A stretch of 64,000 bases of DNA from Alloprevotella sp. (GTDB taxonomy: Bacteria > Bacteroidota > Bacteroidia > Bacteroidales > Bacteroidaceae): NCBI GenBank assembly GCA_017476545.1, contig JAFUZP010000029.1:32862-96861 (forward strand), read 5' to 3'. Made by a program: the position numbers and the translations under genes. Shown here piece after piece: positions 1 to 64,000 of this stretch (its first letter is position 1; each line of letters begins with the position of its first letter). The notes under the pieces are model-generated. The model was not told the DNA's origin, did no database searches, and worked only from the letters and a program-made list of their open reading frames with translations.

Positions 1-2581
<2,581 letters not shown>

Positions 2582-2629
2582 AGGTTCGTGGGGATGGCAC
2601 CAGGAGCGAAAGGTCGGGTGGGGGAGGCT

Positions 2630-4162
2630 TCAGCGTTTGCCCGTCGGGGCGTATCTGACGGTGTGCATGCGGTCGTCGGCATAGATGGCCTCGTGGAATT
2701 GCTCGGGCGTGATGCTGACGCGGTCGCGGCTTAGTTCGGGAACGTTGTAGCTCTTGGTGAACAGCAGGCTATGCTCCGGGTCGCGCTGGGGCAGCAGGAA
2801 TGCCTTGTGCGCCCGGCCTTCCGCATCAAAGTAGGCGATGAAGGCACGGGAGTAGTTACCGTCAAGACGGCGCGAGGCGAAGGCAATCCAGCGTCCGTTG
2901 GAACTCCAGCCGTGGTAACTGTCCACATCGGGGGAGTTGGCCTCCGCCAGCGCGTATTCCTCTCCCGTTTCCAGATTTTTCACCCACAGGTCGCAGTCGT
3001 GGTGCCAGATGTGGAACTGTCCGTAGTCGCCCAACGTGTAGAGCAGGAAGCGACCGTCGGGGCTGACACGCGGTACGGCGGCACTTTTCCCCCGTGCGGC
3101 GCATTCCACTACCGGCTGTGGCGTGCCGAAGCTGCCCGTTGCGGCGTCGAAGGGAAGGTACATCACATCGTACCGGATTCTGTCGTAGAAGCGGAGGATG
3201 CTGTCTGTGAGGGCTTGTTCTTCCATGTCCCGGAACTGCGGCACATAGGCGGAGCAGTAATAGAGGCGTGTCCCGTCGGGTGACCACGCGGGGAAAGTCT
3301 CGAAGGTATCGTCCGTCTTGAGGATGTTGGCTATGGTACCGCGTTCGGCATCGAAGAGGAGGAGGTCGGACCCATAGTCCACGACCTCAACCTTGTTGTT
3401 GTTGCGGAGATGGAACGCCTGCCCCGTCTTGTTGGAGGAGAAGGCTATGAGTTTCTTCGTGGGGTGCCAGGCGGGATAGACGGCGTTGCCGAGCGTCGAG
3501 TCGGTCGCCATTTTGTACTTCTCCACCTTTTGCCCGTCCACGAGGACGGTTCCGCCGTGATTTGCACGGACGTGGAACAGCATACGGCCCGTTGAGAAGT
3601 TCTGGAAGTTGTGACAGTTCACACAATGGTTCTCTTGCTCGTCAAAGGTGCGGTTGTTTTCGTAAATAGTGTGCTGCTCAAAATTCTCCAAGTCGCGCTG
3701 GTAGAGCCCCAACTGGCGGTAGAGTTCATAGCTGGGCTCAATAAGGCGGTAGGACAGGTAGCGGTCAATGGGTTCTTCGGCCACTTGGATGGCATAGGCA
3801 GGGTGTTTCACCCAATTGCCGTCACGCTTGGCATAGATTTCTACGGTCAGTGTTTTCCCCTTGGCGGCGGTGAGGAGTTCTTTCCAGGCTTCCGGTTCAA
3901 ATTCCAGCTTGCCGTCGGATCCGGCTGCGGCCAGTATCTGCCGTCCGCCGCCGCTGATGGCTGCGACGAAGTCCGATCCGGGGGAGGTCACCCGGATGTT
4001 GAGCGGGGCGATGTTGGGCGGGATGATGATGTCGCGGTAGTCCGGATAAATCTGTACCGTGTCCGCAACGGCAGTGGCGTTGGCGGGGATTTCCGCTTTC
4101 CGCTGGCAGGCGGCCATTAACAGCGTGATGCCTGCGGCGAGGATGAGGAGATATTTGTTCAT
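2630..4162 (-). CDS. Lipoprotein with c-type heme motif and TolB-like beta-propeller
   Basis: A 510-residue predicted lipoprotein. The ATG at 4162 is chosen because it starts directly at a lipoprotein signal with lipobox MAAC (Cys19); an upstream in-frame ATG at 4213 would add a proline/arginine-rich stretch that spoils the signal. A single CVNCH motif (Cys180, Cys183, His184) fits covalent c-type heme attachment. Residues ~230-480 contain WD40/PD40-type repeats (HPTKKLIAFSSN, SPDGTRLYYCS, SPDGRFLLYT, SSNGRWIAFAS), as in TolB propellers. Homologues in Bacteroidales are annotated as TolB-family or cytochrome c biogenesis proteins, but the function is not established. It is 50 bp downstream of the membrane protein gene 4213-5787 and probably in its operon. 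Confidence 0.75.
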   Translation of the reverse strand: MNKYLLILAAGITLLMAACQRKAEIPANATAVADTVQIYPDYRDIIIPPNIAPLNIRVTSPGSDFVAAISGGGRQILAAAGSDGKLEFEPEAWKELLTAAKGKTLTVEIYAKRDGNWVKHPAYAIQVAEEPIDRYLSYRLIEPSYELYRQLGLYQRDLENFEQHTIYENNRTFDEQENHCVNCHNFQNFSTGRMLFHVRANHGGTVLVDGQKVEKYKMATDSTLGNAVYPAWHPTKKLIAFSSNKTGQAFHLRNNNKVEVVDYGSDLLLFDAERGTIANILKTDDTFETFPAWSPDGTRLYYCSAYVPQFRDMEEQALTDSILRFYDRIRYDVMYLPFDAATGSFGTPQPVVECAARGKSAAVPRVSPDGRFLLYTLGDYGQFHIWHHDCDLWVKNLETGEEYALAEANSPDVDSYHGWSSNGRWIAFASRRLDGNYSRAFIAYFDAEGRAHKAFLLPQRDPEHSLLFTKSYNVPELSRDRVSITPEQFHEAIYADDRMHTVRYAPTGKR

Positions 4163-4212
4163 AGCTGTGCGTCGTATTTGTCTGACGGGTTGGTCGGGTG
4201 GGTGGGGCGGCA

Positions 4213-5787
4213 TCAGTTTACACCGCTGCCCGTCTGTGCCTTGCCCGTTGCGATGCTGTCGTTGTTCTCGCAGTAGTAATAATAGATGTATGAGCCGAGC
4301 CAGCGGTCTTTCAGTCCCTCACGGCGTTTGTCTTTATCCTTGCCGTACTCTTTCGCGTCAATGAGGAAGGACTGCAGGGTGTTCTGCATAAACTGGCTGA
4401 CGGGGAATTCCCTGGCCACTTCGGGGCGCTTGATAGCGAGGCAGGCTATGGCCTGTTGCACCGCTTCGGGAAAGGATTGCTTCCTCTGCCGCAGAACGTT
4501 GAGGCGCGGGAGCAGGGCTGCGAGGTTCTTGGAGTAGAGGCAGGTGGCGATGGAGGTGTAGAGTGTCTCATTGCTTCCGCTCTCCAACCCGATGTTGTAG
4601 CCGAGGAAGGCGGGGCGGCGGTAGTGTTGCTCAAACTTATCCTCCATGGGGGCGAGTTGCTTCACGGCGGCCAGTTCCTCGTCGGAGTCAATCAGGGTGG
4701 GGTCCTGTGCCAGCGGGCGGTACTTCTCCACAAAGGCACGCTCGAAAGGCGTGCATTCAATGATGCGCAGGTACTTCTCCGCAAGCTCGCGTTCCTGCAT
4801 CATGATGGCGCAGAGAGCCATCCGCTTGTAGCGGTACAGGGCTGGGCCGTGCATTACGGTGCGCTCCAGTGCATCGTGGTAAGCCACCTGTACCAAGCCG
4901 GCCTCGAAGTCGCAGTCCGTAACAAAGACGCCGTATTCCTCGTTCCTGTTCAAATTCTTGTTGAGGTTCGTGCGCGGGAAATTGTACGGAATATTGAAAA
5001 GTCCGTCAAGCAAACTGCCGTCGCGCAGTAAGCCGACAGCATAGTAGGCCGCTACGGGGCGGGAAGGCTGGCGGGCGGCAAGGCCGTCGCTGACCATACC
5101 CTCCCAGTCCTGCCGGAACAGCCGGTTTTGCATCCGCGCTGTGAGGACGGCGTTCTGCTGGACGTAGGAGGCATAGAACGTAAGGCCGCAGAAAGCGATG
5201 AGCGCAACGGCGGCCCCCTTCCAGCTACTACCCTGCAGCGGTGCGGAACTCCGTTTGCGGAACAGCCGGACACAGCAGGCAACGGCAAAGCAGCAAAGGA
5301 AAACTAGAAGTGGAAGGAGGATAACCCAGCCCGGCTCGGCCATGTGGTAGAGCAACGTTCCCTTGCTGGCAAACCATGCCAGCAGTCCGAAGGGTACGAG
5401 GAACGACACGCCGCGCCACGCTGCGGGGATGCGGAAGATGTAGTCCAGCTGGCAGGCGGTCGCTGTCAGTAGGGCAGCCAGTACCAACCCGCCTGTCCAC
5501 TTGCTCTTATAGACCAGCAGGAGATAGCGTCCCAGCCATACGAGGTAGCCGAAGGGCTGGTCGAGGACGAACTTCATGGCTTCGGCATCAGCGCATACAA
5601 AGGATTCCTGCTCCGCACGGGCGAACACATCGCCGTAAATGAAAGTGCAGAAGACATAGAGAAGCAGGAAAATCCCTACTTTCACCTGGGCTGGCTTTAG
5701 GGGAGGCAGCAAACGCTTCTTCCCGGCTGCTTTGGGAGTGCTGGCCGGACGTGCTGCGGCTTTTACGTTTTTCTTAGGTTTCGACAT
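4213..5787 (-). CDS. DUF6057-like integral membrane protein
   Basis: A 524-residue protein with a Lys/Ala-rich cytoplasmic N-terminus (~1-32), hydrophobic segments at roughly 33-55, 85-105, 118-150 and 155-215, and a soluble C-terminal half of ~300 residues rich in helical, TPR-like sequence (YRYKRMALCAIMMQERELAEKYLR). The architecture and its place directly upstream of the heme/propeller lipoprotein match what I recall of the DUF6057 family in Bacteroidales; this is recognition by pattern, not by search. The two proteins probably work together at the inner membrane, but no reaction can be assigned. Confidence 0.6.
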   Translation of the reverse strand: MSKPKKNVKAAARPASTPKAAGKKRLLPPLKPAQVKVGIFLLLYVFCTFIYGDVFARAEQESFVCADAEAMKFVLDQPFGYLVWLGRYLLLVYKSKWTGGLVLAALLTATACQLDYIFRIPAAWRGVSFLVPFGLLAWFASKGTLLYHMAEPGWVILLPLLVFLCCFAVACCVRLFRKRSSAPLQGSSWKGAAVALIAFCGLTFYASYVQQNAVLTARMQNRLFRQDWEGMVSDGLAARQPSRPVAAYYAVGLLRDGSLLDGLFNIPYNFPRTNLNKNLNRNEEYGVFVTDCDFEAGLVQVAYHDALERTVMHGPALYRYKRMALCAIMMQERELAEKYLRIIECTPFERAFVEKYRPLAQDPTLIDSDEELAAVKQLAPMEDKFEQHYRRPAFLGYNIGLESGSNETLYTSIATCLYSKNLAALLPRLNVLRQRKQSFPEAVQQAIACLAIKRPEVAREFPVSQFMQNTLQSFLIDAKEYGKDKDKRREGLKDRWLGSYIYYYYCENNDSIATGKAQTGSGVN

Positions 5788-5820
5788 GATAGAAGGATGT
5801 GGGGCTGGTGTGAGGCGGGA

Positions 5821-5856
5821 GTGCCGGAAAGTTTATTCGGGATAGAATTCCGGCAC
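5821..5856. terminator. Possible hairpin between DUF6057 gene and LRR gene
   Basis: Arms GTGCCGGAA (5821-5829) and TTCCGGCAC (5848-5856) form a 9-bp stem with an 18-nt loop in the 87-bp gap. There is no good T-run on either side, so it may be an attenuator or a weak terminator for the reverse-strand LRR gene that ends at 5875. Confidence 0.35.
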
Positions 5857-5874
5857 CCCCGTCAAGAGTTATCC

Positions 5875-7665
5875 TTATTTTAGCAGGAATTTTTGCGATG
5901 TGCCATCAGGACGGCGCAGGATGTTGATGCCGCGCTGTAAAGTCCCTGCATGGCGGCCGTCCAGCGTATAGACTTCGGGAAGCCTTTCGGCGGGATAGTC
6001 GGCCACGGCGGGGCGGATGCCCGTAATTTCAGCGATATCCGCATCCGTCAGTCCGCTGATGTACTTGAACAGTTGCTCGCTGTAACCGAGTTCGCGCAGG
6101 ACGACCCACTGCTTGGCCTTATAGTCCTCAAGTGCGGCCTCGGGCACATAGAGCGCGCCGAGTTCGTAGAGTCTGTCGTTGTAGAGTGCGTAATCGTCTA
6201 CGTGCCCGGGGGGCGTTGCGCCGAGGAAGAAGACGGCGTCCATCTTGTCGCAGAGGTCAAGGACACCCGTAGCGATGGAGTCGATGCCTTCGGAGAAGAT
6301 GAGGCGCAGCAGTTGCGGGCAGGCGAAGAAAGCACCCTCGCCGACCGTGCGGACGCTGGGGGGGAGATAGGCGTTCTTCAGCGTGGGATGGCAGGCGAAT
6401 GCGTAGGAGTCAATGGTTTCCACCGTGCCGGGAATCTCGTAAAATTCCGTGTCGTAGCCGCACGGGAAGGAGATGAGGGTACGCATTTCCTTGTCGTAGA
6501 GCGCACCGTCCTGTGTGGTGAAGTGTTCCGAATCTGCTGCCACCCTGATGCGTTCCAGTGCGTTGCAGGCGAGGAACACGCCGCCCTCAACCGTTTCCAC
6601 GCTCGCGGGGAACTCAATCTCCATCAGGTTTTCGCAGCTTCCGAAGGCACCTGTGCCGACCGTTCTCAGCCCTTCGTGGAGCGTTACCGTCTGGAGCGAT
6701 CCGCAGTTCAGGAACGCGCCGAGGCCGATGGTCTGCACGGATGAGGGAATATCCATAGCGGTCAGGGATGGGTTCGCGGCGAAGCAATGCTCGCGCAGTG
6801 TCGTCACGGAGGCGGGTATCACATACGTCTCTTCATCCCTTCCGCCGGGATGGTAAAACAGCGTGGCCTTGTCCTTGGTGAAAAGCACGCCGTCAATGCT
6901 CGTATAGCTGGGGTTTTCCTCGTCTGTCTCTATGCGCTGCAAACAGGGAAGCGTGTAGAAGGTTAGCGCGTCGAACTCCGTAAGGTTCTTACCCAGCGTG
7001 ATACATTCCAACACATCGTCGTTCACGAACGAGGACGTGTCTATTGACCTGATGCCCGCTCCCAGCGTGATGCGCTTCAGTCCGCCCATGCGCTGGAAGG
7101 AGGCGTGGCTTATCTTCGTCACGTTGTCGGGGACGATGAGTTCCTCCACTTTGTCGCAGTTGATGAAGGGGGCGAGGCCGATGGAGTCAAGCCCTTCGGG
7201 GAGGACGATCTCCTCCAGACTCTCGCACGAGGCGAGTGCCTGGTCGCCGATGGCCCGTAGGCTTTCCGGCATTTGGAAGGACTTTATGTCGCGGCAGTAG
7301 AGCAGGAAGTAGGGCGGCAGGACATCATCCGCCGTGCGGTACTCCTGTCCCGCCCACGTGAAATAGGGCTCACCGCCGCTGACGATGCGCGCTGCGGAGA
7401 GATCCAGCGTGTCGAGCTGTCCCTTCGTGGCCGTATTGACGTTCATCCGCCCAGCCATATCGCGCAGGAGGCGGATGTCCGTGCCGTTCAGTTCACCCTC
7501 CACACGGAGGTTGCGGATGGTGTACTTGGTTTCTTCCGTGATGTGTTCCGGCAGTGTGCCGGCGGTCTCGAGGCGCACCGTAACCTGTTGGGCGGAGGCG
7601 GGTATCAGTACCGCTGTAGCTAAAAGTAGCAGCAGTAGTAGTTTTTTCATAAGCCTTGCGTTCAT
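5875..7665 (-). CDS. Secreted leucine-rich repeat protein (BspA-like, LRR_5)
   Basis: A 596-residue exported protein. Signal peptide at residues 1-27 (MKK then a poly-Leu core). Residues ~100-500 consist of tandem ~23-residue BspA-type repeats of the form L..I.LP.G(L/V)..IG..AF..C..L. The C-terminus (VYTLDGR...RGINILRR...KFLLK) resembles the secretion-type tails common in Prevotellaceae, so surface display is likely. Family members bind host proteins or other bacteria; the ligand here is unknown. The ATG at 7665 is preferred over 7650 because AGAAGGAAG lies 13 nt upstream. A much longer open frame to 8112 overlaps the HD gene and is not credible. A good promoter lies at 7731-7761. Confidence 0.8.
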   Translation of the reverse strand: MNARLMKKLLLLLLLATAVLIPASAQQVTVRLETAGTLPEHITEETKYTIRNLRVEGELNGTDIRLLRDMAGRMNVNTATKGQLDTLDLSAARIVSGGEPYFTWAGQEYRTADDVLPPYFLLYCRDIKSFQMPESLRAIGDQALASCESLEEIVLPEGLDSIGLAPFINCDKVEELIVPDNVTKISHASFQRMGGLKRITLGAGIRSIDTSSFVNDDVLECITLGKNLTEFDALTFYTLPCLQRIETDEENPSYTSIDGVLFTKDKATLFYHPGGRDEETYVIPASVTTLREHCFAANPSLTAMDIPSSVQTIGLGAFLNCGSLQTVTLHEGLRTVGTGAFGSCENLMEIEFPASVETVEGGVFLACNALERIRVAADSEHFTTQDGALYDKEMRTLISFPCGYDTEFYEIPGTVETIDSYAFACHPTLKNAYLPPSVRTVGEGAFFACPQLLRLIFSEGIDSIATGVLDLCDKMDAVFFLGATPPGHVDDYALYNDRLYELGALYVPEAALEDYKAKQWVVLRELGYSEQLFKYISGLTDADIAEITGIRPAVADYPAERLPEVYTLDGRHAGTLQRGINILRRPDGTSQKFLLK

Positions 7666-7730
7666 TTTCGGTTTGTTACTTCCTTCTATCTGGAGGGGAG
7701 GGAATGTCCGTGCTCCGACCTCGTGATGCG

Positions 7731-7761
7731 CAAATGTAGGCCTTTGCCGCCGAACAGCCAA
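7731..7761 (-). promoter_or_regulatory. Promoter of the LRR gene
   Basis: On the reverse strand TTG (7761-7759), a 20-bp spacer and TACATTTG (7738-7731) match the Bacteroidetes consensus TTG-N19/21-TAnnTTTG. The start site would fall near 7724, giving a ~60-nt leader before the ATG at 7665. Confidence 0.65.
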
Positions 7762-7885
7762 AGGCGGGCGGTATATTTTGGGGAGTTGGGAGTTGGTTGT
7801 GGAGAGTTGGGGGGCTGCAAGGCTCTTGAAGCCTTTGCACCCTTTCGTATGCGCAGAACTCGGGGCGGCCCCTATGCACCTGTAT

Positions 7886-8518
7886 CTATTCCCCATAAAA
7901 AATATTGAACAGCGCACGCAGCCGGTGCGGGGCGCGAAGGAGTCGGCGCAGTTCCTCCAAGCCGGAAGCGTTCGGAGAGCCGGGAATCCATAACCGCAGG
8001 TAGCCGCCGTAGTCATACTTCTCGTGCAGGTGGGCGACCATCCGTTCATAATGCCCTTCGCGCGAGAGTTCGGGATAGTGTGCGAGGCCGTACTGTACGG
8101 TGCGCCGCACAACCGTCTCCGGGTCTATCAGGCGGTCGGCTTCTGCCACGATGCGTCCATAGATGGAGCGCGGTTCATGTTCCAGACTGGCGCGGTGGTC
8201 TTCACATGCTCCTGCCATTATGGCCAGTTGTTCCTCCGTGAACCATTCCCGCAGCCGCCCGTCTGCCAGCAACAACCGAGCCGAATGCCTGTGGTGCTGC
8301 TCGCGGCCGAAACGCAGTCCCAGGTCATGGTAAGCCGCCACGGCGTAAGCCATCTCTACGTCCGCACCAACTGCCTCTGCCAGTGCCATGCTGCGTTCCA
8401 TCACCGCGCGGGCATGATCCTCGCGGTGTGCAGCATCGAACTTCGCATACTGCGGTACGATGCTCCGCTCTACGTATTCCCGGAGGGTTTTCCTGATGCG
8501 CGTTAGCTTGTTCTCCAT
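7886..8518 (-). CDS. HD-domain phosphohydrolase family protein
   Basis: A 210-residue soluble protein with the metal-binding His and Asp pattern of the HD superfamily: H31/H35 in AHREDH, the HD dyad H64-D65 in AYHDLGL, and later His/Asp residues (EDH, EADRL). HD proteins hydrolyse phosphoester bonds in nucleotides; the substrate cannot be told from sequence. It stands alone between the LRR gene (220 bp downstream) and the broken methyltransferase. Confidence 0.75.
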   Translation of the reverse strand: MENKLTRIRKTLREYVERSIVPQYAKFDAAHREDHARAVMERSMALAEAVGADVEMAYAVAAYHDLGLRFGREQHHRHSARLLLADGRLREWFTEEQLAIMAGACEDHRASLEHEPRSIYGRIVAEADRLIDPETVVRRTVQYGLAHYPELSREGHYERMVAHLHEKYDYGGYLRLWIPGSPNASGLEELRRLLRAPHRLRALFNIFYGE

Positions 8519-8663
8519 GCGTACAAAGATAGCGGATAGTGCGTGAATGACGAGTGGATGGAGGGCTTAATTTCTTGTAATATCCGCCAAGATTGCAAAT
8601 GAGTAAGGCCGCACCGCTTCTAGCCCGGGTTTGTTCTTTCCAGCCTCGCGGGAACTACGCTTT

Positions 8664-9416
8664 TTAGGTTCCCTCACTCTTTGTGCCGTTGGGTCTTTTC
8701 CGGACCATTCCGGCAATGTTGATTTCTATTTTCCGCCAATAATTTAGATTGATCTCGGGGTTAATGTCCTGGACGAATACGGCGAGGAGGCGAGCCAGTC
8801 CGTTTCTCTCAACGATCACGTGGAGGTGGACCGGGTTCTTTCCGAACCATCCGATGAGTTTATCTACGCTGACGGGGTCTTGCACGTGTTCCGCCTTTGG
8901 GTCTTGGTCTTTTCACCACATGTACGGAACCGTGACAACGGCTATCCGTGCCTCTTCCAGGAGTTTCTTGGCAAACAGGGCAACGACCTCGTCGTCAAGA
9001 TGTTCGAGCACTTGGAAGCAGGTGATAATGTCCAGTCCTTCGAAGCGGTGGGTCAGGTAGTCCCCGACTATCCCTTCAACCCCTTCGGCCTGCAGCGGGA
9101 TTTCCAAATCGATGCTTATCTTCTTCTTGCAGGGTAAGAACGTCATCATGTCCACGCCACGCGACCCGACGTCGCAGATGGTATCCTCGGGCCTGCCCAG
9201 CATCAGCAGGACGGAGCGTACATATTCGTAATATTTGTATGCTTTCCTGTCGGCGGCATAGTGGGCGGCCTCGGCTGTTTCCGTGCTTTGTGGGGTTTCC
9301 AGGCCTGTACCGCCGTGTCTTTCCTGCGTGCATCGTGCGGCCGTTCCCCTTGGGCAATGGGCGGGCGCGGAGCGTATCTTGCGGAGTATCTGTTGCCAGA
9401 ATGATTGTCGCTTCAT
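8664..9416 (-). pseudogene. SAM-dependent methyltransferase interrupted by an in-frame TGA
   Basis: Read through, this is a 250-residue class I methyltransferase: ICDVGSRGVDMMTF is the SAM-binding motif I, SIDLEIPL motif II and FEGLDIITCFQVLEHLDD the motif around the catalytic loop. Translation from the ATG at 9416 stops at TGA 8913-8915 after VTVPYMW. The same frame then continues without a shift through KDQDPKAEHVQDPVSVDKLIGW to a stop at 8664. The downstream part reads as the normal C-terminus of this family (VPYMW..., HDPV.. then a terminal strand). A single C-to-T change in a CGA Arg codon would create this stop. It is either a recent nonsense mutation, a sequencing error, or a truncated but still folded enzyme. 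Confidence 0.7.
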
Positions 9417-9649
9417 AGTTATGGTTTTGTTCTAAGACCTTGCAAAAATAGGTTTTTTCGGGGAAAAAGCAGGCGGTCGGTCCGTTATTTCTTCGCACGG
9501 TTCATTCCAGGGACGCGCGCTGGCACCCTGTCGTCCGTGCCTCCATGGTGCGCGCGTGATTTCGCAGCGGGTCATGCTTGCGTCTGTACACTATTTGCAA
9601 TTTTTTCGCATTCCTGTTTCCTGCGGTCGCTTATGTAAAAACGTTTTTT

Positions 9650-9657
9650 TATCTTTG
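9650..9657 (+). promoter_or_regulatory. -7 box TATCTTTG directly before the lipoprotein start
   Basis: TATCTTTG ends only 5 nt before the ATG at 9663. With Bacteroidetes start sites usually about 6-8 nt past this box, the mRNA would be leaderless or nearly so. No TTG is found 19-21 bp upstream. Confidence 0.5.
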
Positions 9658-9662
9658 CCGCG

Positions 9663-10697
9663 ATGAAGAATGCTCTGGGAATTGTGTGCGCGTGCCTCGT
9701 CGCCTTGTTCGTGGCCGCCTGCAGAGGTTCCGCCCCTGAGGGGACGGTGCCGGACGTCGCGCCCTCCGTTTACTACTGGCGGACGACGTTGCGGCTGGAC
9801 AGCGCGGAGCGTGCCTTCCTGCGGGAACACCGCATCGGGAAGGTCTATCTGCGCTTCTTCGATGTGGCGGTGCGCGAGGGGCGGGCCGTGCCGACGGCTA
9901 CGCTACGCTTTGATGAGTCCTTGCCGGACTCGGTGCAGGCCGTACCCGTGGTATTCCTCACGGAGGAGTGCCTGCACGCTGATACGGCGGAGCTGGCCGC
10001 GCGGCTCGTGGAGCGCGTGGCGAAAATGGCGCGCGTGAACGGACTGCAGGGCGTGCGAGAGCTGCAGCTGGACTGCGACTGGGCGGCTTCCTCCCGGGCA
10101 ACGTACTTCGCCTTGCTCACCGATGTGCGCGAGCGCCTGCGGCAGATGGGCTGGAGGCTGAGCGTAACCATCCGCCTTCACCAGCTCTCGCAGCCCGCGC
10201 CACCTGCGGACTACGGCGTGCTGATGCTCTACAATACGGGCGACTTCCGCCGCCGCAACGGGCGCAACCCCATCCTTGACGAGCGCGACGTAGAGCCCTT
10301 CCTCCGCAGTCTCCCGGACTATGCCCTGCCGCTCTGTGCCGCTTACCCGGACTACCGCTGGCAGCTCCTCTTTGAGGGCGGCACCTTCCGCGCTCTGCTC
10401 TACGATGAGAACCTTGCGGACAGCCTCGTATATGCCCCAGTTGCGGGCGACTCGCTCTACCGAGTAGTTTCCGCCCGGACGTTGCACGGAGCCTTGCAAT
10501 CGGACTATGACGTGCGCCTCGTGCCGGGACAGGAGGTGGTCGTACACCGCAGTAGGGCAGACGTGGTGCTGCGCCTGCGCCAGCGCCTCGAAAGTCTGCG
10601 TCCCGGATTGCACGCGCAGACCGTCCTCTACCATCTGGACAGCCGCTACTTGAACAACTATAACGCGAACGAATATGAAAAACTTTTCCATGACTAA
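9663..10697 (+). CDS. Lipoprotein of unknown function, DUF3142-like
   Basis: A 344-residue predicted lipoprotein with lipobox VAAC (Cys20). The mid-region, with VRELQLDCDWAASSRATYF followed by a helix and LSVTIRLHQL, resembles DUF3142-type proteins with a TIM-barrel-like fold; that assignment is from memory of the pattern. No catalytic residues can be assigned. The 3' end overlaps the next gene by 23 bp, so the two are probably translated together. The very short distance to the -7 box is discussed as a finding. Confidence 0.6.
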   Translation: MKNALGIVCACLVALFVAACRGSAPEGTVPDVAPSVYYWRTTLRLDSAERAFLREHRIGKVYLRFFDVAVREGRAVPTATLRFDESLPDSVQAVPVVFLTEECLHADTAELAARLVERVAKMARVNGLQGVRELQLDCDWAASSRATYFALLTDVRERLRQMGWRLSVTIRLHQLSQPAPPADYGVLMLYNTGDFRRRNGRNPILDERDVEPFLRSLPDYALPLCAAYPDYRWQLLFEGGTFRALLYDENLADSLVYAPVAGDSLYRVVSARTLHGALQSDYDVRLVPGQEVVVHRSRADVVLRLRQRLESLRPGLHAQTVLYHLDSRYLNNYNANEYEKLFHD

Positions 10698-12819
10698 GTG
10701 GCTGGCAGCCGGCCTGCTCGCCCTGCTTGCTGCTCCCTCGGCTCTCGCTTGTGGCTGGGAGGGAACGACGAACTACTACCTCTACCACGTCTTTGAGGGC
10801 GACCGCTACGCCAAGCCTCCCGTCACAGCCCGTCTGGCAGACTGGTGGACGCGCTATTCCGGGCAGACGCTCACGGTGGAAGAAGTGGGCGACGTGGAGG
10901 TGCTGATGCGCGCCGCACAGCGCAAGAACGACACTGCCATGCAGCGCTACCTGCGCCTCTTGCAGCAGTACCTCGGCGCGGCTCCGACGGAGTTTGACCC
11001 TTGGGCCTACCCGGACGAGGCAGAACGCCTCGAGAAGACCCGCACCTTGCAGGAGGTCCGCCGGGAGGCCGCGCAGGGTATGGGTGGACTCCTTGCACCG
11101 CAGTACACCTTATTATATATACGCGCGGCGTTCCAGTTGGAGCGTTGGCAGGAAGTGGTGAATGCCTGGACAGGGAATGCCGAAAACCAGTCCTCCAGTG
11201 TATTCCGCGACATGGCTAAGGGCTTCTATGCCGGTGCCCTGCGCAAGATGGGGCGCGAAGAGGAGGCCTGCGAGATATATGCCCAGCTGGGCGACCTCCA
11301 CAGCGCGACCTGGTGTATGCGCGACGGGCGTAATTTGGGCTGCATCCGCCGCCTCTACCAACAGGATGCAAACAGCGCGACGCTACACTTGCTCGTGGAG
11401 GACTTCGTGAATAACGCGCAGGAAACTATCGACAACGCGCAGGAACTGGCCATGGGACGTAATGGCTACTGGAGCAAGGTCTATCAGAACGAGGTAGAGC
11501 AGTTCACCGCCTTCGCGGAGCAGGTGGCTGCGGAAGGCCGCACGAAGGAACCTTGCCTCTGGCTCACTGCGGCGGCATGGCTCAACTACCTCTACGGGCA
11601 GAAGGACAAAGCACGCACGCAGATTGACCGTGCCATGAAACTCGGCGGCAGTCAGGCCGTGAAGGACAACGCACGTGTCATCCGCTTGGCTATCTCCACA
11701 GCCAATCCCGGCAAGCTCAAGTCCTACGAAGCCTTCCTGCTGCCCGAGCTGAAGTGGCTGGGCAGTAAAGCACTCACGGGGGACGATGGTAACCCCTATA
11801 CGAACTCCGCCGTGCGCATCTACAAGCAGCACCTCGCCCCGCTCTACGAAGGGCAGGGGATGCCCCTGGAAGCCGCCCTATTGGAGGATGCCTTCTGGTG
11901 GCAGCAGATAGCGGGCTTTGACCATGGAGAGCAGATGAACTACTCCTCGGAGTACGTCAGGAGCCTGCTCTCCCGGAGCAGTATACAGCTGGAGGATGTC
12001 TATGACCAGCTCTTCAACCGCTCCGCGACACCGCTGTGCAAGTGGCTCTTCTCCCAACTTCCGCAGCCGATGCAGCAGCGCGACTTCTACGCCGACCTCA
12101 TCGGCACGAAGGCTATAGCCGAGGGCGATTTCGCCAAGGCCGCCAAATGGGAACAGCAGGTGTCGCCGGAGTTCATATCGAAGCAGTACATTTCCTACTA
12201 CATGGCGCGCCGCGACTACACGAAGGAACGCTGGATAGGGCCGCGCCAGCGCACGTCCGGTTCGGACGGATGGGATACGGAGGAGCTTACACCCGTCCGC
12301 GAGAACCAGAAGCTCGCTTTCGCCCGCGAGGCATCGCAGCTGCAGCAGACCATCGGCGCTTCCGCTTCGCGGCAGGAGCAGGCCGGAGCGCACTACCGCC
12401 TGGCCACCATCCTCTACCAGGCTTCCCCGCAGGGCGACTGTTGGTATCTCTCAAAGTACGGTAACTCCAGCGAGGAACAGAGCAGCTACTTGGACTCGCT
12501 GGCCTACCGGCATCTCTGCGAGGCGGAGCGATTAGTTACTGATGACGCCCTGTACACGCGCATCCTCTTCGCCAAGAGTTTCATCAACCTTGACGCGAAC
12601 CGCTACGACGCGGATTACCGGACTTACCGTTTCTGGGCCTACGACTACAGCTGGGAAACGAAACGAACCAGCATCCTGTTCTATCCGGACGCGAACCGGC
12701 AGCAAGGCCGCGACTACGATGCGCTGCGCACATGGCTCCGCCGGCATCCTGGTCAGGCCACGGCTTCCTACCTGACGCGCTGCGATGTCTTGCAGACGTG
12801 GATGGGTATGGGCTCCTGA
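10675..12819 (+). CDS. Secreted protein of unknown function, helical-repeat rich
   Basis: A 714-residue protein with a signal peptide at residues 1-25 (LAAGLLALLAAPSALA, then CGWEG). The rest is almost entirely helical with TPR/SEL-like spacing of Ala, Tyr and Trp residues (KGFYAGALRKMGREEEACEIYAQLG, YYMARRDYTKERW). It overlaps the upstream lipoprotein by 23 bp in a different frame, suggesting translational coupling and a joint role in the envelope. I do not recognise a named family. Confidence 0.65.
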   Translation: MKNFSMTKWLAAGLLALLAAPSALACGWEGTTNYYLYHVFEGDRYAKPPVTARLADWWTRYSGQTLTVEEVGDVEVLMRAAQRKNDTAMQRYLRLLQQYLGAAPTEFDPWAYPDEAERLEKTRTLQEVRREAAQGMGGLLAPQYTLLYIRAAFQLERWQEVVNAWTGNAENQSSSVFRDMAKGFYAGALRKMGREEEACEIYAQLGDLHSATWCMRDGRNLGCIRRLYQQDANSATLHLLVEDFVNNAQETIDNAQELAMGRNGYWSKVYQNEVEQFTAFAEQVAAEGRTKEPCLWLTAAAWLNYLYGQKDKARTQIDRAMKLGGSQAVKDNARVIRLAISTANPGKLKSYEAFLLPELKWLGSKALTGDDGNPYTNSAVRIYKQHLAPLYEGQGMPLEAALLEDAFWWQQIAGFDHGEQMNYSSEYVRSLLSRSSIQLEDVYDQLFNRSATPLCKWLFSQLPQPMQQRDFYADLIGTKAIAEGDFAKAAKWEQQVSPEFISKQYISYYMARRDYTKERWIGPRQRTSGSDGWDTEELTPVRENQKLAFAREASQLQQTIGASASRQEQAGAHYRLATILYQASPQGDCWYLSKYGNSSEEQSSYLDSLAYRHLCEAERLVTDDALYTRILFAKSFINLDANRYDADYRTYRFWAYDYSWETKRTSILFYPDANRQQGRDYDALRTWLRRHPGQATASYLTRCDVLQTWMGMGS

Positions 12820-12880
12820 TGCCGTTTGCTTTCCTCAGACCCCCTTCCTCCCCCGAGCAGCTCTCCCGGACAGCTCGTGG

Positions 12881-12941
12881 GAGGTAGCCTATTATCCTAA
12901 GCGAGGAAGTCTATTTTCCTATTTGGAGCTGATAATCCTCC
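12881..12941. repeat. Possible short 22-bp direct repeat in a convergent gap
   Basis: GAGGTAGCCTATTATCCTA (12881) and GAGGAAGTCTATTTTCCTA (12903) are 22 bp apart and match at 15 of 19 bases; a more degenerate copy with GGAG...ATCCTCC follows near 12925. Each unit is an imperfect inverted repeat (AGG...CCT). It lies in the 221-bp gap between two convergent genes, which holds no gene. Confidence 0.4.
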
Positions 12942-13010
12942 GGGGCGGTGTGATGCCGCCTCCGGCTGCGCCTGCCTGCCGCTTCCTTGCGGATATATAG
13001 ACAATAAAGT

Positions 13011-13032
13011 CCCGTAACCGAGCAGTTACGGG
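13011..13032 (-). terminator. Hairpin downstream of the HAD gene
   Basis: Arms CCCGTAAC (13011-13018) and GTTACGGG (13025-13032) form a perfect 8-bp stem with a 6-nt loop, followed on the reverse strand by ACTTTATT. It is placed to end transcription from the pgi-HAD operon, though the T-run is weak. Confidence 0.5.
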
Positions 13033-13040
13033 GCTATGTG

Positions 13041-13724
13041 TTAGCCTGCGGCAAGGAGCCTTCCGATGTCCTCCGCCAGTGCTTGCATGGAGGGGTAGAG
13101 GCGGTTCGCTCCGGCCCGGATCAGCGCGCTGTCCGGCAGCGGGCCCGTATTGACGGCTATAGTATGGAAACCTGCCGCGCGGGCGGCCTGCACACCGAGT
13201 GGGGCGTTCTCCACAACGATGGCCTCCTCCGCCCGTATTCCGGCACGGCTTAGGCCGAGCAGGTAGGGGTCGGGGTAGGGCTTTCCGCGCTGGCAGTCGC
13301 GGCTGGATACGATGAGCTCGGGACGGAAGTAGCCGCTGTATTGGCGTTCGAGGCGGGCAAGCAGGCTCTCCTGTCCGCTGCCCGTGACGACGGCGATGGT
13401 GAGGCCTGCACGGCGTACTTCCTCTAGCACGGCTTCCGCACCGGGCATCTTGGGCGCTTCGGGCCACTGGTTGAACAGCCGGCACTTCTCGGCATAGATG
13501 TCCTCAACCTCGCGGGGCGTGACGTGGCGGCCCCACTGAGCGGTGGTGAAGAGGTCAATGGTGGATGCTGCAGTACGTCCCTCGTTCATGTAGGTGTCCT
13601 GCTCGCAGGCGTCAAGGCCGAACTTGCGGCAGGCTTCAACCCAGCACTTGGCGTGCGCCGGCATGGAGTCGAACAGCACACCGTCCATATCAAAGAGAAC
13701 GGCTCTTACGGGCATATCGCTCAT
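13041..13724 (-). CDS. HAD-superfamily hydrolase (beta-phosphoglucomutase/phosphatase-like)
   Basis: A 227-residue subfamily IA HAD protein. Motif I is [10 protein letters not shown] with nucleophile Asp12 and acid/base Asp14; motif II is VVTGSG; motif III/IV is [12 protein letters not shown] ... [17 protein letters not shown] helical cap domain occupies residues ~16-90. Members act on small phosphorylated sugars. The gene overlaps pgi by 4 bp at its start, so a role in hexose-phosphate metabolism is a fair inference, but the substrate is unknown. Confidence 0.8.
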
Positions 13725-15052
13725 CCGAGGCGTTCGCGGATAGCGCGGCTCTCAGCTTCGTAGCCGGGCTTATCAAGCAGGGCGAACATATTCTTCTTGT
13801 AACTCTCCACGCCGGGCTGGTTGAAAGGGTTTACGCCAAGTACGTTGCCACTGATGCCGCAACCAAGTTCGAAGAAGTAGAGAAGCTGTCCGATGTAGTA
13901 TTCCGTCAGGCGCGGCAGTACGATGCGCAGATTGGGGACGCCGCCATCCACGTGGGCAAGCTGCGTACCGAGTTCCGCCATTTTGTTCACTTCGTCCACA
14001 CGCTTTCCTGCGAGGAAGTTCAGGCCGTCGAGGTTCTCCTCATCGCCCGGCACGCGGACTTCTCTCTCGGGTTCGGCAACGCTGATGACGGTCTCGAAGA
14101 TGCTGCGCTCACCGTCCTGGATCCATTGCCCCATGGAGTGGAGGTCGGTCGTGAGGTCCACGCTTGCGGGGAAGATACCCAACTTGTCCTTACCCTCGCT
14201 TTCGCCGTAGAGCTGCTTCCACCATTCGGCGATGTAGTGGAGCTTCGGTTGGAAGTTTGCAAGGATTTCTATTTTCTTGCCGTCGCGATAGAGCAGGTTG
14301 CGCATGGCAGCGTACTGATGGACAGGGTTCTCGGCATAAGGAGCCGTCCGGGCCAGCGTTTCCATGTCCTGCGCTCCCTTGACGAGTGCTTCGATATCCA
14401 TCCCGGCACAAGCAATGGGGAGCAAGCCTACTGGCGTGAGCACGCTGAAGCGTCCGCCGACGTTGTCGGGGATGACGTAGCTCTTGTAGCCCTCTTTGTC
14501 GGCCGTAGTGCGTGCGGCACCCTTCACAGCATCTGTTATGGCCACGATACGCTTACGGGCTGCTTCGCGTCCGAGTTGCTTTTCCAACTGTGCGCGTAGC
14601 AGACGGAAGGCCAGTGCCGTTTCCGTTGTCGTGCCGCTCTTTGATATATTGATGATGCCGAAACGCTTGCCGCTTAGGTACTCTTGCAGTTCGGCCAGAT
14701 AGTCTTCGCTGATGTTGTTGCCGGCGAAAAGGATGCGGGGGGTGAGTTCTTCGAACTGGTTCTTTAGCGCTTCGATAACCGCGCGGGCCCCAAGATAGGA
14801 ACCGCCGATGCCAGCTACGACAATGACATCGCAGCTCTCGCGGAGTTGGCGGGCAGTGCCTTGTAAATCGGTAAGGATTTCGGGCGTGATACTGGCGGGG
14901 AGGTGAAGCCATCCGAGGAAATCGCTGCCGGGGCTTGTGCCGTCTTCAAGGGCCTGGTGGGCGGCTTTCACTTCGTTTTTGATACTTGCTACTGCGCCTT
15001 GGGGGAGGAATTGCGCAGCCTTCTGGGAGTCGATGGTGATAGTGGTCTGCAT
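13721..15052 (-). CDS. pgi: Glucose-6-phosphate isomerase
   Basis: Interconverts glucose 6-phosphate and fructose 6-phosphate in glycolysis. At 443 residues it is the short bacterial form. Two SIS sugar-phosphate-binding regions are visible: [13 protein letters not shown] near residue 80 and [16 protein letters not shown] near residue 135. It is translationally coupled (4-bp overlap) to the downstream HAD phosphatase. Codons around residues 218-228 ([10 protein letters not shown]) contain the exact target of CRISPR spacer 9. A TAACTTCG box lies upstream at 15081-15088. Confidence 0.95.
14371..14400 (-). other. Protospacer in pgi, 30/30 match to CRISPR spacer 9
   Basis: The reverse strand of 14371-14400 is identical over all 30 bases to the spacer at 53554-53583. 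The protospacer strand is the pgi coding strand. On that strand the sequence 3' of the match, where a Cas9 PAM would lie, is AGGACATGGA. Confidence 0.95.
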
Positions 15053-15080
15053 CTTTTGTATGTTAATCGTTTTGCAGGCG

Positions 15081-15088
15081 CGAAGTTA
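15081..15088 (-). promoter_or_regulatory. -7-like box TAACTTCG of pgi
   Basis: Reverse-strand TAACTTCG lies ~30 bp before the pgi start. The same octamer precedes coaX (20567-20560), and TATCTTCG precedes ffh, so TAnnTTCG is a plausible variant box in this genome. The rest of the gap 15053-15265 shows no gene. Confidence 0.4.
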
Positions 15089-15265
15089 CGCATTTCTCTC
15101 CGCATGGGGTGGGGAAAAGGAAAAAAGGTTAGGCATTTCTAACGGGCATATCCCACGCACGGTGCATGGCCGGGTGCGCTCTTTCTGTTGCATTCGGAGC
15201 TGGCAGCTCGTCCTGCTCTCTCGCACTGCACCTATATTATATATACGCGCGCGTGAAGCAAGAAA

Positions 15266-15299
15266 AAACCTGTCCGGCAGTGAATGGCCGGACAGGTTT
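15266..15299 (-). terminator. Intrinsic terminator of ppiD
   Basis: A perfect 13-bp stem (AAACCTGTCCGGC at 15266-15278, GCCGGACAGGTTT at 15287-15299) with an 8-nt loop, followed on the reverse strand by a run of six T. It lies 30 bp after the ppiD stop codon. Confidence 0.9.
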
Positions 15300-15328
15300 C
15301 GGTATGTCTCTGAAGAATATTGCGGAAG

Positions 15329-17521
15329 TTAGAACTTGTAGCGGTTATCCTTCACGTTCGCCTTCTGGATGAGGCTGGCGAGCAGAGTGCGCATGGCGGT
15401 TTGTGCCTGCTGTGCTGCAGCCTGCTCGGATGCCGTCTTCTCATCGTAAGCCTCGGTAGAGGGCGTGCGGCTCTGCACTTGGGCGAAGTAAATGGCGGCT
15501 GCACCAGCAACGGGACCGGTGAACTTCCCGTCAGCCGTACGTGCGATAACACCACCGAGTTTGGGCTCGGCAACACCGAGTGCATTGAGCTGCGGCGATT
15601 GCAGGAAACTGGTGGATACCGTATCGGTCACAGCACCGGCAAGTGCCTTGGCCGCAGCGAGATCCTTCACGCCTTTCGTGCGCTCCAGTAGTAGGGCGGC
15701 CTGCTTCTTCTGCTTAGCGAGTTGCGTGAGTGCCTCTTTTACGTTTGCATCGTCTGCACTGAGGTATTTCTCGTTGCTTACGTTCTTGACACCCAGCACT
15801 AGCAGGTGGTCGTTCTGGCGTCCGCACTCATAGAGTTTACTGATGCTGCCCGCTTTGGCTTCTTCAAATACCCAGCGCATAGCGTCTTTCGCGCCGCTCC
15901 CGCCGATATTTTCCTGAATGCTGAGGTTGCTCTGCGTGTAGTTGGGCTGGTCGCTGAGGATGTAGCCGGCCTTCGCCGCATTTTTCTCGATATCTGCGAG
16001 GGTGCGGTTGTCGGCAAGGAAGCGGTTAATCTTGTTCAATGCGGTATTATAGGTCTCCTTGGAGAAGTTCAGCGGGCACTTAACTACGGCCACGTTATAC
16101 TTCGTCTCAATATTCTTGCGCTGTAACACTTCCACGACAATACTTCCCTGTGTGTTAGAGAAGACGCGTACGCCGGGTTCCATCTGGTTGATCTCTCCGA
16201 TCAGTTTGGCATCTTCCTCGGGAAGGCCGGGGCCTTCGTACTGGCGGCTGACCATCCAGACACTGTCCGTGGGTTGCCCATACTTCTTGGCCAGGTCTGC
16301 AAGCTTCGCTCCGCCTTGCACGGCCTTGAGGATGGAGTCGGCGCGGGTGGCGCTCTCTTCAGGCGTGGCAGCAACAGCGACAATGCGGCGGTAGAGCACG
16401 CTGTCGGCAGCTTGCACCTTGCTGACGAGCTTGAGGGTGGTGATGGTGTTGTCCTGTGCGTTGAAGTAAGCGGGTTTTACGCTGCCTACGGCCATAGAGT
16501 CAAGTGCTGCGGAAACGTCCGGCATCTGGCGGAAAGCACCTTTGCTCATGGCCAGGTTGGAGTAGGTGTAGATGGTCTTGCTGCCACCCACCACGCTGGC
16601 GGGGTCTTCCCCGGCAAGGAGCTTTTCCTGCTGCGCCTTCACCTCGTTCATGAGGGCTTCGCGGTCAGCTTCGCTGGGGGTTACGGTCACGTCAAGAATC
16701 TTCAAGTTGGCCGTCTTGCCGCCATCGTTACGGAATAACTCCTTATATTGTGCGTAGAGTTCCTTCAGGTCGGCATCTTCTACCTTGACATCTTTGTCGG
16801 CGACGGTGGAGTAGGGGAGGGCAACTACCTCTGCCTTGGTCTGCACCGTTTGGTCGTCAAAGTTCATCTTTGCGGTTACGGGGTTGGAGATGAACGTGGA
16901 GCTGAGCAGGAGGCCATACTTCTGCGAAAGAATCTCCTTGCGCAGTTGCTTCTCGGTGTAGTCCCAAACTTTACGTATCTGCTGGTACTGTTCTGCATAG
17001 GCCGTGTTGCCGGCTTGCAGCATCTGCTTCATGTTTTTGTCGTAGTTCTTCAGGAAGTCCTGCAGTGCCGCTACGTCAAACTGTCCCGTCTGCTGGTTGG
17101 CGAATCCGAGCTGTGCTAGTATTTGCAGACTCTGCGACTGCCCTGTGCGCAGGGCGTTCTGCTCGTCCTCCTCCGTCACTCGAATGCCCAGTTTTTCGGC
17201 CTCGTGCTCAATGACGGAGCTGGTGATGAAGTCCTGCCATACCCGGTCACGGATTTGGTCCTGTTCCTGGTCGGTGAGCGCATCGCCCTGTCCGGCCATG
17301 GACTTCTGTAATTTGGCAATTTCTGTCTGCTCCTCCACGAGTTGCTGGAAGTCGGTGTAGGAGAGGTCCCTCCCATATACCTCACCCACTTTCATGCGGT
17401 CCATGTTGGAGGTAGTCTGGAAGGAGCGGAAAAATTCCTCTGCGATGAAAGCAAAAAGTGCCAGTCCGATAACGCCTATCAGTAGGGCGCCTTTGCTTCT
17501 GATGGATTGTAATGCTGCCAT
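15329..17521 (-). CDS. ppiD: Peptidylprolyl isomerase / SurA-PpiD-type periplasmic chaperone
   Basis: A 730-residue membrane-anchored foldase. One N-terminal transmembrane helix (residues ~12-28) is followed by a SurA-N-like helical chaperone domain (~30-220), parvulin-like regions and a long periplasmic tail. It should assist folding of proteins on their way to the outer membrane. The size and PpiD layout are typical of Bacteroidetes. It is 143 bp downstream of lptC and shares the envelope theme of the coaX-barrel-lptC group. A TACCTTTG box at 17583-17576 suggests its own promoter. Confidence 0.85.
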   Translation of the reverse strand: MAALQSIRSKGALLIGVIGLALFAFIAEEFFRSFQTTSNMDRMKVGEVYGRDLSYTDFQQLVEEQTEIAKLQKSMAGQGDALTDQEQDQIRDRVWQDFITSSVIEHEAEKLGIRVTEEDEQNALRTGQSQSLQILAQLGFANQQTGQFDVAALQDFLKNYDKNMKQMLQAGNTAYAEQYQQIRKVWDYTEKQLRKEILSQKYGLLLSSTFISNPVTAKMNFDDQTVQTKAEVVALPYSTVADKDVKVEDADLKELYAQYKELFRNDGGKTANLKILDVTVTPSEADREALMNEVKAQQEKLLAGEDPASVVGGSKTIYTYSNLAMSKGAFRQMPDVSAALDSMAVGSVKPAYFNAQDNTITTLKLVSKVQAADSVLYRRIVAVAATPEESATRADSILKAVQGGAKLADLAKKYGQPTDSVWMVSRQYEGPGLPEEDAKLIGEINQMEPGVRVFSNTQGSIVVEVLQRKNIETKYNVAVVKCPLNFSKETYNTALNKINRFLADNRTLADIEKNAAKAGYILSDQPNYTQSNLSIQENIGGSGAKDAMRWVFEEAKAGSISKLYECGRQNDHLLVLGVKNVSNEKYLSADDANVKEALTQLAKQKKQAALLLERTKGVKDLAAAKALAGAVTDTVSTSFLQSPQLNALGVAEPKLGGVIARTADGKFTGPVAGAAAIYFAQVQSRTPSTEAYDEKTASEQAAAQQAQTAMRTLLASLIQKANVKDNRYKF

Positions 17522-17575
17522 TGTTCGTTATTTATTTATTGTTTGTGTTCGCATTGGTGTTGTCAAAAGGACGGG

Positions 17576-17583
17576 CAAAGGTA
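17576..17583 (-). promoter_or_regulatory. -7 box TACCTTTG of ppiD
   Basis: Reverse-strand TACCTTTG 55 bp before the ppiD ATG matches TAnnTTTG; no TTG is found at the usual upstream spacing. Confidence 0.45.
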
Positions 17584-17664
17584 ATACATTTCTGCATAAC
17601 GGCGGAAAAAAACGGTAAGAAAATGACTGCGCGCGTTGCGTGGGGTGTATCTCTTTGCCGTTTC

Positions 17665-18258
17665 TTACGCTTTCCTTGCCGTGTCGCTGGGTGCTTTTTG
17701 CGTGTTATTCTCGTTTTCGGGCATGGGCATGTAGCCTTTGCTCTGCCATACGTGGTATTGTGTGAGCTGTTCGTTCGCCGTGAAGCGGTTGCCCTGTAGC
17801 TCCCGATCGGGCTTTTTGATGTGCATGTGGCGGTTGGAGTAGAAGCGGTGCTCGTTCATGTCCCAGTAAAGCTCCTCTGTCCGGAAAGTCGTGCGCTGTT
17901 CTTTGTCAAGTATGTACACGTTCCCTTTCAGCCGCCACAGCGTCTGGTCGTAACACCAGGCCGTGTCAGCGATGATGTACATGTTCATCTTGAAGTTCTG
18001 GTCGAAGCGTTCAAGGAAAATGCCTTTGGGAAATTCTTGGCGGGGCGGCTTTGTCTTGTCAAACATCCGCCACTCTTCGGCGATGATGCGGTACTTCAGG
18101 CGGCCGGAGTCTGAGATGAGTTTTGATACGCCCTGCGTCACCATGACGGGGATGGAGTCTCTTGTGTTCTCCAGTCTGCTAATAGGCGGTTTCTCGTTGC
18201 TGCACGAAACAAACGGTGCAAGGCGTAAAGCGACAAGTAGCAGGAGCGGTATGCGCAT
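17665..18258 (-). CDS. lptC: LPS export periplasmic protein LptC
   Basis: Part of the Lpt bridge that carries lipopolysaccharide to the outer membrane. The ATG at 18258 gives 197 residues that begin with a lipoprotein signal (lipobox FVSC, Cys19) and has GGAGG 15 nt upstream. An ATG at 18321 is possible but would put 21 polar residues before the signal. The body is the LptC/OstA-like beta-jelly roll (LISDSGRLKYRIIAEEWRMF, FLERFDQNFKMN, TAWCYDQTLWRLKGNVYIL). It follows the barrel gene by ~80 bp in the coaX-barrel-lptC order. Confidence 0.85.
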   Translation of the reverse strand: MRIPLLLLVALRLAPFVSCSNEKPPISRLENTRDSIPVMVTQGVSKLISDSGRLKYRIIAEEWRMFDKTKPPRQEFPKGIFLERFDQNFKMNMYIIADTAWCYDQTLWRLKGNVYILDKEQRTTFRTEELYWDMNEHRFYSNRHMHIKKPDRELQGNRFTANEQLTQYHVWQSKGYMPMPENENNTQKAPSDTARKA

Positions 18259-18338
18259 GAGGCCGCGCGGTGTCCTCCGCGCAGCCTCTGTTCCAAATCC
18301 TTTATGCCGTTTGGTTTCCATCCTTTGGGCGTGCCGCG

Positions 18339-19655
18339 TCAGCGTGCCTTCCACTTGGCGAACCAAGTCTCTACGAAAGATATGCCGATGCACAGGCGCA
18401 GATAATTCTCCGTTATCATGCCGCCGCCTTTCGGACGGACGTTTTCGTATTGCGCTCCGAGGTTCAGCATGATTTGGCGGTCGCTGTGCGCAGGTATGAT
18501 GATGGGGAGGCCTACACCCACGGAAGCCATGATGCTCCTCGGTCCGTCTGCTCCGTTGATGCGGGTGTAAGGGGTGGTGTAAGCCACGCCTGCGCGGTAG
18601 CGGATTTTGTCGCGCCACTTGGTGTAGCCGTCCGGTCTCTTGGCGTATTCTCCGCCGATGGCGATGCGGCTCATGTCCTTGAACTGTCCTGTTACCGCAG
18701 CGTAAGTGAGGTTTCCTGCTGCGTCAGTGCTTACGACAGGAGCCTGTACGCTGCTCCATTTCTGTAGGGAGTAGTCCACGCCTATGCGGAGGCGGTTGCC
18801 GTACTGCCACATGAGCCCTGCTCCGAACGTGTGGGGCAGGCCGTAGGGTGAACGGATGGTGAGCGTGTCGCCACGCGCACCGGCGGTGCCGGCCGTACCC
18901 ACGATGTCGCTGAAATAGCTGCTGCCGCCCAGTTTGTGCCCTAAGCCGTAAGTCAGACCTAAGGTCAGGCGGTTTTTCTTGCCGATAGGTTGCGTGTACT
19001 GTATGCCGAAGTCCACCTTGTAACTCCGTATTTCTGTTGCGTACCTGCGCTGCCTGTTACTGGCGGAAGCGTCGCTGAAAGATGCCACTACGCTGTGTGT
19101 CAGGTCTCCCCATAAGTAGCCGCCGTTCACGCCGAGGGAGAAGCCTCGGAAGGGCTGCCAACCCATTCCCAGGTATGCCTCGTGCAGTCCACCGTCGCCG
19201 CTGTAAGTATCAGTCTCCGTCACGTCACCGAGGTCGGTTTGCACCGTTGCGGTGCGGTTCATGCTGTAGCCGACGGTACTGTAGGGCAGCAAGCCGAGGC
19301 TGACACCGAGATTGCGTGCTGCGCGGAACCCTATTGTCACGTAATCAATGCTCGTGTTGCGTGCGTTCACCTTGCGCCCGTTCTCGTTCAGGTTGCCGTT
19401 TTGGAGCGACAGACCTGCATCAAAGATGAAGGTCAGTGAGTCCAGGGCGGAATAGGAAGCGGGGTTCTTCGCGTTTACCTCCGTGCCACCCCGAATCCCT
19501 TGTGCCACGCCGGCGGTCGCAGCTGCCGTCGCGCCGTAGCGGTCGTTAAGCAGCCCGGGACCGTAGTGCGAGTAGGGGGAGTTGCTTCCGCTGTTTTGTG
19601 CATAAGCGGTGCTAGCAGCTGTTGCTAGCGTGAGCAGTAATGTGCGGTATTTCAT
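18339..19655 (-). CDS. Outer-membrane beta-barrel protein
   Basis: A 438-residue protein with a signal peptide (cleavage after AYA, ~residue 19), then NSPYSHYGPGLLNDRYGATAAATAG and NPASYSALDSLTFIFDAG, which are hallmarks of a conserved Bacteroidetes barrel found upstream of lptC. Alternating hydrophobic/polar strands run to an aromatic C-terminal strand (FVETWFAKWKAR). The transport or assembly role is not established. It lies between coaX and lptC on the same strand. Confidence 0.75.
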   Translation of the reverse strand: MKYRTLLLTLATAASTAYAQNSGSNSPYSHYGPGLLNDRYGATAAATAGVAQGIRGGTEVNAKNPASYSALDSLTFIFDAGLSLQNGNLNENGRKVNARNTSIDYVTIGFRAARNLGVSLGLLPYSTVGYSMNRTATVQTDLGDVTETDTYSGDGGLHEAYLGMGWQPFRGFSLGVNGGYLWGDLTHSVVASFSDASASNRQRRYATEIRSYKVDFGIQYTQPIGKKNRLTLGLTYGLGHKLGGSSYFSDIVGTAGTAGARGDTLTIRSPYGLPHTFGAGLMWQYGNRLRIGVDYSLQKWSSVQAPVVSTDAAGNLTYAAVTGQFKDMSRIAIGGEYAKRPDGYTKWRDKIRYRAGVAYTTPYTRINGADGPRSIMASVGVGLPIIIPAHSDRQIMLNLGAQYENVRPKGGGMITENYLRLCIGISFVETWFAKWKAR

Positions 19656-19711
19656 GTCGTTTTCCGTTGTCTTTTGTCGTCTTTTTGTCTATCTGTCGCA
19701 GCCTTTCTCGT

Positions 19712-20527
19712 TCACGGGCGGCCTTGTTTGTAGCTCAGGATGGCGTCCAACCCGGTCAGCACGAGATGCGGAGCGTACGTGAAGGGGAAGCCGAGAACCG
19801 CTAAGGCTTCAGCCGGCAGTGCCTCCAATGTGTTCGGCAAATCCGCCTCGGCGTTGTCTGCCGCCTTGCGTCCCACTCGGAGCATCGCTTGCCCCATTTC
19901 CATTATCCCGCCGCCTGTGAGGATGACTTGCAAGCCGGGATATTTTTCGGACAGGCGTTCGTAATAGCCCTTCATCTCACCCGCAATGCCCCAATATGCT
20001 CCTGCGCGTAGGGCGTTTTCTGTATCGGAGGCAATCTCCTGCACACAACCTTGGCGTTCCGCTAACGGCAGGCGTGCCGTGTGCTCGTGCATGGCCCGCA
20101 GGCGCATGTCCAGACCTGGAGAGATGTTTCCCCCGAGGAAAATGCCGTCGGCGGTCACCACATCGAGTGTGATACACGTTCCCGCATCAATGATTAGCAG
20201 CGGCTTTCCGGGGTGCTGTTTCCAGGCTCCGACGGCGGCGGCCCAGCGGTCGGGGCCGAGCGTCTGCGGCGTGCTGTAGCCGTTACGCAACGGCGCGGAT
20301 GTTTCGCCCGTCACATGCAGCGTGTCAGCCGGCAGTTCGGTCCGCGCCCAGTCGGGGAGTCCGCCGTTTGGAGTGCCCGTGGCGCAGAAGGCGGCCCGGT
20401 CGATAGCGAACTGTTCCCGTACGGCATGTAAGGCTTGTGGGGAGAATGCTTCTACGTGCCGCATCCGGCTGTACTCGAATACTGCAAGTTTTCCCGTCGT
20501 ATTACCTATGTCAATGACTAAATTCAT
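19712..20527 (-). CDS. coaX: Type III pantothenate kinase
   Basis: Phosphorylates pantothenate, the first step of coenzyme A synthesis. The 271-residue protein has the ASKHA-type N-terminal phosphate loop DIGNTTGKLAVFEY (Asp6) and the CoaX signature DAGTCITLDVV with GGNISPGLDMRLRAMHEHTARLP. It begins the reverse-strand group coaX-barrel-lptC-ppiD. A TAACTTCG box lies 33 bp upstream (20567-20560). Confidence 0.92.
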   Translation of the reverse strand: MNLVIDIGNTTGKLAVFEYSRMRHVEAFSPQALHAVREQFAIDRAAFCATGTPNGGLPDWARTELPADTLHVTGETSAPLRNGYSTPQTLGPDRWAAAVGAWKQHPGKPLLIIDAGTCITLDVVTADGIFLGGNISPGLDMRLRAMHEHTARLPLAERQGCVQEIASDTENALRAGAYWGIAGEMKGYYERLSEKYPGLQVILTGGGIMEMGQAMLRVGRKAADNAEADLPNTLEALPAEALAVLGFPFTYAPHLVLTGLDAILSYKQGRP

Positions 20528-20761
20528 GCCGTTCCGGGTCTGTCAGCAGACATTGGCGGCGAAGTTAGTGTAAAGCGGGGAGAATGCCAAGCAAATAACA
20601 TTTTTTAGTACCCGCTCCCGCAGTTCTGCCGCTTGCTGCTTCCGGTTCCCGTGATTCGCCCATCGTTTTCGTCTTACATGTGGGGGTGTCAAGAAATGCG
20701 AAAAAATAACTGCGTGCTGTAGCAGGCCACGGCGGGAACAATCCGATATGTAGCGCGAAGA

Positions 20762-20841
20762 TGTCCCTAGGGTTAGAAATTTCTGACCCTAGGGGTAGCA
20801 CGCTGTACCCATAGGGTTACGGTGAATTATCCCCAGGGTTA
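20762..20841. repeat. Phased palindrome array B (4 x 14 bp, 22-bp period)
   Basis: Copies of the TAACCCTAGGGTTA palindrome start at 20762, 20784, 20806 and 20828, exactly 22 bp apart (TGTCCCTAGGGTTA, TGACCCTAGGGGTA, TACCCATAGGGTTA, TATCCCCAGGGTTA). The array lies in the ~600-bp gap between divergent coaX (starts 20527) and the DUF4105 gene (starts 21131). Nothing else recognisable is in this gap apart from the coaX box and a TAAATTCG box near 21104. Confidence 0.85.
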
Positions 20842-21130
20842 GTGCGGGGTGTTCCGGCTTCTTGTGTTAATGACTGCTTTTCAGTCTGTTGGCGGAGGTG
20901 CTGTCGGGTAGGATTTGTCTGTCCGTCTGCTTGCTTTAAGTCTGCTTCTGCTTGTTGTTTGGCGAAACATTGGTGTCAATTTCCCGAAAAAAATATGCCT
21001 CGTTACCGTTGAGGAAGTGTGATGGCGGCGGGCGGGAATTCGCACACATGAAGGCGTAATAAAAAATATGACGCGGGTGCGCGCGCTCGTTCGCGGGAAA
21101 AATTGTAAATTCGCGGCGCGTTTTAAGGAC

Positions 21131-22414
21131 ATGATGCATACGTGGCTGCGAACATCCCTGCTTTTCCTCGTACTGCTGCCCTTTCGGGGTGTGGCTCAAC
21201 AGGAGGTGGATTCGCTCCGGGCAAGTCTGCTGACTTGTGCCCCGGGGCGTGAGAGTTATGCCCTCTACGGACACACGGCGTTGCGCATCGCGCGGACGGA
21301 CGGGCAGGCAGACTGGACGTTCAATTACGGCGTGTTCGATTTCAACCAGCGCGACTTCGTGTGGCGTTTCATGATGGGGCGGACAGATTATACCGTATCC
21401 GCAGTTCCCACGCCGACGTTCCTCAGTCTTTATGCGGCCGAGGGGCGTGAGGTGACAGAGCAGCGGTTGGCGTTGTCGCAGCAGGAGATAGTCCGCCTGC
21501 TGGGGCTTGTAAATGAGAATGTGGGCACGCCCGGATGGACTTATCGCTACAATTTCCTGACGGACAACTGCGCTACGCGTGTCATTGAGCTTATCCGCTC
21601 AAGTTTGGACGGCACGTTGCAGTTCGCCCCCCTTGACACAGCGCTCACTTACCGCCGCATTATCCACCGCTTCGCCGATGTTCCCGACCCTTGGGGTAGC
21701 TTCGGGCAGGACTTGCTGCTCGGGCGTAGTGTTGATACCCTTCTTGCCGTAGAAGGCGCGTTGGCTTTCCCGCTTTGTGCACTGGAGGCTGTACGGACGG
21801 CTACGGTCGTCCGCGCTGACGGCAGGCGGTACGCTTTGGCTGCTGCGCCCGAGTCGCTGAATGCAACAGTGTCGGGCGAGGGCTTGGATGGGACGGGTAC
21901 AGCTCGTGCGGCTTGGGTTGCCACGCCTCTGGTTGTCAGTGGTGTCATCCTGTTGCTTTCTCTGCTTGTCAGTATGTTGCAGTGGAGGGGACGTTTCCTT
22001 CCTGCACGAATCTTTGATGATATGGGAATGCTCCTGACGGGAGTGGCCGGGTGTATTGTTACCCTGCTGTTCCTCTTTTCCGCCTTACCTTCCGTGGGAA
22101 GCAACCTTCTTGTGGTTTTTCTGAACCCCCTGCCGCTGCTTTACCTGCCGTGGAAAATGCGCAATGACCGCCGAGGGAAAGCGGACGGCTATATCCCCTC
22201 CGTACAATTTTTCCTGCTTTCGCTCTGCTTCGTGGTGGCGTTTTTGCAGGATGTTCCTGCGGCTTTTTTGGTTTTGGCATTAAGTTTGCTTGTACGGAGC
22301 GTGACCTACCGCGAACTGCGCCGCCCGAAGTTTCCGCTTTGGCGTCGTGTCGTGACATATTCCGTTGCCTTTATGGCTATAGTTATCACCGCACTAAATA
22401 TTTTCCGCGCATGA
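21131..22414 (+). CDS. DUF4105 (Lnb N-terminal-like) membrane protein
   Basis: A 427-residue exported protein. The ATG at 21131 (or the adjacent 21134) is chosen because AAGGAC directly precedes it and a signal peptide follows; an upstream start at 21068 would add charged residues. Residues ~25-180 are a DUF4105 domain (APGRESYALYGHTALRI, NYGVFDFNQRDFVWRFMMG, YRYNFLTDNCATRVIELI), with the conserved His and the DNC cysteine that suggest a papain-like fold. The C-terminal third has about six transmembrane helices. Its stop overlaps the next gene's ATG by 4 bp. Confidence 0.8.
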   Translation: MMHTWLRTSLLFLVLLPFRGVAQQEVDSLRASLLTCAPGRESYALYGHTALRIARTDGQADWTFNYGVFDFNQRDFVWRFMMGRTDYTVSAVPTPTFLSLYAAEGREVTEQRLALSQQEIVRLLGLVNENVGTPGWTYRYNFLTDNCATRVIELIRSSLDGTLQFAPLDTALTYRRIIHRFADVPDPWGSFGQDLLLGRSVDTLLAVEGALAFPLCALEAVRTATVVRADGRRYALAAAPESLNATVSGEGLDGTGTARAAWVATPLVVSGVILLLSLLVSMLQWRGRFLPARIFDDMGMLLTGVAGCIVTLLFLFSALPSVGSNLLVVFLNPLPLLYLPWKMRNDRRGKADGYIPSVQFFLLSLCFVVAFLQDVPAAFLVLALSLLVRSVTYRELRRPKFPLWRRVVTYSVAFMAIVITALNIFRA

Positions 22415-23979
22415 CCAGCCGCCGCATACCCCTACTCTTCCCGCTGCTGATGGCACTGACAGCCGTTGGCAGGGTGCAGGCTGCGCCTCCCCGGCTTGTG
22501 GTGAATATCCTTATAGACCAGCTTCGCACAGACTATTTGCAGGCCTTCATGCCCCTGTACGGTAACGATGGCTTCCGCCGCCTTATGGAGGAAGGCCTCG
22601 TTTACAGCCGTGCTTCGGCGGCTTCGGCTGGTGCAGACCGAGCCGCAACCGCTGCATCCGTGGTGACAGGGACAACGCCCGCTGACCATGGAATTGTCGG
22701 ACTGCGCTGGCTGGACCGCCAGACCCTGCGCCCTGTGGGATGTGTCGATGACGCGTCCACCAACGGCGTCGGGACGCGGGAGGGCGCTTCGCCCCGTTTC
22801 CTCGCTGTCTCCACCATCGGCGACGAGCTGAAAGTCGCGACGGAGGGGCAGGCAATGGTGTATGCTGTCGCCCCGTTCCGCGACGTGGCGGTCCTGACCG
22901 CCGGACATGCCGCCGATGGCGCGCTGTGGATAGATGATGTTACGGGCCATTGGTGCACTACGGACTATTACGGAACGATGCCCGCCTGGGCCGTCAGCCT
23001 TGACAGCCGCCATAGTCCCGCCGCACAAGCGGACGCTGTGACGTGGCAGCCCGTTTCGGACCTCGTGGGTAATTTCAGCTACTTCCTCAGCGGAGGAATG
23101 AAGAAGCCCTTCGCGCACAAGTTCGAGGGAGCTTCCCGCTACGCCTTGTTCAAGACCAGCGGACTTGTCAATGCGGAGGTGACGCGGATGGCCCGGACGT
23201 GTCTGGAGCGCACCCTGTTGGGGCAGGATGCACTCACGGATTATTTGGCCGTTACCTATTACGCCGGTAATTTCGGGCATCGCCCGGCCAATGTGGCTCC
23301 CATCGAGCTGCAAGATACTTATGTGCGGCTTGACCGAGCTGTGGCCGACCTCGTAGAGGCGGTTGAGCGCAGGGTAGGGCGCGAGCGGGTGCTCTTCGTT
23401 ATTACTTCAACGGGATCGGAAGACGAGGAAACCGATGACCTGCATCGTTACCGCGTGCCGTCCGGGACGTTCGACATGAAGCGTGCGGCGGCCTTGCTCA
23501 ATATGTATTTCGTTGCAGTGTACGGGCAAGGGCAATATGTCGAGGGCTGTTTCGGCACGCAGTTCTACTTCAACCACCGACTAATAGAGGAGCGTGCCCT
23601 CAATATGGGCGAGATGTTCAACCGCGCACAGGACTTCCTTCTCAGGATGGAGGGCGTGAAGGATGTCTATACGGCCGACCGCCTGCTGCAAGGTGCTTGG
23701 ACACCGGGTATCAGCCGTATCCGGGCAGCTTATAACCCCCGCTACAGCGGTGACGTGTCGCTGGAAATTGCACCCGGATGGCGCGTCGTGAATGCGGAGA
23801 CGGGCGAGAACACACTCATACGCGCCTCCTACGTTCCGTTCCCTATAATTTTCTTCGGATATTCCCTGCCTGCACAGACGGTCAATACGCCCGTGACAGT
23901 GGACTGCATTGCACCGACACTTTCGCAGGCCATGCGGATACGTGCCCCTAATGCCTGCGCCTCCGCTCCTCTGTTCTGA
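22411..23979 (+). CDS. Alkaline phosphatase / type I phosphodiesterase family protein
   Basis: A 522-residue exported enzyme, coupled to the DUF4105 gene by an ATGA overlap. Signal peptide residues 1-25, then VVNILIDQLRTDYLQAF, whose Asp is a metal ligand in the alkaline phosphatase superfamily. The nucleophile region is GADRAATAASVVTGTTPADHG, with Thr in the place usually taken by Ser/Thr. VITSTGSEDEE near residue 345 lies where other metal ligands are expected but is less canonical. Substrate unknown; phosphate release or phosphoryl transfer in the envelope is likely. Confidence 0.75.
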   Translation: MTSRRIPLLFPLLMALTAVGRVQAAPPRLVVNILIDQLRTDYLQAFMPLYGNDGFRRLMEEGLVYSRASAASAGADRAATAASVVTGTTPADHGIVGLRWLDRQTLRPVGCVDDASTNGVGTREGASPRFLAVSTIGDELKVATEGQAMVYAVAPFRDVAVLTAGHAADGALWIDDVTGHWCTTDYYGTMPAWAVSLDSRHSPAAQADAVTWQPVSDLVGNFSYFLSGGMKKPFAHKFEGASRYALFKTSGLVNAEVTRMARTCLERTLLGQDALTDYLAVTYYAGNFGHRPANVAPIELQDTYVRLDRAVADLVEAVERRVGRERVLFVITSTGSEDEETDDLHRYRVPSGTFDMKRAAALLNMYFVAVYGQGQYVEGCFGTQFYFNHRLIEERALNMGEMFNRAQDFLLRMEGVKDVYTADRLLQGAWTPGISRIRAAYNPRYSGDVSLEIAPGWRVVNAETGENTLIRASYVPFPIIFFGYSLPAQTVNTPVTVDCIAPTLSQAMRIRAPNACASAPLF

Positions 23980-24029
23980 GGAATGAGACTATACCACTAA
24001 CTTAAAACGTAACAAAACAACACTAAAAT

Positions 24030-27000
24030 ATGGATATCATTAGATTCTTACAGAAATTCTTCGGCGATAAATCTTCGCGGGACATGAAACAAATACAACC
24101 TCTCGTGGAGAAAATCAAAGCCGCCGCTCCGGCCATAGAGGCCTTAGACAACGACCAACTCCGTGCGAAGACGCAGGAATTGCGCGAGAAAGTGCAGTCG
24201 TCGGCCAACGACCTGAAGGAGAAAATCACCCAGCTCAGGGCTAAAATTGAGGAAACACCCATCGAGGAGCGCGAACCCATCTTCTCGCAAATCGACAAGC
24301 TGGAAAAGGAAGTCCTCGACCGTTACGAGAAAGCGTTGGACGAGGTGATGCCCGTAGCCTTTAGCGTCGTGAAGGAAACGGCGCGCCGCTTTGCCGAGAA
24401 CGAAACCTTGGAAGTGACGGCGAACGACTTCGACCGCGAGTTGGCTGCCACGAAAGACTTTGTCACCATAGAAGGCGACAAGGCCATCTACCAGAACCAC
24501 TGGATGGCAGGCGGCAACGAGGTGACATGGAACATGATACACTACGACGTACAGCTCTTCGGCGGCGTCGTGCTTCACCAAGGTAAGATTGCCGAGATGG
24601 CAACGGGTGAAGGTAAGACGCTCGTGGCCACGTTGCCCGTGTTCCTGAATGCCCTGACGGGCAACGGCGTACATGTTGTGACGGTGAACGACTACTTGGC
24701 AAAGCGTGACTCTGAATGGAACGGTCCGCTCTACATGTTCCACGGTTTCAGCGTGGACTGCATTGACAAGCACGAGCCGAACAGCGACGCCCGCCGCCGC
24801 GCTTATCTGGCGGACATTACTTTCGGTACGAACAACGAGTTCGGCTTTGACTACCTCCGCGACAACATGGCTATGAGCCCGAGCGACCTCGTGCAGCGCG
24901 GACACAACTACGCTATTGTCGATGAGGTGGACTCCGTGCTAATTGACGATGCCCGCACGCCGCTCATCATCAGCGGTCCCGTGCCGAAGGGCGAGGACCA
25001 GATGTACGAAGAGTACCAGCCCCTCGTGGAACGCCTTGTCGGCGTGCAGAAGCAACTCGCCACGAAGTATCTGTCAGAAGCCAAGACGCTCATTGCTGAA
25101 GGCAAGACGGAGGAAGGTTTCCTCTCCCTGTTCCGCAGCCACAAGGCGCTGCCTAAGAACAAACCGCTCATCAAGTTCCTCTCCGAACCGGGCATCAAGG
25201 CCGGTATGTTGAAAACGGAGGAGATATACATGGAGAACAATAACAAGCGCATGCCCGAGGCTACCGATCCGCTCTACTTCGTTGTGGACGAAAAGCAGAA
25301 CTCTGTGGACCTTACGGATAAGGGTACGGCATGGCTTGCTAACGAGGTGAAGAACGATACGTTGTTCGTTTTGCCCGACATCACGGCCGAAATGTCCGTA
25401 CTCGAGGCAGACACGACGCTCAGCGACGAGGAACGTCTGGCAAAGAAGGACGAACTCCTTGCCAACTATGCCGTACAGAGTGACCGCGTGCATACGCTTC
25501 TCCAACTTTTGAAAGCTTACTCCATGTTCAACATCAACGAGGAGTATGTTGTCATCGACGGACAAGTGAAGATTGTTGATGAGCAGACGGGCCGTATCAT
25601 GGAAGGCCGCCGTTGGAGCGACGGTCTGCACCAGGCCGTGGAAGCCAAGGAACACGTGAAGGTGGAAGCCGCTACGCAGACCTTCGCCACCATCACCCTG
25701 CAGAACTACTTCCGCATGTATCACAAGCTGGCCGGTATGACGGGTACGGCCGTAACGGAAGCAGGTGAATTCTGGAACATATATAAGCTGGACGTTGTGG
25801 AGATTCCGACGAACCGCCCCGTGCAGCGTGACGATATGAACGACCGCGTATATCGCACACAGCGCGAGAAGTATGCAGCCGTCATTGAAGAGATAGAACG
25901 GATGCGTGTGGCGGGACGTCCTACGCTGGTGGGTACGACGAGCGTTGAGATTTCCGAACTCTTGAGCCGTATGCTTTCTATGCGTCGCATCCCCCACAAC
26001 GTCTTGAACGCAAAGCTCCACCAACAGGAAGCCCTCGTTGTGGCTGAAGCTGGTAAGAGTACGCCCGGAAAAGCATACGTGTGTCCCGATGGCGAAGCCT
26101 TTACGGACCGTGCCGCAGCAGATCGTCACTGGAATCAGGTGGTGGCACTTGCTGAGAAGAAGGGCAACCAGGTGGAGGAGGGCGAGATTCGTGAGGAAGA
26201 ACGCCTCCTCGGTGCCGTTACGATTGCAACGAACATGGCCGGTCGTGGTACCGACATTAAGCTTACGGACGAAGTGAAAGAGGCGGGCGGACTTGCCATC
26301 ATCGGTACGGAACGCCACGAGAGCCGTCGTGTGGACCGCCAGCTTCGAGGCCGTGCAGGACGTCAGGGTGACCCGGGTAGTTCCGTGTTCTTTGTGAGTC
26401 TGGAAGACAAACTGATGCGCCTCTTCGCCAGCGAGCGTATCACGAAGGTGATGGACCGCTTGGGGTTCAAGGACGGCGAGATGATAGAGCACTCTATGAT
26501 TAACAGCAGTATTGAGCGGGCGCAGAAGAAGGTTGAGGAGAACAACTTCGGTATCCGTAAGCGTCTGCTGGAGTATGATGATGTGATGAACAAGCAGCGT
26601 ACGGTCATCTACGAGAAGCGCCGCCATGCCCTGCTCGGCGAGCGCATCGGGATGGATATCGCCAACATGGTGTGGGACCGCGTGGTGAATATCGTTTCCA
26701 AGGAGGACTATGCCGGTTGCAAGGAGCGTTTCCTTGAGGTGCTGGCGATGGAAGTGCCCTTCACGCAGGAGGAGTTTGAGCAGAGCCGCCGCGAGGACCT
26801 CTTCGAGCGTTCTTTCCAGGAGGCGATGCAGAACTTCCGCCGTCGTACGGACCGCATGGCGGAAGTGGCCACCCCGGTTATCAGCAACGTATATGAAAAC
26901 CAGGGCGCACAATACGAGAATATCATGGTACCCGTGACGGACGGGCGGCTCGTCTATAATATACGCACGAACCTCAAGGAGGCCTACGAGACGCAGAGCA

Positions 27001-27476
27001 AAGCCGTGGTGCGTGACTTTGAGAAAGCTATCCTGCTCCATAACATTGACGATGCGTGGAAGGAGAACCTGCGCGGCCTAGACGAGCTGAAGAAGAGCGT
27101 GCAGAACGCCTCTTATGAGCAGAAGGATCCGCTCTTAATCTTCAAGCTCGAGAGCGTGAAGCTCTTTGACGACATGGTAGATAAGATTAACAACACGAGT
27201 GCGGCTACGTTGATGCGCTGTCAGATACCGGTGCAGGCACCGGAGGAAGTACGTGAGGCGGCACCGGAGGTGCGTGAGCGCCAACAGTACCAGACGAACC
27301 GGGGGACGGGTGACCCCCTTTCCGACCCGGAACAGCAAGCGGCGGCGGGGCAGGACACGCGCCAGCAGCCGCAGCGGCAGCCGCTCGTGAAGGAGAAAAT
27401 GCCGGGGCGCAACGACCCGTGTCCCTGCGGCAGCGGCAAGAAGTTCAAGAACTGCCACGGCAAGGGACTTGTGTAG
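24030..27476 (+). CDS. secA: Preprotein translocase ATPase SecA
   Basis: Motor ATPase of the general secretion pathway. At 1148 residues it is long, as usual for Bacteroidetes SecA, which carry insertions near nucleotide-binding fold 1. Walker A is [10 protein letters not shown], Walker B is [20 protein letters not shown]; the second helicase fold has [10 protein letters not shown] and [16 protein letters not shown]. The C-terminus has a Zn-binding tail, [14 protein letters not shown], that contacts SecB and phospholipid. It stands alone in its transcription unit and is followed by a hairpin terminator. Confidence 0.97.
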
Positions 27477-27508
27477 CCGCGCACATGGAAGCCCTATCCC
27501 CAAACATA

Positions 27509-27544
27509 GCGACCGGAACCCCTTCTCTGAGGAGTCCCGGTCGC
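27509..27544 (+). terminator. Hairpin after secA
   Basis: Arms GCGACCGG (27509-27516) and CCGGTCGC (27537-27544) pair perfectly, and the stem extends inwards with two mismatches. It lies 33 bp after the secA stop; a T-rich stretch follows. Confidence 0.65.
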
Positions 27545-27580
27545 CCGCATTTCTTCCGCCGGTACGCCCAGTTCAGAAAA

Positions 27581-27658
27581 TTTCCACCCTTTGAGGCTCA
27601 AGTCTCCCACTGTGAGAGTTTTTTCCACGTCGTGAAACGCAACTTTCAAGGTGTGAAA
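27581..27658. repeat. Cluster of four imperfect palindromes after secA
   Basis: Units resembling TTTCCACGTCGTGAAA occur near 27581, 27603, 27622 and 27644 (spacings 22, 19, 22). The third and fourth are clear inverted repeats (TTTCCAC..GTGAAA; TTTCAAGGTGTGAAA), the second is CTCCCACTGTGAGAG, the first is weak. Looks like a degenerate relative in style, not sequence, of the 22-bp arrays. Confidence 0.4.
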
Positions 27659-27698
27659 CTCGCGCCACACTCCGGAAAGTAAAGAAACCTGCGGGTAC

Positions 27699-28466
27699 TC
27701 AAACGGATTTTGCCAACAAGGGGCTGACGAGCTTGGCTTTTTCCCGTCCGAATCTAAGCGTATTTACTATTTTCCTAAAGGCTTTTTCCCCTATTAGTGA
27801 CACGATGAGGTATTTCACTCTCCCCTTAAGCGTTTCCGGCTTTGACCATGAAAACGAATAATAATGTATGCAATAAGTATTAGGGGTTATCAATATTGAA
27901 TGGTCTTCATAGCTCATCGGGCAGAAAAAATCGCTAGGATAAATTCGTATGGATGGGCGACTTACCGGATTTCCATCCAACACAATGTCAATAGTAGATA
28001 AATAGGAGGAAAGGATTCTGTTATTGACCAAACTTGCCATCATATTCGCATTGTCTGAGAAACGAAGGTTCTGGTAACAGTCTAGGAAGCCTTTAAGTAT
28101 GCCGTTTTTGGGTGATGCACCAAAGACTGCGGTTTGCAGCAAGTTGCTATCCCTCTCATACCCCATAAACAACTCGTCATCTTGCAAAGGATGTAATGGC
28201 TTCAATACTTCCACGTCAGTGTCTAGGTAAATTCCTCCCTCATAATAAAGGGCGTGAAGCCTTATGACATCCGACACAAAGGCCCACTTCTTCCGTAAAT
28301 AAGCCTCCTTCGCAAAGGGATACTTCTCAAGTGGGGAGTTCTGCTCATTCCACTCCCTCAATGACCACTCCGGGTGATACTTTTTCCAAGACTTGATGCA
28401 GTCCCTCACAAGTTTTGGTTTCTTACCGTTTCCAAACCAGCAATAATGAATGACTTTGGGTATCAT
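27699..28466 (-). CDS. Glycosyltransferase family 32 (capsular/OCH1-like)
   Basis: A 255-residue sugar transferase. The N-terminus IPKVIHYCWFG and the DXD motif DTD at residues 82-84 in YYEGGIYLDTDVEVLKPL are diagnostic of GT32. It should move a nucleotide-activated hexose to a surface glycan, working on the cytoplasmic side. It is a lone gene, and is visibly richer in A/T than the secA and gpsA genes beside it, which suggests acquisition by transfer. No polysaccharide cluster surrounds it. Confidence 0.85.
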   Translation of the reverse strand: MIPKVIHYCWFGNGKKPKLVRDCIKSWKKYHPEWSLREWNEQNSPLEKYPFAKEAYLRKKWAFVSDVIRLHALYYEGGIYLDTDVEVLKPLHPLQDDELFMGYERDSNLLQTAVFGASPKNGILKGFLDCYQNLRFSDNANMMASLVNNRILSSYLSTIDIVLDGNPVSRPSIRIYPSDFFCPMSYEDHSILITPNTYCIHYYSFSWSKPETLKGRVKYLIVSLIGEKAFRKIVNTLRFGREKAKLVSPLLAKSV

Positions 28467-28600
28467 ACGACTGTCTGATTGCGCGATGTTCTTATGCTTA
28501 GAACACCTTATATCATTGCAAATATAAAGTAAGAAATTGAAAACACAAAATTATTTAGTTTCCAAAAGGTACAAACCTTGGTGCGCCTTTACTCCCCCCT

Positions 28601-28632
28601 CGCGCGCATTTATATATTATGTTATGCGCGCG
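28601..28632. other. GC-alternating hairpin in the gpsA-GT32 gap
   Basis: CGCGCGCAT (28601-28609) and ATGCGCGCG (28624-28632) form a 9-bp stem around an AT-only-rich 14-nt loop, in the 245-bp gap between gpsA and the GT32 gene. There is no T-run; alternating CG may favour unusual DNA structure. No gene is seen in the gap. Confidence 0.4.
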
Positions 28633-28711
28633 TGAGGATGCCACTCCCTGCGCCGCGCCGCACTCCACCGTTTCGCGAAGGACGGGGCGGGTGCGCGTTC
28701 TGGGGGAGTAC

Positions 28712-29728
28712 TCAGCGCAGCGAGTCCGTGAGGAGGCGTATCTCTACGGCCGGTGCGATGCGTTCGTAGAGGATGTTGTACACGGCATCAAGGATGGGCA
28801 TGTTCACGTGGAAGTGGCGGTTGAGCTGCTTCATGGTCTGTGTACCGAAGTAGCCTTCTGCTATCATCTGCATCTCCATCTGCGCGCTCTTCACGCTGTA
28901 TCCCTTGCCCACCATGGTGCCGAAGACGCGGTTGCGGGAGAACTGTGAGTAGGCCGTCACGAGCAGGTCGCCGAGATATACGCTGTCCAGCACGTTGCGC
29001 TCGATGGGATAGACGGCGCGCAGGAAGCGCCCGGTCTCCTGTGCAGCGGCGCAGGTCAGGACGGCCTGGAAGTTGTCGCCGTAGCCCAGCCCGCCCGCGA
29101 TGCCGGCGGCAATGGCATAGACGTTCTTGAGTACGGAGGCGTACTCAATGCCGATTATGTCGGGGCTGGTCTTTGTCTTGATGTAGGGTGCCGCGAGGCG
29201 TGCGGCCACGTCGGCTGCCAGCTGCTCGCTAGTGCTGGCCACGGTGAGGTAGGTCAGGCGGCCCAGGGCCACTTCTTCGGCATGGCTGGGGCCGCCGATG
29301 ACGGCCAGCCGCTCGTCCGGCACGTTGTAGGCCGAGCGGAAGTATTCGCTCACGGGCAGCTCCTCGTCCGGCACGATGCCCTTGATGGCTGTCACGACCG
29401 TCTTGTCCGAGAGCTTCAGGCGCAGCCGGCGCAGGTGGTTCTTCAGGTAAGGCGACGGGGTGACGAAGAGGAGCGTGTCGGCCATGCGGACTGCCTCGTT
29501 TATGTCCGAGGTGAAGTGGATGCGGCTGGTGTCGAACTGCACGCTGGAGAGGTAGGACGGGTTGTGCCCCAGGCGGCGGAAGTCATTGATGACCTCCTGC
29601 CTGCGCATATACCAGACCAAGGCCGGTCCGACCGCCCCGCCCGTCTCTCCGCCTGCGGCTTCGATGACAATCTTGGCGATGGCCGTGGCCCAGCTCCCGC
29701 TGCCCAGTATGGCGATGCGTCCTGTCAT
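28712..29728 (-). CDS. gpsA: NAD(P)-dependent glycerol-3-phosphate dehydrogenase
   Basis: Makes sn-glycerol 3-phosphate from dihydroxyacetone phosphate for phospholipid synthesis. 338 residues. The Rossmann loop is AILGSGSWATAIAK at the N-terminus. GPSHAEEVALG and IGIEYASVLKNVYAIAAGIAGGLGYGDN contain the conserved substrate-binding region and catalytic Lys. It lies 37 bp downstream of lysS on the same strand and is probably co-transcribed with it. Confidence 0.95.
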   Translation of the reverse strand: MTGRIAILGSGSWATAIAKIVIEAAGGETGGAVGPALVWYMRRQEVINDFRRLGHNPSYLSSVQFDTSRIHFTSDINEAVRMADTLLFVTPSPYLKNHLRRLRLKLSDKTVVTAIKGIVPDEELPVSEYFRSAYNVPDERLAVIGGPSHAEEVALGRLTYLTVASTSEQLAADVAARLAAPYIKTKTSPDIIGIEYASVLKNVYAIAAGIAGGLGYGDNFQAVLTCAAAQETGRFLRAVYPIERNVLDSVYLGDLLVTAYSQFSRNRVFGTMVGKGYSVKSAQMEMQMIAEGYFGTQTMKQLNRHFHVNMPILDAVYNILYERIAPAVEIRLLTDSLR

Positions 29729-29765
29729 GTTCCTTCTATTTTTGGTTCTTCCCTCCCTTGCGGGC

Positions 29766-31496
29766 TCAGAGGTTTGCCTGCCAGTCCGCTATCTCCTCAA
29801 GCGATGGGCGGCGCACTTCCACGATGTTCTTGTATTTCTTTGCCAGCTCACCGATTTGCTGCTGCACCTTCTGTGGGTTCACCTCGGCCAGCTCGGACAC
29901 TTGGTTATAGCCCACCTTCTGCAAGACAGGTACAAGGTCTTCGGGAATGCCGATGGCGGTGTAGGCGTCGGCCTTGTCGCGCGGTGCGCGGGCTTCGGGC
30001 TTCATCTGTGGGAAGAGCAACACTTCCTGGATGAAGGGATTGCCCGTCATGAGCATCACGAGGCGGTCTATGCCGATGCCGATGCCGCTTGTCGGCGGCA
30101 TGCCGTACTGCAAAGCGCGCAGGAAATCCTGGTCGATGAGCATGGCCTCGTCGTCGCCCTTTGCGGCCAGCCGCATCTGCTCCACGAAGCGTTCCTCCTG
30201 GTCTATGGGATCGTTCAGTTCGGAGTAGGCATTTGCCAGTTCCTTGCCGTTCACCATCAGCTCAAAGCGCTCCGTCAGTCCGGGCTTTGAGCGGTGCATC
30301 TTCGTAAGGGGTGACATTTCCACGGGGTAGTCGATGATGAACGTGGGCTGTATGTAGGAGCCTTCGCAGAACTCTCCGAAGAGCTCGTCAATCAGTTTGC
30401 CCTTTCCCATTGTCTCGTCCACCTCCAGACCTTTCTCCAGGCAGAAGGCGCGTATCTCGTCCTCCGTTTTTCCCTCGCAGTCGAAGCCGGTCTTTTCCTT
30501 GATGGCATCTAGGATAGGCAGGCGGCGGAATGGAGCCTTGAAACTGATGACGTTGCCGTCAATTTCTGTTTCGGGCTTGCCGTTTACTGCCACGCAGATA
30601 CGCTCCAGCAGTTTCTCGGTGAACGACATCATCCATTGGTAGTCCTTGTACTGCACGTATAACTCCATGCATGTGAACTCCGGGTTATGGTTTTTGTCCA
30701 TACCCTCGTTGCGGAAGTTCTTGCCTATCTCATAGACACCCTCGAAGCCGCCCACGATGAGTCGTTTCAGGTAAAGTTCCGTGGCGATGCGCATGTACAT
30801 CTGCTCGCCCAGGGCGTTGAAGTGCGTGATGAACGGGCGTGCACTCGCACCGCCGGGAATGTTCTGCAAGATGGGCGTTTCCACTTCGGTATATCCTGCC
30901 TCGTCGAGGGTGTCGCGCAGCGTGCGCAGTACGATGGCGCGTTTGTGGAAGGTGTCGCGTACCTGCGGGTTTACGATGAGGTCCACGTAGCGCTGCCGGT
31001 AGCGCAGTTCGGGGTCGGTAAAGCCGTCATAGACCTCGCCGTCCTTTTCCTTGACGACGGGCAGGGGCTTCAGGCTCTTTGACAGGAGCGTAAGCTCGCG
31101 TGCGTGGACGCTGATTTCTCCCGTCTGCGTGCGGAATACGAAACCCTTTACGCCGATGAAGTCGCCCAAGTCAAGGAGTTTCTTGAACACAGTGTTATAT
31201 AGTTCTTTATCCTCGTCGGGGCAGATGTCGTCACGTGTCACGTAAACTTGTATGCGTCCCTTGCTGTCCTGAAGCTCCGCAAAGCTCGCCTTTCCCATTA
31301 TGCGGCGGCTCATCATTCGGCCCGCTATGCAGACCTCGCGCGGCTCGGCTTCGTCCTGGAAGCTTGTCTTGATTTCGTCCGAATAAGCGTTTACGGGGTA
31401 TTCTGCGGCAGGGTAGGGGTCAATGCCCGCGCGGCGCAATTCTTCTAAAGCCTGCCGGCGACCCAGTTCCTGTTCGCTGAGTTCAAATATGTTCAT
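29766..31496 (-). CDS. lysS: Lysine--tRNA ligase (class II)
   Basis: Charges tRNA-Lys. The start at 31496 (MNIFELSEQ) gives 576 residues and fits the family; the in-frame ATG at 31532 would place the start on the promoter box. The OB-fold anticodon-binding domain spans ~60-165 and the class II catalytic domain the rest, with motif 2 [19 protein letters not shown] and motif 3 [17 protein letters not shown]-terminal extension of ~75 residues after motif 3 is typical of Bacteroidetes LysS. Confidence 0.95.
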
Positions 31497-31529
31497 CCGT
31501 AGTGAGTTTTTTATGCGTGATTGCGTGTG

Positions 31530-31537
31530 CAAAAGTA
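31530..31537 (-). promoter_or_regulatory. -7 box TACTTTTG of lysS
   Basis: Reverse-strand TACTTTTG, 33 bp before the lysS ATG, matches TAnnTTTG. It is part of a short divergent promoter region shared with the forward queC operon. Confidence 0.5.
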
Positions 31538-31569
31538 CGAAATACTTTTCTATTATCGGCGGCTTTTGC

Positions 31570-31577
31570 TATTTTTG
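31570..31577 (+). promoter_or_regulatory. -7 box TATTTTTG of the queC operon
   Basis: TATTTTTG followed by CAGC lies 19 bp before the ATG at 31597, so the leader would be about 12 nt. No TTG at standard spacing. Confidence 0.5.
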
Positions 31578-31596
31578 CAGCAAGGACAAGCATTTT

Positions 31597-31836
31597 ATGA
31601 AGTACAAGAAGACATATACGGCGAAGGAGCTGGGCGCGCTCACGTCCTGGTTCCGCAAGCATAAGGCCGACCTCCCAGCTTCGTTACAGCTGGACGTGGC
31701 CACGTTTATCCCCAATTTGCCGCAAACCGTGGAGAAGTATCTTGATATCGTGGAGCGGCATAGCAATTCCGCTACGTTCGGGGCACAGATTTTCCACCTG
31801 TTCAAAATTAAAGCGAAGTTGGAGGAAGCGTCATGA
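31597..31836 (+). CDS. Small conserved protein upstream of queC (DUF6965-like)
   Basis: A 79-residue acidic/basic helical protein ([36 protein letters not shown]). The ATG at 31597 is chosen because it follows the TATTTTTG box; the open frame extends further upstream into the lysS promoter. Its stop overlaps the queC ATG (4 bp), so it is the first gene of the operon. The pattern resembles DUF6965 as I remember it. Function unknown. Confidence 0.6.
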
Positions 31837-32492
31837 TTAGTGATAAGGTTTTGGTCGTTTTTAGCGGCGGTCAGGATTCCACGACCTGCCTCTACTGGGC
31901 GAAGAAGCACTTTCGCGAAGTCTTCGCCCTTACCTTCATTTACGGGCAGAAGCACGTTCGTGAGGTGGAAGTGGCTGCGAACATCGCGCAGGCAGCCGGT
32001 GTGCATTTCGATACCATGGACATATCCTTCGTCAGCCACCTCGGGCGCAATTCCCTGACGGACACCTCCCTGCCGATGGACGAAGCCATCCCCGAGGGCG
32101 GCATGTTCCCCAATACGTTCGTACCCGGGCGTAATCTTTTCTTCATGAGCGTTGCGGCCGTCTATGCCCGTGAGCGCGGAATTTTCCACCTCATCACAGG
32201 CGTTTCGCAGACGGACTATTCCGGCTATCCTGACTGCCGTGACTCCTTCATGAAGAGCCTTAATGTGACCCTGGACCTCGCGATGGGCGAGCAGTTCAGC
32301 ATACATACGCCGCTCATGTGGCGCGACAAGGCTGACACATGGGCCTTGGCCGACGAGCTCGGCGTGCTTGACATCGTGCGCAACGAGACGCTGACGTGCT
32401 ATAACGGCATTCCTGGTGACGGTTGCGGCACCTGTCCGGCGTGCAAACTGCGGCGGCGGGGTCTGGAGGAGTACTTAGCAAGAAAACATTAA
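31833..32492 (+). CDS. queC: 7-cyano-7-deazaguanine synthase
   Basis: ATP-dependent conversion of 7-carboxy-7-deazaguanine to preQ0 in queuosine synthesis. 219 residues. The PP-loop [17 protein letters not shown] is at the N-terminus; a C-terminal zinc site is formed by cysteines in [23 protein letters not shown]. It is immediately followed by queF, which uses its product. Confidence 0.96.
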
Positions 32493-32497
32493 CCGAT

Positions 32498-32956
32498 ATG
32501 ACAAGAGAGCAAGACGGCCTGCAGGCCCTCGGCAAGACTACCGAATATAAGAGCGATTACGCCCCCGAAGTACTCGAGACCTTTGAGAACCGCCACCCGG
32601 AGGGCGACTACTGGGTGCGTTTCAACTGTCCGGAGTTTACTTCCCTATGCCCTATCACCGGGCAGCCCGACTTTGCGGAAATCCGCATCAGCTATATTCC
32701 CGCTCAGCGCATGGTAGAGAGCAAGAGCCTCAAGCTCTACCTCTTCAGCTTCCGCAATCACGGCGACTTCCACGAGGACTGTGTGAACACTATCATGAAG
32801 GACCTTGTCCGCCTGATGCAGCCCAAGTATATCGAAGTGACCGGGTTGTTCACTCCGCGTGGCGGCATCAGCATCCATCCCTATGCTAACTATGGCGTTC
32901 CCGGCACCAAATACGAAGAACTGGCCGCATACCGCCTGAAACATCACGACTTGTAA
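32498..32956 (+). CDS. queF: NADPH-dependent 7-cyano-7-deazaguanine reductase
   Basis: Reduces preQ0 to preQ1, the base inserted into tRNA. The ATG at 32498, 5 bp after queC, gives 152 residues, the short QueF type. Catalytic Cys51 is in [14 protein letters not shown] and the substrate-binding Glu/His pattern is in [22 protein letters not shown]. The stop overlaps the start of the next gene. Confidence 0.95.
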
Positions 32957-33258
32957 TGGGAAAAAGACTTTCTTGGGTAGGCCGCTCCATCTGGCGGCAC
33001 AAGTATTTTTGGACGTTGCTGGCCTTCGTCGTTATCGTCGGTTTCGTGGACTCCAACAGCCTGCTTGAGCGGTACCGGCTGCATTCCGCCAACAATGCGT
33101 TGCGTGCCGAAATTGCGCAGTACGATGCCCAATACCAGGCCGACACGCGCGCTTTAGAGGAATTGCGTTCCAGTCAGGATGCCATGGAGCACGTGGCCCG
33201 CGTCCGCCTCTATATGAAGACGGACAACGAAGACCTGTATGTCATAGAGGAGGAGTAG
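32956..33258 (+). CDS. FtsB/DivIC septum-formation protein
   Basis: A 100-residue bitopic membrane protein: short cytoplasmic N-terminus, one transmembrane helix (~17-33), then a coiled coil (NNALRAEIAQYDAQYQADTRALEEL) and a short tail ending VARVRLYMKTDNEDLYVIEEE. This is the layout of FtsB/DivIC, which binds FtsL and FtsQ in the divisome. It starts at the A of the queF TAATG stop/start overlap. Confidence 0.8.
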   Translation: MGKRLSWVGRSIWRHKYFWTLLAFVVIVGFVDSNSLLERYRLHSANNALRAEIAQYDAQYQADTRALEELRSSQDAMEHVARVRLYMKTDNEDLYVIEEE

Positions 33259-33259
33259 C

Positions 33260-33646
33260 ATGGAGCAGTTGCGACGCTTGTCCCCCTTGCAGAACGCGCT
33301 GTATATGGCAGGTGGTATCCTGCTGGTCATCGGCGCGGCACTGCCTGTCTTTGTCGCCGACTTCGGTACGGCCTTTTTCGTGTTCGCTGCCGGCCTGTTT
33401 CCCTTCGTGTGGATGCAGCTGCTGCAAGGCTATGATGGCCGCCGCCTCATAGTGCGCCGCCTGCGCCGTCAGCAGTTGCTCGGCGCGCTTCTTCTCGTGG
33501 TGACCGCTGCCTTGATGTTTACGCACTGGCAGCATATCCGCCCGTTGAGTGGCGATGAGTGGAAGGTGACGCTCGCCATTGCCGCCTTCCTGGAGCTTTA
33601 TGCCGCTTTCCGCCTTCCGCAGGAGTTGCAAAAAGGGGAGGGGTAA
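33260..33646 (+). CDS. Four-helix membrane protein of unknown function
   Basis: 128 residues with four hydrophobic segments (~13-30, 34-52, 74-92, 104-122) and basic connecting loops (GRRLIVRRLRRQQ). It begins 1 bp after the divIC stop and appears to be the last gene of the queC operon. Conserved neighbours of DivIC in Bacteroidales look like this, but no role is known to me. Confidence 0.6.
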   Translation: MEQLRRLSPLQNALYMAGGILLVIGAALPVFVADFGTAFFVFAAGLFPFVWMQLLQGYDGRRLIVRRLRRQQLLGALLLVVTAALMFTHWQHIRPLSGDEWKVTLAIAAFLELYAAFRLPQELQKGEG

Positions 33647-33684
33647 GGCCGGGAGAGTGCGCCCCAGTCGGGGTGGCGATGCGC

Positions 33685-33764
33685 TATCCCATGGGGTACG
33701 GAAAACTAACCGTAGGGTTGCGAGAAACTAACCGTAGGGTTAGGAAGAACTGCCCCTATGGTTA
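33685..33764. repeat. Phased palindrome array C (4 x 14 bp, 22-bp period)
   Basis: Units TATCCCATGGGGTA, TAACCGTAGGGTTG, TAACCGTAGGGTTA and TGCCCCTATGGTTA start at 33685, 33707, 33729 and 33751. Two of the three linkers end in AAAC. The array is ~140 bp upstream of the RsmI-like gene in a 256-bp gap that is otherwise empty. Confidence 0.85.
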
Positions 33765-33902
33765 CGGACAGGTGGTGCCGGAGGCATGTTTTCCCGCCGC
33801 ATTGCCGACATTCAGCCGCCTCCCCGCTGCGCCCCGTTTCCCGCTTTCAACAAGATGTTTAACGGCTGTCCGCTCCGCGACAGCCCTAGCTTTTCCGAAC
33901 TA

Positions 33903-34616
33903 ATGACAGAAACAGCCCTTTACCTCATCCCCTGTACGCTCGGCGACACCGCGCCGGAACTCGTACTGCCTGCCGCCAACCGCGACATCATCCTCAGCCT
34001 GCGCCATTTCATCGTGGAGGATGTGCGTTCCGCCCGCCGCTTCCTGAAGGCCGTGGATCGTGGCATAGATATTGATACCCTGACGTTCTGCGATATGGGA
34101 AAGCACGCCGACCGCTCGCAATTCGCGTCCTATCTGGAGCCTTTGCGGCGCAACGAGGCCGTGGGGGTTATCAGCGAAGCCGGATGCCCCGCCGTTGCCG
34201 ACCCCGGTGCGGATATCGTAGCCATCGCCCACCGGGAGGGAATGCGCGTTGTGCCCCTTGTCGGGCCGAGCAGCATCCTGCTGGCAGTCATGGCCAGCGG
34301 CTTTAGCGGGCAGAGTTTCGCCTTCCACGGCTATCTACCCATTGAGCCTGCCGCGCGCCAACGCCGCTTGCGTCAGCTGGAGACGCGTAGTCGTGAAGAG
34401 CGACAGACGCAGCTGTTCATCGAGACGCCTTACCGTAACAGGAAACTCTTTGACGACCTGCTCCGTGCCTGCTCGCCCCGCACGCGCCTCTGCGTGGCGG
34501 CGGGACTGACGACGGAGCGGGAATGGGTGCGCTCCATGTCCCTCGGCGAGTGGCGGAAGTGCGGGTTGCCGGAACTTTCGCGCGTTCCGGCCATCTTTGC
34601 CATCTATGCCGCATAG
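33903..34616 (+). CDS. RsmI-related SAM-dependent methyltransferase
   Basis: A 237-residue tetrapyrrole-methylase-fold protein related to RsmI, which methylates the 2'-O of C1402 in 16S rRNA. The ATG at 33903 (MTETALYLIPCTLGD) fits the family start; the frame is open further upstream without a plausible start. Signature stretches are GVISEAGCPAVADPGADIV, GPSSILLAVMASGF and FIETPYRN. It lacks the C-terminal domain of classical RsmI, as is common for the second, shorter copy found in Bacteroidetes, so the exact RNA target is uncertain. Confidence 0.8.
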   Translation: MTETALYLIPCTLGDTAPELVLPAANRDIILSLRHFIVEDVRSARRFLKAVDRGIDIDTLTFCDMGKHADRSQFASYLEPLRRNEAVGVISEAGCPAVADPGADIVAIAHREGMRVVPLVGPSSILLAVMASGFSGQSFAFHGYLPIEPAARQRRLRQLETRSREERQTQLFIETPYRNRKLFDDLLRACSPRTRLCVAAGLTTEREWVRSMSLGEWRKCGLPELSRVPAIFAIYAA

Positions 34617-34721
34617 TCGCTAAACGGCTGTAGGATAGGGTTGCCGCACGTCACAAGGGAAAAAAGTGATTGCCGGACGAAAAAAAGCTTCTGCCCGGAA
34701 TACGTTTTCCCGCCTTTTTCC

Positions 34722-34729
34722 TAATTTTG
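34722..34729 (+). promoter_or_regulatory. -7 box TAATTTTG
   Basis: TAATTTTG 71 bp before the ATG at 34800 matches TAnnTTTG and would serve the anchored protein and ftsZ. Confidence 0.45.
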
Positions 34730-34799
34730 TGCCACGCAGGGCCGGCGTTCCCGTATTTGTGCGTGTGTGCAGCGGATGGCGGTCCGGAACTGACTCGGC

Positions 34800-35399
34800 A
34801 TGTACGGATTCGCCTTCCTCCTCTTATTGCTCATCGGAGTCGGACTGGTCGCTTGGTACGGCGGGCTGTTCCGGTCGGACGGGGAGGGAGAAGATGCTAG
34901 GGGGTGCCTGTATGGCCGTGAAAAAGAACCGAAGGAAATGAAAAGTGAGAAGGAAAATAGCGGGCCTCCACAGACGAAGGAGTTTGTAGGGCAGTTGCTC
35001 GCCGAACTGGGGTGCAACATTCTGAATGAAACGGAAGGCGGGTTCACGTTTAACTTCCAAGGCGGGACTTTTATCCTCACTGCCCATGATGATAGTCCCC
35101 AGGTGTTCATCAGCTATCCGCACTTCTACTCCGTCGCGGGCGATGACTTGGACGCGTTCATCGCGATGCAGCGCGTGGTAAACGAGGCGAACAAACACTT
35201 CGGGACCAGTATCGTCTATGAAAGCGATACGGAGGATAATGAGATCGCCCTCTACGGCTGGCGCGAAGTGTTCCTGTTTCGCGAGATAGACGGGGCGGCG
35301 CAGTTTCTCCGTGCCATGCTCTCGGGCATTTTCCGCGCAGCCTTGTACGTGGAGGGTGAAATGGAAAAATACAGCTCCGGCCATAGGGCGGAGGACTGA
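34800..35399 (+). CDS. Membrane-anchored protein of unknown function upstream of ftsZ
   Basis: 199 residues: an N-terminal helix (~3-22) that should anchor it, a charged linker (EKEPKEMKSEKEN), and a ~130-residue alpha/beta domain (EFVGQLLAELGC, GFTFNFQGGTFILTAHDD, QVFISYPHFY, AMQRVVNEANKHF). The domain has the alternation seen in YbjN/T3SS-chaperone-like folds, but I cannot place it in a named family. It is 22 bp upstream of ftsZ on the same strand, so the two probably share a transcript. Confidence 0.6.
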   Translation: MYGFAFLLLLLIGVGLVAWYGGLFRSDGEGEDARGCLYGREKEPKEMKSEKENSGPPQTKEFVGQLLAELGCNILNETEGGFTFNFQGGTFILTAHDDSPQVFISYPHFYSVAGDDLDAFIAMQRVVNEANKHFGTSIVYESDTEDNEIALYGWREVFLFREIDGAAQFLRAMLSGIFRAALYVEGEMEKYSSGHRAED

Positions 35400-35421
35400 C
35401 TATATAATAAGTGATAGACGA

Positions 35422-36762
35422 ATGGATACGAAGATGAAAAAGAAAGGGGCGGCCTCTGACGTGAGCGAGTTGCTGGAACCCGCCGACCTGCCCGAAGTAC
35501 GTAATTCCGCTGTGCCGCACCGCGTCCCGACGGACGGTGAGCCGCTTCTGGAACCCGTGGATTTTGGCAAGCCCGAACCCGATAAGCTGATTAAGGTTAT
35601 CGGTGTGGGGGGTGGTGGCTGCAATGCCGTGGCCAACATGTACGCACAGGGGATTAAGGGTGTGAGTTGCCTGATCAGTAACAGTGACGCTAAATCGTTG
35701 GAGACGCACGGGGCGGTTCCCAGTCTGAGCCTTGGTACGATGGGGTGGGGCGGTAACGTGCAGAAAGGACGGGAGGAAACTGAGAAGCAGGTGGCGGCTA
35801 TACAGCATGTACTCAAGGACGGTACACGCATGGTCATCATCGCGACGGGTCTAGGTGGCGGGACGGGTACTTCGGCCGCACCGATTTTCGCCCGAGAGGC
35901 CCGCAAACTCGGCCTGCTCACGGTGGCTATCGCCACATTGCCCTACTCCTGGGAGGGACGACCGCGCATTGAAGCCGCGCTGGACGGCCTGGACCGTTTG
36001 GCGCAAGAGGTGGACTCGCTCCTTGTCATCAGCAATGACCGGGTGCAGGAGGTATATGGTGACAAAACTGCGGTGGAGGGTTATAAACTGACAGACGAGG
36101 TGCTTTGTTCCGCAGTCCGCAGCATCGTTGAAATTAGCCTCATGTTCGGCTACATTAACTTGGATTTCGCTGATATTTCAACAACGTTGCGCGATTCTGG
36201 CGTGGCTATCATTGCGGATGGATACGGTGAAGGCGAGCACCGTCTCACGGATGCCATCAATGCGGCGGTGCACTCTCCGCTGCTTGACAACAAGAATCTC
36301 ACAGCCGCGACGCACGTCCTCATCCGTATCACCTGCAATCCGGCTGAGGAACACAACCTCCGTTTCCGTGAATATAACCAGGTGGGGGATTTCCTCCGCC
36401 GGTTCGGGCCTAACACATGGGTGAAGCACGGCCTGGACTTTGACGACTCATTGGGCGACCGCGTGAAGGTAACAATTCTCGCCTCGGGCTTCGGCCTTTA
36501 CAAAACGGCGGAGCCGGACGATTCCGGGCAGCACAATGAGGAACGGAATAAGCGCATTTCCCGCTTTTATCCTAACCTCGTTCCGCCTGTTGCACCTCCC
36601 GCAAACGAACTGCCCACGATTCCGGGTCTTGAAGACGAGCCGGAAGAGGAGGTGGAGCAGGGAAAGGATACCGTATCGGAGCCTACGCCTGTCTCAACGT
36701 GGCGGCAAGTGTGGGATAAATTGATGGACTACGCCCGACGACTATTTGAGGCGGAAGACTGA
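35422..36762 (+). CDS. ftsZ: FtsZ, tubulin-like GTPase, outside a division gene cluster
   Basis: 446 residues, starting at ATG 35422. Polymer-forming GTPase of the division ring. It has IGVGGGGCNAVANM (T1), the G-box GLGGGTGTSAAP with Ser151 in the place of the last Gly of the usual GGGTGTG, GYINLDFADISTTLRDSGVAII and GYGEGEHRLTDAI, and the C-terminal subdomain ending VKVTILASGFGLY. A ~45-residue N-terminal extension precedes the GTPase domain. The tail is an acidic linker plus an amphipathic helix (WRQVWDKLMDYARRLFEAED). No ftsA, ftsQ or mur gene is nearby. It could be the only FtsZ of the cell or a paralogue. Confidence 0.85.
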   Translation: MDTKMKKKGAASDVSELLEPADLPEVRNSAVPHRVPTDGEPLLEPVDFGKPEPDKLIKVIGVGGGGCNAVANMYAQGIKGVSCLISNSDAKSLETHGAVPSLSLGTMGWGGNVQKGREETEKQVAAIQHVLKDGTRMVIIATGLGGGTGTSAAPIFAREARKLGLLTVAIATLPYSWEGRPRIEAALDGLDRLAQEVDSLLVISNDRVQEVYGDKTAVEGYKLTDEVLCSAVRSIVEISLMFGYINLDFADISTTLRDSGVAIIADGYGEGEHRLTDAINAAVHSPLLDNKNLTAATHVLIRITCNPAEEHNLRFREYNQVGDFLRRFGPNTWVKHGLDFDDSLGDRVKVTILASGFGLYKTAEPDDSGQHNEERNKRISRFYPNLVPPVAPPANELPTIPGLEDEPEEEVEQGKDTVSEPTPVSTWRQVWDKLMDYARRLFEAED

Positions 36763-36810
36763 GTCCCCTATATGGTGGCTCTGTCCCGTGGCGCGCCGTG
36801 CACTTATCTT

Positions 36811-36849
36811 CCCGAAACCAAGGTTTATCTTTCGGTTTCGGGGATTTTA
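36811..36849 (+). terminator. Terminator of ftsZ
   Basis: CCCGAAACC (36811-36819) and GGTTTCGGG (36834-36842) form a perfect 9-bp stem with a 14-nt loop, followed by GATTTTAAT. Confidence 0.7.
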
Positions 36850-36878
36850 ATGTCTGTCCGTAAGTTCCCTAATACGGA

Positions 36879-36904
36879 AAACGCCTGCGTACACGCAGGC
36901 GTTT
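36879..36904 (-). terminator. Terminator of glnN
   Basis: AAACGCCTGCGT (36879-36890) and ACGCAGGCGTTT (36893-36904) are perfectly complementary, separated by 2 bp. On the reverse strand the stem is followed by TTTTCC, 20 bp after the glnN stop. Confidence 0.75.
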
Positions 36905-36924
36905 AAGTGTTTTATGGCAGGATT

Positions 36925-39099
36925 TTACCGAATGAACAGCAGTTCGCGGTACTTCGGCAGGGGCCACGTTTCGTCCTCGACGATGAGTTCCAGCTTGTCG
37001 ATGTGGTAGCGGATGCTCTCGATGTAGGGGGCCACGGTGTCGTGGTAGGCGATGGCTTTCTCGCGCTCCTCTTCGATGCGGTTGGCGGCTTTGCGCGCCT
37101 CCACCATGGCGTCCACCTCGCGGACGATGGTGTTGAGGTGGTCGTTGATCTGCTCGATGAGCTGCACGTTGTAGGCGCAGAGTTCATCGGCGCGATCGGC
37201 GGGGAACACGCTGCGGAGCTTGAATACGTTGTCCGTCAGGGCACTCTGGTAGCGCGTGGCTACGGGGATGATGTGGTTCAGGCAGAGGTCGCCGAGGACG
37301 CGGGCCTCGATTTGTATCTTCTTGTAGTACGTCTCCCACTTGATTTCGTTGCGCGCACGCAGTTCGTGGGCGTTCATGACCTTCATGTGCTCGAACATGG
37401 CGATGCTCTCGGGGTCGAGGTAGCGGTCGATGACGAGGGGCGTGCTGGTTTCGCAGTCCAGTCCGCGCTCTGCGGCTTCGGCCTTCCACGCCTCGCTGTA
37501 GCCGTTGCCGCTGAAGCGGATGGCCTTGCAGGCGCGGATGTCCTCGCGGAGGGTTTCCAGGACGGCACGCGTGTCGCCGCCGCGTTGAGTTGTACGCTCA
37601 TAAAAACCCGTAAGAGCCTCGGCGACAGCCGTGTTTAGCGCAATGAGCGCACTGGCACAGTTGGCGCTGCTGCCGACGGCGCGGAACTCAAAGCGGTTAC
37701 CCGTAAAGGCGAAGGGGGAGGTGCGGTTGCGGTCCGTATTGTCGATGAGGAGTTCGGGGATCTGCGGAATGTCCAGGCGCACGCCTTTCTTTCCCTTCAT
37801 GCTGAACAGCGTGTCGGTGCTGCTGGTCTCGATGTGGTCAAGGAGTTCTTCGAGCTGCTTGCCGAGGAAGGAGGAGATGATGGCGGGCGGCGCCTCGTTG
37901 GCACCGAGGCGGTGGGCATTCGTGGCGCTCATGATGGAGGCCTTCAGCAGGCCGTTGTGGCGATAGACGCCCATCAGCGTCTCCACGATGAAGACGGCGA
38001 AGCGCAGGTTGTCCTCCGGCGTCTTGCCGGGGGCGTGCAGCAGGGTGCCGGTATCGGTGGAGAGCGACCAGTTCTCGTGCTTGCCGCTGCCGTTCACGCC
38101 GGCAAAGGGCTTCTCGTGGAGCAGGCAGTGGAAGCCGTGCTTGCGGGCAACGCGCTTCATGAGCGACATGAGGAGCATGTTGTGGTCCACGGCGAGGTTG
38201 CACTCCTCGTAGATGGGAGCCAGCTCGAACTGGTTGGGAGCCACCTCGTTGTGGCGCGTCTTGACGGGAATGCCCAGTTCGAGGGCTTGTATCTCCAGGT
38301 CGCGCATGAAAGCCTGCACGCGCTCGGGGATGGAGCCGAAGTAGTGGTCGTCCATCTGCTGGTTCTTGGCGGAACTGTGCCCCATCAGCGTGCGTCCTGT
38401 CAGCACGAGGTCGGGACGGGCGGCATAGAGGTCTTCGTCCACGAGGAAGTACTCCTGTTCCCAGCCGAGGTTGCACGTGACGCGCTTCACGTCGGGGTCG
38501 AAGAGCCGCGCCACGGCCGTCGCGGCCTTGTCAAGGGCGGCGAGCGACTTCTTCAGCGGTGCCTTGTAGTCAAGGGCTTCGCCCGTGTAGGCGATGAAGA
38601 CGGTGGGAATCATCAGCGTGTCGCCGATGATGAAGACGGGGCTTGCAGGGTCCCATGCGGAATAGCCTCGCGCCTCGAAGGTGGAGCGTATGCCGCCGCT
38701 GGGGAAGCTGCTGGCGTCCGGCTCCTGCTGCACGAGCATCTTTCCCGTGAACTCCTCCAGCATACCGCCCTTGCCGTCGTGCTCGATGAAGGCGTCGTGC
38801 TTCTCGGCCGTGCCTTCCGTCAGGGGCTGGAACCAGTGCGTGCAGTGCGTCGCTCCCATCTCCACGGCCCATTGCTTCATGCCGCCCGCCACGCTGTCGG
38901 CCACCTCGCGGCTCAGCGGCTCACCCTGCTCAATGGCACGGCGCAGGGCGCGATAGGTGTCCTTGGGAAGATAGCGGAACATCTTCTCCTGGTTGAAAAC
39001 ATACTTTGCGAAATACTTCGACGGACGCTCCGCAGGCTGCGGAACGGGGACGGGCTGCTTCTTGCTGGCAGCCTCAACGACGTGGAAACGTAGGCTCAT
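36925..39099 (-). CDS. glnN: Glutamine synthetase type III
   Basis: Makes glutamine from glutamate, ammonia and ATP. The 724-residue length and motifs RSTFEARGYSAWDPASP, FCLLHEKPFAGVNGSGKHENWS-like region (FAGVNGSGKHENWSLSTD) and NRTSPFAFTGNRFEFRAVGSS identify the GSIII family found in Bacteroidetes, about 250 residues longer than GSI. It is a single-gene unit with its own terminator. Tandem heptamers and a 15-bp inverted repeat lie directly upstream and may influence its expression. Confidence 0.95.
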   Translation of the reverse strand: MSLRFHVVEAASKKQPVPVPQPAERPSKYFAKYVFNQEKMFRYLPKDTYRALRRAIEQGEPLSREVADSVAGGMKQWAVEMGATHCTHWFQPLTEGTAEKHDAFIEHDGKGGMLEEFTGKMLVQQEPDASSFPSGGIRSTFEARGYSAWDPASPVFIIGDTLMIPTVFIAYTGEALDYKAPLKKSLAALDKAATAVARLFDPDVKRVTCNLGWEQEYFLVDEDLYAARPDLVLTGRTLMGHSSAKNQQMDDHYFGSIPERVQAFMRDLEIQALELGIPVKTRHNEVAPNQFELAPIYEECNLAVDHNMLLMSLMKRVARKHGFHCLLHEKPFAGVNGSGKHENWSLSTDTGTLLHAPGKTPEDNLRFAVFIVETLMGVYRHNGLLKASIMSATNAHRLGANEAPPAIISSFLGKQLEELLDHIETSSTDTLFSMKGKKGVRLDIPQIPELLIDNTDRNRTSPFAFTGNRFEFRAVGSSANCASALIALNTAVAEALTGFYERTTQRGGDTRAVLETLREDIRACKAIRFSGNGYSEAWKAEAAERGLDCETSTPLVIDRYLDPESIAMFEHMKVMNAHELRARNEIKWETYYKKIQIEARVLGDLCLNHIIPVATRYQSALTDNVFKLRSVFPADRADELCAYNVQLIEQINDHLNTIVREVDAMVEARKAANRIEEEREKAIAYHDTVAPYIESIRYHIDKLELIVEDETWPLPKYRELLFIR

Positions 39100-39130
39100 C
39101 TCTTTATGAAGTCAATTTAAAAATTAAAAA

Positions 39131-39177
39131 GTAAAAAGTAAAAAGTGAAAGTGAAAGTGAAAAGTAAAAAGTAAAAA
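39131..39177. repeat. Tandem GTAAAAA/GTGAAA short repeats upstream of glnN
   Basis: Seven tandem units read (GTAAAAA)2 (GTGAAA)2 GTGAAAA (GTAAAAA)2 from 39131 to 39177, 32-78 bp upstream of the glnN ATG. On the coding strand they appear as TTTTTAC/TTTCAC. Such slippage-prone tracts can change copy number and so change promoter spacing. Confidence 0.8.
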
Positions 39178-39233
39178 TTGAGAATGTCATGCAGCAGAAC
39201 TCTCTTTACGGATAGACTTTCTCAATTTTTACT
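39170..39233. other. 15-bp perfect inverted repeat between glnN and a small secreted gene
   Basis: AGTAAAAATTGAGAA (39170-39184) is the exact reverse complement of TTCTCAATTTTTACT (39219-39233), around a 34-nt loop. The left arm overlaps the heptamer tract. It could act as a bidirectional structure or operator; it is not a standard terminator because neither flanking gene ends here except glnN's start and the small gene's stop at 39262. Confidence 0.7.
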
Positions 39234-39261
39234 TCTCACTTTCCGGTTGTGATTTCTTTGT

Positions 39262-39729
39262 TTACTTGTCCAACTCAAGCTCTTCGGGCGTGCAGGACTC
39301 CAGGTAGCGGTATGTACCCGCCTTGTCCACAGTGTATAGGTACACGTTGCCTTCCTTCTTGCCAAGTTTGGCATATTCAAGGCGCAACGAGGTCACGTCC
39401 GCCGTGTTCTCAACATTCGACATATACACCATGTCGCCATTGAGCTTTGCGGCGTACACCTTTGTGCCTTCAGGGGAACCAGTGTGGATGACTACCGTCT
39501 CGCCCTCGTACTCGCCGAAGAAGAAACGTTCCTCTTCAGCATCCTTCGAGGGAGAGAAGCGACTCACTTCCTTTCCAGCCTGATAGGCTCCGTAGTAAAC
39601 GACCTTCATGACATGGGCGGGCGTGAAGACGGGGGTCCACGTCAGCTCTGTCCCGGACACTTCCTTCTGTGCCGAGAGGTTGAAGCACAACAGTGTAGCT
39701 ACAAACAGGAGGGCAGATATTCTCTTCAT
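39262..39729 (-). CDS. Small exported protein of unknown function
   Basis: 155 residues with a signal peptide (residues 1-20, cleavage after LSA). The mature part is a compact beta-rich domain (ETVVIHTGSPEGTKVYAAKLNGDMVYMS). It ends 5' of the glnN region and its start lies 10 bp after the dapL stop, so it may be read from the dapL transcript. No family recognised. Confidence 0.55.
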   Translation of the reverse strand: MKRISALLFVATLLCFNLSAQKEVSGTELTWTPVFTPAHVMKVVYYGAYQAGKEVSRFSPSKDAEEERFFFGEYEGETVVIHTGSPEGTKVYAAKLNGDMVYMSNVENTADVTSLRLEYAKLGKKEGNVYLYTVDKAGTYRYLESCTPEELELDK

Positions 39730-39739
39730 GATTCTTTTC

Positions 39740-40969
39740 CTATTTCTCGCTCAGGCGGCGCATGGCTTCTACGCAGTCTTCGCGACGGCCGAAAGCGGTG
39801 AGACGTATGTAGCCCTCGCCACTGGGACCGAAGCCGACACCGGGCGTGGACACAATATTATATTTATATAGGAGTTCTTCCCAGTAGCCCCAGGAGGTTT
39901 GTCCTTCGGGCACGCGGAACCAAATGTAGGGAGCATCCTCCCCACCGAAGACGCGGAGACCGGCGGTCGTGAGGGCTTCGCGCATGATGCGGGCGTTCTC
40001 CATGTAGTAGTCGATGGTTTCCTGCACCTGGCGCTTGCCTTCGGGGCTATAGATGGCGGCGGCAGCACGCTGCACGATGTAGGGCGTGCCGTTGAACTTC
40101 GTGCACTGGCGGCGGTTCCAGAGCGGATTGAGCTGTACGCGATCGCCGCTCTCGGCACGTGCCGTCACTTCCTTCGGCACAACGGTGAAGCCGCAGCGAA
40201 GTCCCGTGAAGCCAGCCGTCTTGGAATAGCTGTGGAACTCCACGGCGCACTGCTTGGCACCCGGTATCTCGTAGATGCTGCGGGGCACGTCGTCATGACG
40301 GATGTAGGCGGCATAGGCAGCATCGTAGAGGATGAGTGCGCCCGTCTGCAAGGCGTAGTCCACCCACTTCTGCAACTCGGCCTTGCGGAGCACGGTGCCG
40401 GTGGGGTTGTTGGGATAGCAGAGGTAGATCATGTCCACGGGCTCTGCGGGGAGCGCGGGCGTGAAGTTGTTCTCCGCCGTGCAAGGAGCGTAGGTGATGC
40501 GGCTCCACTTGCCAGCCTCCTGCTCGAAGGTGCCGGCGCGCCCTGCCATCACGTTGGAGTCGATATATACGGGATAGACGGGGTCGGTGATAAGCACCGT
40601 GTTGTCGCGGCCGAGGATGTCGCCGAAGTTGCCCGTGTCGCTCTTCGCGCCGTCGTTGATAAAAATCTCGTCGGCAGCTATCTGCACACCACGAGGGGCA
40701 AAGACGTGCTCCACGATGGCTTCGCGCAGGAAGTCGTAGCCCTGTTCGGGACCATAACCACGGAAGGTTTCGGCCTGCGCCTGCTCGTCCACGGCTTTGT
40801 GGAGAGCTTCGATGACGGCGGGCGCAAGGGGACGCGTCACGTCGCCGATGCCGAGGCGGATGACAGGAGCGTCGGGATGCTCCTCTTTATATTTTGCCAC
40901 GCGCTGGGCGATGTCCACGAAGAGATAGTTCTTCTGGAGGCGGAGGAAGTTGTCGTTGAGTTTTATCAT
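39740..40969 (-). CDS. dapL: LL-diaminopimelate aminotransferase
   Basis: PLP enzyme that converts tetrahydrodipicolinate directly to LL-diaminopimelate, by-passing the acylated intermediates. 409 residues. Family features are NDNFLRLQKNYLFVDIAQRV at the start, GIGDVTRPL, INDGAKSDTGNFGDI, LCYPNNPTGTVL and the PLP-lysine region HSYSKTAGFTGLRCGF. It sits 83 bp downstream of dapF, which uses its product, on the same strand; a 21-bp palindrome lies between them. Confidence 0.96.
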   Translation of the reverse strand: MIKLNDNFLRLQKNYLFVDIAQRVAKYKEEHPDAPVIRLGIGDVTRPLAPAVIEALHKAVDEQAQAETFRGYGPEQGYDFLREAIVEHVFAPRGVQIAADEIFINDGAKSDTGNFGDILGRDNTVLITDPVYPVYIDSNVMAGRAGTFEQEAGKWSRITYAPCTAENNFTPALPAEPVDMIYLCYPNNPTGTVLRKAELQKWVDYALQTGALILYDAAYAAYIRHDDVPRSIYEIPGAKQCAVEFHSYSKTAGFTGLRCGFTVVPKEVTARAESGDRVQLNPLWNRRQCTKFNGTPYIVQRAAAAIYSPEGKRQVQETIDYYMENARIMREALTTAGLRVFGGEDAPYIWFRVPEGQTSWGYWEELLYKYNIVSTPGVGFGPSGEGYIRLTAFGRREDCVEAMRRLSEK

Positions 40970-41002
40970 GATTGTTTGTGTTTGGGCTTGAGAGTTTTTG
41001 AT

Positions 41003-41023
41003 TGTCGCGACTCAGTCGCGACA
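41003..41023. promoter_or_regulatory. 21-bp perfect palindrome between dapF and dapL
   Basis: Arms TGTCGCGACT (41003-41012) and AGTCGCGACA (41014-41023) around a single C. It is 34 bp upstream of the dapL ATG and 30 bp downstream of the dapF stop. A one-base loop disfavours an RNA hairpin terminator and fits a dimeric repressor site. Confidence 0.55.
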
Positions 41024-41052
41024 GACGGGACGAAGAGGGACGGAGCCGCGAA

Positions 41053-41904
41053 TTAGGGGACGAGGATGGTGCCGTCGAAGACCTTCGTGGCGGGTCCCGT
41101 CATATAGACATGGCCGTCGGCGCGAAGTTCGATGGTGAGCGTGCCACCGTCCATGACGATGTCGCAGCGTTCAGGGGCGCGTCCCGTCAAGTGGGCAGCC
41201 ACGGCCGTGGCGCAGGCACCCGTACCACAGGCCATCGTGATGCCGCTGCCGCGTTCCCACACGCGCATGCGGATGGAACCGTCGGGGCGCACGGTGGCGA
41301 ACTCGATGTTGCAACGCTCGGGGAAGACGGGAGCTACCTCAAGAGCGCGGCCTTCACGCTCCACGTCGAAGCTCTCCACATCGGGGATGAAGCATACGAA
41401 GTGGGGGTTGCCCATTGAAACGAAGGTGCCCTGATGGCAGACGCCGAGGTTCTCCACCCTACCCTCGCGCATCGCGCCGTCGGGTGTGGCAAGCTGCGAG
41501 CGGTCGGCAAGGATGGCCTCGCCCATATCCACGGTGACGGTCTCCACAAGGCCATCCGCGCCGAGATGCAGATGGAGCACCTTGATGCCGCTGAGCGTTT
41601 CAAGGTTGATGACGGTCTTCTGCGTCAGGCGGTTGTCATAGACATACTTCGCCACGCAGCGCACGCCGTTGCCGCACATGCGGCCTTCGGAACCGTCGTT
41701 GTTGAACATGCGCATGCGGAAGTCGCCCTCGGGCGTTTCCGGCGGACAGATGAGAATGAGACCGTCGCCGCCAATGCCTTTGTGGCGGTCGCTCCAGAGG
41801 ACTGCGAGCTCTTCGGGGTTTTCAATAGGAAAGCGCAGGGCATTGACATAAACATAGTCGTTCCCTGCGCCGTGCATCTTTGTGAATTCTATGGGTCTGC
41901 TCAT
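41053..41904 (-). CDS. dapF: Diaminopimelate epimerase
   Basis: Converts LL- to meso-diaminopimelate for peptidoglycan and lysine synthesis. 283 residues. The two-base mechanism cysteines are Cys77 in RMCGNGVRC and Cys226 in [23 protein letters not shown] at the N-terminus is the family start. Its promoter box overlaps that of the divergent glycosyltransferase gene. Confidence 0.96.
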
Positions 41905-41922
41905 TGTTTCAGGAGGAAAGTA

Positions 41923-41953
41923 TTGCTTAATTGCTGCAAAGATACTACTTTTG
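41923..41953 (+). promoter_or_regulatory. Promoter of the GtrB-like gene
   Basis: TTG (41923-41925), a 20-bp spacer and TACTTTTG (41946-41953) match the Bacteroidetes consensus. The ATG at 41977 is 24 bp beyond the box. Confidence 0.7.
41937..41944 (-). promoter_or_regulatory. -7 box TATCTTTG of dapF
   Basis: Reverse-strand TATCTTTG (41944-41937) lies 33 bp before the dapF ATG and inside the spacer of the divergent promoter 41923-41953, so the two polymerase sites overlap. Confidence 0.6.
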
Positions 41954-41976
41954 CCGCAATAAAAACATTTCCGACC

Positions 41977-42906
41977 ATGAAAATAGCAATAGTTGTCCCC
42001 TGTTATAATGAAGAAGCGGTGCTGGCCGGAACGACACGCAGGCTACTTGACGTGATCAGTGCCCTCAACGCCAAGAGCGGTGCGGATGCCGTATTGCTTT
42101 ATGTGGACGACGGGAGCAGCGACCGGACCTGGGGGCTTATTGAGGGCTATGCCAAGCAGTACGATTGCGTTTGCGGTCTGAAACTGGCGCATAACCGGGG
42201 GCATCAGCAAGCCTTATGGGCCGGCATGGAATGGGCCCAGCGGCACGCCGATGCGGCCGTGAGCATCGATGCGGACTTGCAGGACGATGTCTCAGTTATC
42301 AGTGAGATGGTGGAGCTTTTCCGCAAGGGCAACGATATCGTCTATGGCGTGCGGCGGGAGCGTACGACGGATACGCGCTTCAAGCGCTGGACGGCCTTGG
42401 GATTCTATCGCATTGTGCGCTGGTTGGGCGGCGATATTCTGTACAATCACGCCGACTTCCGCCTGATGAGCCGCCGTGCGATTAAGGCGTTGCTGGATTT
42501 TCCGGAGCGCAATCTGTTCCTCCGGGGCATGGTCTATTCGTTAGGCTTCCCGCACACCAGCGTCTATTACGACCGCAAGGATCGTGCCGCAGGCGAGTCC
42601 AAATATCCGTTGCGCCGTATGATTTCGTTCGCTTTGGACGGCATCACGTCCTTCTCTGTCCGTCCTTTGCGCTTCATTGTCTATCTCGGTGCCCTTTTTA
42701 TGCTCGTATCCCTTACCGCTATTGTATGGGCCCTTATCGTCTGGCTTCGCGGAACGGTTGTTCCCGGCTGGGCTTCCCTGCTTGTTTCCCTGTGGTTTAT
42801 CGGCGGCGCCATCCTGCTTGCCGTCGGCACGATAGGGGAGTACATCGGGAAGATATACAGCGAGGTGAAGCGGCGGCCGCGCTATATTATTGAGAAGGAG
42901 GTATAA
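41977..42906 (+). CDS. GT2 glycosyltransferase, GtrB/DPM1-like with two membrane helices
   Basis: 309 residues. The catalytic GT-A domain has [21 protein letters not shown] and the DXD region SIDADLQDD; two C-terminal transmembrane helices (~232-256, 265-290) end in a basic tail. This is the layout of polyprenyl-phosphate glycosyltransferases, which load a sugar onto undecaprenyl phosphate. The ATG at 41977 follows a good promoter. A neighbouring ArnT-like gene (45038-46846) belongs to a family that uses such lipid-linked sugars, so the two may form a pathway, although they are not adjacent. Confidence 0.85.
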
Positions 42907-42908
42907 AG

Positions 42909-42941
42909 AGAGGGAGACGCCCCGCACGGGCATCTCCCTCT
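42909..42941. terminator. Bidirectional terminator
   Basis: AGAGGGAGACGCCC (42909-42922) and GGGCATCTCCCTCT (42928-42941) form a 14-bp stem with one mismatch and a 5-nt loop, between convergent genes. TTTCTGT follows on the forward strand. Confidence 0.75.
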
Positions 42942-42959
42942 TTCTGTATTCAGTTCCTG

Positions 42960-44891
42960 TTACTTCACGAGAACCTTGCGCGTCTTGCCGTCTGCGGAGC
43001 GCACGATGTTCAGGCCGCGTCCGGCTGTCTGCTGCTTGCGTCCGAGCAGGTCGTAGATGCTTTCCACACCGGCGGGTTGCAGGGCGTTCACTGTGGCTAT
43101 GCCGTCCACTGTCTCTTGGGACATAAGGGGCATCACGTCGCAGTTCACCACCTTGCCGTTGTTACGGTTGATGAGGAAGGCCACGAGGCTGAGGTTCTTC
43201 TTTTCCTGGATAACGCTGGAACGCGGCAGGGCTGTCTCAAGCGTGTAGCTCTGTTCCTCGTCCTTTGTGATGGGCGCATTGATGCTTCCGTCAAGGCCGG
43301 CTGTGATGTTCCAGGCCGCTATGGCAACGTGGTTATAGGTTAAGCCGGTCATCGGGTTGCTCCCCGTGACGTATGGTATTAGGAGATCACCTTTGAAGCT
43401 GGAGGCGTAGCTCGCATAATTGACGTAGTAATTCGCCTGGCTCCACGCCGAACCCTTTCCTGACAAGCCGTCCTCAATGAGGGCATAGGCGATACCGTAA
43501 GGTGCGTCGTTGCGGTTCACGAGGAATGTCACGTCCGTTTTCGCGGTGAAGGCCGTGCTGTCAGCGTTCCATATAGGGGTAACTTTGATTGTGGCTTCCG
43601 TCGGGCTGTTTACCTCGCGGTCAATGTCGTTCTGGATAGTGATGTCGTCAAAGAGAGAGGCGTCAGTCGTTCCGTAGAACGGGTCTGTGGAGAGGTTGCG
43701 GTTCAGCAGTGCGGAGGGGAAGCCGCTGACGTAACTTGCCAGCGAGGGGTAGTAGGCGTAGTCGGCCAGCGGGATTTGCATCGGGTCGGGCGTGTAGCTG
43801 CCTTGGTGGATGGCGATGAGTGCCGTTTCCTCCGCGCGGTTCTCGTGCAGCCAGTCCAGTGCGGCCAAACCGCGTGTGCACCAGCCGCACCATGTTCCTG
43901 TGAACTCTTCCACGAGAACACGGCGTTTGGGTTGTTCACCAATGGTCAGGCGATAGCCTTCCACAGTGGGCGAAGCGACTTCGTTTGCCGTGCCGTTCAC
44001 CTGCTTGAGGCTGACGGTCACTTTTTCCGTCTTGCCAGCCGTTGTGCCTGCGGGTATCGGGATGAGAACCTCCGCCGAAGTATCCAGACTTGTGAGCGCT
44101 GCAGGAAGCGTGTAGGTGTTTTCTTCGCTTTCCTGCCCGTCAATCGTGTAGGTATAGCTGATGGAGGAAACGCCATTCAGTCCTCTGTTGGTCAGTGTCA
44201 CGGGGAGGGAGTTGTCTTCCCCCCCGGCCAAGGTGACCGTCTCCGTTGCGCTTTGCAGTTCGGCGGCGTTGCGGGCGAGTCCGGGGTTGGTGATGAGCAC
44301 TTGCAGCACGATGTTGCCGTAGTTGTACCCTTCAAGGCTCTGCCACTGAGGTTGTCCTACGTCAGTTTTGAAGTAGAAGGCGTCCTTCGTGCCAGCCTCG
44401 CCATAAGTAATCATGGGATACTTATGGTAGTCGTCTGCGATGTTTGTGGGCGTGAGTGAGTAGCCTACGTAGAGCGCCTCGCCCACCTCAACCGGTTCTT
44501 CCAGCTGCACCTCCACGAAACCCTCGGCGTAGGAAACGAGGTTAGCCTCGGGTACGTCGGTTTTCACGATGTCGGCCGCGTCAGCGCTGGCCGGCAGCTG
44601 CTTACTTATCCATACGGAGACATCCTTGAAACCAGTGGTAGTTGTCATCATGAATCGGATTCCGTGGATAGTGGCACCCGCTATACTGGCGTTGTCTGCC
44701 GGGTTAAGGCGGATGGCCATGTTGTAGGTTTCCTGTCTTTCCGTACCGAGGGCGCCGACTTCATACGGGCTGATGTCGCCAGTCCCGAAGTGTCCCCACC
44801 AAAGGCGGTCGGCCGCGTCTTGCGCGTGTGCCGTGGTTGCCGTTGCCAGCAGGGCGCAGGCAAGGGCGAAGTGTGTAAAGATTCTTTTCAT
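42960..44891 (-). CDS. Omp28-like secreted protein with thioredoxin CxxC motif
   Basis: 643 residues with a signal peptide (1-23), an N-terminal ~150-residue jelly-roll-like domain, a CARDB/Ig-like region (~180-310) and an Omp28-type thioredoxin-fold domain beginning RRVLVEEFTGTWCGWCTRG (Cys335, Cys338). The C-terminus, SIYDLLGRK...GLNIVRSADGKTRKVLVK, is the same type of tail seen on the LRR protein at 5875. It is probably exported to the surface and may act on disulfides or serve as an adhesin-like scaffold; homologues are mainly of unknown role. Confidence 0.75.
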   Translation of the reverse strand: MKRIFTHFALACALLATATTAHAQDAADRLWWGHFGTGDISPYEVGALGTERQETYNMAIRLNPADNASIAGATIHGIRFMMTTTTGFKDVSVWISKQLPASADAADIVKTDVPEANLVSYAEGFVEVQLEEPVEVGEALYVGYSLTPTNIADDYHKYPMITYGEAGTKDAFYFKTDVGQPQWQSLEGYNYGNIVLQVLITNPGLARNAAELQSATETVTLAGGEDNSLPVTLTNRGLNGVSSISYTYTIDGQESEENTYTLPAALTSLDTSAEVLIPIPAGTTAGKTEKVTVSLKQVNGTANEVASPTVEGYRLTIGEQPKRRVLVEEFTGTWCGWCTRGLAALDWLHENRAEETALIAIHQGSYTPDPMQIPLADYAYYPSLASYVSGFPSALLNRNLSTDPFYGTTDASLFDDITIQNDIDREVNSPTEATIKVTPIWNADSTAFTAKTDVTFLVNRNDAPYGIAYALIEDGLSGKGSAWSQANYYVNYASYASSFKGDLLIPYVTGSNPMTGLTYNHVAIAAWNITAGLDGSINAPITKDEEQSYTLETALPRSSVIQEKKNLSLVAFLINRNNGKVVNCDVMPLMSQETVDGIATVNALQPAGVESIYDLLGRKQQTAGRGLNIVRSADGKTRKVLVK

Positions 44892-45037
44892 AAGCCGTTT
44901 TGTTTAGGTTTAGAAGTCCTGTCTATTATTGATGTCTGCGGCAAAGGTGCAAAAAAGTCTTGGAACAGCCAATTTCTTCCGGCATTTCTGTTTCGGACGT
45001 AGGTACTTCCGGCTGCTGGGGTGGGGCGGGAACGCCC

Positions 45038-46846
45038 TTATTCCGCCTTTTTTACGACTTCATAGAGTAGTAAGTTCTGCCTTACGTCGCAGCTTTTCCG
45101 CCCGAAGTCGGCCACGAGGCGGCATGAGTATCCGGGGTGTTGTTCCCGGAAGCGCGCGATGTCCTCTTCTCCCGTGAGCAGATAGCCCCGTCCGGGCAGG
45201 CCGGAGTCGCCCCGTCCCGTATTGAAGCGTGCGGACTCTTCCGCGCTCGGAAAGGGTCGCAGGGCGTTGTGCGTGTAGAAGTTGAGGGTAAAGAAATGCA
45301 TCATGCCGGACTCGTCGTTGATGTAGGAATAGACGGGCATTTCCTTGGCACGGGCCTCAATCAGCGGTGCCAGTGGCTTGTCCGACCGCGCGCTGAGTAC
45401 GGGCGGCAGGACGAAAGCGTCGATAAGTATCAGCGCGGCCAGCGTGTTGTACAGGCCTCCGCTGACGGCGCGCGGCAGGCGTTGCAGCGCGTAGAAACAG
45501 GCGATGAGGGCGATGCTGACGGCGAGGTAGAGGTAGCTCGGTGCTGTGGCGGTGCGCAGTGCGTCCAGCGTGGAGTAGTGCGGATGCCCGTTGCTGCTTA
45601 CGCTCTCCACCGCAGCGGGAATCCAGTCCGCCTGTAGTGCGAAGTACAGCCCCGTTCCGAGCAGCACGAGGGCGGCCAGCGTCCACTCGAACCACCGCAG
45701 TACCTGCGGTTTTGCCTCCTTCAGCCACAGGGCGAGGCGCGCTACGAAGTACGCAAGGAAAGGGTAGGCGGGGAGCAGGTAAACGCCGCGCTTGCTTTTA
45801 GGAACGAGGTAGAAGGCAATGATGAGCACCGCCGCAATCCAGACGAAGCGCTCCGTGCCGTCCAGCCCCTGCCACCACGTCCGGATGCGGGTGTGCAACG
45901 GTTGTTTCTCTGCCTCCCCCTTCACGAGGCGCAGCCTGCGGCGGCCGATCGGGGCCAGCAGGCAGAGCAGTGTCCAGGGCAGCAGGCCGCTGAGGAGCAT
46001 CGGGACGTAGTAGAGCGTTCCGTGCTCGTGGGAAGGGTAGGGCATACGGCCGAGGAAGCGCAGGACGTTCTCCTCGAAGACGAGGTAGAGGAATTTTTCG
46101 CCGCCCTGTAGGTAAGCCGCGTAGTACCAGAGAGATGGCAGCGCGAGGGCGGCCAGTGCGATGGGGACGAAGCGGAAAAGGCTCTTCCAGCTCCTTCCCG
46201 CTTCGGCGGACGGCGCGCTCAGGAGCGCATAGCCTGCGCCTACGAGGCAGGGCAGCAGGATGGCTACGGGTCCCTTCGTGAGCGTGCCACAGCCCATCCA
46301 TAGGATTGCGGCCAAGGGCAGGCCGCGCAGGCCGCCCTCCACCCAGCGGGCGACGGCATAGAGCGCAAGGATGATGAAAAGGGTGAGGAGCATGTCCACG
46401 CGGCAGTTCATGGCGGCGCGGTGGACTTCGCTGCAGGAGAGGAACACGAGGGCGGCTATGAAACCCGTCTGCGCGCCGCGCCGCCGTGCGAAAAAGCGGA
46501 AAGTGGCCAGTGCCGCGAGAATGGCGGCCAGGGCGGAGGGCAGGCGCGACGTGAACTCCGTCACTTCGCCCTGCGGCAGTGAGCAGGCCGCGATGGCCCA
46601 GTGGAGCATGGGGGGCTTGTAGGCGAACTCCCCGCCGTTGTTTTCCGGCAGGATCCAGTTGCCGGAGGCCAGCATGGTCTGCGCCACGACGGCCTCGCGC
46701 GGTTCGCCTTTTGTGTTGAAATCGGACAGGCCGAGGAAGGGCAGGAGGGAGAGGGCGGCAATAATCAGGAGTCCCCGCGCCCAGTCCCAGTGCCCGCCCC
46801 GCAGGGCAGTCTGCCAGCTCGTACGGATATGTTCTGGAAACGCCAC
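45038..46846 (-). CDS. ArnT-like/PMT family glycosyltransferase
   Basis: An integral membrane transferase of the GT83/GT39 group, with about 11-12 hydrophobic segments. GLSDFNTKGEPREAVVAQTML near the N-terminus has the acidic residues conserved in the first periplasmic loop of ArnT. It should use a polyprenyl-linked sugar to modify an envelope glycolipid. The start is uncertain: GTG at 46846, 17 bp after the upstream stop, gives 602 residues; the ATG at 46969 would overlap the DUF308 gene by 107 bp and add a Pro/Arg-rich stretch. Confidence 0.8.
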   Translation of the reverse strand: MAFPEHIRTSWQTALRGGHWDWARGLLIIAALSLLPFLGLSDFNTKGEPREAVVAQTMLASGNWILPENNGGEFAYKPPMLHWAIAACSLPQGEVTEFTSRLPSALAAILAALATFRFFARRRGAQTGFIAALVFLSCSEVHRAAMNCRVDMLLTLFIILALYAVARWVEGGLRGLPLAAILWMGCGTLTKGPVAILLPCLVGAGYALLSAPSAEAGRSWKSLFRFVPIALAALALPSLWYYAAYLQGGEKFLYLVFEENVLRFLGRMPYPSHEHGTLYYVPMLLSGLLPWTLLCLLAPIGRRRLRLVKGEAEKQPLHTRIRTWWQGLDGTERFVWIAAVLIIAFYLVPKSKRGVYLLPAYPFLAYFVARLALWLKEAKPQVLRWFEWTLAALVLLGTGLYFALQADWIPAAVESVSSNGHPHYSTLDALRTATAPSYLYLAVSIALIACFYALQRLPRAVSGGLYNTLAALILIDAFVLPPVLSARSDKPLAPLIEARAKEMPVYSYINDESGMMHFFTLNFYTHNALRPFPSAEESARFNTGRGDSGLPGRGYLLTGEEDIARFREQHPGYSCRLVADFGRKSCDVRQNLLLYEVVKKAE

Positions 46847-46862
46847 GGTTTGGCCTATGTGC

Positions 46863-47561
46863 TTAGGGTTCAGTGATTTCCTCCGCCTCGGCGAAGGTAT
46901 CCGGCAGCGTGGCGGGCAGTTCGTAGGGGGCTGCGCCGTTCCCGGCCTGCGTGGCGGGAGTCGCTTCATCGGCCACTACGACGGCTTCTTCCATGGGCGG
47001 TTCCGGCCCGGCTTGGTGTGTGGTGGCTGCGGCGCGCCGCTGGAATTTCCATAGCTCCAGGGCCGACCATAGTTCCAGCAGGGCGTAGAGCATATAGGCC
47101 GCGCCGAGGATGATGAACGGCAGTGCGGCCGCCAGTTCGCGGTAGGCCAGTACGACGATGCCTGCGCCCGCCGTGATAAGCGGGATGAGGAAGGTGGCGC
47201 CGTTTATCTGCACGCCCATTTTCTGCATCCGCCAGCGGGAGTATATCTGCACCATCGCGGCGATGATGAGCAGCGCGGCGAGGACGAACATGGAGGCGTG
47301 TACGAAGAAGCCCGGCATCAGCAGGAGCAGCAGGCCGAAGACAATGGTGACGGCTCCCATCACGGGGTAGAGCGCCGTCTCGCGGCGGCTGCGGTCCTTG
47401 CGCAGCAGGCTGAGCAGGGAAACGAGGCCGGGGATGATGAGCAGCACGCCGACTCCCTGCACAATCCAGGCGGGGGCCTGTTCGGAATACATCACCAGCA
47501 GTATGCCGACTGCCAGCAGGCAGAGGGCGCGCACGGCTTTGTTGCGGACGAGGTTTTGCAT
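46863..47561 (-). CDS. DUF308/HdeD-like membrane protein
   Basis: 232 residues with six hydrophobic helices paired as in HdeD/DUF308 proteins (AVRALCLLAVGILLVMYSEQ, YPVMGAVTIVFGLLLLLMPGFF) and an acidic, Pro-rich cytoplasmic tail of ~50 residues. The ATG at 47561 is preferred because the first helix follows directly. It ends 16 bp before the likely start of the ArnT-like gene and probably shares its transcript. Family role: poorly known, linked to acid or envelope stress in enterobacteria. Confidence 0.75.
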   Translation of the reverse strand: MQNLVRNKAVRALCLLAVGILLVMYSEQAPAWIVQGVGVLLIIPGLVSLLSLLRKDRSRRETALYPVMGAVTIVFGLLLLLMPGFFVHASMFVLAALLIIAAMVQIYSRWRMQKMGVQINGATFLIPLITAGAGIVVLAYRELAAALPFIILGAAYMLYALLELWSALELWKFQRRAAATTHQAGPEPPMEEAVVVADEATPATQAGNGAAPYELPATLPDTFAEAEEITEP

Positions 47562-47704
47562 ATTCGTAGCGGTTTTACAGCGCGAATATAGGGCTTTCCG
47601 CGCGAACGTGCGGCATCCGCCCCCTCCTTTTCGTGCGATTTCTCCGCGCACCGGGCCGGGCGCGGCGGGTCTGCCTCGTAAGCGTCCGGCGGGCGCGAGC
47701 TCCT

Positions 47705-47784
47705 TACCCCAAGGGATAGCCGTTCCTAACCCTGCGGTTGCGGCGCACTGACCATAGGGTTAGTTCTTCGTAACCCTACGGTCA
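47705..47784. repeat. Phased palindrome array D (4 x 14 bp, 22-bp period)
   Basis: Units TACCCCAAGGGATA, TAACCCTGCGGTTG, TGACCATAGGGTTA and TAACCCTACGGTCA start at 47705, 47727, 47749 and 47771. It lies ~145 bp upstream of the DUF308 start in a 609-bp gap (47562-48170) that also holds a short open frame and a terminator. Confidence 0.85.
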
Positions 47785-47996
47785 GCATTTCCTGACTGGT
47801 TATTTCCCTGCCCCGGGCTTGGCCGGATAGATACATTCCCTGCCTTTGCTGTCAGAATTGATAACCGGATTATGCCTTACGCGTGTATATTTAATAGCGG
47901 TATAGCCACTTCCGCGTGTGCGGAGGGCGGCTCTGCTCGTATTTATGTGGCGTGAAGTGTCCGAATTACCTTTCCGATAGCGAATAATATGAGTTT

Positions 47997-48110
47997 ATGG
48001 ATGCGAACGGGGAGCACACAGCTTTCGAATATGAGTTCCTTATGGGAGACGGGACGGTGCAGCCGATGTGGCTATCGTGTACGACTGCGGCTGACTACCG
48101 CCAGCGGTAA
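47997..48110 (+). other. Short open frame, possible gene remnant
   Basis: A 37-codon frame (MDANGEHTAFEYEFLMGDG...) has protein-like composition, with acidic and aromatic residues, but no promoter and no upstream continuation because a TAA lies four codons before the ATG. It may be the end of a decayed gene. Low confidence that it is expressed. Confidence 0.25.
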
Positions 48111-48113
48111 ACG

Positions 48114-48147
48114 ACAGGCGGCGCAGATGGAAGTCTGCGCCGCCTGT
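48114..48147 (-). terminator. Hairpin after the FadL-like gene
   Basis: ACAGGCGGCGCAGA (48114-48127) and TCTGCGCCGCCTGT (48134-48147) form a perfect 14-bp stem with a 6-nt loop, 24 bp beyond the reverse-strand stop at 48171. The following T-run is poor. Confidence 0.65.
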
Positions 48148-48170
48148 GCGTCGGTATGCCGTCGGCGTGG

Positions 48171-49766
48171 TTAGAAGTGGATGTCCACGCCGATGCCGAT
48201 TACGTCGTTCGTGCGGTCCATCAGGTCGCTCCCACGGAATACGCCCGCCTGTACCTGGTTGCTGATGCCGCCTATGAGCTGCTGGCGCGCCTCATCGCTG
48301 ATGGGGAAGCCCAGTCCGCCCTGCTCGACGGGCGTGGCGGCGGCGGTAGTGATGCCTTGCAGCGTGCGGGCGAGACCGTTGTAGTCCTCCTGCGTCTTGC
48401 GGCTGCTGTAGTAGAACGTCTTGAAGTAGGCGAGGTTAATCCCAACCTTTTCGCTCACTTTGAACTTCACGCCGCAGCCGAGGGAGTAGCTGCTGGTGGT
48501 GAAGGAGAGGTCGCTGATGTACTTTTTCTCCTTGCCCAGTCCGTAGTTCGTGGTCTGGCCGCCCGCGCTGACGGTCCACTGCTTGTTGATGTCGTACTCC
48601 ACGCCAGCGAGGAGCTCCCACGTGTTGTGGTCAAGTAGTTTCTGCTTGTTCTCGAACTGGTGGGCCTGCTTGTCGAAGTAGTAGTGCGCGGCGATGTTGG
48701 CGCGTAGTTTGGGGGTGAACTCGTAGCCCGCGCCGATACCGAGCAGGGCAGGGATGTCGTTGGCAACCTTGACCCCGTCCACGAACTCGGCTACGTTGCT
48801 GAGCAGGCGTGCCTGCTCGGCGGTCGTGGCGGACTGGTTCTTCAGGCGCAGGCGCGTCTTGAACTCATAGCGCGCGCCAATGGTAAGGGGGCCTTTCTTG
48901 TAGTCTACGCCGATGATGGGCGCAAAGCCCCAGCCTTTCTGGTCGCAGTTCACTTCCACCTGTCCGATCATCTGGCCGAGGTAGCCGATGCGTGCGGGTA
49001 GGGTGGGGTCGTCGGGGAAGTGGGCTGCAGACTGCGTAGCCATCCCGGCGAGTACGTCGGTAACTCCGACGGGTTGTCCCGCCGGCGTGGTGAGCTGGAT
49101 GTCCTTTACGTAGCCGTAGTAGTTGCTCGTGGCATAGACAAGGCGGCCGCCGAGGCTGACGGAGAGCTCGGGCAGGATTTTGTAACCTACGCCTATCTGC
49201 GCGCCGAGGAAGAACTGCTTGCCGCGCATGTAGGTATTCAGGCCGTAGCCGTTGCCCACCATGGGGTCCGTAGTCCCCAGCATGGCCTGCGTCATGCCGT
49301 TGAGCGCGGAGGGCACGACGGACACTACGCTCTCGAAAGAGCCGAGGCCGTCCTTGAACTCGCACTTGCCGCCGCCACCGACAACGCCGAAGTGGAACGA
49401 ACCGAACCAGCGGTCGCTGACGTAGCCGAGGTCCACGGCGGGCAGGATGGGTGCGACAGCGGTGCCTTTGTATCGCTTCGTCATCTGTCCGCCGTTCTGT
49501 AGGCCGTAGGCAAAGGCGGGGAAGGTACTCTCGACCGTGCGGGTCTGGAACGCGCTCTGGTTATTGAAGGCGAAATGCCAGCCGTTGTTGAGGAAACCGA
49601 TACCTGCGGGGTTGTAGTATGCCCCCTCGATGGAGATGTAGCCCTCTTGGGCCGGCATTCGCAGGAACGATGCTCCGTGGTTCGTGTTCGTCAGGAAACC
49701 TCCTGCCAATGCGGGGGAGGCGCTGGCAACCAACGCGGCTGCAAAAAGAATGGTCTTCGTGTTCAT
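48171..49766 (-). CDS. OmpP1/FadL-family outer-membrane transport protein
   Basis: 531 residues. The ATG at 49766 begins a signal peptide (cleavage ~residue 21, after ALA) followed by GGFLTNTNHGASFLRMPAQEGYISIEGAYYNPAG, the N-terminal hatch signature of FadL-type proteins (NPAG). A 14-strand barrel follows, ending in a strand with terminal Phe (VIGIGVDIHF). Members let hydrophobic molecules such as fatty acids through the outer membrane; the substrate here is unknown. Confidence 0.85.
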   Translation of the reverse strand: MNTKTILFAAALVASASPALAGGFLTNTNHGASFLRMPAQEGYISIEGAYYNPAGIGFLNNGWHFAFNNQSAFQTRTVESTFPAFAYGLQNGGQMTKRYKGTAVAPILPAVDLGYVSDRWFGSFHFGVVGGGGKCEFKDGLGSFESVVSVVPSALNGMTQAMLGTTDPMVGNGYGLNTYMRGKQFFLGAQIGVGYKILPELSVSLGGRLVYATSNYYGYVKDIQLTTPAGQPVGVTDVLAGMATQSAAHFPDDPTLPARIGYLGQMIGQVEVNCDQKGWGFAPIIGVDYKKGPLTIGARYEFKTRLRLKNQSATTAEQARLLSNVAEFVDGVKVANDIPALLGIGAGYEFTPKLRANIAAHYYFDKQAHQFENKQKLLDHNTWELLAGVEYDINKQWTVSAGGQTTNYGLGKEKKYISDLSFTTSSYSLGCGVKFKVSEKVGINLAYFKTFYYSSRKTQEDYNGLARTLQGITTAAATPVEQGGLGFPISDEARQQLIGGISNQVQAGVFRGSDLMDRTNDVIGIGVDIHF

Positions 49767-49931
49767 TTTCTCTGTTATATTGTTAAAAACGGCGGCAAAG
49801 GTAGGCTTTTCTTGCACAAGTGCCAAACAAATGTGCAGCAAAGTAGAGCGCGTACTCCCCGTCGCCGCGTGATTTAACACTTAGCTCCGCGATTTTGCAA
49901 GTTAGCGTCTCAAAATACGCGCATCTTTTCG

Positions 49932-49939
49932 TATCTTCG
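49932..49939 (+). promoter_or_regulatory. -7-like box TATCTTCG of ffh
   Basis: TATCTTCG lies 75 bp before the ffh ATG and is a one-base variant of TAnnTTTG, followed by GCGGCC as at several other starts. Confidence 0.4.
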
Positions 49940-50014
49940 CGGCCGGAAAGGCGCGGCAGGTTGTGCGTTGCTCCGGGTTCGCGCCACACATATACTATAT
50001 ATAAATAGGAATAC

Positions 50015-51349
50015 ATGTTCGACAATTTATCCGAAAGGCTGGAACGGTCTTTCAAAATACTGAAGGGCGAGGGCCGCATCACCGAGATAAACGTGGCCGA
50101 GACGATGAAGGACATCCGCCGCGCGCTCATTGACGCCGACGTGAACTACAAGGTAGCGAAGACCTTCACGGACGGCGTGAAGCAGAAAGCCCTCGGGCAG
50201 AACGTCCTCACGGCGGTGAAGCCCGGCCAACTGATGGTGAAAATCGTCCACGACGAGCTGGCGCAGCTCATGGGCGGTACGGCAGCAGCGTTCAACGCAG
50301 AGGGACGGCCCGCTGTCGTCCTGATGTCCGGCCTGCAGGGTTCGGGTAAGACGACGATGAGCGGGAAACTCGCGCTGATGATGAAGACCCGCCATCACAA
50401 GAAGCCCCTGCTCGTGGCCTGCGATGTATATAGACCTGCTGCCGTCGAGCAGTTGAAGACGCTCGGCGCACAGATAGACGTCCCCGTCTATAGCGAGCCG
50501 GACAGCAAGGACCCCGTCAGCATCGCCCGGAACGCCATCCGCGAGGCCAAGGCGCGCGAGTACAACCTCGTCATCGTGGATACCGCAGGCCGGCTGGCCG
50601 TGGACGAGCAGATGATGCAGGAGATAGCCGCCATCAAGCAGGCCATTGAACCGCAGGAAACGCTCTTCGTGGTGGACTCCATGACGGGTCAGGATGCCGT
50701 GAACACCGCGAAGGAGTTTAACGACCGTCTGGACTTTGACGGCGTAGTGCTCACCAAACTGGACGGCGATACGCGCGGCGGTGCGGCGCTCAGCATCCGT
50801 ACCGTTGTGGACAAGCCCATCAAGTTCATCGGAACGGGGGAAAAGCTCGAGGCACTGGACGTGTTCCACCCCGAACGCATGGCCGACCGCATCCTGGGTA
50901 TGGGCGACGTCGTCAGTCTCGTAGAGCGCGCGCAGCAGCAGTACGACGAGGCCGAAGCGCGCAAGCTCACGAAGAAGATTGCCAAGAACCAGTTCGGCTT
51001 CGATGACTTCCTGGAGCAAATCCAGCAAATCAAGAAAATGGGCAACATAAAGGACCTTGCGTCGATGATACCCGGCGTTGGCAAGGCCCTCAAGGACGTG
51101 GAGATCGGCGACGATGCCTTTAAGGGCATAGAAGCCATCATCCGCAGCATGACACCCTACGAGCGCCAGCACCCCGACGTGCTCAACCAGAGCCGCCGTC
51201 TCCGCATCGCGAAAGGTTCCGGCACGGATATCCAGCAGGTGAACCGCCTCGTGAAGCAGTTCGAGCAGACACGCAAGATGATGCGCGCCGTCACAGGCGC
51301 CAAGATGCCCGGCTTGATGGGCCGGCTGCCCCACATGCCTCGTCGCTGA
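50015..51349 (+). CDS. ffh: Signal recognition particle protein
   Basis: GTPase that brings nascent membrane proteins to the Sec translocon with SRP RNA and FtsY. 444 residues: helical N domain (1-90), G domain with P-loop GLQGSGKTTMSGKLA at ~106-120, DTAGRLAVDEQMM and TKLDGDTRGGAALS, and a Met-rich M domain (~300-444) ending in MPGLMGRLPHMPRR. It precedes folD by 52 bp. Confidence 0.97.
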   Translation: MFDNLSERLERSFKILKGEGRITEINVAETMKDIRRALIDADVNYKVAKTFTDGVKQKALGQNVLTAVKPGQLMVKIVHDELAQLMGGTAAAFNAEGRPAVVLMSGLQGSGKTTMSGKLALMMKTRHHKKPLLVACDVYRPAAVEQLKTLGAQIDVPVYSEPDSKDPVSIARNAIREAKAREYNLVIVDTAGRLAVDEQMMQEIAAIKQAIEPQETLFVVDSMTGQDAVNTAKEFNDRLDFDGVVLTKLDGDTRGGAALSIRTVVDKPIKFIGTGEKLEALDVFHPERMADRILGMGDVVSLVERAQQQYDEAEARKLTKKIAKNQFGFDDFLEQIQQIKKMGNIKDLASMIPGVGKALKDVEIGDDAFKGIEAIIRSMTPYERQHPDVLNQSRRLRIAKGSGTDIQQVNRLVKQFEQTRKMMRAVTGAKMPGLMGRLPHMPRR

Positions 51350-51401
51350 CCAGCCTTTCGTATAACTAACAAATACTTACCCCCCCCAAATCCCAACAGC
51401 T

Positions 51402-52298
51402 ATGGAAATTCTTGACGGAAAGAAGACGGCGGCCGACATCCGCCAAGAGATTGCAGCCGAAGTGGAACGCATGGTGCAGGCCGGACAGAAACGTCCGCAC
51501 CTCGCAGCGATACTCGTGGGACACGACGGTGGCAGCGAAACCTACGTCGCCAACAAAGTGAAAGCCTGTGAGGCCTGCGGGTTTCAAAGCACGCTCCTCC
51601 GCTTCGAAGATACCATCACGGAGGACGAACTCCTTGCCGAGGTACGCCGCCTCAACGATGATCCCGGCATAGACGGCTTCATCGTACAGCTCCCCCTGCC
51701 GCGCCATATATCCGAGCAGCGGGTCATAGAGACAATTGACTACCGCAAGGACGTGGACGGCTTCCATCCCATCAACGCCGGCCGCCTCTTCGCCGGACTT
51801 CCCTGCTACATCTCCGCCACGCCCAAGGGCATCTTGGAACTCCTGCGCCGCCACGGCGTGGAGACGGCGGGCCGCCGTGTCGTCATCCTCGGGCGTTCCA
51901 ATATTGTAGGCAAACCCCTCGCCGGACTCATGATGCAGCGTGCATACGGCGATGCTACTGTCACCGTGTGCCACAGCCGCACCCGGAACCTTGCCGAGGA
52001 ATGCCGCCGCGCAGACATCCTCGTGGCCGCTATCGGCCAACCCGGTTTTGTTACGGCCGACATGGTGCGTCCGGGTGTCACCGTAGTAGATGTCGGCACG
52101 ACCCGCGTGCCCGATGCCTCACGTCCCCGGGGCTTCCGCCTTAGCGGGGATGTCCGCTTTGACGAAGTGGCTCCCTTGTGCGCGCACATCACGCCCGTTC
52201 CCGGCGGCGTAGGCCCCATGACCATCGCAATGCTCATGCAGAACACCCTTGCCGCAGCGCGGGGTGACATCTATCCCCGCATTACCGCCGCAGACTGA
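51402..52298 (+). CDS. folD: Methylenetetrahydrofolate dehydrogenase / cyclohydrolase
   Basis: Bifunctional enzyme of one-carbon metabolism. 298 residues. Signatures are [21 protein letters not shown] with the catalytic Lys, [43 protein letters not shown] and [18 protein letters not shown]. It may be co-transcribed with ffh. Confidence 0.97.
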
Positions 52299-52342
52299 CA
52301 ACTGTTCGGCACCCATCGCGTCCGCATCTACAGGCTTGCGTA

Positions 52343-52408
52343 TATGGCTATCCGGAGGACCATTACGACTCCTACACCATTGACGAGATAAATGAACGTT
52401 TTCGTTAA
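52343..52408 (+). other. Possible remnant of a gene 3' end
   Basis: A frame ending at TAA 52406-52408 encodes YGYPEDHYDSYTIDEINERFR, which reads like the C-terminus of a real protein, but no start or body is present in the 44 bp before it. It may be what is left of a gene between folD and the DUF1294 gene. Confidence 0.25.
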
Positions 52409-52472
52409 GCCAGTTGAACAGGAGCTTACTTTATGTCATGGCGAGAAAACGCCTGATGTTAATCGAACCCAG

Positions 52473-52760
52473 ATGCCCTTGCCCGTTGACATTCCGCAGT
52501 TCGCGCTCTGCGCCTACCTCCTCCTCGCAAACCTCGCCGCCTTCATCGCCTACGGCGTGGACAAGCACCGCGCCCGCCGCCACGCATGGCGCATACCCGA
52601 AGCCACACTCCTCGGCCTTGCCGCCATAGGTGGCAGCCTCGGCGCCTGGCTCGGCATGAAAACCTTCTACCACAAAACCCTCCACTGGAAGTTCCGCATC
52701 GTCGTCCCCCTTCTCCTCTTCCTGCACGCGGTGCTGCTGTATTATATATCTGGGCTGTAA
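52473..52760 (+). CDS. DUF1294 small membrane protein
   Basis: 95 residues when started at ATG 52473, matching the compact DUF1294 family. It has VDKHRARRHAWRIPEATLLGLAAIGGSLGAWLGMKTFYHKT, in pieces the family hallmark (DK.A, RI.E..L, GG..GA..GM....HKT), and three hydrophobic helices. An earlier ATG at 52392 would add 27 unrelated residues. Function unknown. Confidence 0.8.
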   Translation: MPLPVDIPQFALCAYLLLANLAAFIAYGVDKHRARRHAWRIPEATLLGLAAIGGSLGAWLGMKTFYHKTLHWKFRIVVPLLLFLHAVLLYYISGL

Positions 52761-52782
52761 GTGCATAATCTCCCCGTGTGGC

Positions 52783-52847
52783 CCTCTACCAGGTTGCATA
52801 AAATACGTGTGTACGGAGCGGAAATTGCGCAGACGGCGTTATCTTTG
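52783..52847. repeat. Left copy of the 65-bp direct repeat that brackets the CRISPR-Cas locus
   Basis: 52783-52847 matches 60223-60287 at 59 of 65 positions without gaps; the copies are exactly 7440 bp apart. Both start at CCTCTACCAG and end at a -7 box TATCTTTG. Beyond the box the copies differ: the left one continues as a degenerate CRISPR repeat, the right one leads to the lipocalin gene. Confidence 0.9.
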
Positions 52848-52862
52848 TACTATGGAAACAGC
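52817..52862 (+). CRISPR. Degenerate terminal CRISPR repeat with a 30-bp spacer-like tail
   Basis: Aligned on the TATCTTTG core, 52817-52862 matches the array repeat at 29 of 47 positions, with one deletion. The 3' half (TATCTTTGTACTAT then GGAAACAGC) is close to the repeat, the 5' half belongs to the flanking 65-bp repeat. The interval to the first perfect repeat, 52863-52892, is exactly 30 bp, the standard spacer length. It may mark the trailer end. Confidence 0.6.
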
Positions 52863-52892
52863 GAACCTCACCGTGGGAGGCAGCCTTGACCT

Positions 52893-54707
52893 GTTGTGAA
52901 TTGCTTACAAATTAGTATCTTTGCACTATAAGAAACATCACCAATACTGAGAAGGACGAACGCTCGTAAGTTGTGAATTGCTTACAAATTAGTATCTTTG
53001 CACTATAAGAAACATCCAATCTGCGCGGCACTACCATCGCTAGCGAGTTGTGAATTGCTTACAAATTAGTATCTTTGCACTATAAGAAACATCTCAGCAG
53101 CGCGAGCTTGTCCTCATCTGACAGTTGTGAATTGCTTACAAATTAGTATCTTTGCACTATAAGAAACATCATGCTGGAGTTTGATAACTTTTAATTGTTT
53201 GTTGTGAATTGCTTACAAATTAGTATCTTTGCACTATAAGAAACATCCTTTCTCATATTCTCAGTCAACATATAAGGTTGTGAATTGCTTACAAATTAGT
53301 ATCTTTGCACTATAAGAAACATCCCTCTGGGCGTGAACCTAAAGCACCAGGAGGTTGTGAATTGCTTACAAATTAGTATCTTTGCACTATAAGAAACATC
53401 CGCAGGACGTCCAGTGTCTTCACGCGAGCGGTTGTGAATTGCTTACAAATTAGTATCTTTGCACTATAAGAAACATCCATGTTGCAAATATGCTTCCAGT
53501 TGCGCAGTTGTGAATTGCTTACAAATTAGTATCTTTGCACTATAAGAAACATCTGGATATCGAAGCACTCGTCAAGGGAGCGCGTTGTGAATTGCTTACA
53601 AATTAGTATCTTTGCACTATAAGAAACATCGTAGACACGCCTCACACTTACGGCATGGGAGTTGTGAATTGCTTACAAATTAGTATCTTTGCACTATAAG
53701 AAACATCGTATTACGGGGTAAAATTTGCCAAAAGTTTGTTGTGAATTGCTTACAAATTAGTATCTTTGCACTATAAGAAACATCCCGCCGTCTGCGGGGA
53801 GCGTCAGCACTTCGGGTTGTGAATTGCTTACAAATTAGTATCTTTGCACTATAAGAAACATCAACCGCGAAACCGCTTACAGCGATTTTGCAGTTGTGAA
53901 TTGCTTACAAATTAGTATCTTTGCACTATAAGAAACATCGGCCAGCAATAATTACACCACCGACTGTTAGTTGTGAATTGCTTACAAATTAGTATCTTTG
54001 CACTATAAGAAACATCTGTGCTGACATTCGAGGCTGAGGAAACATTGTTGTGAATTGCTTACAAATTAGTATCTTTGCACTATAAGAAACATCTGTTAGT
54101 GTCGTTTGAATAACATAACTAAGTTGTGAATTGCTTACAAATTAGTATCTTTGCACTATAAGAAACATCGACCCCGAAGCCGTGATGCAGCTTTTGGCAG
54201 TTGTGAATTGCTTACAAATTAGTATCTTTGCACTATAAGAAACATCAAAACCCCAACAGCCCCGCACAGATAAAAGGTTGTGAATTGCTTACAAATTAGT
54301 ATCTTTGCACTATAAGAAACATCTGAGCCTACGCCCATCGGGTCGGGCAAAGCGTTGTGAATTGCTTACAAATTAGTATCTTTGCACTATAAGAAACATC
54401 ACTACGAAAGTCAGTAACGACACGGTAGCGTTGTGAATTGCTTACAAATTAGTATCTTTGCACTATAAGAAACATCGAAAAGTGAAGACCATATATCCGT
54501 GCGGTCGTTGTGAATTGCTTACAAATTAGTATCTTTGCACTATAAGAAACATCCGGGCGCGGAACTGAAATCCAGGTCGGCGGGTTGTGAATTGCTTACA
54601 AATTAGTATCTTTGCACTATAAGAAACATCAAAGGATTTTGATGGGTATAAGCATACCTAGTTGTGAATTGCTTACAAATTAGTATCTTTGCACTATAAG
54701 AAACATC
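52893..54707 (+). CRISPR. Type II-C CRISPR array, 24 repeats and 23 spacers
   Basis: Twenty-four 47-bp repeats, apparently all identical, starting GTTGTGAATTGC and ending GAAACATC, at 52893, 52970, 53047, 53124, 53201 and so on to 54661. Spacers are 30 bp except four of 29 bp (5, 8, 16, 20) and one of 31 bp (12). The tracrRNA anti-repeat shows that the forward strand is the crRNA strand, so the array runs towards cas2 and is convergent with the cas operon. Each repeat contains TTG (repeat positions 2-4), a 19-bp spacer and TATCTTTG (24-31). Spacer 9 (53554-53583) matches pgi exactly. The other spacers show no match in this window that I could find by eye. Confidence 0.98.
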
Positions 54708-54845
54708 TCGTTATCGGTAATGTATTGCATGATAGCGATTTGGGTGCAAAATTAGAAAAGAAAAAAGGCGTTTGTTTCTTATCAAGTTTGGCGGGTCGGA
54801 TCCAGTTCTGGCTCGCCTAACTTTTGCTGCGCATAGAATTCGGAA

Positions 54846-54955
54846 AAGGTGTGCGCTTATCTCTGTTTGAGGTAAGCGCACACCTCAACTCAAGATGTCC
54901 GTATATCTCAGCCTGAGGTGTGCGCACATCTCAGACGAGGATGTGCGCACTACTG
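54846..54955. repeat. Phased palindrome array E (5 x 18 bp, 23-bp period)
   Basis: Units start at 54846, 54869, 54892, 54915 and 54938, exactly 23 bp apart; the best is GAGGTGTGCGCACATCTC (54915). Linkers of 5 bp are unrelated. Unit 3 (AAGATGTCCGTATATCTC) is the most divergent. It lies in the 287-bp gap between the CRISPR array and cas2. The rest of the gap is AT-rich next to the array (54745-54775), as a leader often is, and has no gene. Confidence 0.85.
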
Positions 54956-54994
54956 GTTAATGACGTTCAGGGGGCGGATGAAAACGCTTCCCTG

Positions 54995-55327
54995 CTAGAA
55001 TAATTCAAGTTGTTGACCAGCCGCGCGCGGCGGTTGGGCTTTTTGACCGTAAAAAAGTTGGATATTCTCAAATTGCTTGTCTGTAATAGTGAGAATTCCA
55101 ATCTTTCCGTATTCCGGCATCAAAGCTTTAACGCGGCGCACGTGGACAGCCGCATTCTCACTACTGGCACAATGACGCACATAGATGGAAAACTGAAACA
55201 TCGTGAAGCCGTCGCCCATAATATCCTTGCGAAAGCGGGCAGCATCCTTTCGCTCTTTCTTTGTTCCAGTTGGGAGGTCGAAGAATACGAGTACCCACAT
55301 AATCCTGTATTCGCTGAAACGTTCCAT
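54995..55327 (-). CDS. cas2: CRISPR-associated endonuclease Cas2
   Basis: 110 residues from ATG 55327, 4 bp after the cas1 stop. The ferredoxin-like fold starts IMWVLVFFDLPTGTKKERKDAARFRK, with the conserved Asp at the end of strand 1, and FQFSIYVRHC forms the second strand. Cas2 dimers hold two Cas1 dimers in the spacer-integration complex. Last gene of the reverse-strand cas9-cas1-cas2 operon. Confidence 0.95.
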   Translation of the reverse strand: MERFSEYRIMWVLVFFDLPTGTKKERKDAARFRKDIMGDGFTMFQFSIYVRHCASSENAAVHVRRVKALMPEYGKIGILTITDKQFENIQLFYGQKAQPPRAAGQQLELF

Positions 55328-55331
55328 ACCG

Positions 55332-56267
55332 TCAGTCCATTTCGGGATAACTGATTTTGCGCAGTTCCCCACTAAAGCACTTCGCCAGCGAAGCCGTCGT
55401 TGTGGTGGCAGCTACCATCAGCGGACTACGCTGACCGCCTATGGTCACATCGAGCGTAGGGATGCTGAGCAGGCGGGCTTTGAGGTCGCGCGTCAGCAGA
55501 CTATAGTCCTCCGTGCGGACGATGTCCAGCACAAGTTCGTCCACATAAGGGCGGTACGGTTCCATGATGTCGTCGGCAAGGCAATAGGCGTTGTATCGGT
55601 TGTGGTGGTGGATGCCCAAGGTGGGGAGCAAGCCGCTGGAGACAAGTGCACGGGCTATGACGGCGCGAAGAATGGCGTAGCCATAGTTCAGCAAGTTGTT
55701 GGGAGGTGCTTCCTCGCGACCACGTATGAAATCCGCCACTTCACGCGCAAAGAGGTTCTTCCAATAATAGGCCGCGGCGCGGGCCTCAAGATTGTCAGCA
55801 TCACCGCTGCGCACGTCCTCCACCCATTTCCTCATGCAACCTGTTTCAGCATCGGTATGCTTACGGAGCACCGCCTCCTGATTGGCAATCTTTTGGCGGA
55901 TGGTCTGCTGCCACAGTTGTTTGCGGAGAGGGAGCGAGGCTTCTATCTGCTGTGTGAAGCGTTCGCGCTGCGTGTTGTGCCCTTCAAGAGGCAGAAGCAG
56001 GCCTACGGGCATACTGCGCTGGTCGCAAGTAATGACGGCACAGTTGTTCTCCAACAAAGCCTCCAACAGCCCGTGGGTGATGGTAAGCCGTTTGTTATCG
56101 AGGATAACCACGCCGATGTCCTCAACCGGTATGGTGCGGACGGTCTCTGCCTTAAAAGCCTCAGAGAGATTCTCGCAGTTTTCCACTTCCGGCATCTTCC
56201 ACACCAACTGCCCGTTGCGCAGAGAGAGGTAGGCTGGCGTACTGAAATAGAGTGTTCGTTTAATCAT
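55332..56267 (-). CDS. cas1: CRISPR-associated endonuclease Cas1
   Basis: The spacer integrase. 311 residues; overlaps the cas9 stop by 8 bp. Motifs include ISYPEMD at the end and, in the catalytic domain, NNLLNYGYAILRAVIARALVSSGLLPTLGIHH with the metal-binding His, ARAAAYYWKNLF (Glu upstream) and ADDIMEPYRPYVDELV (Asp). The sequence is of the type II Cas1 group. Confidence 0.97.
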   Translation of the reverse strand: MIKRTLYFSTPAYLSLRNGQLVWKMPEVENCENLSEAFKAETVRTIPVEDIGVVILDNKRLTITHGLLEALLENNCAVITCDQRSMPVGLLLPLEGHNTQRERFTQQIEASLPLRKQLWQQTIRQKIANQEAVLRKHTDAETGCMRKWVEDVRSGDADNLEARAAAYYWKNLFAREVADFIRGREEAPPNNLLNYGYAILRAVIARALVSSGLLPTLGIHHHNRYNAYCLADDIMEPYRPYVDELVLDIVRTEDYSLLTRDLKARLLSIPTLDVTIGGQRSPLMVAATTTTASLAKCFSGELRKISYPEMD

Positions 56268-59200
56268 TAAAGATTTCGCCCAATATGGTTATCTTAACTT
56301 TGTGAGGATTGAGATTATACAATGAGCTTAAACTTTGGATATTATAAAAACGTTTATCCTTTTTATTCAGTTGTGTAATATCAAATTGACTTTCTGTATG
56401 TCTACGGAATCTATATACTGATGCCGATAGGTTTTGAACAAAATACAGATACTCCCCCAATAGTGCGTAGTTTTTCTCCCGAAGAGCGGAAAGGTATTCT
56501 TCCTCCTCCATTCCTAAGATGAAAGCATCGCCTATTTGCATACTCATCACGAATTCATACTTGTCCTCGGGAAGATGTGTAAGCAAATCTTCTGGCAAAT
56601 TATCCCTATCGACCACTTGCGTCCACACTTCCATCGGATTCTCTATGATAGCAGGTAACCCATATAGTCGTCGCTGCACAGCATGCCAATTAGTACAGAG
56701 ATGTTCTTTGATGCTACCATCGGGGGCTTTATATAAGGCAACGTGGTGGTTTCCTCCTGGTTCCACAAAGGCGATGGGCTCATGTTTTTCGTTATAACGC
56801 AATGGCAGGGCCTTGGTGGAGCGCGTAAACTTCCTCACCGTCTTAATAGGAATGGTCTTAGCGTCATCAAGGTATATAGGATCTTCTTCAAGATTGCGCA
56901 GATTATCAAGAGCTTTCTTTACATCGCTGCGATAGTCTTTACCGGGTTCAAAGCCTCGGTTTAGCCGCTCCAAGATGCGCTTACGGACACCCCCGTCTAC
57001 TATCTTGTCAAGAACGTCCTTGATACCATCTTTCACTTTGATGCTTGGCATACCTGTTTTCCTGTCAATTGTTTGCGTTACACTATAGGTTTCTTTGCCG
57101 TTGAAAAGGCAACCCATTCCTCCCAAGATGCCATACTTGCGAACAATCTCTTTCTGAAATTTTCCGTCACTATTATAGCGGGATATCTGCCCATAGACAA
57201 ATTCATCATGCAAGGAAGTGCGCGGAACAACCAAACCCCGCTGACGTAATATGCGGCGACCTCCCTTGAACTCATATCTCTTCCCTGGAGTCGTAATGTG
57301 TTTTCCGCTACGCTGGGAGATTAGTATTTCACTGACGGCGGCTTTCGCTTCCGAATATGCAATATGTGGTTGAATTGCAATCCATTTTTCCAATAGGGTC
57401 TTCTTCTCATTAAACTTTACATGAGAATCCTCTACTTCCTTGTGCATATCATCCTTTGATGCCCACAAGGTGTTGATACGTTGAATCATGGATTGCGTGG
57501 TAAGCGCAATAGTAAGGGCATCTACGGCATGGTGTCGGTTGTCAAGTCGCTTGTTCCACTCCTTAATGCGCTCAACTTGACGCTCAACTCCGGCACTGGC
57601 ATAGCGGGCAAAGTTCAGATCGTGCAGAATCGTATCATACCCCCACTGGTGGCGCAGAAAATCAGTCACACTCCCACTTGTGGCATATACATTGTGGCAT
57701 ATCTGTCGAAGAATTTCAATGGACTTTCGTGCTATCATCTGGCTTTGCCGCAACTGTCGGTCAATGAAGTCTTCCCAAAGCTTTTTATCATCTTCGGTCT
57801 CTTTGCCCTGTTTCTTTCGTTCAATGTAGTCTCTAAAGGACGCAAGAAGATGATTATATTTTGTGTGGCTAATCTTCTTTGCCTCATACAAATCGTTTAC
57901 ACGTTCTATGAACTCCGCTTCTTTTCCGCAGTCACGCATATAATCAAGCGCCGTACGCTCTTTCTTATCACCATTGCACTTGCTACACGAGCATGTTTGG
58001 TTGGAGAAACTATCATCAAACAATAAAGCCTTTGGTATGATGTGTTCTCTATCTGCATCAACGGCATTCAAAAATTCAGAAAGACCTATACCTTTACCAC
58101 AATAGATACAGCGCCCATCTGTTTCCTCCCACATCCTATATTTCATTATGCGATTCCTTGTAGGAGTTAGTCCATACTCATTACTAATCCTTTTTTTGAT
58201 TTCCTCATTCCTCCTTCTATTCGCATTAATATCCCTGTTGGCTTCCTCGCGTTCGTCCTTGCTTTGTTTCAACTTTCGCGCAAGCTCTACACGAATTTCA
58301 TCGTCATCCTCCAAGGGATATTTCTTCAGAAGCGTATTCACGATGTTTATCATCTGATTAAGAATCTTCTCAACCACCGGCTGCCGCATTTCATTCTTCT
58401 GGATCTGGGGAAGCTGCTTTTTCAAGGGTCTTGCCGCTTCTTGCTCGGATGTGATGCTGTTGGAATGGTTGTATCCTGCCTTCATACAAGCCTCACTATA
58501 CTTATCCCCTTCCATCAAATAAGGCAGAATCTTGCGAATGGCTTTTGTGGACTTGTTTGCATAGCCGGAAGTCTTGAATGAGATACCACATAACGCATCC
58601 AAAACCGCCTCGTCTTTGATGCCAAAACTCTGTAGTTTTATCCTCAAGTCCTGCTCCTCATGAATAGAATAGATAAAATGCCAGAGTCTTTGCAACGGTT
58701 GTTTCTCAAAGTCGCGATTCACAACTGCTCTCATGGAGAGTTCTCCTGTTTCTATGTCCACATATTCTTCCCCTCCAATAGGCATATCAAACTTTAGGTA
58801 GCCTTCTATTTCCTCTTTGCTCAAACTTCCGGAGGCGAGAGCCTCGGCGATTGCTATCCGAGTTTTGTTGCCCTGCAAAGCTTGAATACTATCTGCCTTG
58901 ACAAGCCAATCTCTTGCATTAGTGATACCAAGTATTTCGCGGACTTTAGCTACTTTTATCTTCATATTGCACTGAAGATACTCCACGAGAGACTTTCGCT
59001 GTTCAAGGGTGATGTCGAGATTTTCATTCCTTTTATTCTTAACCGTAAAGTTATTGACGGATTCCCATATCTTGTCTAATTGAGCCAAAGGGGATGATAA
59101 AGGGGCTACCCGAGGGGCTTGCCTTACATCTTTCTCTAATGAAACCAGGAGTTGCTTCTCAAGTTCACATCTACCAACAAGATGCTTGCACGACTTTAAT

Positions 59201-59910
59201 GGCCGCTGGTAATAAATAAAGTTGAAAAAATCATCAACAACTTCATCTGTCAAGACTTTTGGATAGAACGTTTGCTGGGTAGCAAGTATCTTTCGACACT
59301 CTTCTTCATAAGCTGCACGAGGATACACTTTGTCCTTTATCCTGAAAGAGTAACTGGTGCCGTTTTTCTGAATATGCTCGGATTCCTTGAGCTTTTTGGC
59401 AAAGTACTGTCCAATTGTCAATCCCTTGTTTTGAAGTTCAGCATATCGTTTGTTGACCGCTGCCACATACTCTGTCTGTTTGCTGTCTTGCTCATTGTCC
59501 TTACTGTGCTTATAACCACGTTTTTGGTTAAGATGGTATAAAATTCTACCTAACTCGCGCAAAGAGACCTTTTCGGTAACAGCTTTAGCCCTCAACTCCC
59601 ATAGTTTCAAAGGGTTTAATTTAACCAGCGTTTCATCGGGTAGCATATCATACGCCCGCAATCCATCTGTGAGTTGCTCGCGGCGCAACTTGTAACGGTT
59701 GTTGCATTTACGAGCTGTACGTTTTAGCGTACGTTCTTTATTAGTAGGTATTCCTGCTCCCTTACTGAAGGTATCTTCCTCCCCTTCAAGGAGCGGAACA
59801 GTACGGCTACCTATCTTTAATATCCTAACAGGTTCATTATTCTCATCCTTTTCCACTAAAGCCCATCCTATGGAGCCTACACCCAAGTCTAAGCCGAGTA
59901 CTTTTTTCAT
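56260..59910 (-). CDS. cas9: Cas9 RNA-guided nuclease, type II-C
   Basis: 1216 residues. RuvC-I is VLGLDLGVGSIGWALV with catalytic Asp8; an Arg-rich bridge helix follows (RTLKRTARKCNNRYKLRREQ). RuvC-II is EIRVELARKL. The HNH domain has DADREHIIPKALLF with catalytic His623 and is framed by Cys pairs, CIYCGKG and CSCSKCNG, that probably bind zinc. RuvC-III is HHAVDALTIAL with His794 and Asp797. All expected catalytic residues are present, so the enzyme looks active. No csn2 or cas4 is present, which makes the locus II-C. The PAM is not known. The tracrRNA gene begins 100 bp upstream on the other strand. I could not find a clear promoter for the operon. Confidence 0.97.
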   Translation of the reverse strand: MKKVLGLDLGVGSIGWALVEKDENNEPVRILKIGSRTVPLLEGEEDTFSKGAGIPTNKERTLKRTARKCNNRYKLRREQLTDGLRAYDMLPDETLVKLNPLKLWELRAKAVTEKVSLRELGRILYHLNQKRGYKHSKDNEQDSKQTEYVAAVNKRYAELQNKGLTIGQYFAKKLKESEHIQKNGTSYSFRIKDKVYPRAAYEEECRKILATQQTFYPKVLTDEVVDDFFNFIYYQRPLKSCKHLVGRCELEKQLLVSLEKDVRQAPRVAPLSSPLAQLDKIWESVNNFTVKNKRNENLDITLEQRKSLVEYLQCNMKIKVAKVREILGITNARDWLVKADSIQALQGNKTRIAIAEALASGSLSKEEIEGYLKFDMPIGGEEYVDIETGELSMRAVVNRDFEKQPLQRLWHFIYSIHEEQDLRIKLQSFGIKDEAVLDALCGISFKTSGYANKSTKAIRKILPYLMEGDKYSEACMKAGYNHSNSITSEQEAARPLKKQLPQIQKNEMRQPVVEKILNQMINIVNTLLKKYPLEDDDEIRVELARKLKQSKDEREEANRDINANRRRNEEIKKRISNEYGLTPTRNRIMKYRMWEETDGRCIYCGKGIGLSEFLNAVDADREHIIPKALLFDDSFSNQTCSCSKCNGDKKERTALDYMRDCGKEAEFIERVNDLYEAKKISHTKYNHLLASFRDYIERKKQGKETEDDKKLWEDFIDRQLRQSQMIARKSIEILRQICHNVYATSGSVTDFLRHQWGYDTILHDLNFARYASAGVERQVERIKEWNKRLDNRHHAVDALTIALTTQSMIQRINTLWASKDDMHKEVEDSHVKFNEKKTLLEKWIAIQPHIAYSEAKAAVSEILISQRSGKHITTPGKRYEFKGGRRILRQRGLVVPRTSLHDEFVYGQISRYNSDGKFQKEIVRKYGILGGMGCLFNGKETYSVTQTIDRKTGMPSIKVKDGIKDVLDKIVDGGVRKRILERLNRGFEPGKDYRSDVKKALDNLRNLEEDPIYLDDAKTIPIKTVRKFTRSTKALPLRYNEKHEPIAFVEPGGNHHVALYKAPDGSIKEHLCTNWHAVQRRLYGLPAIIENPMEVWTQVVDRDNLPEDLLTHLPEDKYEFVMSMQIGDAFILGMEEEEYLSALREKNYALLGEYLYFVQNLSASVYRFRRHTESQFDITQLNKKDKRFYNIQSLSSLYNLNPHKVKITILGEIFND

Positions 59911-59971
59911 GGCGATTTCGTCTATTTATACATTATTTGGCGGTAAAATTAGTAAATACTTTGCGTTCCGC

Positions 59972-60002
59972 TTGCACAATTAGAAATAAATCATCACTTT
60001 TG
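59972..60002 (+). promoter_or_regulatory. Promoter of the tracrRNA
   Basis: TTG (59972-59974), a 20-bp spacer and CACTTTTG (59995-60002), one base from TAnnTTTG in the first position. The start site would be about 60009-60010, exactly where the anti-repeat begins. Confidence 0.7.
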
Positions 60003-60009
60003 CAGAACT

Positions 60010-60088
60010 ATTTGTAGCAATTCACAATAAGGATTATTCCGTTGTGAAAACATTTAGGTGCCCTCGTCCTTTATCGGGGGCTTTTTTT
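60010..60088 (+). ncRNA. tracrRNA
   Basis: ATTTGTAGCAATTCACAA (60010-60027) pairs with repeat positions 2-12 and 14-20: 18 base pairs with one bulged T in the repeat. A nexus hairpin GGATTATTCC (60031-60040) follows, then a short linker and a terminator stem GCCCTCG/CGGGGGC (60060-60066, 60075-60081) with seven T. Length about 75-80 nt. It is divergent from cas9 and reads in the same direction as the array. Confidence 0.92.
60060..60088 (+). terminator. Terminator of the tracrRNA
   Basis: A 7-bp stem with one G-U pair and an 8-nt loop followed by T7. It also serves as the 3' hairpin of the mature tracrRNA. Confidence 0.9.
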
Positions 60089-60162
60089 GTTTTCGTATGA
60101 GAAGTGAATTATTCCATCCAACCATGACTATATATTAATCCCTCTAAAAGGCTTTTTATGCC

Positions 60163-60179
60163 TAACCGCAGGGCGGTTA
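60163..60179. other. Single 17-bp inverted repeat
   Basis: TAACCGC and GCGGTTA around AGG. It has the TAACC...GGTTA ends of the 22-bp arrays but a longer centre and no neighbours at 22 bp. The rest of 60089-60222 shows nothing recognisable. Confidence 0.4.
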
Positions 60180-60222
60180 CCCTTGCACCGACATGCTCTC
60201 TGCCTGTCGCGAACTTGAGGGT

Positions 60223-60287
60223 CCTCTACCAGATTGCATAAATTACGTGCGTATGGAGCGGAAATTGCGCAAAAGGCGTTATCTTTG
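60223..60287. repeat. Right copy of the 65-bp direct repeat
   Basis: Partner of 52783-52847 (59/65 identical). It ends in TATCTTTG followed by CGGC, a normal Bacteroidetes promoter arrangement, 34 bp upstream of the lipocalin ATG, so here it looks like a working promoter. Confidence 0.85.
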
Positions 60288-60321
60288 CGGCAAATAATGA
60301 CGTAACTTTACATACCGCATC

Positions 60322-60825
60322 ATGAAGAATACGTTTTCCCTGCTCATTGCCCTACTTGGGCTGGTGGCTGCCTGCAACAGGCTGACTGTAAACAATACAC
60401 CGGTGAAAGACCTGGACTTGCAACGTTACCTCGGTACGTGGTATGAGGTGGCGCGCTTCGACCATCGCTTTGAGCGAGGTGTGGAACAGGCGCGTGCAGA
60501 GTATTCTTTGCAGGCGGATGGCAGCATCCGGGTACTGAACAGCGGTGTGAAGGACGGCGAGCCGAGCATAGCGGAGGGTAAGGCAAAACTGACGGAGACG
60601 ACCGCCTTGCTGCGCGTGTCGTTTTTTGGTCCGTTCTATTCCGACTACCGTGTACTGCTTGTGGATAGTGCCTACCAATACGCCCTAGTGGGTAGCGGGG
60701 CGGACGACTATCTTTGGCTGCTTTCGCGTACGCCGCAACTCACAGACAGCGTCCGCGCCGTGCTTCTGAACGAAGCCACGCGTCGGGGCTACGACACGCG
60801 GAAGTTACTTTGGATAAAGCATTAA
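60322..60825 (+). CDS. blc: Lipocalin (Blc-like) lipoprotein
   Basis: 167 residues with lipobox VAAC (Cys18). DLQRYLGTWYEVARFDHRFERG is the lipocalin signature (GxW) and RVSFFGPFYSDYRVLLVDSAYQYALVGS follows the bacterial lipocalin pattern (second motif and the Y.VL region). Bacterial lipocalins bind lysophospholipids or fatty acids at the outer membrane. It is the first gene to the right of the CRISPR-Cas locus and its promoter lies in the right flanking repeat. Confidence 0.9.
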   Translation: MKNTFSLLIALLGLVAACNRLTVNNTPVKDLDLQRYLGTWYEVARFDHRFERGVEQARAEYSLQADGSIRVLNSGVKDGEPSIAEGKAKLTETTALLRVSFFGPFYSDYRVLLVDSAYQYALVGSGADDYLWLLSRTPQLTDSVRAVLLNEATRRGYDTRKLLWIKH

Positions 60826-60855
60826 TGATGAGAACCTGACCGCTGTAACTTCCCA

Positions 60856-61455
60856 ATGACCATTGAAAGCCATCCCCTCCAGCCCTTCCTGCCTTCCAAC
60901 GCCCGCGTGCTGATGCTCGGCAGCTTCCCGCCGCCACGTGCACGCTGGAGCATGGACTTCTTCTACCCCAACTATATCAATGACATGTGGCGTATCATGG
61001 GGCACATCTTCTTCGCCGATCGTCAGCACTTCGTGGATGAAACACACCGCACGTTCCGCCTCAACCTTATCATCCCCTTCCTCGAAGCAAAAGGCATTGC
61101 ACTCTACGACACTGCCACATCCGTGCGCCGCCTTAAGGACAACGCCTCAGACAAATTCCTCGAAACAGCAGAGTCCACCGACATCCACGCACTAACCAAC
61201 CGCCTGCCCCACCTGCAAGCCATAGCCACCACAGGACAAAAAGCCACCGAAACACTCCTAGAAACCCTCCAGTTCCACAGCGGTGCAATAGAGCCACCAG
61301 CCATAGGCAGCTACACACCATTCCAACTCCACAACCGCCCGCTTCGCTTTTACCGCATGCCCAGCACCAGCCGCGCCTACCCCCTCCCTCTCGACAAGAA
61401 AGCCGACCACTACGTCCGCATGTTCCGTGAGCTCGGAATGTTGGAGAGTACGTAA
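60856..61455 (+). CDS. Uracil-DNA-glycosylase-superfamily protein
   Basis: 199 residues. LMLGSFPPPRARWSMDFFYPNYINDMWRIMG has the first active-site motif (LGSFPP) followed by the NDMWR segment, as in family 6-like and related glycosylases; ALYDTATSVRR and ATTGQKA belong to the core; the last motif is MPSTSRAYPLPLDKK. It probably removes a damaged base from DNA. It follows the lipocalin by 30 bp. Which base it removes cannot be told. Confidence 0.7.
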   Translation: MTIESHPLQPFLPSNARVLMLGSFPPPRARWSMDFFYPNYINDMWRIMGHIFFADRQHFVDETHRTFRLNLIIPFLEAKGIALYDTATSVRRLKDNASDKFLETAESTDIHALTNRLPHLQAIATTGQKATETLLETLQFHSGAIEPPAIGSYTPFQLHNRPLRFYRMPSTSRAYPLPLDKKADHYVRMFRELGMLEST

Positions 61456-61631
61456 ATGCTTCCTTACTCCTTTTCACTTCTGAAAATTCAGAAAATATTG
61501 CAACTTTCCGCTGAGTCTTACCACTAAGACTATCTTGATAAAAAACGCAGGGCTACTACCATTTTCCGCGTGAACTCTTCCGCAGATCGAAGATTCAACG
61601 GTCGAAGGGCTGAACATCAGAATTCCAGTTG

Positions 61632-61697
61632 TTTCTTGCCGATATCGGCAAGAAACGGCTATATTTGCAGGCAAAAGTACGTAATTTCTTGCCGATA
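61632..61697 (+). promoter_or_regulatory. Fic gene promoter with palindromic operator and half-site
   Basis: A 24-bp perfect palindrome occupies 61632-61655 (each half TTTCTTGCCGAT) and a second half-site TTTCTTGCCGATA lies at 61685-61697, 7 bp before the ATG. The promoter TTG (61636-61638), 21-bp spacer, TATATTTG (61660-61667) starts inside the palindrome. A repressor bound here would block polymerase. Confidence 0.8.
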
Positions 61698-61704
61698 GGA
61701 CCTT

Positions 61705-62598
61705 ATGGAGTACATTTCTGTCAGTCAGTTTGCCGAGAAGTATGGCGTTTCTGAACGTACCGCGCGCAACTATTGTGCAGCGGGAAAGATTGAGGGGGCG
61801 TTCCTTGTTGGGAAAACATGGAACATCCCTGAAGATGCGGCAGTTCCAGAGCGGAAAAATTCGCGAAAGAGGGCAACCGTACCACTATTAGACATGCTAC
61901 GCGAACAAAAAAGTTTAGGGATGAAAGGCGGCATTTACCACAGGACGCAAATAGACCTGACGTACAACTCCAACCACATTGAGGGAAGTCGCCTGACGCA
62001 CGAGCAGACGCGCTTCATCTTTGAAACGAACACGCTCGGAGTTGGGGAAGAGGCTGTGAACGTGGACGATATCCTGGAAACCGCCAACCATTTCCGTTGC
62101 ATTGACCACATCATAGACACGGCCACTCAGCCTCTCACGGAGCCGTACGTAAAACATCTGCACTCGCTGCTCAAGTCGGGCACGTCCGACAGCCGCCGCT
62201 CATGGTTTGCCGTGGGTGAGTATAAGCGCCTGCCCAATGAAGTAGGCGGCAACGAAACTTGCATTCCCGAGGAAGTGCATAAGGAGATGAAGGCACTTCT
62301 TGCCGACTATAGGGCTATACGTTGCAAGGAGTTGGATGACATCCTTGACTTCCATGTTCGCTTTGAGCGCATCCATCCTTTTCAGGATGGCAATGGTCGT
62401 GTGGGGCGTCTCCTGATGTTCAAGGAATGCCTTGCCGCAGGCATTGTGCCCTTTATTATTACCGACCGCCTCAAAATGTTTTATTATCGTGGCCTTCAGG
62501 AATGGGGACATGCGAACGGCTTTCTTCGCGACACCTGCCTTACGGCGCAGGATGAATACAAAGCCGTGTTGGACTACTTCAGGATTGCGTACCTATAA
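61705..62598 (+). CDS. Fic-family AMP transferase with N-terminal helix-turn-helix
   Basis: 297 residues. Residues ~1-50 (EYISVSQFAEKYGVSERTARNYCAAGKIEGAFLVGKTWNI) form an excisionase/MerR-like DNA-binding domain. The Fic core has HPFQDGNGRVGR with catalytic His224. An inhibitory helix precedes it: SNHIEG gives the (S/T)xxxE(G/N) motif with Glu93, class II, so AMPylation should be self-restrained. Target protein unknown. The HTH together with the palindrome in its own promoter suggests autoregulation. Confidence 0.85.
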   Translation: MEYISVSQFAEKYGVSERTARNYCAAGKIEGAFLVGKTWNIPEDAAVPERKNSRKRATVPLLDMLREQKSLGMKGGIYHRTQIDLTYNSNHIEGSRLTHEQTRFIFETNTLGVGEEAVNVDDILETANHFRCIDHIIDTATQPLTEPYVKHLHSLLKSGTSDSRRSWFAVGEYKRLPNEVGGNETCIPEEVHKEMKALLADYRAIRCKELDDILDFHVRFERIHPFQDGNGRVGRLLMFKECLAAGIVPFIITDRLKMFYYRGLQEWGHANGFLRDTCLTAQDEYKAVLDYFRIAYL

Positions 62599-62702
62599 CA
62601 ATCCTGTTCCCGTTGGATTTGCCTGAACGCCTTATAAAACTCCTCTCAAGCCTTATAACTCCATATCAATCTCTTTGACCACACTATGCTACATCATACC
62701 TT

Positions 62703-63709
62703 TTATTTCCCTCCATTGAAAAAGTCTTTCATCCACAGTAGCGAGAGCAATGCATAATAATTTCGCTTTAATGCTGATACTACAGGGTTGGATTTGCCCA
62801 AGGCTGACAAATACTTAGGATCTATTGATTTCTGTTCAGAGAGCATTTCGTGGAAAGAAGTCTTATCTCTATCCCTACAAGCATAAATCATGGCATCTTG
62901 TGTCAATATTGCTTTCTCACGATAAATCGCGCTCAAATAAGTGTCGCCTTTATCCTTAAAAGAATCAAGCAGACGATTCATCGTCTTTACATAACAAATA
63001 AATCTTTTCTTCTTTTCCGGAAAAGAGGTTTGAGACGATAGCGTTATAGAGGTTGGTCTTGATAATTGGTAGTGATATACGCCTTTATCCACATAAGCGA
63101 TCTTCTGAGCATAATATAAGAGCAATGGGGATACCTGCCAATCTTCTCCGATAGAGAAACTTTCATCGGCTTTTAGATCGTTATCTAAATAAATTGATCT
63201 TTTTATCAGGATTCCACATACAGACTGACAGCCCTTATCTCCAATGCATTCTTTAACTATTTCGTCTTTGGTCTTTGAAATGTCACAATACCTTTGTTGA
63301 ATCGTGTTGTATTGGGTCTCTATCACATGATTCGCCACGACCAAATCTGCGTTAGTAGCAAGTTGTTCAGAAACGAGAGAGGAAATAGCATCTTTCTCAA
63401 TAAAATCGTCTGCATCAACATGAAAGATAAAGTCACCAGAAGCAAGTTGAATCGCCAAATTTCTTGCCGCTGGAAGTCCCTTGTTCACAGGAAGGTCACA
63501 ATTCTTGTCCGTTCTATACGATGGGGGTAATGCTCCAGGCACTTCTGTATTTCTCCTACGCTATTATCACAAGTGCAATCATTAATGAATAGAAACTCCA
63601 GGTCTTCATAGTCCTGAGAAAATAAAGAATCTGCACATTTTCCAACATACTCTTCAACGCCATAAACAGGGACCGCTATTGTAACTTTTGGTGCTTGGTT
63701 TTTGCTCAT
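62703..63709 (-). pseudogene. GT2 glycosyltransferase with a frameshift
   Basis: The reading frame starts at ATG 63709 (VTIAVPVYGVEEYVGKCADSLFSQ) and stops at 63485 after RTRIVTFL. The rest continues in the next frame from PVNKGLPAARNLAIQLASGDFIFHVDADDF to a stop at 62703. Joined at VTF/PVNKG the two parts give a normal ~335-residue family 2 transferase with the DXD in DADD. Loss of one C from a CCC run near 63490 would explain it. AT-rich compared with the core genes, so probably acquired, and now decayed or subject to slippage. Confidence 0.8.
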
Positions 63710-63797
63710 AGTGTTATTTTTTCAAATGATAAGTTGCTCCCTTTCATGTTCGTCTTGCAATTAACCCGCAGCAAAGGTAGTTATTATTTTGGAATGT

Positions 63798-64000
63798 GAT
63801 TATATGTAAATAGCTTTTTGCAAAAGAAGCACCTATAAACTATGGTTGTCTATTGCTTTATATTGGTGTCCGCTAAAACTTTTTATTTCCATAGAAACGG
63901 CTTTCAATCGCTGATTATATGCGATATCGAGTTGTCTTTTTCAAAAGTAAGCCCCTAATCACTTATTATTCTGCAAATTCCATCGGCTGTCCGCTAAAAC
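63798..64000. repeat. Degenerate ~120-bp tandem repeat at the right edge
   Basis: GATTATATG (63798, 63914), CAAAAG..AAGC.CCTA (63821, 63943) and TGTCCGCTAAAAC (63867, 63988) recur in the same order 116-122 bp apart. The second copy runs to the window edge. No gene is seen from 63710 to the end. It may be the border of a mobile element outside the window. Confidence 0.55.

Follow-up and report, generated by a model that had tools for sequence, protein, structure and literature searches.

A CRISPR spacer identical to part of the cell's own pgi gene, with a candidate PAM one base out of place at the target

The window, by which we mean the whole stretch of 64,000 nucleotides of Alloprevotella sp. 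DNA analysed here, carries a CRISPR array together with cas genes and a probable tracrRNA gene. The features of this locus are as follows.

52840..52862, plus strand: degenerate half-repeat at the old (trailer) end
52863-52892, plus strand: candidate oldest spacer (spacer 0), 30 nt, adjoining the half-repeat
52893..54707, plus strand: CRISPR array (Rfam CRISPR-DR49) in which 23 spacers, each 29-31 nt long, alternate with 24 identical repeats of 47 bp
54708..54760, plus strand: A/T-rich stretch resembling a leader, on the side of the array nearest to cas2, the expected entry of new spacers
54995..55372, minus strand: cas2 (TIGR01573)
55332..56267, minus strand: cas1 of type II (TIGR03639)
56260..59910, minus strand: cas9, 1216 aa, with nuclease motifs D8, E542, H623, H794 and D797
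60016..60087, plus strand: probable tracrRNA, with the anti-repeat at 60016-60028 followed by hairpins and a U-run

The cas genes form an operon, cas9-cas1-cas2, in which the ends of the genes overlap and after which the array follows; the next gene upstream is lipocalin-like and lies on the opposite strand. The operon holds neither csn2 nor cas4 and therefore falls into type II-C. Cas9 aligns with the profile TIGR01865 over residues 4-1212, close to its full length. The original prediction that its catalytic residues are present was borne out at the level of motifs, the five listed residues being those that we take to be catalytic. The anti-repeat of the probable tracrRNA pairs with nucleotides 1-13 of the repeat through 12 Watson-Crick pairs and one G-U pair; a stable fold is predicted for 60000-60087 (z -3.9). 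Judged by sequence, Cas9, tracrRNA and repeats all look intact. The pairing of the putative anti-repeat fixes the predicted orientation of the crRNA, which would be read from the plus strand with the spacer 5' of the repeat and the PAM at the 3' side.

The cas region (52000-64000) has a GC content of 0.44-0.47, as against 0.55-0.61 elsewhere in the window. The nearest Cas9 proteins come from another genus of the family (71-74% identity), and the matches within the own genus (8 of 58 genomes, this one included) reach just 33-42% over the matched stretches. The region was likely gained sideways. A search with Cas9 of a collection of genome contigs found no relative. Among 28 other Cas9 proteins listed from the order, 19 match no further than about residue 910-930 (best piece of each), as expected if the C-terminal, PAM-interacting ends have been swapped. 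A direct repeat of 68 bp, 90% identical between its copies, flanks the CRISPR-cas locus on both sides (52780-52847 and 60220-60287), and the draft genome yielded no third copy. It contains a promoter-like stretch (TTGCGCA...TTATCTTTG); the left copy points toward the array.

The polarity of the array was assessed from arrays with related repeats. A degenerate copy of the repeat lies in the left flank in 19 of the 27 testable arrays and in the right flank in 2 of 26, namely L008 and L171, the former being accounted for by the uneven spacing of its last unit. The leader thus appears to lie on the cas2 side, a polarity in support of which an experiment in Riemerella, as described in part of PMC6008519, can also be cited. 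Since the leader appears to be there, spacers 10-23, 14 in number, were presumably acquired after spacer 9, and the earlier view that spacer 9 has long been tolerated holds. Eleven records of Riemerella phages and one labelled as a Shigella phage contain stretches resembling the CRISPR repeat of this system (for example OR089151.1, 29301-29490).

Spacer 9 matches a gene of the same cell. The features of this match are as follows.

53554..53583, plus strand: spacer 9, 30 nt, with the same letters as the pgi coding strand; its crRNA would be read in the plus direction
13721..15052, minus strand: pgi, glucose-6-phosphate isomerase, 443 aa (profile NF010697)
14371..14400, minus strand: protospacer within pgi, codons 218-228, found by sequence match
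14361..14370, minus strand: 3' flank of the protospacer, AGGACATGGA, whose in-register positions 3-7 (14368-14364) read GACAT and hold no PAM
14363..14367, minus strand: ACATG, which fits the PAM core WHATG at a shift of +1, on flank positions 4-8

The original prediction had placed an exact match to spacer 9 at 14400..14371 and had given its 3' flank; sequence comparison confirmed both, with 30 of 30 bases identical and no mismatch. The product of pgi scores 642 bits against NF010697 (cut-off 443), the gene was found once in the draft genome (1.98 Mb in 46 contigs, 80% complete), and the closest relatives of the protein come from rumen Prevotella metagenome genomes (75% amino-acid identity in the best segment). 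A search of the draft genome with the array returned, besides the array itself, the pgi site at E 7.8e-8; four further matches span 17-19 bases and have E 0.9-6. The pgi site is the only self match better than chance among spacers 1-23. Elsewhere in the window, a comparison that tolerated as many as 8 mismatches gave one further match, to spacer 8, itself with 8 mismatches. Spacer 9 is thus a self-targeting spacer, that is, one that matches its own genome outside the arrays. That pgi lies 39 kb from the array carries no weight as evidence, because the original prediction could see only matches inside the window.

To place the source of spacer 9, the orthologous 30-mer was compared in 109 related pgi loci, of which 29 come from the same genus (loci kept from the 50 of 58 genomes with a pgi match, this one counted among the 50 but its locus left out) and 80 are the best of 592 named records, with some species in both collections. 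Every one of them differs from spacer 9 by at least 5 bases, with a median of 11, and spacer 9 therefore appears to derive from the pgi of its own species. The final 22 bases of spacer 9 match no contig of the viral collection exactly. These comparisons bear on two observations named beforehand as capable of overturning the self match, an origin of array and pgi in different organisms and a better match in a phage; neither found support.

Viral protospacers were found for nine of the 23 spacers.

53863..54429, plus strand: spacers 13-20, each with a viral protospacer, exact for 13-17, 19 and 20; the best match of 18 has one mismatch
54554..54583, plus strand: spacer 22, with exact protospacers on 4 viral contigs

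The viral contigs were scanned with six single-spacer patterns, three tolerant at third positions (spacers 13, 10 and 17) and three exact 22-mers (spacers 9, 18 and 22), and relatives of the matched contigs were then added. The scan itself yielded four contigs for spacer 13, one for spacer 17 and four for spacer 22, and no match for spacers 9, 10 and 18. One viral contig of 61.7 kb, IMGVR_UViG_3300020011_000242, is matched by spacers 16-20 (spacer 18 there with two mismatches). A comparison of the array with phage records gave one plausible protospacer, that of spacer 18 (28 of 30 bases) in Bacteroides phage Bacuni_F1 and two of its kin, and a comparison with plasmids gave no match judged real. 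The arrays of four relatives with close Cas9 proteins gave no convincing protospacer in phage records (best E 0.2). A family-wide search with the array was rejected as a source of protospacers: owing to the shared repeat, the matches listed were mostly other arrays.

The flanks of the viral protospacers supply a candidate PAM. The seven bases 3' of the protospacers read GGTAAGG (spacer 13), CATCATG (14), GCTCATG (15), CATTATC (16), GATAATG (17), AGTATTT (18), CGAATAT (19), CAATATG (20) and CAACATG or CATCATG (22), which gives the consensus NNWHATG: A or T at position 3 and never G at position 4 in all nine, A at position 5 in 7, T at position 6 in 7 and G at position 7 in 6 of the 9. One flank per spacer was used; left out were AATAACG for spacer 17 (1 mismatch), CATCATG for spacer 22, many homologues for spacer 18, spacer 4 (6 mismatches) and a spacer from one related array (6 mismatches). 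Against 5000 draws of random flanks from the viral stretches that bear the protospacers, the total information over 12 flank positions is significant both for the nine spacers (p = 0.0008) and for the eight exact ones (p = 0.0012). When each spacer was left out in turn, the scores for spacers 13-20 and 22 were 0.5, 6.3, 2.3, 0.9, 6.7, -1.8, -4.4, 4.1 and 5.2, positive in register for 7 of the 9. For spacer 19, whose viral protospacer is exact, the PAM score improves at +1 (1.7 vs -4.4); for spacer 18 it improves slightly (-0.2 vs -1.8). The array's own repeat begins with GTTGTGA, which has G at position 4 and a non-PAM score of -9.6, as expected from the need to spare the array.

We therefore take NNWHATG as the candidate PAM of the 1216-aa Cas9. 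In Riemerella anatipestifer, the PAM described for a type II-C system in part of PMC6008519 is 5'-GWATTN-3' upstream, or N-A-A-T-W-C on the crRNA strand by our conversion, as compared with NNWHATG here. A rule for type II-C in B. fragilis, C at downstream position 6 (given in part of PMC9367070), was not applied, its Cas9 and the present one being uncompared; the portions covered of a paper on PAMs and repeats (PMC8482600) name no Bacteroidota motif.

At the pgi site, the flank AGGACATGG lacks NNWHATG in register. The in-register flank AGGACATG scores -7.4, below all nine left-out phage spacers (the lowest being -4.4), and 54% of the sites in window positions 1-52700, on both strands, score at least as high. 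If the PAM is NNWHATG, AGGACATG and GTTGTGAA should both be non-functional flanks. Displaced by one base, the same flank reads GGACATG, a perfect PAM, so that spacer 9 has the form of a slipped (+1) spacer, with the canonical PAM one base out of place. GGACATGG at +1 scores 6.4, a value attained by 0.11% of the sites in 1-52700 on both strands; taking the best of the shifts -2, -1, +1 and +2, 0.45% of them reach this value. The original prediction had listed the lack of the right PAM at the target among the ways in which the cell could tolerate spacer 9, and had proposed to derive the PAM from the other spacers and compare it with the pgi flank. That comparison favours the missing PAM. The displaced PAM formed no part of the original prediction and points to the origin of the spacer.

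The flank is conserved among relatives. Among the 109 related pgi loci, one has an in-register PAM by score and 6 by the looser pattern NNWHW, whereas 69 have WHATG at +1; the latter is a common trait of this place in pgi. The codons of the flank specify QDME in 35 loci and ADME in 21, and a Met-Glu ending is found in at least 91 (twelve commonest forms listed). A loss of the PAM by mutation in this lineage was thus not borne out in these 109 loci, and nothing there calls for an escape mutation at the target, because the in-register PAM is almost absent from them and the residues are conserved.

The explanation that we prefer, and think probable though well short of assured, is that spacer 9 is a self-derived memory whose capture slipped by +1, and that the out-of-register PAM prevents or weakens cutting by Cas9. 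Cas1-Cas2 of the type II-C system, probably with Cas9 choosing the PAM, would have captured 30 bases of pgi, either from the cell itself or from pgi DNA of a conspecific entering the cell. The capture would have taken place beside a correct PAM but slipped by one base, leaving the PAM at flank positions 4-8 instead of 3-7. crRNA 9 would be produced like the other crRNAs; for Cas9 sitting at the shifted PAM, guide and target would be offset by one base, and it would either not cut or cut with harmless weakness, and spacer 9 would be carried along as phage spacers were still added at the cas2-side end. The cell would thus survive probably because the PAM sits one base out of place. In this argument the PAM is drawn from the flanks of nine spacers and the slip from one site.

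The slip could instead be illusory. Capture may have been indifferent to the PAM, for example at degraded chromosome ends, with Cas9 now ignoring the pgi site for want of a PAM and WHATG at +1 being a coincidence of conserved codons. That the flank is held by such codons, with the displaced motif in 69 of 109 relatives, speaks for this reading. The chance of a shifted match, about 0.45% over four shifts, cuts both ways: it is small and so counts against coincidence, but it was calculated post hoc. The positive in-register scores of seven of the nine phage spacers indicate that capture attends to the PAM, and on balance we consider a PAM-less capture unlikely.

A +1 slip need not be harmless, since Cas9 of S. 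pyogenes, both in vivo and in vitro, still cuts targets whose PAM is one base off, as described in parts of PMC10415147 and PMC10643121. Spacers 18 and 19 raise the same point from within the array: either +1 slips are frequent and useless, or the phage PAMs have changed, or +1 targets are cut. Protection of the cell by spacers 18 and 19 would mean that Cas9 cuts +1 targets and so ought to cut pgi as well, which speaks against our main reading; spacer 9 should then do harm, and some other brake is required. The pgi site may accordingly be cuttable, with Cas9 or crRNA 9 silent or blocked through low expression, an anti-CRISPR or repression. The S. pyogenes results and the +1 shift of the exactly matching spacer 19 would favour such a brake. 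However, nine spacers that are apparently newer than spacer 9 (13-20 and 22) match viral contigs, eight of them exactly, so adaptation seems to have continued; we regard a silenced or blocked system as rather improbable.

Still less credit is due to an artefact or a foreign origin, in which the array was misassembled from another species or the spacer came from a phage carrying pgi. The A/T-richer cas region lies near a contig end, and the other Cas9 proteins found in the genus are distant relatives, as such an origin might predict. Against it, pgi and the array lie on one contig (96,861 bases, its end being window position 64000), the spacer fits its own pgi exactly and none of the 109 related ones, and its last 22 bases occur in no contig of the viral collection; we think it very unlikely. 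That Cas9 binds pgi without cutting and so tunes the gene seems scarcely credible: an exact match apparently long retained beside a complete-looking system would suit such a role, but the PAM is absent in register, crRNA 9 has the same sense as the pgi mRNA and so cannot pair with it, pairing instead with the template strand, which is the weaker orientation for a block of transcription, pairing over all 30 nt makes cutting more likely than binding without cleavage, and the target sequence is not kept across the 109 related loci.

Several known cases resemble the slipped capture that we propose for spacer 9. In Pectobacterium atrosepticum, spacer 6 of CRISPR2 (type I-F) is a natural self spacer with a 100% match to its own chromosome; its cas genes are active, and it is harmless through a poor, non-functional PAM beside the target (as described in part of PMC3630108). 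There the non-consensus PAM was ascribed to a single-base change, the target lies on a horizontally acquired island, the system is of type I and toxicity was assayed, whereas here a type II-C system faces a core metabolic gene whose flank is conserved among relatives, the PAM lying one base away from its proper place, all of it deduced from DNA sequence. The Campylobacter jejuni strain PT14 of Hooton and Connerton shares with our case the type II-C system and 30-nt spacers from its own chromosomal genes. According to the account in part of PMC4283603, those spacers were seen in read populations, in a phage carrier state and with a phage Cas4-like protein; here there is one such spacer in an assembled array, and the other matched spacers are viral. 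A PAM one base off the end of the protospacer is also known from the NAGG spacers of the S. pyogenes type II-A system and from slipped spacers of type I (part of PMC10415147). Both kinds target phages, and the NAGG spacers retain cutting, whereas the slip proposed here lies on the cell's own chromosome, where survival suggests that no harmful cutting occurs.

Self-targeting spacers are far from rare: the survey of Stern et al. 2010, summarised in part of PMC6990116, put them at 0.4% of spacers and in 18% of its genomes. They are often taken to mean that the system is dead or that an anti-CRISPR is present. Harmless ones are already known; the slip is a new detail, as yet unproven, and searches of the open-licence literature of PubMed Central for slipped-PAM self-targeting, for pgi as a self target and for type II-C PAMs of rumen Prevotella gave no earlier report of this case among the papers listed. 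The present case suggests that an exact self match can be harmless to a cell whose system is complete and goes on adapting, and the array itself supplies the PAM by which this is judged. It also provides a one-base test of how strictly PAM and guide are coupled in a type II-C Cas9. We raise only tentatively, as a notion somewhat easier to doubt than to accept, that slips of one base at capture are what lets memories of the own chromosome persist in nature. Correct PAMs would be recognised on self DNA, and just those captures that are one base off would be inherited, in a Cas9 family that spares out-of-register targets. If so, self-matching spacers should be enriched for +1 shifts, and no escape mutation, anti-CRISPR or loss of Cas9 would be needed.

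The array also ties an uncultured Prevotella-like bacterium to the viral contigs that it has met. On IMGVR_UViG_3300020011_000242, protospacer 17 lies in a DUF2800 / PD-(D/E)XK nuclease gene (L216, 1422-2636); phage Cas4-like proteins have been linked to host-derived spacers in the type II-C system of C. jejuni (part of PMC4283603). On a further viral contig (L213, 2975-5619), protospacer 13 lies in a gene with a weak match to Lcl_C, under the Pfam cut-off, and protospacer 14 in a reverse transcriptase gene. This stretch resembles a diversity-generating retroelement.
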